21,224 bases of DNA, from positions 1-21,224 of IMG/VR virus record IMGVR_UViG_3300010151_000235; one strand, given 5' to 3'. Below, piece by piece: positions 1 to 21,224 of this stretch. This DNA is from a virus. The position numbers were made by a program, and so were the translations under genes. How positions within the stretch are numbered: position 1 is the first letter of the stretch; each line of letters starts with the position of its first letter. Under the pieces are notes generated by a model. The model had not been told where the DNA came from, ran no database searches, and saw nothing but the letters and a program-made list of their open reading frames with translations.

Positions 1-548
1 ATTGATTGTTATAATCTGATTGATTGATTTTAAAAGTTTTAATTTGACTGGTTTGATTTGGTTTGAATATTGACATTTTATAAGTTTTATTATTTATATA
101 TATTATCCAATTTATATTGTATTTAATTTGTATTCACATCAACAACAGATAGCAGGAGGGGGAGGGGGGAGGGGGAGGGATGAGGACTGGACAGAGGGGA
201 GGCAGATCTCAGCATAGCGCAGGATCAGGTTGGATCAGGATAGAATAGGATGGGAGGGGGTGGGGTGGGGTTTGATGGGGCGGGGGAGAGGGGGGGAGGG
301 TAAAGGCCAATCAAGGGGGGTCTGGAGGGGGGAATAAAGGGGCCCCGTAAAACGAAAACGCAAAAGGGAATTGGCTAAAAAGAGGGGGGAGAGGGGGCTA
401 CCCTAAACTTATCTATAAGTAATCCCCTATAAATAAGTGTATTCTAAAAGAAGGTACCTATTTTTTTTTAATAATTGTAAATTTTTTAAATAATGTGTGA
501 ATAACTAGTAATATACAGAAATTTCTAAAAATATTACAAAATTAAGCT
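1..548. other. Gene-free leader region
   Basis: No convincing open reading frame on either strand. Positions 1-150 are AT-rich with short TGATT and GGTTTGATTT-like repeats. Positions 154-397 are an abrupt G-rich purine tract, annotated separately. Positions 400-548 return to AT-rich sequence with a run of nine T at 461-469. The region may hold the promoter for the rightward genes or an intergenic control region, but I see no convincing promoter match. Confidence 0.7.
154..397 (+). repeat. G-rich homopurine-biased tract with G-quadruplex potential
   Basis: Dense runs of three to seven G occur on the + strand in an otherwise AT-rich genome. The stretch 157-176 is a perfect mirror repeat (A, five G, A, six G, A, five G, A), the kind of sequence that can form triplex H-DNA. 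Positions 252-300 hold eight G runs of three or more (252-254, 256-260, 262-265, 267-270, 277-280, 282-286, 290-296, 298-300), a strong G-quadruplex candidate. More G runs lie at 315-320, 327-332, 339-342, 384-389 and 393-397, and a GGGGCCCC palindrome at 339-346. Function is unknown. It could be a replication, packaging or transcription control region, or a low-complexity assembly problem. Confidence 0.75.
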
Positions 549-839
549 ATGGCACAAGGATACAATGACAGATTAGATGAAACAATAGCCGGTAAAGATG
601 GTGCGGAATCTACAAAAGATACTTCTATGACTGGAAGAAGACACGAATCAGAGGCAATGGAGAAGAAAGACCACGGACACAAGTACGGATCTGACTCAGA
701 AATGTCTTATAGACACCATCATATGCATGGAACAATGAAAATATTGAAACATATGGGTGGAAGAGGCGTAGGAATGAGCGTAACTGACGAAGGTATTGAA
801 GGATTAGGTGATCCTAACGCTGAAGGTCGCTTTATATAG
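549..839 (+). CDS. Small His-rich hydrophilic protein, unknown function
   Basis: A 96-residue charged protein that I do not recognise by function. It has 8 histidines, including a HHHMH cluster near residue 57, and a Lys/Asp/Glu-rich N-terminal half. The C-terminal third is Gly-rich (GGRGVGMSVTDEGIEGLG) and looks like the most structured part. There is no signal peptide or membrane segment. It is the first gene after the G-rich region and is followed within 14 bases by another small His-rich gene. The start ATG follows an A-rich leader without Shine-Dalgarno, as is usual in this window. A minor virion or head protein is possible, but this rests on context only. Confidence 0.75.
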   Translation: MAQGYNDRLDETIAGKDGAESTKDTSMTGRRHESEAMEKKDHGHKYGSDSEMSYRHHHMHGTMKILKHMGGRGVGMSVTDEGIEGLGDPNAEGRFI

Positions 840-853
840 ATTAAATACACGTT

Positions 854-1081
854 ATGGGGACAAAAATGGACAAATATGAGGATAAAGAGGCGGCAAAAGA
901 CGATTATTCTCACGAAAAGAAATTAGGGGCAGACGCAAGATGGGATATGGAGCACGGTCATGGTGATTGGGCTGGAGATGATATTGATCACGCACATGCT
1001 TTAAAGAAAGATGCGCATGATGATGCTAGAAACAGACATTATAGACATCCAATATTGAAACATAACCACTCAAGACGTTAA
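854..1081 (+). CDS. Small His/Asp/Lys-rich protein, unknown function
   Basis: A 75-residue, very polar protein with 10 histidines, many Asp and Lys residues and no hydrophobic core. It looks disordered or metal-binding rather than enzymatic. The in-frame ATG at 866 (MDKYEDKEAA) follows an ACAAAA leader that matches the local start pattern, so the true start may be 866 rather than 854. It sits between the first small His-rich gene and the 219-residue gene and ends two bases before the latter. No family is recognised. The shared composition with the upstream protein suggests the two are related in role. Confidence 0.7.
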   Translation: MGTKMDKYEDKEAAKDDYSHEKKLGADARWDMEHGHGDWAGDDIDHAHALKKDAHDDARNRHYRHPILKHNHSRR

Positions 1082-1083
1082 TT

Positions 1084-1743
1084 ATGACAAAATTTAAAAT
1101 CGACCCTCCATATGGTACTCAATCCGAAGCTCAAACAGGTTACGATACTCAAGTTGCAGGGTATACGCAGAAAGGTTTCAAATTTGGAGATGCAACAATA
1201 AAGGATCAAACAATATCTGGAACAGGTACTAGAACCATCGATGTTGAGGCTCCTAAAGCGGTAAGTGGTGGAACTCCAGGAACTCCTTGGGAAAACAAAA
1301 TGAGATCGCTTTTAGGCGGAGGTGTTAGTTATAAAAAATTAGCGGAAATGGGGCATGGCTATGAAGCAGCATTAAAGAAAAAATTTCCTGGTGCATATAA
1401 ACCTAAAACAGAAACACAAGATGTTAAAACACAATGGACCCCGAAACCCGTAGAAGTAGAAGAACCACCAGAAAAAAAGGAAGTTGTAGATAATGGTGGT
1501 GATGAAAAAGTAACTGACGGTAGTATTAAAGACACGGATGCAACTAATACAGAGGAGAATCCAGATCCTATTGCAGATAATGATTTAAACCAAATCGCTG
1601 CAGCTCTAGGTGCTGCCAAAGCGCCACCTCCTTCTAAAAATGCAAAACTACCACCAGTACCTAAAAGCTCTATGGTAAAAGGTAGTGATACAAGATATCC
1701 TCAAACAGACTTAAACTTAGTTGACGTTACACACGTCGTTTAA
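1084..1743 (+). CDS. Hydrophilic protein with Pro/Lys/Glu-rich linker, unknown function
   Basis: A 219-residue protein. Residues 1-110 have mixed Gly/Thr/Lys composition, including a short helical-looking part (MRSLLGGGVSYKKLAEMGHG). Residues about 115-165 are a Pro/Glu/Lys/Asp-rich linker, and the C terminus is Pro/Lys-rich. There is no membrane segment or catalytic motif. It starts two bases after the previous stop and ends 12 bases before the large repeat-containing appendage protein, so it is probably part of the same transcript. Its position among virion genes fits a minor structural or assembly protein, but I cannot name a family. Confidence 0.75.
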   Translation: MTKFKIDPPYGTQSEAQTGYDTQVAGYTQKGFKFGDATIKDQTISGTGTRTIDVEAPKAVSGGTPGTPWENKMRSLLGGGVSYKKLAEMGHGYEAALKKKFPGAYKPKTETQDVKTQWTPKPVEVEEPPEKKEVVDNGGDEKVTDGSIKDTDATNTEENPDPIADNDLNQIAAALGAAKAPPPSKNAKLPPVPKSSMVKGSDTRYPQTDLNLVDVTHVV

Positions 1744-1755
1744 AATAAAACAATA

Positions 1756-3627
1756 ATGGCAATAATATATACATATCCCAAACTATTAAATCCACAAGGA
1801 AACGAACTAATAGTTGTATCGGATGTAAACAATCGAAATTCCACAAGATTAATAACATTAGCATCGATCGCTGGATTAATACCTGGGACAAGTGGTTGCT
1901 CAAGCGCTATTACCGGAATAAATGATGCGGGAGGTGGAGTAATATATAGTTCTATATTATGCGCAGACATGGTGATGACCTCAACAGATGGTACAGTTAG
2001 TATCACTCCATTTGGACCAGGATTAGGGGTTGACTTAAGTGCTTCTTTAGCAGGAGTTAATTGCGCTACAAATAATATTATAGGAGGAGTGAAGATATCT
2101 TCAACAACAACAGATCCAGTTCCTGCACCTATAACTAGTAATTATGATTTATATCCTGTAGAAACAACTACCGATGGCGAGTTTGATTGTACTGCAGTAG
2201 TAAGAATCCCCACCAATGCAAGTGGATGTAACGATGTGTTTTCGAAAATTGTTGTTTCCCCTAGTGGGGATGAGGTTGTAGCCTCTGGCTGCAGCGATTA
2301 TCCAGTTTTTGTAGGTGATGAAGGAATAGATGTTAGTGTTCCAATTCCTGCATCTCCCTTCATTCAATGGACCTTAGAATGTGCTACAAGCACTACTAAA
2401 GGAGGACTTATGGTAAGTGCCACTAGTGCTCCAAGTATAGCATCTGTAGCAGATTCAGGCGATTATTTACCTGTACAACTTTATCCAGGTGCAAGTGGAA
2501 ATGATTGTTTTGCTTGTGTAAGAGTACCATCAGAAGGAAGTATTCCTTGTGCTACTAGTGCCAACATTGGAGGATTTCATGCTAATGTAGTAGGTATTTA
2601 CCCACCAAGTGCTTCTCAAACAGGAACCTATTATCCAGTAGAAATCACAGAAGGTGCACCTTGTACAGGAATTGTAAGAATACCCGAATCTCAAGCAAGT
2701 GGATGTACAAATGCATGGTCTACAATTCTAACACCTGACACCAATACTGCCACTGCTAGTGGTTGTGATGATAGTATGAGTTTTCTGGTTCAAAATACTT
2801 CTAATCTTATTATTACAAGTGACGGAGACGATATAACATTTGCTTTAGGATGCGCCAGTGACCTTTTGCGAGGAGGAATAAAAGTTTCTGGCACGCAAGG
2901 GGGAGATGCAGCCCAACCAGCTGTAAGTGGTCCATATTATCCTGTTCAAGTTGACGCAAATTGTGTTGCAACTGTAAGAGTTCCAAGTGGAGATTCTGTT
3001 ATTACTGATGGTGAATTTACTCCAGTGTTAATGACTCAAGGAGGTGATGGAACACAAATTGTTCCAACAATGTATGCAGACTCTCCAGCGGCTGGCGGTA
3101 TTAAGTATCGAAATCGCAAAGCATGGTATCATGTGGTAAACGGAGTAGTATATATAGATTTCTATTTAGAATTTGAATGTCACCCACCTGATCAAAGTAG
3201 TGGAGCACAATCAATCATCTTAGCAAAATCCTTAGGAATTGGCGTGGATGATGCAGGAACATTAGAACCTTTAACATTCTTAACTGGATTAGGAGATTTA
3301 AACGTTAGTGAACCAAATAATGCTACAGTAAATATAAGTAGAGCTGAATGTTATTTAACGGCTGGAGGAGTAGATACAAATGAATGGGTGACAATGCCTC
3401 AAACAGGTATGTTAAATAGATATCCTGATAATATAACTCCAGGGATTGAACCATTTATGTGGTTAGCTGGACATGTATATGTAGATGTAGTAAATAACAT
3501 GTCGATGCAAACTGCTTATAGTCCAGATCCATGGATTACATTAACTACTGGGGGAACTATTGAACAAAACCCTATACAATATGCTATACTAGCTGGTAGC
3601 ATGAGCGCAGTATTAAGAGCTACATAA
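1756..3627 (+). CDS. Large repeat-containing virion appendage (tail fiber-like) protein
   Basis: A 623-residue protein rich in Ser, Thr, Gly and Ala with regularly spaced Cys, typical of beta-rich phage fibers or spikes. The N terminus (residues 1-45, with a VSDVNNRNSTRLITLASIAG segment) resembles the short N-terminal parts of phage fibers that attach to the virion. Residues 103-410 hold four degenerate repeats with the pattern C-A-(T/S), then GG, then Y(Y/L)PV, then V-R-(I/V)-P. Between them lie two further repeats built on SGC(N/T). Residues from about 418 form a different, non-repeated C-terminal domain (FTPVLMTQGGDGTQ onward) that may be the distal or receptor-facing part. No enzyme motif is visible. 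It starts after an A-rich leader with no Shine-Dalgarno. A role in host attachment is inferred from composition and repeats. Confidence 0.7.
   Translation: MAIIYTYPKLLNPQGNELIVVSDVNNRNSTRLITLASIAGLIPGTSGCSSAITGINDAGGGVIYSSILCADMVMTSTDGTVSITPFGPGLGVDLSASLAGVNCATNNIIGGVKISSTTTDPVPAPITSNYDLYPVETTTDGEFDCTAVVRIPTNASGCNDVFSKIVVSPSGDEVVASGCSDYPVFVGDEGIDVSVPIPASPFIQWTLECATSTTKGGLMVSATSAPSIASVADSGDYLPVQLYPGASGNDCFACVRVPSEGSIPCATSANIGGFHANVVGIYPPSASQTGTYYPVEITEGAPCTGIVRIPESQASGCTNAWSTILTPDTNTATASGCDDSMSFLVQNTSNLIITSDGDDITFALGCASDLLRGGIKVSGTQGGDAAQPAVSGPYYPVQVDANCVATVRVPSGDSVITDGEFTPVLMTQGGDGTQIVPTMYADSPAAGGIKYRNRKAWYHVVNGVVYIDFYLEFECHPPDQSSGAQSIILAKSLGIGVDDAGTLEPLTFLTGLGDLNVSEPNNATVNISRAECYLTAGGVDTNEWVTMPQTGMLNRYPDNITPGIEPFMWLAGHVYVDVVNNMSMQTAYSPDPWITLTTGGTIEQNPIQYAILAGSMSAVLRAT
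2062..2985 (+). repeat. Four degenerate protein-level repeats in the appendage gene
   Basis: The repeats encode residues 103-152, 209-257, 265-310 and 366-410. Each begins with Cys-Ala-(Thr/Ser), passes through a GG motif (GGVKIS, GGLMVS, GGFHAN, GGIKVS) and a Y-PV motif (LYPVE, YLPVQ, YYPVE, YYPVQ), and closes with VRIP or VRVP. A second repeat type lies in between at 2218-2370 and 2695-2850; each copy has two SGC motifs about 20-25 residues apart. So the arrangement is A-B-A-A-B-A, which points to duplication of an A-B-A block. Confidence 0.75.
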
Positions 3628-3643
3628 AATATTAAATAACCGA

Positions 3644-3659
3644 ACTATCATGTGATAGT
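3644..3659. other. Short inverted repeat (7-bp arms)
   Basis: ACTATCA, then TG, then TGATAGT: two perfect 7-base arms in the gap between the appendage gene and the next small gene. As RNA it could form only a 6-bp stem with a 4-base loop and has no U-run after it, so it is a poor intrinsic terminator. It could be an operator-like site or chance. Confidence 0.35.
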
Positions 3660-3693
3660 ATAAATAACCAACGTTAAACTAAAACCAAATAAC

Positions 3694-3990
3694 ATGACGT
3701 TTTTATACCGTACTCAATCGTGGAGTAGTGCACCACAACAACACCCTGATCAAGAGATCATAACCCTTTGGAAACATATATCAGATAAATCCAATTGGAG
3801 AATAGTACAACTACCAAATGGATTCTATCAAACGGAATATAGAGATATTAAAGATGAAGATAGATGGATAGATGTAACCAGAAGAGAGACTATAGAAGGA
3901 GCAGAAGCTGCAATTGATGGATCAGTTGATCACTATGCTAAAAAACTAGAGTTTGCGAATGGACCCAAAATAGTAAAAACATTTGAATAA
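3694..3990 (+). CDS. Small conserved-looking phage protein upstream of GroEL
   Basis: A 98-residue soluble alpha/beta protein rich in aromatic residues (SWSSAP, LWKHISDKSNWRIVQLPNG, RWIDVTRRETIEGAEAAID). No catalytic motif, signal or membrane segment is present. It resembles, from memory, a small uncharacterised protein found in uncultured marine phages, often near chaperonin genes; I could not check this. It sits in a 66-base gap after the appendage gene, and its start follows the A-rich leader CCAAATAAC. It ends 26 bases before groEL and may share its transcript. The function is unknown. Confidence 0.8.
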   Translation: MTFLYRTQSWSSAPQQHPDQEIITLWKHISDKSNWRIVQLPNGFYQTEYRDIKDEDRWIDVTRRETIEGAEAAIDGSVDHYAKKLEFANGPKIVKTFE

Positions 3991-4016
3991 TAACCAATAT
4001 AATTTAATTTAATAAA

Positions 4017-5573
4017 ATGAGTGAAACAATTGTAAAACATCTTAATTTTGGCGAAGATGCTAGATTTAAGATATTTACTGGAATAGATAAACTCACTAAA
4101 GCTGTTAGCTCTACACTAGGAGCTAGCGGCAAGTGTGTTATTTTAGAAGATGCACAAGGTAATCCACAAATAACAAAAGATGGAGTAACAGTAGCGGATT
4201 CTATAACTTTACTAGATCCAGTGGAAAATATGGGAGCTCGTCTTCTAAAAGAAGCAGCCCGTAAAACAGTTAAAGAAGCAGGAGATGGCACAACAACTGC
4301 CACGGTTTTAGCACACGCTATATTACACGAAGCCTATAAAGTGATAAAATCGGAAAATCCGCGACAACTAAAAGAGGGGATAGATAATGCCGTAAAGAAA
4401 GTTATTAAATACTTAGAAAAAACTTCTAAACCTGTTCAAGGAAAAGGAATTACTAGTGTAGCAACTATTTCAGCTAACAATGATCAAGTATTAGGAAATA
4501 TAATAGCTCAAGCATTTAAAGAGGTGAATGAAACTGGAATAGTAATTATGGAAACCCATGATGAACCTAATACAATAGTAGAAGTAGTAGATGGTGCTCA
4601 ATATGATAAAGGATTAAAAAATCCTCATTTTATTACTAATGCTGATAAAGGTACCTCTGAACTGGAAGATGTATATATTTTACTAGTAGAAAATAAAATA
4701 GAAAATATTAGACAAATCCAGGGAATATTAGAATTTATAATTAAAGGTAATAAAAGTTTATTAATTATTGCTGATATGGATCCTAATGTTGTTTCTGCAT
4801 TAGCAATGAATAAAATTAAAGGAAATATAAAGATAAACGTAATAGACGCACCAGTATATGGTGTAAACAAACTGAATACATTACAAGATTTGTCTTTAAT
4901 TACTGGTGCTACTATAATTAATGAAGATTTGGGAGATGACATGGAAATGGTTACTATAGATCATTTAGGTAGATGTAATAAAGTAGTAACAAATTATGCA
5001 GAAACAATTCTTCAACGAAATGATTATATTGAAGAAGTAGAAGAAATTGTAAAAGATTTAAAAGTAACTTTACAAAAGGAAACTAATCCAACTGTAATTA
5101 TAAATTTAGAAAAAAGAATTGGAAGACTATCTGGAAAAGTAGCTATTGTAAAAGTAGGTGCTAGTTCAGAAGTAGAATTAAAAGAAAAGCGAGATAGAGT
5201 TGAAGATGCTATTTGTGCTACAAAAGCTGCAATCAAAGAAGGTATAGTGCCTGGAGGTGGAATAGCGTTATTAAATGCTTCAAATAAAATAAAAACTAAA
5301 TCAATTAGTGAAAATGTTTTATTAAAAGCGATACAATCCCCTTATCAAACAATTTTGGAAAACGCAGGTATATTAGAATATGAAATACCTGAAGAAATTG
5401 GGAAGGGATTAAATGTGGTTACAGGAGAAACGGTAAATATGGTAAAGTCCGGAATAGTAGATCCACTACTAGTAACTAAAAGTGCTTTGAATAATGCAGC
5501 TTCCGTAGCCACTACTATATTATCCACTGATTGTGTAATCAATAACTTGAGAGCGAATGAAGGCAGTAGGTAA
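4017..5573 (+). CDS. groEL: Phage-encoded chaperonin GroEL (Hsp60)
   Basis: A 518-residue group I chaperonin, close to full bacterial length (about 545), with all three domains. The equatorial ATP site is intact: ITKDGVTVA (residues 52-60) and GDGTTTATVLA (89-99, with D90 equivalent to E. coli D87). The intermediate-domain catalytic Asp is D397 in VEDAICATKAA, followed by the GGG loop at 413-415. The apical domain spans about 190-375 (GAQYDKGLKNPHFI, LLIIADMD). The C-terminal equatorial segment DPLLVTKSALNNAASVATTI is present, but the Gly-Gly-Met tail is absent. TLGPKG of bacterial GroEL is TLGASG here, so the usual Pro is Ala. It should form an ATP-driven folding chamber with the overlapping GroES downstream, probably for virion proteins. 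The start ATG follows AATAAA without Shine-Dalgarno. Confidence 0.97.
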   Translation: MSETIVKHLNFGEDARFKIFTGIDKLTKAVSSTLGASGKCVILEDAQGNPQITKDGVTVADSITLLDPVENMGARLLKEAARKTVKEAGDGTTTATVLAHAILHEAYKVIKSENPRQLKEGIDNAVKKVIKYLEKTSKPVQGKGITSVATISANNDQVLGNIIAQAFKEVNETGIVIMETHDEPNTIVEVVDGAQYDKGLKNPHFITNADKGTSELEDVYILLVENKIENIRQIQGILEFIIKGNKSLLIIADMDPNVVSALAMNKIKGNIKINVIDAPVYGVNKLNTLQDLSLITGATIINEDLGDDMEMVTIDHLGRCNKVVTNYAETILQRNDYIEEVEEIVKDLKVTLQKETNPTVIINLEKRIGRLSGKVAIVKVGASSEVELKEKRDRVEDAICATKAAIKEGIVPGGGIALLNASNKIKTKSISENVLLKAIQSPYQTILENAGILEYEIPEEIGKGLNVVTGETVNMVKSGIVDPLLVTKSALNNAASVATTILSTDCVINNLRANEGSR

Positions 5574-5817
5574 ATATATAGTTATAAAAGAATTACAAGA
5601 AAAAACCACTGAAACAAAAGGTGGTTTACTCTTGTCTGAGAAACAAAGAGAAGATATAAGATATCAAGAAGCTGAGGTATTAAACCCAGGTTCTGATGTA
5701 ACATTATTAAAAGTAGGTGACAAAATCTATTACGATCGACACGCTGGCTTTAATATTGAAATCAATAAAAAAATGTTCAAAGTAATTAAAGAACAAGATA
5801 TAGTAATAGTAATATAA
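5557..5817 (+). CDS. groES: Phage-encoded co-chaperonin GroES (Cpn10)
   Basis: An 86-residue Cpn10, slightly shorter than E. coli GroES (97). The N-terminal strand KYIVIKELQE is followed by the mobile loop at residues 16-32, with GGLLL at 22-26 in place of the GroES GGIVL that docks on GroEL. Then come EAEVLNPGSDV (38-48), the KVGDKIYYD strand (52-60) and a C-terminal KEQDIVIVI, all in the expected Cpn10 order. The roof loop looks minimal. It overlaps the end of groEL by 17 bases, which suggests translational coupling. The order groEL-groES is the reverse of the usual bacterial groES-groEL operon. It should cap the phage GroEL and might also work with host GroEL. Confidence 0.93.
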   Translation: MKAVGKYIVIKELQEKTTETKGGLLLSEKQREDIRYQEAEVLNPGSDVTLLKVGDKIYYDRHAGFNIEINKKMFKVIKEQDIVIVI

Positions 5818-5826
5818 AAAAAAATT

Positions 5827-6888
5827 ATGGCAACATATAAAGAAGCATTTGAAGCTGACACAGACAAAGCGAGAGCTGCCAGAAAGCAATATGGAACTTT
5901 AGAAGCTTTTACAGCTGCAGCAAAGAAATATAACGCTACCAAAAGTGAAGGTGGTAAACTACATACTTACAAAACTAATATGAAAGATTTTGCTCATGGT
6001 TCGGACGAAAGAAGAGCAGAATATGATAGAAGAGGATGGGGATATGATCCGACAATTTCCGCTCCTAAAGGGTCTACATCAACCCCTTCTTCAACAGCAC
6101 CAACCACCCCAGGATCTACGACAAATAAAGCTAACAAAAATCCAAATATATCTAAATTAGCAAATCAACAACCTGTTACATTAAAAGGAGGGAATTTAGG
6201 TACTGCTTTAAACCAAAAATTTGGAGCAAATTCAGCTACTAGTACTTCTAACATGAGTTTAATGACACAAAAGGTTAATAATCCTACAGGAGTAACAGGA
6301 CAAAAAGGAATACAATTAACCACACCATCATTAAAAACTCAAAGTCCGGTAAGTACAGATCCAACAAGTACCGCAAATATGAGTTTAGATTCATCAACTA
6401 CTACACCTTCCAGTGAACCAGTATCAAAGAGAGAAGCTAAAAAAAGAATCAAAGCAGGAGAAACTCCTGATGAAATATTTGCAAAAAGTCAAGATAAAGC
6501 AGGATTTGACAAAGCTGTTAGTTCTCGTGCTTATGCTAAACAAAAAAGAGACGAAGGTGGTCATTCTAGTATAAGGTCTATGAAAAAAGAGAATCAAAAG
6601 GATCTTGATAAACAAAATATCGCTGCGGGCAATTACCAAGATGTTTCTAGAAAAGGTAAAAGACAAAACAAAGAAGCGATAGCAAAAGGTAGATCTGAGC
6701 GAATTGAGCGAGGTGAAGGAACCGCTGATGATGCTAAATTTGTTGGGAAAAATAATAAATCTAAAACACCAAGTGCTAGAAAAACTAGAAAACAAAATGA
6801 AACCAGAAGTGGTGATAATTATTCTGTAGGTAGTATTGCGAAGGCTGTAGGTAATAGGCTACGCTCTACCCATCCCGGTTTCTTGTGA
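5827..6888 (+). CDS. Basic, low-complexity protein, unknown function
   Basis: A 353-residue protein. Residues 1-80 form a helical, charged head (MATYKEAFEADTDKARAARK, then a YDRRGWGYDP stretch). Residues about 80-205 are a Ser/Thr/Pro/Asn/Gln-rich disordered linker containing two similar short segments (SNMSLMTQK and ANMSLDSST). Residues 205-353 are strongly basic and helical (KREAKKRIKAGETPDEIFAK, then many KR pairs), suggesting nucleic-acid contact. No membrane segment or enzyme motif is seen. It begins nine bases after groES and ends overlapping the next gene (TGATG). An internal virion or DNA-binding protein is possible, but the family is not recognised. Confidence 0.7.
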   Translation: MATYKEAFEADTDKARAARKQYGTLEAFTAAAKKYNATKSEGGKLHTYKTNMKDFAHGSDERRAEYDRRGWGYDPTISAPKGSTSTPSSTAPTTPGSTTNKANKNPNISKLANQQPVTLKGGNLGTALNQKFGANSATSTSNMSLMTQKVNNPTGVTGQKGIQLTTPSLKTQSPVSTDPTSTANMSLDSSTTTPSSEPVSKREAKKRIKAGETPDEIFAKSQDKAGFDKAVSSRAYAKQKRDEGGHSSIRSMKKENQKDLDKQNIAAGNYQDVSRKGKRQNKEAIAKGRSERIERGEGTADDAKFVGKNNKSKTPSARKTRKQNETRSGDNYSVGSIAKAVGNRLRSTHPGFL

Positions 6889-7331
6889 TGAGATTAAACT
6901 CATCAGATCTTAAAGAATTAAATCTACTTAAACATTACAGAATTATACGTAAATGGGCATGTAAAAATAATAATTTAAACGATGCAGATCTAGAACTTCT
7001 AGTATATTTAGATGCTTTAGACATGTTCACTAAACAAGATTTTAAAATCGGTACGTACGCATATAGCTGGGACAACAGACGCTGGAACAGATTACTTAAG
7101 GAGGGATGGATAGTGGTCTGGCGCCAAAGAAACCGCACCACTCAAAAGTATCATATATATAAAGTATCCGTAAAGTGTAAACAGCTAATTAGTCGGATGT
7201 ACCGTATAATGTTAGGGGAAGAAGATATCCCTATTACTCAAAATAGTAATAAAATATTCAAACGTAAAACATATTCTGATAAAGTATTTTGTCAGTCAAT
7301 TTTAAATGTTAATAAAGATAAGAAACGATGA
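6888..7331 (+). CDS. Putative winged-helix DNA-binding protein
   Basis: A 147-residue basic protein. Residues 33-50 (DADLELLVYLDALDMFTKQD) look like the first helices of a winged helix as in MarR-type proteins. Residues 58-73 (AYSWDNRRWNRLLKEG) fit a recognition helix, and 74-92 (WIVVWRQRNRTTQKYHIYKV) fit a beta-hairpin wing. Residues 93-110 form a further helix. The C-terminal 35 residues are basic and probably flexible. I chose ATG 6888 over GTG 6885; it gives a TGATG overlap with the upstream stop. It could be a transcription regulator of late genes or a structural DNA-binding protein. The assignment is by pattern only. Confidence 0.6.
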   Translation: MRLNSSDLKELNLLKHYRIIRKWACKNNNLNDADLELLVYLDALDMFTKQDFKIGTYAYSWDNRRWNRLLKEGWIVVWRQRNRTTQKYHIYKVSVKCKQLISRMYRIMLGEEDIPITQNSNKIFKRKTYSDKVFCQSILNVNKDKKR

Positions 7332-7549
7332 TAGATGACTCAATGTCAGGTTATGCAGGAAGTGTATCCTATGGACCTAATACTAAACCAAACGAAATAA
7401 ATCCGAGTACTGGAGAAGTAAGTGCAGGAAACAAAGTAGGAAAACATTTAGGATATATTACAGGATTTAATCCTAATAAACCTGGAGGTATTCCTCCAAC
7501 AACTAATTCATTTGATCATTTAATTTACGAAGGGGGAGGCATTACGTGA
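7328..7549 (+). CDS. Small Gly/Pro/Asn-rich protein, unknown function
   Basis: A 73-residue protein rich in Gly, Ser, Asn and Pro with no membrane segment. Its start overlaps the upstream stop as ATGA, and its own stop overlaps the next start as GTGA, so it sits in a tightly coupled gene string. The composition suggests a flexible or virion-associated protein. No family is recognised. Confidence 0.65.
   Translation: MIDDSMSGYAGSVSYGPNTKPNEINPSTGEVSAGNKVGKHLGYITGFNPNKPGGIPPTTNSFDHLIYEGGGIT
7532..7539 (+). promoter_or_regulatory. Strong purine-rich ribosome binding site
   Basis: GGGGGAGG lies six bases upstream of the GTG at 7546. It stands out because almost all other starts in the window have A-rich leaders with no Shine-Dalgarno. 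It helps decide the GTG start of the 184-residue gene. Confidence 0.5.
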
Positions 7550-8100
7550 ATCCCATTCCAGTATCTCAATTAACCAATACAGGTGTTGATCTAGCTGTTA
7601 ATGCTTTAGGTGGAGATTCGAATAAACCACACTGGGAAATAGCTAGTAGTGTATTAGGAGGAATAGCTGGTGCTTATACTGCTGATTATGATGGAGTAGC
7701 GAATGAAGTAAGTAACATCGCAGGTACTGTAGGAAAAAATTATGCAGAAGAAGGTAGTGATTTGCAAAAAGCAATGAATTTAACAGGTAGTGTAGCTGAT
7801 GCTACATCTAGTGGTTTATCTGGAGATATTGGGGGAGCACTTGCTGGAGTAGGGGAAATAGCTGGGGATGTAAATGATCTTACTGGAAAAGGCGAAAGTG
7901 GTAGTACACAATCTGCGGTAGGGAAAACATCTAATGCTATTACATCCTCCGAACCGCAATACGCTGGAAACGGTAATGGAGTTAATAATTCATTAAATCC
8001 CGCATTTGGTAATCCAAGTATTAGACAAGATACACAAAATGCAATAAATACACAAATGTCGTCAGACGATCAAGCAAAAACAATGCTAAATATAGCTTAA
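7546..8100 (+). CDS. Ala/Gly/Ser-rich protein, possible internal virion protein
   Basis: A 184-residue protein starting at GTG, overlapping the upstream stop. Residues 25-110 are a run of small-residue helices (ASSVLGGIAGAYTADYDG, DIGGALAGVGEIAGDVNDL) with enough hydrophobicity to suggest membrane-active or coiled packing, but no clear continuous membrane span. The C-terminal 70 residues are polar, Asn/Gln/Ser-rich and probably disordered. This composition is seen in some phage internal or ejected proteins, which is only a suggestion. No family is recognised. Confidence 0.65.
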   Translation: MNPIPVSQLTNTGVDLAVNALGGDSNKPHWEIASSVLGGIAGAYTADYDGVANEVSNIAGTVGKNYAEEGSDLQKAMNLTGSVADATSSGLSGDIGGALAGVGEIAGDVNDLTGKGESGSTQSAVGKTSNAITSSEPQYAGNGNGVNNSLNPAFGNPSIRQDTQNAINTQMSSDDQAKTMLNIA

Positions 8101-8117
8101 TAATAAAACTAATAAAT

Positions 8118-8288
8118 ATGCCAAGTTTAGGAAAAAATCAAGTACCAGCAGGTAAAAAATGTAGATGTTCTACCAAAGATTTACCAGGTCATAGAGTGAT
8201 GAAATCAAGAGATAGAAATATTATTTCAGATCTTGAAATAGATAATATACCTTACAAAGGTAATGTGGCACTACGAGCCAATCGGTGA
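8118..8288 (+). CDS. Small basic protein with a CxC motif, unknown function
   Basis: A 56-residue protein read directly from the sequence: it starts MPSLGKNQVPAGKKCRCSTK and ends at TGA 8286-8288. It has a Cys-Arg-Cys motif at residues 15-17 and many Lys/Arg residues, with no membrane segment. It lies 17 bases after the previous gene and two bases before the next, which supports it as part of the gene string. The start follows the A-rich leader AATAAAT. The function is unknown. Confidence 0.6.
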   Translation: MPSLGKNQVPAGKKCRCSTKDLPGHRVMKSRDRNIISDLEIDNIPYKGNVALRANR

Positions 8289-8290
8289 CA

Positions 8291-8443
8291 ATGGAAGATC
8301 TTAAACTGTACATTTTAAACGCAGGAGCATTTAGTGTTACAATGATGGATTGGCTAGAACCTATGTTAAAAATAACTTTACTGGTTGTAACTATTGGATA
8401 TACTGTGCATAAATGGTGGATGATGAAAAAAGGAAAAAAATGA
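8291..8443 (+). CDS. Small single-span membrane protein, possible holin or lysis accessory
   Basis: A 50-residue protein. The N-terminal part is amphipathic (MEDLKLYILNAGAFSVTMMD), residues about 26-43 are hydrophobic (MLKITLLVVTIGYTVHKW), and the end is basic (KKGKK), which should stay in the cytoplasm. Its last codon overlaps the amidase start (ATGA at 8440-8443), so the two are probably translated together. A small membrane protein coupled to an endolysin suggests a role in lysis, but a 3TM-type holin is also encoded downstream. This gene is too short for usual gene-length cut-offs and could be missed. Confidence 0.65.
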   Translation: MEDLKLYILNAGAFSVTMMDWLEPMLKITLLVVTIGYTVHKWWMMKKGKK

Positions 8444-8853
8444 GGGAAATAAATAAACTTATTGTTCACTGTTCAGCCACAAGAGAAGGAGATGACGTGT
8501 CTGTTGATACTATTAGGAAATGGCACGTTGAAGGTAGAGGGTGGAACGACATAGGTTATCATTTCTATATTGACATATATGGACAAATACATAAAGGTAG
8601 AGATATAACCAAAATGGGAGCTCATTGCAAGGGATACAATCGGAATTCTATAGGAATTTGTTATGCGGGTGGCGTTGAAGCAGATGGTAAGACTCCCAAA
8701 GATACTCGTTATGATTGTCAAAAAGATAGTTTATTAGCTGTGTTAAGAACATTAAAAGCAATGTATCCAGAAGCGCTAATTCACTCTCATAGAGATTTTG
8801 CGAAAAAAGCATGCCCAAGTTTTGACGCAACAGAAGAATACAAAAATTTATAA
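8440..8853 (+). CDS. N-acetylmuramoyl-L-alanine amidase (T7 lysozyme-type endolysin)
   Basis: An Amidase_2/PGRP-fold zinc enzyme that cuts the amide bond between N-acetylmuramic acid and L-alanine in peptidoglycan. With the start at 8440 it has 137 residues, a little below T7 lysozyme (151). The zinc ligands are visible: H10 (LIVHCSAT), H117 (HSHRDF) and C125 (KKACPSFD). The catalytic-type Y40 (IGYHFYID) and K123 are present too. I chose ATG 8440 because it overlaps the upstream stop and gives a start just before the first strand; an in-frame ATG at 8413 would add nine residues. There is no signal peptide, so export should depend on a holin. This is the single-domain catalytic form with no cell-wall binding domain. 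Confidence 0.92.
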   Translation: MREINKLIVHCSATREGDDVSVDTIRKWHVEGRGWNDIGYHFYIDIYGQIHKGRDITKMGAHCKGYNRNSIGICYAGGVEADGKTPKDTRYDCQKDSLLAVLRTLKAMYPEALIHSHRDFAKKACPSFDATEEYKNL

Positions 8854-8854
8854 A

Positions 8855-9091
8855 ATGGATATACAGAAAAATCTATTACATACTGAAGTAGGACAAGGTA
8901 GCATAACTTCACAATTAGAACCAAAACCTCCAACGAAAAGACAAAGACGGAAAAAACAAGAAGGTGGATTTATTAGTCGTCTCTTTAACTTAGGTAAAGG
9001 AACTACTAATAAAAGTACCATTAAAAAAACCAAAAACTGCAGGAAACAACACGCTAGCACTGGAGAATGTATGGATCAAGATGTAGTATAA
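8855..9091 (+). CDS. Small basic protein, unknown function
   Basis: A 78-residue Lys/Arg/Thr-rich protein starting at ATG 8855, one base after the amidase stop. The reading frame is open to an ATG at 8798, but that would lie inside the amidase and the extra residues are an out-of-frame reading of it. A basic cluster (TKRQRRKKQ) is followed by a short amphipathic segment (GGFISRLFNLGKG). Its TAA is followed at once by the next ATG. It may bind nucleic acid or membrane; no family is recognised. Confidence 0.65.
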   Translation: MDIQKNLLHTEVGQGSITSQLEPKPPTKRQRRKKQEGGFISRLFNLGKGTTNKSTIKKTKNCRKQHASTGECMDQDVV

Positions 9092-9373
9092 ATGAAAATA
9101 GGAGAAGGTACGGAATTTAAGATAGATATTAAAACCGTAGTAAGTTTAATCGTTATAACATCAATGTTTGTTGGGATGTATTACACTTTACAAGCAGACA
9201 TAGAAGAAGCAAAAGAATTACCACCTGCCGCTATAGAACGTATGGAATATGATCTTAAACAACAATGGCAAACTGAACATATTATGCATTTAGAAGATGA
9301 TATAGATGAATTAAGAGAATGGTGTATGGAAATTGATAAAGAATTACACATAAAATATAAAATAAAAAAATAA
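9092..9373 (+). CDS. Membrane-anchored coiled-coil protein, spanin-like topology
   Basis: A 93-residue protein with one N-terminal membrane span at about residues 13-33 (IKTVVSLIVITSMFVGMYYT) and a charged helical domain after it (residues 36-93, including MHLEDDIDELREW) likely to form a coiled coil. An N-terminal anchor plus external coiled coil just after an endolysin is the layout of an inner-membrane spanin, which would help disrupt the outer membrane of a Gram-negative host. I see no lipobox protein nearby for an outer-membrane partner. It starts directly after the upstream stop and ends sharing a base with the next ATG (TAATG). Confidence 0.6.
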   Translation: MKIGEGTEFKIDIKTVVSLIVITSMFVGMYYTLQADIEEAKELPPAAIERMEYDLKQQWQTEHIMHLEDDIDELREWCMEIDKELHIKYKIKK

Positions 9374-9645
9374 TGGCGAAGAAAGATATAACAGAAATTA
9401 GAGAAGAGGCTGGAAGTTCTAACGCAGGAAAATATACTAATGTGAAAAAAGGAGATTTTTGTGGTCCTGCTGGTGGAGCAGCTGCTGGTACTTATCCAGT
9501 TAATACAAGAAAAAGAGGTAAATCAGCTATAAAATTAGCACACAATGCACCTAATCCAGAAGGAATTAAAAACTGTGTATATGAAAAATATCCAGGTTTA
9601 AGACCAGGAAAAAATAAAATAACTAAACGTAGAAATAAAGAGTAA
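9373..9645 (+). CDS. Small basic protein with FCGPAGG / YPVNT / APNPEGI motifs
   Basis: A 90-residue basic protein with a distinctive motif series: FCGPAGG (29-35), YPVNT (41-45) with RKRGKSAI (46-53), and HNAPNPEGIKNCV (57-69). The C terminus is Lys/Arg-rich. From memory, similar motif series occur in small proteins or short domains of other phages and some large DNA viruses, and a related YPV-type pattern occurs in a DUF6582-like domain in phage head proteins; I could not verify this. It overlaps the upstream stop (TAATG). It may be a virion DNA-associated protein; the function is unknown. Confidence 0.75.
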   Translation: MAKKDITEIREEAGSSNAGKYTNVKKGDFCGPAGGAAAGTYPVNTRKRGKSAIKLAHNAPNPEGIKNCVYEKYPGLRPGKNKITKRRNKE

Positions 9646-9647
9646 TA

Positions 9648-9803
9648 ATGGAAACAATTAAACAAATAGTTAATCATCCCTTATCTAAAACTATGGTCTG
9701 TGGAATAATAGGATCTATGTTAATATTACATAATCATGCTTTATATTCAGGTATTGCTTTCGGAATGGGATTAAGAGAATTTTTATTAGCCTTAAAATCT
9801 TAA
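9648..9803 (+). CDS. Very small membrane protein, holin-like
   Basis: A 51-residue protein read directly from the sequence, with two hydrophobic stretches (residues about 15-27, TMVCGIIGSMLIL, and 31-48, ALYSGIAFGMGL then FLLAL) separated by HNH. It could span the membrane twice as a hairpin or once. It starts two bases after the upstream stop and lies between two conserved-looking small genes in the lysis region. An accessory lysis role is plausible from context only. Confidence 0.65.
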   Translation: METIKQIVNHPLSKTMVCGIIGSMLILHNHALYSGIAFGMGLREFLLALKS

Positions 9804-9821
9804 ATTAAATAATATAATAAA

Positions 9822-9977
9822 ATGGAATCAAATGAGTCAAAAGGATTGGGAGATTCAATCGAAAAGTTTACAAAAGCAACAGGCCTAAAAAAAATAGCAG
9901 ACAAAATACCTGGAGGATGCGGATGTAGTAAACGAAAAGAGAAATTAAATAAGATATTTCCTTATGGGAAAAAATAA
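9822..9977 (+). CDS. Small Cys-containing protein, conserved-looking
   Basis: A 51-residue protein: helical N terminus (ESKGLGDSIEKFTKATGLKK), a GGCGC motif (residues 31-35), then SKRKEKLNKIFPYGKK. The order short helix, Cys pair, Arg/Lys-rich segment and LNKIFPY resembles small proteins I recall next to holin genes in marine phages, not checked. The two Cys could bind metal or form a disulfide. Its end overlaps the start of the holin by 14 bases in another frame. It is too short for usual length cut-offs, but spacing and composition support it. Confidence 0.65.
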   Translation: MESNESKGLGDSIEKFTKATGLKKIADKIPGGCGCSKRKEKLNKIFPYGKK

Positions 9978-10416
9978 AAAGAAATTTAAAGATACAAAAG
10001 TAGGAGTTTTTTTAAAAAAGAAAGCTCCTCAAGTATTAGATAGTATAGGTGATATTTTACCTAATAAAGGGGTGTATGGAATTGTAAAAAATATTATATC
10101 AAGTGATTCTAATATAGAACCTCAAGATAAAGAACTAGCTTTAAAATTATTAGAACAAGATATTACTGAAATGGAAAATATATCTAATAGATGGGCAAGT
10201 GATATGATATCGGATTCATGGTTATCTAAAAATACTAGACCTTTAACTTTAATATATTTAACTTTATGTATGACTATATTTATAGTATTAGATTCTACTG
10301 TAATATTAGAAATAAATAATGGTTGGGTTTCTTTATTAGAAGCTTTATTAATAACGGTATACGTAGCGTACTTTGGATCCAGAGGCGCAGAAAAAATTCA
10401 AAAAATAAGAAAATAA
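9964..10416 (+). CDS. 3TM-type holin family protein
   Basis: A 150-residue membrane protein. Residues 1-90 are a cytoplasmic helical part ending in RWASDMISDSWLSKNTRPL, the signature seen before the membrane segments of the GTA_holin_3TM type (PF11351, by recognition only). Two clear membrane spans follow at about 94-115 (LTLIYLTLCMTIFIVLDST) and 121-138 (WVSLLEALLITVYVAYFG), then a basic GSRGAEKIQKIRK tail. Such proteins form holes that release the endolysin. The ATG at 9964 overlaps the end of the upstream Cys-containing gene, so coupling is likely. The amidase lies about 1.1 kb upstream. Confidence 0.85.
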   Translation: MGKNKKKFKDTKVGVFLKKKAPQVLDSIGDILPNKGVYGIVKNIISSDSNIEPQDKELALKLLEQDITEMENISNRWASDMISDSWLSKNTRPLTLIYLTLCMTIFIVLDSTVILEINNGWVSLLEALLITVYVAYFGSRGAEKIQKIRK

Positions 10417-10422
10417 AAAACA

Positions 10423-11211
10423 ATGGGTGTAATAGGCACAACGTTAAAACAACCTAGAGTATTTGCACATGATGCTGTAGCTCTAGGAGATTTACCAGGA
10501 TGTAGATGGAGAGCAGTAACAAGTTTCACTATTGTTACTGGAGGATTAAATTATGTACTGGATCAAGAATACGCTACTTTCATACCAGATGGTAGTGGCA
10601 TAGGAGAAGGTTGTGTGATAAAAGTCACAGGTACTGGTGCTATTGATGATATTATCGCTGCAGAAATATACTTAGATCCGTGTGGTAGTGGTAATGGATA
10701 CAATGTAGGACAAACGTTAGAAGTTATTAATCCAGGAGCTCCTCATGGAGAAAATGCTACTATAATTATAGATACAATTGGGGATACTGCTTGGGATTAT
10801 GGTTGTCCATTTACCAATATGTACATGGCGTTAAGTCAAGAGGCAGATTTAGCAGCAGCTGCTGGAAATGACATTCCTTTTAAAACACCAGATTTAAGTT
10901 CAGCTTCAACTATAGAACCATTAAAAGCTTTTTTACAAAAAACTAAATATACTTATACATGTGGATGTGAGGCTGCTGAGGAGAATCCACAAGAAGCATG
11001 TGTATGTACGTATGAAACACCAGGACCTGGTGCAGCTCTTTATGTTGGAGGTGCGATGAACACTATATCTGTTATAATGGAAAGCGAAAATGAAGTAGTT
11101 TATCATAATGTGCCAGCAGGTACGTTTTTACCTATTTCAGCATTAAGCGTTTGCGCCGCAAAAGCAGCAGGTACTGATGATCCAAAGGAAGTTATTTTAG
11201 CATTATTCTAA
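10423..11211 (+). CDS. Beta-rich virion protein, unknown function
   Basis: A 262-residue protein rich in Gly, Ala, Thr and Ile. Residues 30-120 are beta-strand rich and contain a GSGNGYNVGQTLEV segment, a Gly-Tyr-x-Val-Gly pattern I recall as common in phage and large-virus virion proteins. A Cys-rich stretch lies near residues 185-200 (TCGCEAAEENPQEACVC). The C-terminal part (VPAGTFLPISALSVCAAKAA) looks folded and suggests an interface with another virion subunit. It ends one base before the LamG protein, so the two are probably co-expressed as surface or decoration components. No signal or membrane segment is seen. Confidence 0.65.
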   Translation: MGVIGTTLKQPRVFAHDAVALGDLPGCRWRAVTSFTIVTGGLNYVLDQEYATFIPDGSGIGEGCVIKVTGTGAIDDIIAAEIYLDPCGSGNGYNVGQTLEVINPGAPHGENATIIIDTIGDTAWDYGCPFTNMYMALSQEADLAAAAGNDIPFKTPDLSSASTIEPLKAFLQKTKYTYTCGCEAAEENPQEACVCTYETPGPGAALYVGGAMNTISVIMESENEVVYHNVPAGTFLPISALSVCAAKAAGTDDPKEVILALF

Positions 11212-11212
11212 C

Positions 11213-12037
11213 ATGCCTTTAGTAAATCAAAATGTAAATACTATTCCTGCTTTTAAGCGAGTTAAAGGTCCACCAGCATGTACTGATCCTTATGCTTTTC
11301 ATTTTAATGGAGCAAATAATTCTGTAACGGCAGACGCTACGGATCCAATTTTTAATATAACTAATACTATTAGTATTTCAGCGTGGTTTAAAATAGATCC
11401 AGCAATACCTGCTCCTGTTGCAGGTACATTATACATGATAGCAGACAAAGCTAGTGGAATTCCAGGTGGAAATGCTGGGTATAGTTTATATGTTAGACAA
11501 AACGCTACTAATAATAAAATTGCTTTTACCGTTAATTTAGGTAATGGTAATCCACTCTCACAAAGACGTGTAGATTTTAATATTACCGATTTTGATACTC
11601 ATCATGTAGTAGGAACTTATGATGGAGTTGACACGTTAAGACTATTTGTGGATGGAGTTGAAGAAGATTCACAGACAATTCCACTCGGAGGATCAATACC
11701 AGTTCAACCTAGCCCATTTTGTATAGGTAATACGAATACGGGAACATTACCTAATGAATTTTATGGAACATTAGATGAAATATCAGTTTGGAATACCAAC
11801 CTAAATTTAGCACAAGTTCAAACAATATATGATTTTAATACTAATTGTGATTTAAATGCTTTAGGTTACTCATATAATTTAGTAGCTTGGTATAGAATGG
11901 GGGAAAATGCACAGTGGAATTTACCAACTGCACCCAATGAATGGACATTAACTAATATAAGTACGTCTACTACTCCAAATGGGGAATTAGAATCTCAAGG
12001 AATGCTTGAAACTGATCGAGTGCCTGGGATAATATAA
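11213..12037 (+). CDS. LamG/concanavalin A-like domain virion protein
   Basis: A 274-residue protein with a LamG-type jelly-roll spanning about residues 27-215. The marks of the family are YAFHFNGANNSVT near the first strand, ISISAWFKID (53-62), HHVVGTYDGVDTLRLFVDG (130-148) and FYGTLDEISVWNTNLNLAQV (183-202). The C-terminal 55 residues (NLVAWYRMGENAQWN onward) form a short extra segment. LamG domains in phages usually bind carbohydrate, so a receptor-binding or capsid-decoration role is inferred. There is no signal peptide, as expected for a virion protein. It starts one base after the previous gene. Confidence 0.85.
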   Translation: MPLVNQNVNTIPAFKRVKGPPACTDPYAFHFNGANNSVTADATDPIFNITNTISISAWFKIDPAIPAPVAGTLYMIADKASGIPGGNAGYSLYVRQNATNNKIAFTVNLGNGNPLSQRRVDFNITDFDTHHVVGTYDGVDTLRLFVDGVEEDSQTIPLGGSIPVQPSPFCIGNTNTGTLPNEFYGTLDEISVWNTNLNLAQVQTIYDFNTNCDLNALGYSYNLVAWYRMGENAQWNLPTAPNEWTLTNISTSTTPNGELESQGMLETDRVPGII

Positions 12038-12055
12038 ATAATCAAATAAAATAAA

Positions 12056-12322
12056 ATGAAAATTAAAGAAGAACATTTAAAAACAATTCAAGAACAACAA
12101 ACTAAGTTAAATCAAATATTAAATCAAGTAGGATACTTATCCGCTCAAAAACACGGGTTATTACATGAATTTGGTAAAATTAATGAAGAAGTAGAAAATT
12201 TTAAGGGTGTATTAGAAGCAGAGTATGGAGAGATTAATATTAATGTAGAAACAGGAGAATATACTATTTTAGAAAAACCTACAGAATTAGAAGTAGTAAA
12301 AGAAACTAGTGATGTCCAATAA
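12056..12322 (+). CDS. Small coiled-coil protein, unknown function
   Basis: An 88-residue protein. Residues 1-58 are a continuous charged helix (EEHLKTIQEQQTKLNQILNQ, then LLHEFGKINEEVENFKGVL), likely a coiled coil, and the C terminus (YGEININVETGEYTI) looks like a beta-hairpin. From memory, similar small proteins occur upstream of terminase genes in marine phages. The start follows AAATAAAATAAA without Shine-Dalgarno, and the stop overlaps the next start by 11 bases. Function unknown. Confidence 0.75.
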   Translation: MKIKEEHLKTIQEQQTKLNQILNQVGYLSAQKHGLLHEFGKINEEVENFKGVLEAEYGEININVETGEYTILEKPTELEVVKETSDVQ

Positions 12323-12545
12323 AATTCGCAAAATAAGCATTGGATCAGATTACAAAAACGATGCAATGCATTATTCAGTAGGACAAGAAGTATATGGTGG
12401 ACATATTATATGTGATATTGTAGGAAACAATAATGAGGGTGAATATTTAATATATATTAAAAAATCTAACGAAGTGTTACCTTGGAAAAAGTTTAATTCT
12501 AATATGGCTATTGCCGTAGAATATAACTTACAATATAGTGAATAG
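12312..12545 (+). CDS. Small conserved-looking protein, unknown function
   Basis: A 77-residue protein with a short beta-rich fold: KIRKISIGSDYKNDAMHY, then VGQEVYGGHIICDIVGNN, EYLIYIKKSNEVLPWKKF and IAVEYNLQYS. I chose ATG 12312 rather than the GTG at 12309. It overlaps both neighbours by a few bases (11 upstream, 8 downstream). I recall similar small proteins in uncultured marine phages just before a GroES-like gene and terminase; unverified. There are no catalytic motifs. Confidence 0.75.
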   Translation: MSNKIRKISIGSDYKNDAMHYSVGQEVYGGHIICDIVGNNNEGEYLIYIKKSNEVLPWKKFNSNMAIAVEYNLQYSE

Positions 12546-13242
12546 TTTATATGATTATATTGTAGAACCAATAGGAGAAAGATACAACAATAAGGTTGAC
12601 GTTGGTGATAAAGAATTAATACTTAATACTCAAATAGAAACTTTTAAAATTATTAATAAAAAAGCTAAAGTAATAAGTGTTCCTAGCGCTTATGAACTTC
12701 CAATTAAAGTTGGAGATATAGTATATATTCATCATAATGTTTTTAGAAAGTTCTACAATATGAAAGGAAAACAACAAAATAGCAGATCTTATTTTAAAGA
12801 TAATCTATATTTTTGTTCTCCTGATCAAATATATTTATATGAAAATAAAGGGAAAAGAAAATCATTTTTAGATAGATGTTTTGTTAAGCCGTTAAAATCT
12901 AAAAAACTTGGTGAAAAATTAATAAATAATCTAGGAATATTAAAGTATGATAATTCTCAATTAAATACTTTAAATATAAATAAAGAAGATTTAGTAAGTT
13001 TTCCTCATGGAAGAGAATGGGAGTTTATTATAGATGAGGAACTATTATATTGTATGAAATCAAAAGATATTTTAATTAAACATGAACGTCAAGGAAACGA
13101 AGAAGAATATAATCCAAGCTGGACAACTAGCAGTACAAGAACTAATAAAAGTAGCGGAAGAACCAATTGTGGATACAGGGGAGGATGTGTCTGCGGATCG
13201 ACTAAAAAATGCTGCCGCAACAAAAAAACTAGCAATATTTGA
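12538..13242 (+). CDS. Putative tandem GroES-like (Cpn10-like) protein
   Basis: A 234-residue protein starting at GTG. Residues 5-103 and 112-182 look like two Cpn10-like units. Unit 1 has YDYIVEPIGERYN, KKAKVISVPS, IKVGDIVYIHHNVF and FCSPDQIYLY. Unit 2 has DRCFVKPLKSKK, INKEDLVSFPHGREWEFI and ELLYCMKSKDILI, which parallels the GroES end VGDIVIFNDGYG then NEEVLIMSESDILAI. The order (strand, G-V strand, VGD strand, DIL end) fits GroES, but neither unit has a clear GGIVL mobile loop. Residues from about 190 are Cys/Arg/Asn/Ser-rich and overlap the next gene in another frame, so the conserved part probably ends near NPSW (192-195). A chaperonin-cofactor role is inference. Confidence 0.6.
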   Translation: MNSLYDYIVEPIGERYNNKVDVGDKELILNTQIETFKIINKKAKVISVPSAYELPIKVGDIVYIHHNVFRKFYNMKGKQQNSRSYFKDNLYFCSPDQIYLYENKGKRKSFLDRCFVKPLKSKKLGEKLINNLGILKYDNSQLNTLNINKEDLVSFPHGREWEFIIDEELLYCMKSKDILIKHERQGNEEEYNPSWTTSSTRTNKSSGRTNCGYRGGCVCGSTKKCCRNKKTSNI

Positions 13243-13357
13243 TGCTTTTGAAATTCTAACACGAATTCAAGAAGAAGAAGAATTATTAAATACTAAATCT
13301 AAAGATCAAAAAGAAAAGAGAGTATTTAAAGGATTTGCAGAAGGGAGAAGTAAATGA
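13082..13357 (+). CDS. Small helical protein just upstream of TerL, possible small terminase-like
   Basis: A 91-residue protein, mostly helical, with an Ala/Glu/Lys-rich core (QAGQLAVQELIKVAEEPIVD, then SADRLKNAAATKKLAIFDAF). The first 161 bases overlap the end of the upstream gene in another frame. An in-frame stop at 13073-13075 and the lack of later Met codons in the conserved part support the ATG at 13082. It ends as ATGA overlap with terL, so it is probably translationally coupled. Position suggests a terminase partner, but I see no helix-turn-helix that would prove a small terminase. Confidence 0.75.
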   Translation: MNVKETKKNIIQAGQLAVQELIKVAEEPIVDTGEDVSADRLKNAAATKKLAIFDAFEILTRIQEEEELLNTKSKDQKEKRVFKGFAEGRSK

Positions 13358-15579
13358 AATATGAGCAATTTCTTTGTAAAGAATTAAAAGATGTTGTTAA
13401 TCCTAAAATTCTTAAAAAGCAAAATAGATTAAAAAAATGGGAGTATGGTTATAATGCAGATTATGATTTTGTTGTAATTAGTAAAACAGGAAAAATTGGA
13501 ACTATCGTTGAAATACAAAATCTCCGCATTGCTTTACCAACAGTTGAAAACCCGTATAAGCGTAGTGAAGAAAAAGAAGAACAATATTGGGAAAAAACCG
13601 AATACCCTAAAATCTTAAATAGAATTAAAAGTCGATTCGACTGGGATGAATATCCTAATGATTTTAAAGAAAAATGGTATGATTATATAGATGAAGAATT
13701 TAAACGAAGAGACGAGGGTTATTGGTTTTTTAATAATGCTGTGCCTACTTATATTACTGGTACTCATTACATGTATCTCCAATGGTCAAAAATCGATGTT
13801 GGAGCCCCTGATTATAGAGAAGCCAATAGAATTTTCTACATCTTTTGGGAAGCATGTAAAGCCGATAATAGATGCTACGGAATGTGCTATCTTAAAAATA
13901 GAAGATCCGGATTTTCCTTTATGTCATCAGCAGAACTTGTTAATCAGGCAACAATCTCAAGTGATGCAAGATTTGGTATATTATCCAAAACAGGAGCAGA
14001 TGCTAAAAAAATGTTTACAGATAAAGTTGTGCCAATATCCGTTAATTATCCATTTTTCTTCAAACCGATCCAAGATGGTATGGATCGCCCTAAAACTGAA
14101 TTAGCTTATAGAGTACCAGCATCTAAACTAACTAGACGCAAGCTAGATGATAATGTTCAATTAAAAGAATTACAAGGATTGGATACTACTATAGATTGGA
14201 AAAATACTGGGGACAATTCTTACGATGGTGAGAAATTAAAAATATTAGCACATGACGAAAGTGGAAAATGGGAAAGACCGGACAATATATTAAACAATTG
14301 GAGAGTTACAAAAACTACATTAAGATTAGGTCGACGAATCGTAGGCAAGTGTATGATGGGTTCAACTTCAAACGCTTTAGATAAAGGAGGTAATAATTTC
14401 AAAAAATTATATTATAACAGTGATGTTACAAGAAGAAATAGAAATGGACAAACCAGTTCAGGACTTTATTCTTTATTCATTCCCATGGAGTGGAATTACG
14501 AAGGATTTATGGATACGTTTGGTTTGCCTGTATTTATTACTCCTAAAAAATCAGTTTTAGGAATTGATAGAATTCCAATAAAAATTGGAGTAATAGAACA
14601 TTGGGAGAATGAGGTAGATGGATTAAAAGAAGATCCTGATAGTTTAAATGAATATTATAGACAATTTCCCCGTACAGAAAAACATGCTTTTAGAGATGAA
14701 GTAAAAGAATCTTTATTTAATTTAACTAAAATCTATGAACAAATAGATTATAATGAAGAATTAAATAATACTGCTCATATAACTAGAGGATCTTTTCATT
14801 GGGTAAATGGAGTAAAAGACACGCGGGTCATGTTTACTCCTAATAAAGATGGTAGATTTAATATATCGTGGATTCCTCCGGCCGAGTTACAAAATAATGT
14901 TATTTTAAAAAATGGATTAAAACGTCCTGGCAATGTTCATATGGGAGCATTTGGATGTGATAGTTATGATATAAGTGGAACAGTTGATGGTAGAGGTTCA
15001 AATGGATCTTTACATGGATTAACGAAATTCTCAATGGAAGACGCGCCACCTAATCATTTTTTTTTAGAATATATAGCTAGACCCCAAACTGCAGAAATAT
15101 TTTTTGAAGAAGTATTAATGGCATTAATATTTTATGGAATGCCTTTACTTGCAGAAAACAATAAACCACGATTATTATATTATTTAAAACGACGAGGTTA
15201 TAGAGGATTTTCAATAAATCGTCCAGACAAAGTTTGGAATAAATTATCTTTAGCAGAAAAAGAAATTGGTGGAATTCCTAACTCAAGTGAAGATATAAAA
15301 CAATCTCACGCCGCAGCTATTGAAGCATATATTGAAGATTATGTTGGTTTACATGGAGAATTAATGGGAGACATGTATCATCAGAAAACATTAGAAGATT
15401 GGTCTCAATTTAACATTAATAATAGAACCAAACATGATGCATCTATTAGTTCAGGTTTAGCAATTATGGCATGTAATAGAAACAAGTATAAACCTGTAGC
15501 AGATAGAACAACTAAAACAATAGATTTAGGATTTATAAAATATAACAACGACGGAGTAGTTTCAAAAATAACGGAATAA
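13354..15579 (+). CDS. terL: Terminase large subunit (packaging ATPase-nuclease)
   Basis: A 741-residue motor that cuts concatemeric DNA and pumps it into the procapsid through the portal. The ATPase core has a deviant Walker A at residues 181-189 (KNRRSGFSF, no GK(S/T)), Walker B at 295-302 (LKILAHDE with D301 and E302) and a coupling-type motif GSTSN at 336-340. The nuclease domain follows, with an RNase H-like first strand and acidic residue at GCDSYD (534-539, D536 likely metal-binding). The length exceeds many terminases (400-600), with a long N-terminal extension (1-120). It overlaps the upstream gene as ATGA, and the portal start follows its stop directly. Confidence 0.93.
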   Translation: MKYEQFLCKELKDVVNPKILKKQNRLKKWEYGYNADYDFVVISKTGKIGTIVEIQNLRIALPTVENPYKRSEEKEEQYWEKTEYPKILNRIKSRFDWDEYPNDFKEKWYDYIDEEFKRRDEGYWFFNNAVPTYITGTHYMYLQWSKIDVGAPDYREANRIFYIFWEACKADNRCYGMCYLKNRRSGFSFMSSAELVNQATISSDARFGILSKTGADAKKMFTDKVVPISVNYPFFFKPIQDGMDRPKTELAYRVPASKLTRRKLDDNVQLKELQGLDTTIDWKNTGDNSYDGEKLKILAHDESGKWERPDNILNNWRVTKTTLRLGRRIVGKCMMGSTSNALDKGGNNFKKLYYNSDVTRRNRNGQTSSGLYSLFIPMEWNYEGFMDTFGLPVFITPKKSVLGIDRIPIKIGVIEHWENEVDGLKEDPDSLNEYYRQFPRTEKHAFRDEVKESLFNLTKIYEQIDYNEELNNTAHITRGSFHWVNGVKDTRVMFTPNKDGRFNISWIPPAELQNNVILKNGLKRPGNVHMGAFGCDSYDISGTVDGRGSNGSLHGLTKFSMEDAPPNHFFLEYIARPQTAEIFFEEVLMALIFYGMPLLAENNKPRLLYYLKRRGYRGFSINRPDKVWNKLSLAEKEIGGIPNSSEDIKQSHAAAIEAYIEDYVGLHGELMGDMYHQKTLEDWSQFNINNRTKHDASISSGLAIMACNRNKYKPVADRTTKTIDLGFIKYNNDGVVSKITE

Positions 15580-17958
15580 ATGATTTATACTAATACACAA
15601 AGTTCTTTTCCTGATCAAGTAGTGCCTCAAGAAGAAAAAATGTCCATCGAGTATGGACTTATGGTAGGGAGAGCAATTGAAGGAGAATGGTGGGCTGCAG
15701 GAGTAGGAGGAGCGAGATATACAAATAATTACAATATTTTTCATAGAAGAAGATTATATGGTCGTGCTGAACAGTCTATTCAAAAGTATAAAGATGAACT
15801 GTCGATTAATGGAGATTTATCTTATTTAAATTTAGATTGGACTCCAGTTGCTATTATTCCTAAATTTGTAGATATAGTAGTCAATGGAATGGCTGAAAAG
15901 ATTTATGATATAAAAGCTTTTGCACAAGATCCAGTTTCACAACAAAAAAGAACAAATTACGCTAGAAAATTACATAAAAATATAGCTACTAGAGCTTTTA
16001 TGGAACAAGTAAAAGCACAGTTAGGAGAAGATATTTCTAAGGTTCAAAACATGGAAAATGTTCCGGAAACAGAAGAAGAATTAGAAATTCATATGCAATT
16101 AGATTATAAACAATCTATTGAAATTGCAGAAGAAGAAGTAATTAGTAATACATTAGCAAGAAATAAATTTGAATTAACTAAACGTAGGTTTTACAAAGAT
16201 TTAGTAGAACTAGGATTAGGTTGTGTAAAAACAAATTGGAATGCAGCTAATGGAGTTACGGTAGATTATGTAGATCCAGTTAACATTGTTTATTCTTATA
16301 CTGAAGATCCTAATTTTGAAGACATATACTATGTTGGAGAAGTAAAGAATATTTCTTTACCTGAGCTTAAAAAGGAATTTCCAAATTTAACTACTGGAGA
16401 ATTAGAGCAAATTCAAAAATTTCCAGGTAATAGTAACTATAGGAGAAATTATAGAGGAAATAGAGATGATACAACTGTTCAAGTTTTATATTTTGAGTAT
16501 AAAACATATGCTGATCAAGTATTTAAAATAAAGAAAACTCCATACGGATTAGAGAAGGCTTTAGAAAAACCTGATACTTTTAATCCTCCTCCTAACGATG
16601 GATTTGATAGAGTAGCGAGATCAATAGAAGTATTATATCATGGAGCTAAAATATTAGGACATCCTATTATGTTAAAATGGGAAGTTGCTGAAAATATGAC
16701 TCGTCCTAAATCTAATTTGACTAAAGTAAATATGAATTATACTTTATGTGCTCCAGATTTATATAAAGGACGTATAACCTCATTAGTAGAAAGAATGATT
16801 ACTTTCGCTGATATGATTCAATTAACTTCTTTAAAACTACAACAAGTATTATCTCGTATGGTTCCAGATGGAGTTTATTTAGATGTAGATGGATTAGCAG
16901 AAGTAGATTTAGGAAATGGAACAAATTACAATCCTAAAGAAGCTTTAAATATGTATTTCCAAACAGGATCTATTGTTGGTAGATCTATGACTCAGGATGG
17001 AGATATGAATCCAGGTAAAATTCCTATTCAAGAGTTACAAACCTCTGCAGCTCAAGCAAAAATCCAATCATTAATTCAAACTTATCAGTATTATTTACAA
17101 ATGATAAGAGATGTAACTGGTTTAAATGAAGCTAGAGATGGAAGTAATCCAGATAAAGATGCATTATTAGGTTTACAAAAACTAGCGGTAGCTCAATCTA
17201 ATGTGGCGACCCGTCATATTTTAGATGCAGGACTTTATTTAACATTAAGAACTTGTGAAAATATTGCATTAAGAATTGCTGATTCTTTAGAATTTGAATT
17301 AACTAATGAAGCTTTAGTTAATAGTATTAGTTTATATAATGTAGCTACTTTAGAAGAAATAAAAGAATTACATTTATATGATTTTGGTATATTTCTAGAA
17401 TTAGAACCAGATGAAGAAGAAAAACAAATTTTAGAACAAAATATTCAAATCGCATTAAAAGGAAATCAAATTAATTTAGAAGATGCAATTGATATCAGAA
17501 ATGTTCACAATTTACGTTTAGCTAATCAATTATTAAAACTTAAACGTAGACAAAAAGCTAAGGAAGATCAACAAGCTCAACAACAAATGATTCAAGCTCA
17601 AGCTAAAGCAAATGCTGAATCAGCAGAAAAAGCAGCAATGTATGAAGTACAAAAACAAGAAGCATTAGCTCAAACTCAATTACAAATTGAAAAAGGTAAA
17701 TCAGATTTTGAAATTCAACGAATGCAAAGTGATTTACAAAACAAAATGACATTAGCTGATCAAAAATTTAAGTATGACATGCAATTAGCTCAAATAGATA
17801 TTGACGAAGGAGTGTCAAGAGAAGCTATGATAGAAGATAGAAAAGATAAAAGAACTAAACTAGCTGCTAGTCAACAAAGTCAAATGATTGCTCAACGTCA
17901 AAACGATTTATTACCAACTGATTTTTTAAATGAAACAGATGGACTACCAATGCCATAA
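15580..17958 (+). CDS. Portal protein (long form)
   Basis: A 792-residue protein that should form the 12-subunit ring at the capsid vertex through which DNA passes. The ATG follows the terminase stop with no gap. The N-terminal half has NNYNIFHRRRLYGRAEQSIQ and LDWTPVAIIPKFVDIVVNGM (residues 85-104), typical of P22-like or crAss-like portals. The region after it holds the beta-rich wing (EVLYHGAKILGHPIMLKWEV) and the stem helices (MIRDVTGLNEARDGSNPDKD). Residues about 655-775 form a very long Gln/Lys/Ala-rich coiled coil, comparable to the barrel of long portals. Length and order (TerL, portal, scaffold, capsid) suggest a short-tailed phage, which is inference. Confidence 0.9.
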   Translation: MIYTNTQSSFPDQVVPQEEKMSIEYGLMVGRAIEGEWWAAGVGGARYTNNYNIFHRRRLYGRAEQSIQKYKDELSINGDLSYLNLDWTPVAIIPKFVDIVVNGMAEKIYDIKAFAQDPVSQQKRTNYARKLHKNIATRAFMEQVKAQLGEDISKVQNMENVPETEEELEIHMQLDYKQSIEIAEEEVISNTLARNKFELTKRRFYKDLVELGLGCVKTNWNAANGVTVDYVDPVNIVYSYTEDPNFEDIYYVGEVKNISLPELKKEFPNLTTGELEQIQKFPGNSNYRRNYRGNRDDTTVQVLYFEYKTYADQVFKIKKTPYGLEKALEKPDTFNPPPNDGFDRVARSIEVLYHGAKILGHPIMLKWEVAENMTRPKSNLTKVNMNYTLCAPDLYKGRITSLVERMITFADMIQLTSLKLQQVLSRMVPDGVYLDVDGLAEVDLGNGTNYNPKEALNMYFQTGSIVGRSMTQDGDMNPGKIPIQELQTSAAQAKIQSLIQTYQYYLQMIRDVTGLNEARDGSNPDKDALLGLQKLAVAQSNVATRHILDAGLYLTLRTCENIALRIADSLEFELTNEALVNSISLYNVATLEEIKELHLYDFGIFLELEPDEEEKQILEQNIQIALKGNQINLEDAIDIRNVHNLRLANQLLKLKRRQKAKEDQQAQQQMIQAQAKANAESAEKAAMYEVQKQEALAQTQLQIEKGKSDFEIQRMQSDLQNKMTLADQKFKYDMQLAQIDIDEGVSREAMIEDRKDKRTKLAASQQSQMIAQRQNDLLPTDFLNETDGLPMP

Positions 17959-17981
17959 GGCAAATTATATAATATCATATC

Positions 17982-19172
17982 ATGGAAGAAGAAAAAAAGG
18001 AAGAAGTAAAACAAGAAGGAGATTTTAAAATAAAAAAAAAACCTAAAAAATTTCATTCTAACAAACAAGAAACTAAAAAAATTGACTTAAAGAAAGTTAA
18101 AGAAGAAAAAGTAGAATTATCTAAACAAGAACCCAATGCCATTTCAGAGTCAAGCACAGTGCACGTGGATGAGGATAAACAAACCGAAAATGTACAAAAG
18201 GTGGAAAGCGGAGCATCCGAATCAGGATTGCAAGAATCTCCCGTACAAGAAGAAGAAAGCAAGCAAGAAGAGAACGGGTCGCCTATCCAAGAAATAACAG
18301 AAATTGTTGAAACTCCTCCAGTAGTTACGACTACGTCTAAAGAAATACCTCAATCTAAACTTCCTGAAGGAGTAGAAAAATTGGTTTCTTTTATGAAAGA
18401 AACAGGAGGAAATGTACAGGATTTCGTTAGGTTAAATGCTGATTATACTAGCATAGATGAAAATACTTTACTAAAAGAATATTATAAAAATAGTAAACCA
18501 CATTTAGATACTGATGAAATTGATTTCATCATGGAAGAAAACTTTAATGTGGATGAAGAATACGACGAAGAGCGAGAAGTTCGTCGAAAAAAACTCGCTA
18601 AAAAAGAAGAAGTAGCAAAAGCTCGAAAGTTTTTGGAAGATTTAAAATCTCAATATTACGAAGAGATCAAGTTGAGACCTACGGTAAATAATGAGATGAC
18701 CAAAGCCAATGAGTTTTTTAACCGCTTCAAAGAACAACAAGAGATAGCAAAACAACAACACGCTAATTTTAAAGATGAAACATCTAAATTTTTTAATGAT
18801 GAATTCAAAGGTTTTGATTTCAAATTAGGAGAAAAACAATTTAGATATTCTATTAATAATGCTAGTGATGTTGCAAGTACACAATCAGATATTTCCAATG
18901 TGGTTAAGAAGTTCTTAAACGATAAAGGTGAAGTTATAGACGTACAAGGTTATCACAAAGCTATGTATACTGCGCAAAATGCTGATACAATAGCCCAACA
19001 TTTTTATGAGCAAGGAAAAGCCGACGCTGTTAAAAATGTAGTGGCTCAATCCAAAAATATTAATAATGATGCTAGACAAACAAAAGCGCCTGATGATATA
19101 TATTTAAATGGATTAAAAGTAAAAGCAATTAGTGGTATAAATAGTGCTAAATTAAAAATAAAGAAAAAATAA
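17982..19172 (+). CDS. Scaffold or head-assembly protein candidate
   Basis: A 396-residue, highly charged protein between portal and major capsid protein, the usual place for a scaffold. Residues 1-120 are low-complexity Glu/Lys/Gln/Ser-rich. A short folded part lies at about 128-185 (EGVEKLVSFMKETGGNVQDF), and residues 190-260 are coiled coil (EEREVRRKKLAKKEEVAKAR). The C-terminal part includes a basic end (KLKIKKK) resembling the N-terminal DFKIKKK. Coding DNA at about 18120-18290 is richer in G and C than its surroundings. A scaffold role rests on position and composition, not on a recognised motif. A coat-stabilising or ejection protein is an alternative. Confidence 0.7.
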   Translation: MEEEKKEEVKQEGDFKIKKKPKKFHSNKQETKKIDLKKVKEEKVELSKQEPNAISESSTVHVDEDKQTENVQKVESGASESGLQESPVQEEESKQEENGSPIQEITEIVETPPVVTTTSKEIPQSKLPEGVEKLVSFMKETGGNVQDFVRLNADYTSIDENTLLKEYYKNSKPHLDTDEIDFIMEENFNVDEEYDEEREVRRKKLAKKEEVAKARKFLEDLKSQYYEEIKLRPTVNNEMTKANEFFNRFKEQQEIAKQQHANFKDETSKFFNDEFKGFDFKLGEKQFRYSINNASDVASTQSDISNVVKKFLNDKGEVIDVQGYHKAMYTAQNADTIAQHFYEQGKADAVKNVVAQSKNINNDARQTKAPDDIYLNGLKVKAISGINSAKLKIKKK

Positions 19173-19184
19173 AAACTTAAAATT

Positions 19185-20648
19185 ATGCCTTTAGGAAATT
19201 TTACAGTGCAAAATGCAGATTTAATTCCTACGCAAGATCAATCTATATTGTCTACTAATTATTTACAATGGACTGATCCAACTGCGGCGGATTTCGCTGA
19301 TTTTGCTCAACAATATCTCCCTGAACTGTACGAACAGGAAGTGGAAAGATTCGGAAATAGAACATTATCCGGATTTTTAAGAATGGTTGGCGCGGAAATG
19401 CCAATGACATCAGATCAAGTTATTTGGTCTGAACAAAATAGATTACATATTGGTTATGATGATGTATCTAAAGGAATACCAGTACCTGGAACTGGGGTAA
19501 CTACGTTTACAGTTAACATTCCTGTTGGAAATGAAGTAGTAATCCGAGTTAATCAAACATTCGTGGTTTTTGATCCAATGAGTGGATTAACATTGAAAGG
19601 ATTAGTTATAACTGCTCCAAACCCAGGTGCTCCAGGAACATTTACATTTGATGCTGTTTGTTATACTGCTGCAGATTTTACTGCATTAGGAGCAACAAAC
19701 TTAAGATTATTTGTTTATGGTTCTGACTTTGCCAAAGGAACATTAGGTATGGATGGATCAGTTACTCCGTCTTTTACTCAATTTCATAACAAACCAATTA
19801 TAATTAAAGATAAATACGAAGTTAATGGTTCTGATACTGCTCAAATTGGGTGGGTGGAAGTTGCCACAGAAGATGGAACATCCGGATTCTTATGGTATAT
19901 GAAAGCTGAGTCAGAAACTAGATTACGATACGAAGATTACTTAGAAATGGCTATGGTTGAAGGTGAATTAGCTGCTCCATTGTCTGGAGTTGCAACTTCA
20001 GGTTTAGCAACATCAGGTTCAGGTACTCAAGGATTATTTGCCGCACTTAACACTAGAGGTAATGTGTATGCAGGTTTTGCTGGAGCTCCAAACCCAGGTG
20101 CGGGTGCATTAGGTGATTTTGATCAAATACTACAATGGTTGGATTTTCAAGGTGCTATTGAGGAAAACATGTTATTTTTAGATAGAGGAACAGCTCTAGA
20201 TTTTGATGATATGATCGCTACTCAAGCAGGTAGTTCTTATAACGCTACAAGTGCAGCATCTTATGGTCTTTTTGACAACGAAGCTGAAATGGCATTAAAT
20301 TTTGGATTTTCCGGTTTTAGAAGAGGTTCTTATGACTTCTACAAAACTGATTGGAAATATCTAAATGATGCTAGTACAAGAGGAATGGTTAATGATATTA
20401 AAGGAGTTTTAGTACCAGCAGGTACTTCAACTGTATATGATCAAATGTTAGGATCTAATATTAGACGACCATTTTTGCATGTAAGATATAGAGCTTCAGA
20501 AACAGATGATAGAAGAATGAAATCATGGATTACTGGTTCTGTTGGAGGCGCTTACACATCTTCATTAGATGCGATGGAAGTCCATTACTTGTCAGAAAGA
20601 TGTCTTTGTGTACAAGCGGCTAATAACTTCGTATTATTCGTCGAGTAA
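19185..20648 (+). CDS. Major capsid protein (HK97-fold, inferred)
   Basis: A 487-residue protein after the scaffold candidate. The N terminus is helical (DPTAADFADFAQQYLPELYE). Residues 96-185 are a beta-rich block (TFTVNIPVGNEVVIRVNQTF, then VVFDPMSGLTLKGLVIT) that could be an inserted surface domain. The core contains SFTQFHNKPIIIKDKYEVNG (196-215) and GFLWYMKAESETRLRYEDYL (234-253), and the C-terminal part contains FSGFRRGSYDFYKTDWKYLN. These resemble, from memory, capsid proteins of uncultured marine and crAss-like phages. The HK97 fold is expected from the family and position, not proved here. Start ATG follows AAACTTAAAATT, the usual A-rich leader. Confidence 0.85.
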   Translation: MPLGNFTVQNADLIPTQDQSILSTNYLQWTDPTAADFADFAQQYLPELYEQEVERFGNRTLSGFLRMVGAEMPMTSDQVIWSEQNRLHIGYDDVSKGIPVPGTGVTTFTVNIPVGNEVVIRVNQTFVVFDPMSGLTLKGLVITAPNPGAPGTFTFDAVCYTAADFTALGATNLRLFVYGSDFAKGTLGMDGSVTPSFTQFHNKPIIIKDKYEVNGSDTAQIGWVEVATEDGTSGFLWYMKAESETRLRYEDYLEMAMVEGELAAPLSGVATSGLATSGSGTQGLFAALNTRGNVYAGFAGAPNPGAGALGDFDQILQWLDFQGAIEENMLFLDRGTALDFDDMIATQAGSSYNATSAASYGLFDNEAEMALNFGFSGFRRGSYDFYKTDWKYLNDASTRGMVNDIKGVLVPAGTSTVYDQMLGSNIRRPFLHVRYRASETDDRRMKSWITGSVGGAYTSSLDAMEVHYLSERCLCVQAANNFVLFVE

Positions 20649-20674
20649 TTTATAAATCTTTTAAAACGTAAATT

Positions 20675-21224
20675 ATGTCAAACACGATACAAGTAAATAC
20701 AACGACAAGCGGTCCACTCTATATAAATGTAGCATCAGATGCCACTCCTTCAATAAGTGGTGCTGGTGGTGGTGACCAATATAGCAAGATCATATATATG
20801 GAGAATGGAGCGATTCAAGATACAATCATCCGATACAGTGCAACAACAGCAGCTTGGGTATGGGCAGCTTCACATGAAGCAGCATATGCATTAATTGCAG
20901 CTGATCCATCACACTGGGGTTATCCTGCTTTAGGATTAACTGCAGATGAATATTGCAATAGAGACATTGCAATATCTTTTCAACCAGTAATAAGTGCTGC
21001 ATTATCATTAGATGAGCCTTCTCTTTTTAATGAAATATTAGCATATTGTCCTTCAGTAGGAACCTTTGCAGATCTAACAGCGTTAACTACTGCTTTAGGT
21101 GTTGCAGTAACAGCGGCAGATGCTGCTAAAACAGCTGCAGAATTAGCTTGTGATGGAGCAATGGCAGTGTGTGAACCTTATACTGACGGGTATGGAAATA
21201 CCTGTGGATGTCCAGAACCATATA
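20675..21224 (+). CDS. Partial gene after the capsid gene, possible virion protein
   Basis: An open frame from ATG 20675 to the window end (183 codons visible, no stop). It begins MSNTIQVNTTTSGPLYINVA and is rich in Ala, Thr, Ser and Gly. A short segment ALTTALGVAVTAADAAKTAA near residues 139-158 is helical, followed by Cys-containing C(G)C-type motifs near the end (NTCGCPEPY). It follows the capsid gene by 26 bases with an A-rich leader (AAAACGTAAATT). The composition and position suggest a head-tail or appendage component. Function cannot be assigned from the fragment. Confidence 0.75.
   Translation, partial: MSNTIQVNTTTSGPLYINVASDATPSISGAGGGDQYSKIIYMENGAIQDTIIRYSATTAAWVWAASHEAAYALIAADPSHWGYPALGLTADEYCNRDIAISFQPVISAALSLDEPSLFNEILAYCPSVGTFADLTALTTALGVAVTAADAAKTAAELACDGAMAVCEPYTDGYGNTCGCPEPY

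Follow-up and report, generated by a model that had tools for sequence, protein, structure and literature searches.

The stretch of DNA analysed here (the window) is the whole of the IMG/VR record IMGVR_UViG_3300010151_000235, 21,224 bases in length, and is part of the genome of a tailed virus, whose hosts are probably marine flavobacteria. Three chaperonin-type genes were found in it: an overlapping groEL–groES pair and, directly before the terminase region, a gene for a two-domain GroES-like protein, which was absent from the earlier note on this DNA. The features are listed below, with positions numbered along the window.

4017–5573, plus strand: groEL, encoding a group I chaperonin of 518 amino acids (Pfam PF00118, phrog_5725 and residue alignment)
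4284–4286, plus strand: Asp90 in GDGTTTATV, equivalent to D87 of E. coli GroEL (alignment; Asp in 42 of 42 clade members)
5205–5207, plus strand: Asp397, equivalent to E. coli D398, ATP hydrolysis (alignment; Asp in 42 of 42 clade members)
5557–5573, plus strand: 17-base overlap of the groEL end with the groES start (4–23 bases, mostly 17, in 80 of 80 relatives)
5557–5817, plus strand: groES, encoding a single-domain co-chaperonin of 86 amino acids (Pfam PF00166 and alignments)
5620–5634, plus strand: GGLLL, the GroES mobile loop (G23, L24 and L26 invariant in 30 clade members)
12538–13242, plus strand: second co-chaperonin-like gene, 234 amino acids, with two GroES-like domains and a tail (phrog_13932; AlphaFold and Foldseek)
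12571–12654, plus strand: loop of domain 1, residues 12–39, with conserved K.LI.NT, of low confidence in the model; a candidate mobile loop
12853–13131, plus strand: domain 2, residues 106–198, the C-terminal half GroES-like by sequence (hhalign), with a short loop without GGhhh
13082–13357, plus strand: open reading frame of 91 amino acids between the two-domain gene and the terminase gene, in the position of a small terminase
13354–15579, plus strand: terminase large subunit, TerL (phrog_6681, E = 2.6e-161)
15580–17958, plus strand: portal protein (phrog_6547, E = 4e-138)
19185–20648, plus strand: virion structural protein of 487 amino acids (phrog_13704, E = 4e-84)

Downstream of the groEL–groES pair lie genes for an amidase, a holin, terminase, portal and a virion structural protein, in agreement with the late-gene setting described in the earlier note. 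In a search of 50,697 phage records, matches to TerL were confined to flavophages related to Pervagoviridae, Pachyviridae and Elemovirus; the TerL, portal and head proteins of these phages are homologous to those of the window and their gene order is related. Family searches with the 91-residue reading frame gave no match. The 487-residue protein has a single family match, 'virion structural protein' (phrog_13704), and its fold model (mean pLDDT 47) is too poor for a capsid fold to be called. It is the probable major capsid protein and a possible folding client of the chaperonin.

Full-length coverage of the GroEL is indicated by its match to Pfam Cpn60_TCP1 (PF00118; 198.9 bits, cut-off 34.3), which spans model positions 1–487 of 490, and phrog_5725 is matched with E = 2.6e-136. 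The score against the NCBIfam equivalog TIGR02348 is 470.8 bits, below the cut-off of 582, while that against the broader subfamily model NF000592 is 481 bits, above the cut-off of 397. By these profile scores the protein is a member of the GroEL family, yet not a certified bacterial equivalog, and its identity to bacterial GroEL is ~40%. The ATP site is intact, as had been noted from the motifs GDGTTTATVLA and VEDAICATK (D397): in E. coli numbering, D52, D87, D398 and D495, together with the adjoining glycines and threonines (GDGTT), are kept in all 42 clade members aligned. The replacement of TLGPKG by TLGASG and the lack of a Gly-Gly-Met tail were likewise seen. F204, L237 and N265 are retained in the alignment; of the apical contact positions, V264 is replaced by Met, and L234, a contact position for GroES and substrate, is Gln in every clade member, which was counted against a working chaperonin machine. 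The acidic residues of the cavity wall, D359, D361 and E363, are lost in the window sequence.

The canonical inter-ring contacts (R452–E461, E434/D435, S463 and V464) are absent from the window GroEL clade. In the alignment, the segments corresponding to E. coli residues 429–435 and 462–466 are deleted in 42 of 42 clade GroELs and neither R452 nor E461 is conserved, while R452, E461, S463 and V464 are retained in the six flavobacterial GroELs included. Mutation of R452, E461, S463 and V464 in E. coli GroEL gives a single ring (PMC5575113). From this clade-wide loss and the behaviour of the E. coli mutants, the GroELs of the window clade are predicted to form single or weakly paired rings, a prediction which depends on the alignment within a variable region. 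The E. coli single-ring mutant stays trapped with GroES, so that a functional single ring would require compensating changes. Altered ring–ring contacts and single rings have been reported for the chaperonins of Pseudomonas phages EL (gp146) and OBP (PMC7185714, PMC5934643), which are, however, far more diverged than the window GroEL and reported to be co-chaperonin-independent.

The GroES matches Pfam Cpn10 (PF00166) with 46.9 bits (cut-off 21.1) and phrog_3188 with E = 8.6e-14, and carries the GGLLL loop as previously described. In length it falls ~11 residues short of E. coli GroES, and its roof region is shorter; the full roof hairpin is missing in this protein and in the two-domain protein alike. 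A shortened roof is also a feature of T4 gp31, a phage protein of GroES fold, whose wider opening is thought to help fit the ~56-kDa capsid protein (PMC6318259). T4 differs in that it requires the host GroEL. The 17-base overlap of the reading frames 4017–5573 and 5557–5817 was confirmed, as was the gene order, groEL then groES, which is reversed relative to groS–groL in E. coli.

The window groES is 92–97% identical to the groES of four relatives, whose GroELs are 74–78% identical to that of the window. DNA identity to these four relatives rises near position 5517 and continues to the groES end. Over 5517–5817, which comprises the last groEL codons and groES, it is ~90–95%, as against ~70–80% in the remainder of groEL. 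This stretch is an apparent recombination tract and, judging from the identities, a single groES allele has spread between lineages, which suggests that it functions with somewhat different GroELs.

The two-domain gene (12538–13242) renders the framing of the locus as a chaperonin pair incomplete. Its product matches phrog_13932, 'co-chaperonin GroES', over residues 1–181 (E = 1.4e-22), and homologues were called GroES by independent annotators. The AlphaFold model (mean pLDDT 77) shows a pair of beta domains followed by a disordered tail. With Foldseek, the best solved structure was chloroplast Cpn20 (7ekq_R), which is matched across both domains over 199 columns (E = 3.7e-5, TM 0.45–0.53); GroES came next, and the match to the single-domain gp31 was weaker. 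A search of PDB sequences with the profile of the protein gave no match. By hhalign against the GroES profile, domain 2 is significant over 38 columns (E = 9.7e-6) and domain 1 is not (E = 0.013), and the assignment of domain 1 comes from the predicted fold and from the PHROG match, which covers both domains. The homologue in Baltivirus scores 33.3 bits with Pfam Cpn10, above the cut-off. A mobile loop was not found in each domain: the long conserved loop is in domain 1, and that of domain 2 is short and without GGhhh. By the model, the protein has a predicted GroES-like fold; it is probably a second lid, perhaps for head proteins. The chloroplast Cpn20/Cpn11 system (7ekq) similarly has tandem GroES domains beside a single-domain co-chaperonin, and tandem and single co-chaperonins form mixed seven-domain lids there (PMC5780408, PMC4242682). 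Cpn20 differs in having a recognisable mobile loop in both domains, and its likeness to the phage protein is one of predicted fold.

The distribution of the three genes was surveyed in the best 80 of at least ~600 IMG/VR matches to the window GroEL (65–80% identity). In all 80, groES comes directly after groEL, overlapping it and in the same orientation. Among the 45 contigs searched whole, single-domain GroES was present in every one and the two-domain gene in 44, the lone exception being a 12.9-kb fragment. A second survey was seeded by the structural protein and thus presupposed no chaperonin. It gave 21 contigs, 15 of which carry the two-domain gene; the other six stop ~4.5–6 kb upstream of the structural gene, short of the place of the two-domain gene. 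GroEL was present in 12 of the 13 contigs that extend 8 kb or more beyond the two-domain gene on its upstream side. Nine of the 21 contigs appeared to be relatives without GroEL, and this was rejected, as all but one of them stop before its expected place. Taken together, the whole-contig and structural-protein-seeded counts indicate that the three-gene chaperonin set is near-universal in the window clade.

Among named phages, MW202828 (Podoviridae sp. ctfjg026) and Elemovirus (Flavobacterium phages vB_FspP_elemo) resemble the window in having overlapping groEL then groES and a two-domain GroES-like gene directly before the terminase. The window TerL is 64% identical to that of MW202828 and 45% to that of Elemovirus, and the GroEL is 36–40% identical to theirs. 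Unlike in the window, the groEL–groES pair and the terminase of Elemovirus are encoded on opposite strands. GroEL, a single GroES and the two-domain protein by TerL also occur in Callevirus phi38:1 (Pervagoviridae) and Maribacter phage Panino, but there groEL and groES do not overlap; in phi38:1, cpn10 comes first and one gene separates it from GroEL. Baltivirus phi18:3 (Pachyviridae) has both the single- and the two-domain GroES genes, the latter directly upstream of the terminase as in the window, and no GroEL was found in its whole genome. The lids of phi18:3 would consequently need the host GroEL, which suggests that the two-domain protein can serve a host GroEL. Gundel_1 has none of the chaperonin genes.

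The earlier description of the pair as uncommon stands in so far as an apparently complete phage-encoded GroEL–GroES pair is present; within the lineage, however, such a pair is the rule, as the 80 relatives, Elemovirus, MW202828 and Callevirus phi38:1 attest. In 2017, GroEL was reported from 36 genomes of marine phi38:1 relatives (PMC5332604), cpn10 is one of the proteins shared by Pervagoviridae (PMC8776804), GroEL and GroES homologs were both noted in Panino (PMC11590407), and it has been stated in general that some phages carry both partners (PMC7185714). The pair in these phages is thus of an already described kind, to which the two-domain lid and the ring-interface deletions add interest modestly. 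Far from being a curiosity, self-sufficient chaperonin systems are a regular part of the gene content of these Bacteroidota phages, which form a large and apparently common group and pair GroEL with two probable types of lid.

The ancestry of the GroEL was investigated with a tree of 51 rows, in which the window clade has support of 100/99 and consists of viral sequences throughout. It joins other Bacteroidota-phage GroELs, with support of 98/94 for the immuto phage and 98/88 for Bacteroides phage DAC19, though the branching order among the other phage GroELs is unsettled owing to long branches. A constrained grouping with Flavobacteriia was rejected (AU p = 0.00023), and the bacterial GroELs within the best 80 matches reached ~43% identity at most. 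On this phylogeny the window GroEL is a deep phage lineage and no recent host gene. The tree, the AU test and the synteny gave nothing in favour of a contig artefact or of a recent capture of a host groEL operon, and 80 further, independent contigs share the gene order of the window; the probability of such an origin, including the chimera considered in the earlier note, is negligible. The GroEL of Vibrio phage Va1 falls beside E. coli with Gammaproteobacteria, so phage GroELs are of more than one origin. The crAss-like phage cr108_1 has a shorter GroEL of 494 amino acids, encoded a few genes ahead of the terminase in a genome without a Cpn10 match. GroEL also occurs in phage-collection records named Acinetobacter MD-2021a, in small Listeria/Enterococcus records and in a 501-kb Salmonella contig, which may be bacterial contamination.

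For the function of these genes, we consider it fairly probable that they form a GroEL/GroES machine specific to the phage, which folds late phage proteins and whose lids are roofless in the manner of gp31. The phage GroEL would hydrolyse ATP and capture phage proteins in the unfolded state, large virion proteins being the likeliest; it would act as a single or loosely paired ring, as the loss of contacts suggests. The adjacent GroES would close the chamber, docking through its GGLLL mobile loop, and the lack of a full roof hairpin may give large clients room. It is by analogy with the gp31 roof and the T4 capsid protein that late virion proteins appear likely clients. The two-domain protein would be the probable second lid, perhaps for head proteins, and may also serve the host GroEL.

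Alternatively, the phage GroEL could prevent aggregation independently of a lid, as proposed for EL gp146, with GroES mainly redirecting the host GroEL. The EL chaperonin shows no interaction with E. coli GroES, and a mode of action without encapsulation has been proposed for it (PMC7185714). The drifted apical contacts L234Q and V264M, the recently exchanged groES allele beside GroELs that are 72–81% alike, which implies a lid loosely fitted to any one GroEL, and the retention of lids without GroEL in phi18:3 point in the same direction. Nevertheless, the groES reading frame begins within groEL in all of the relatives, and the window GroEL is ~40% identical to bacterial GroEL with F204, L237 and N265 kept, while the EL chaperonin is 22% identical and its genome has no recognised GroES (PMC7185714). 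We regard lid-independent action as improbable.

A separate question is whether the two-domain protein is a lid at all. It could be a head-assembly or packaging factor with a borrowed fold, since its gene directly precedes the terminase region in the window, the clade and the named phages, a location which is compatible with a structural role too; the short loop of domain 2 and the unrecognisable sequence of domain 1 are also compatible with this. The tandem co-chaperonin Cpn20 as nearest predicted fold, the hydrophobic LI pair in the long flexible loop of domain 1, the Baltivirus score and the independent annotations argue for a lid, and we hold a packaging factor to be unlikely, if worth keeping in mind. 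An extension of the favoured chaperonin machine would be a chloroplast-like system, with a single-ring GroEL and mixed single- and two-domain lids (for example, three double chains and one single chain making seven domains), the mix tuning the chamber size for large head proteins. This is a speculative proposal, against which stands the lack of a visible mobile loop in domain 2, and we give it little weight. If the single-ring and double-lid predictions are true, the cultured Elemovirus and Callevirus would be small natural systems in which to probe why bacteria favour double rings and seven identical lids.

Some minor observations concern the region before the terminase. The C-terminal part of the two-domain gene (13082–13242) overlaps the start of the 91-residue reading frame, out of frame. 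The two-domain reading frame is 226–235 amino acids long in the window and about ten relatives, ~201 being usual, and its conserved EEYNPSW may reflect dual coding. The idea that NPSW marks the start codon of the next gene was dismissed, as the start at 13082 precedes it. At 11213–12037, the late region encodes a protein with a LamG/concanavalin-like lectin domain (Pfam Laminin_G_3), a candidate adhesion gene.
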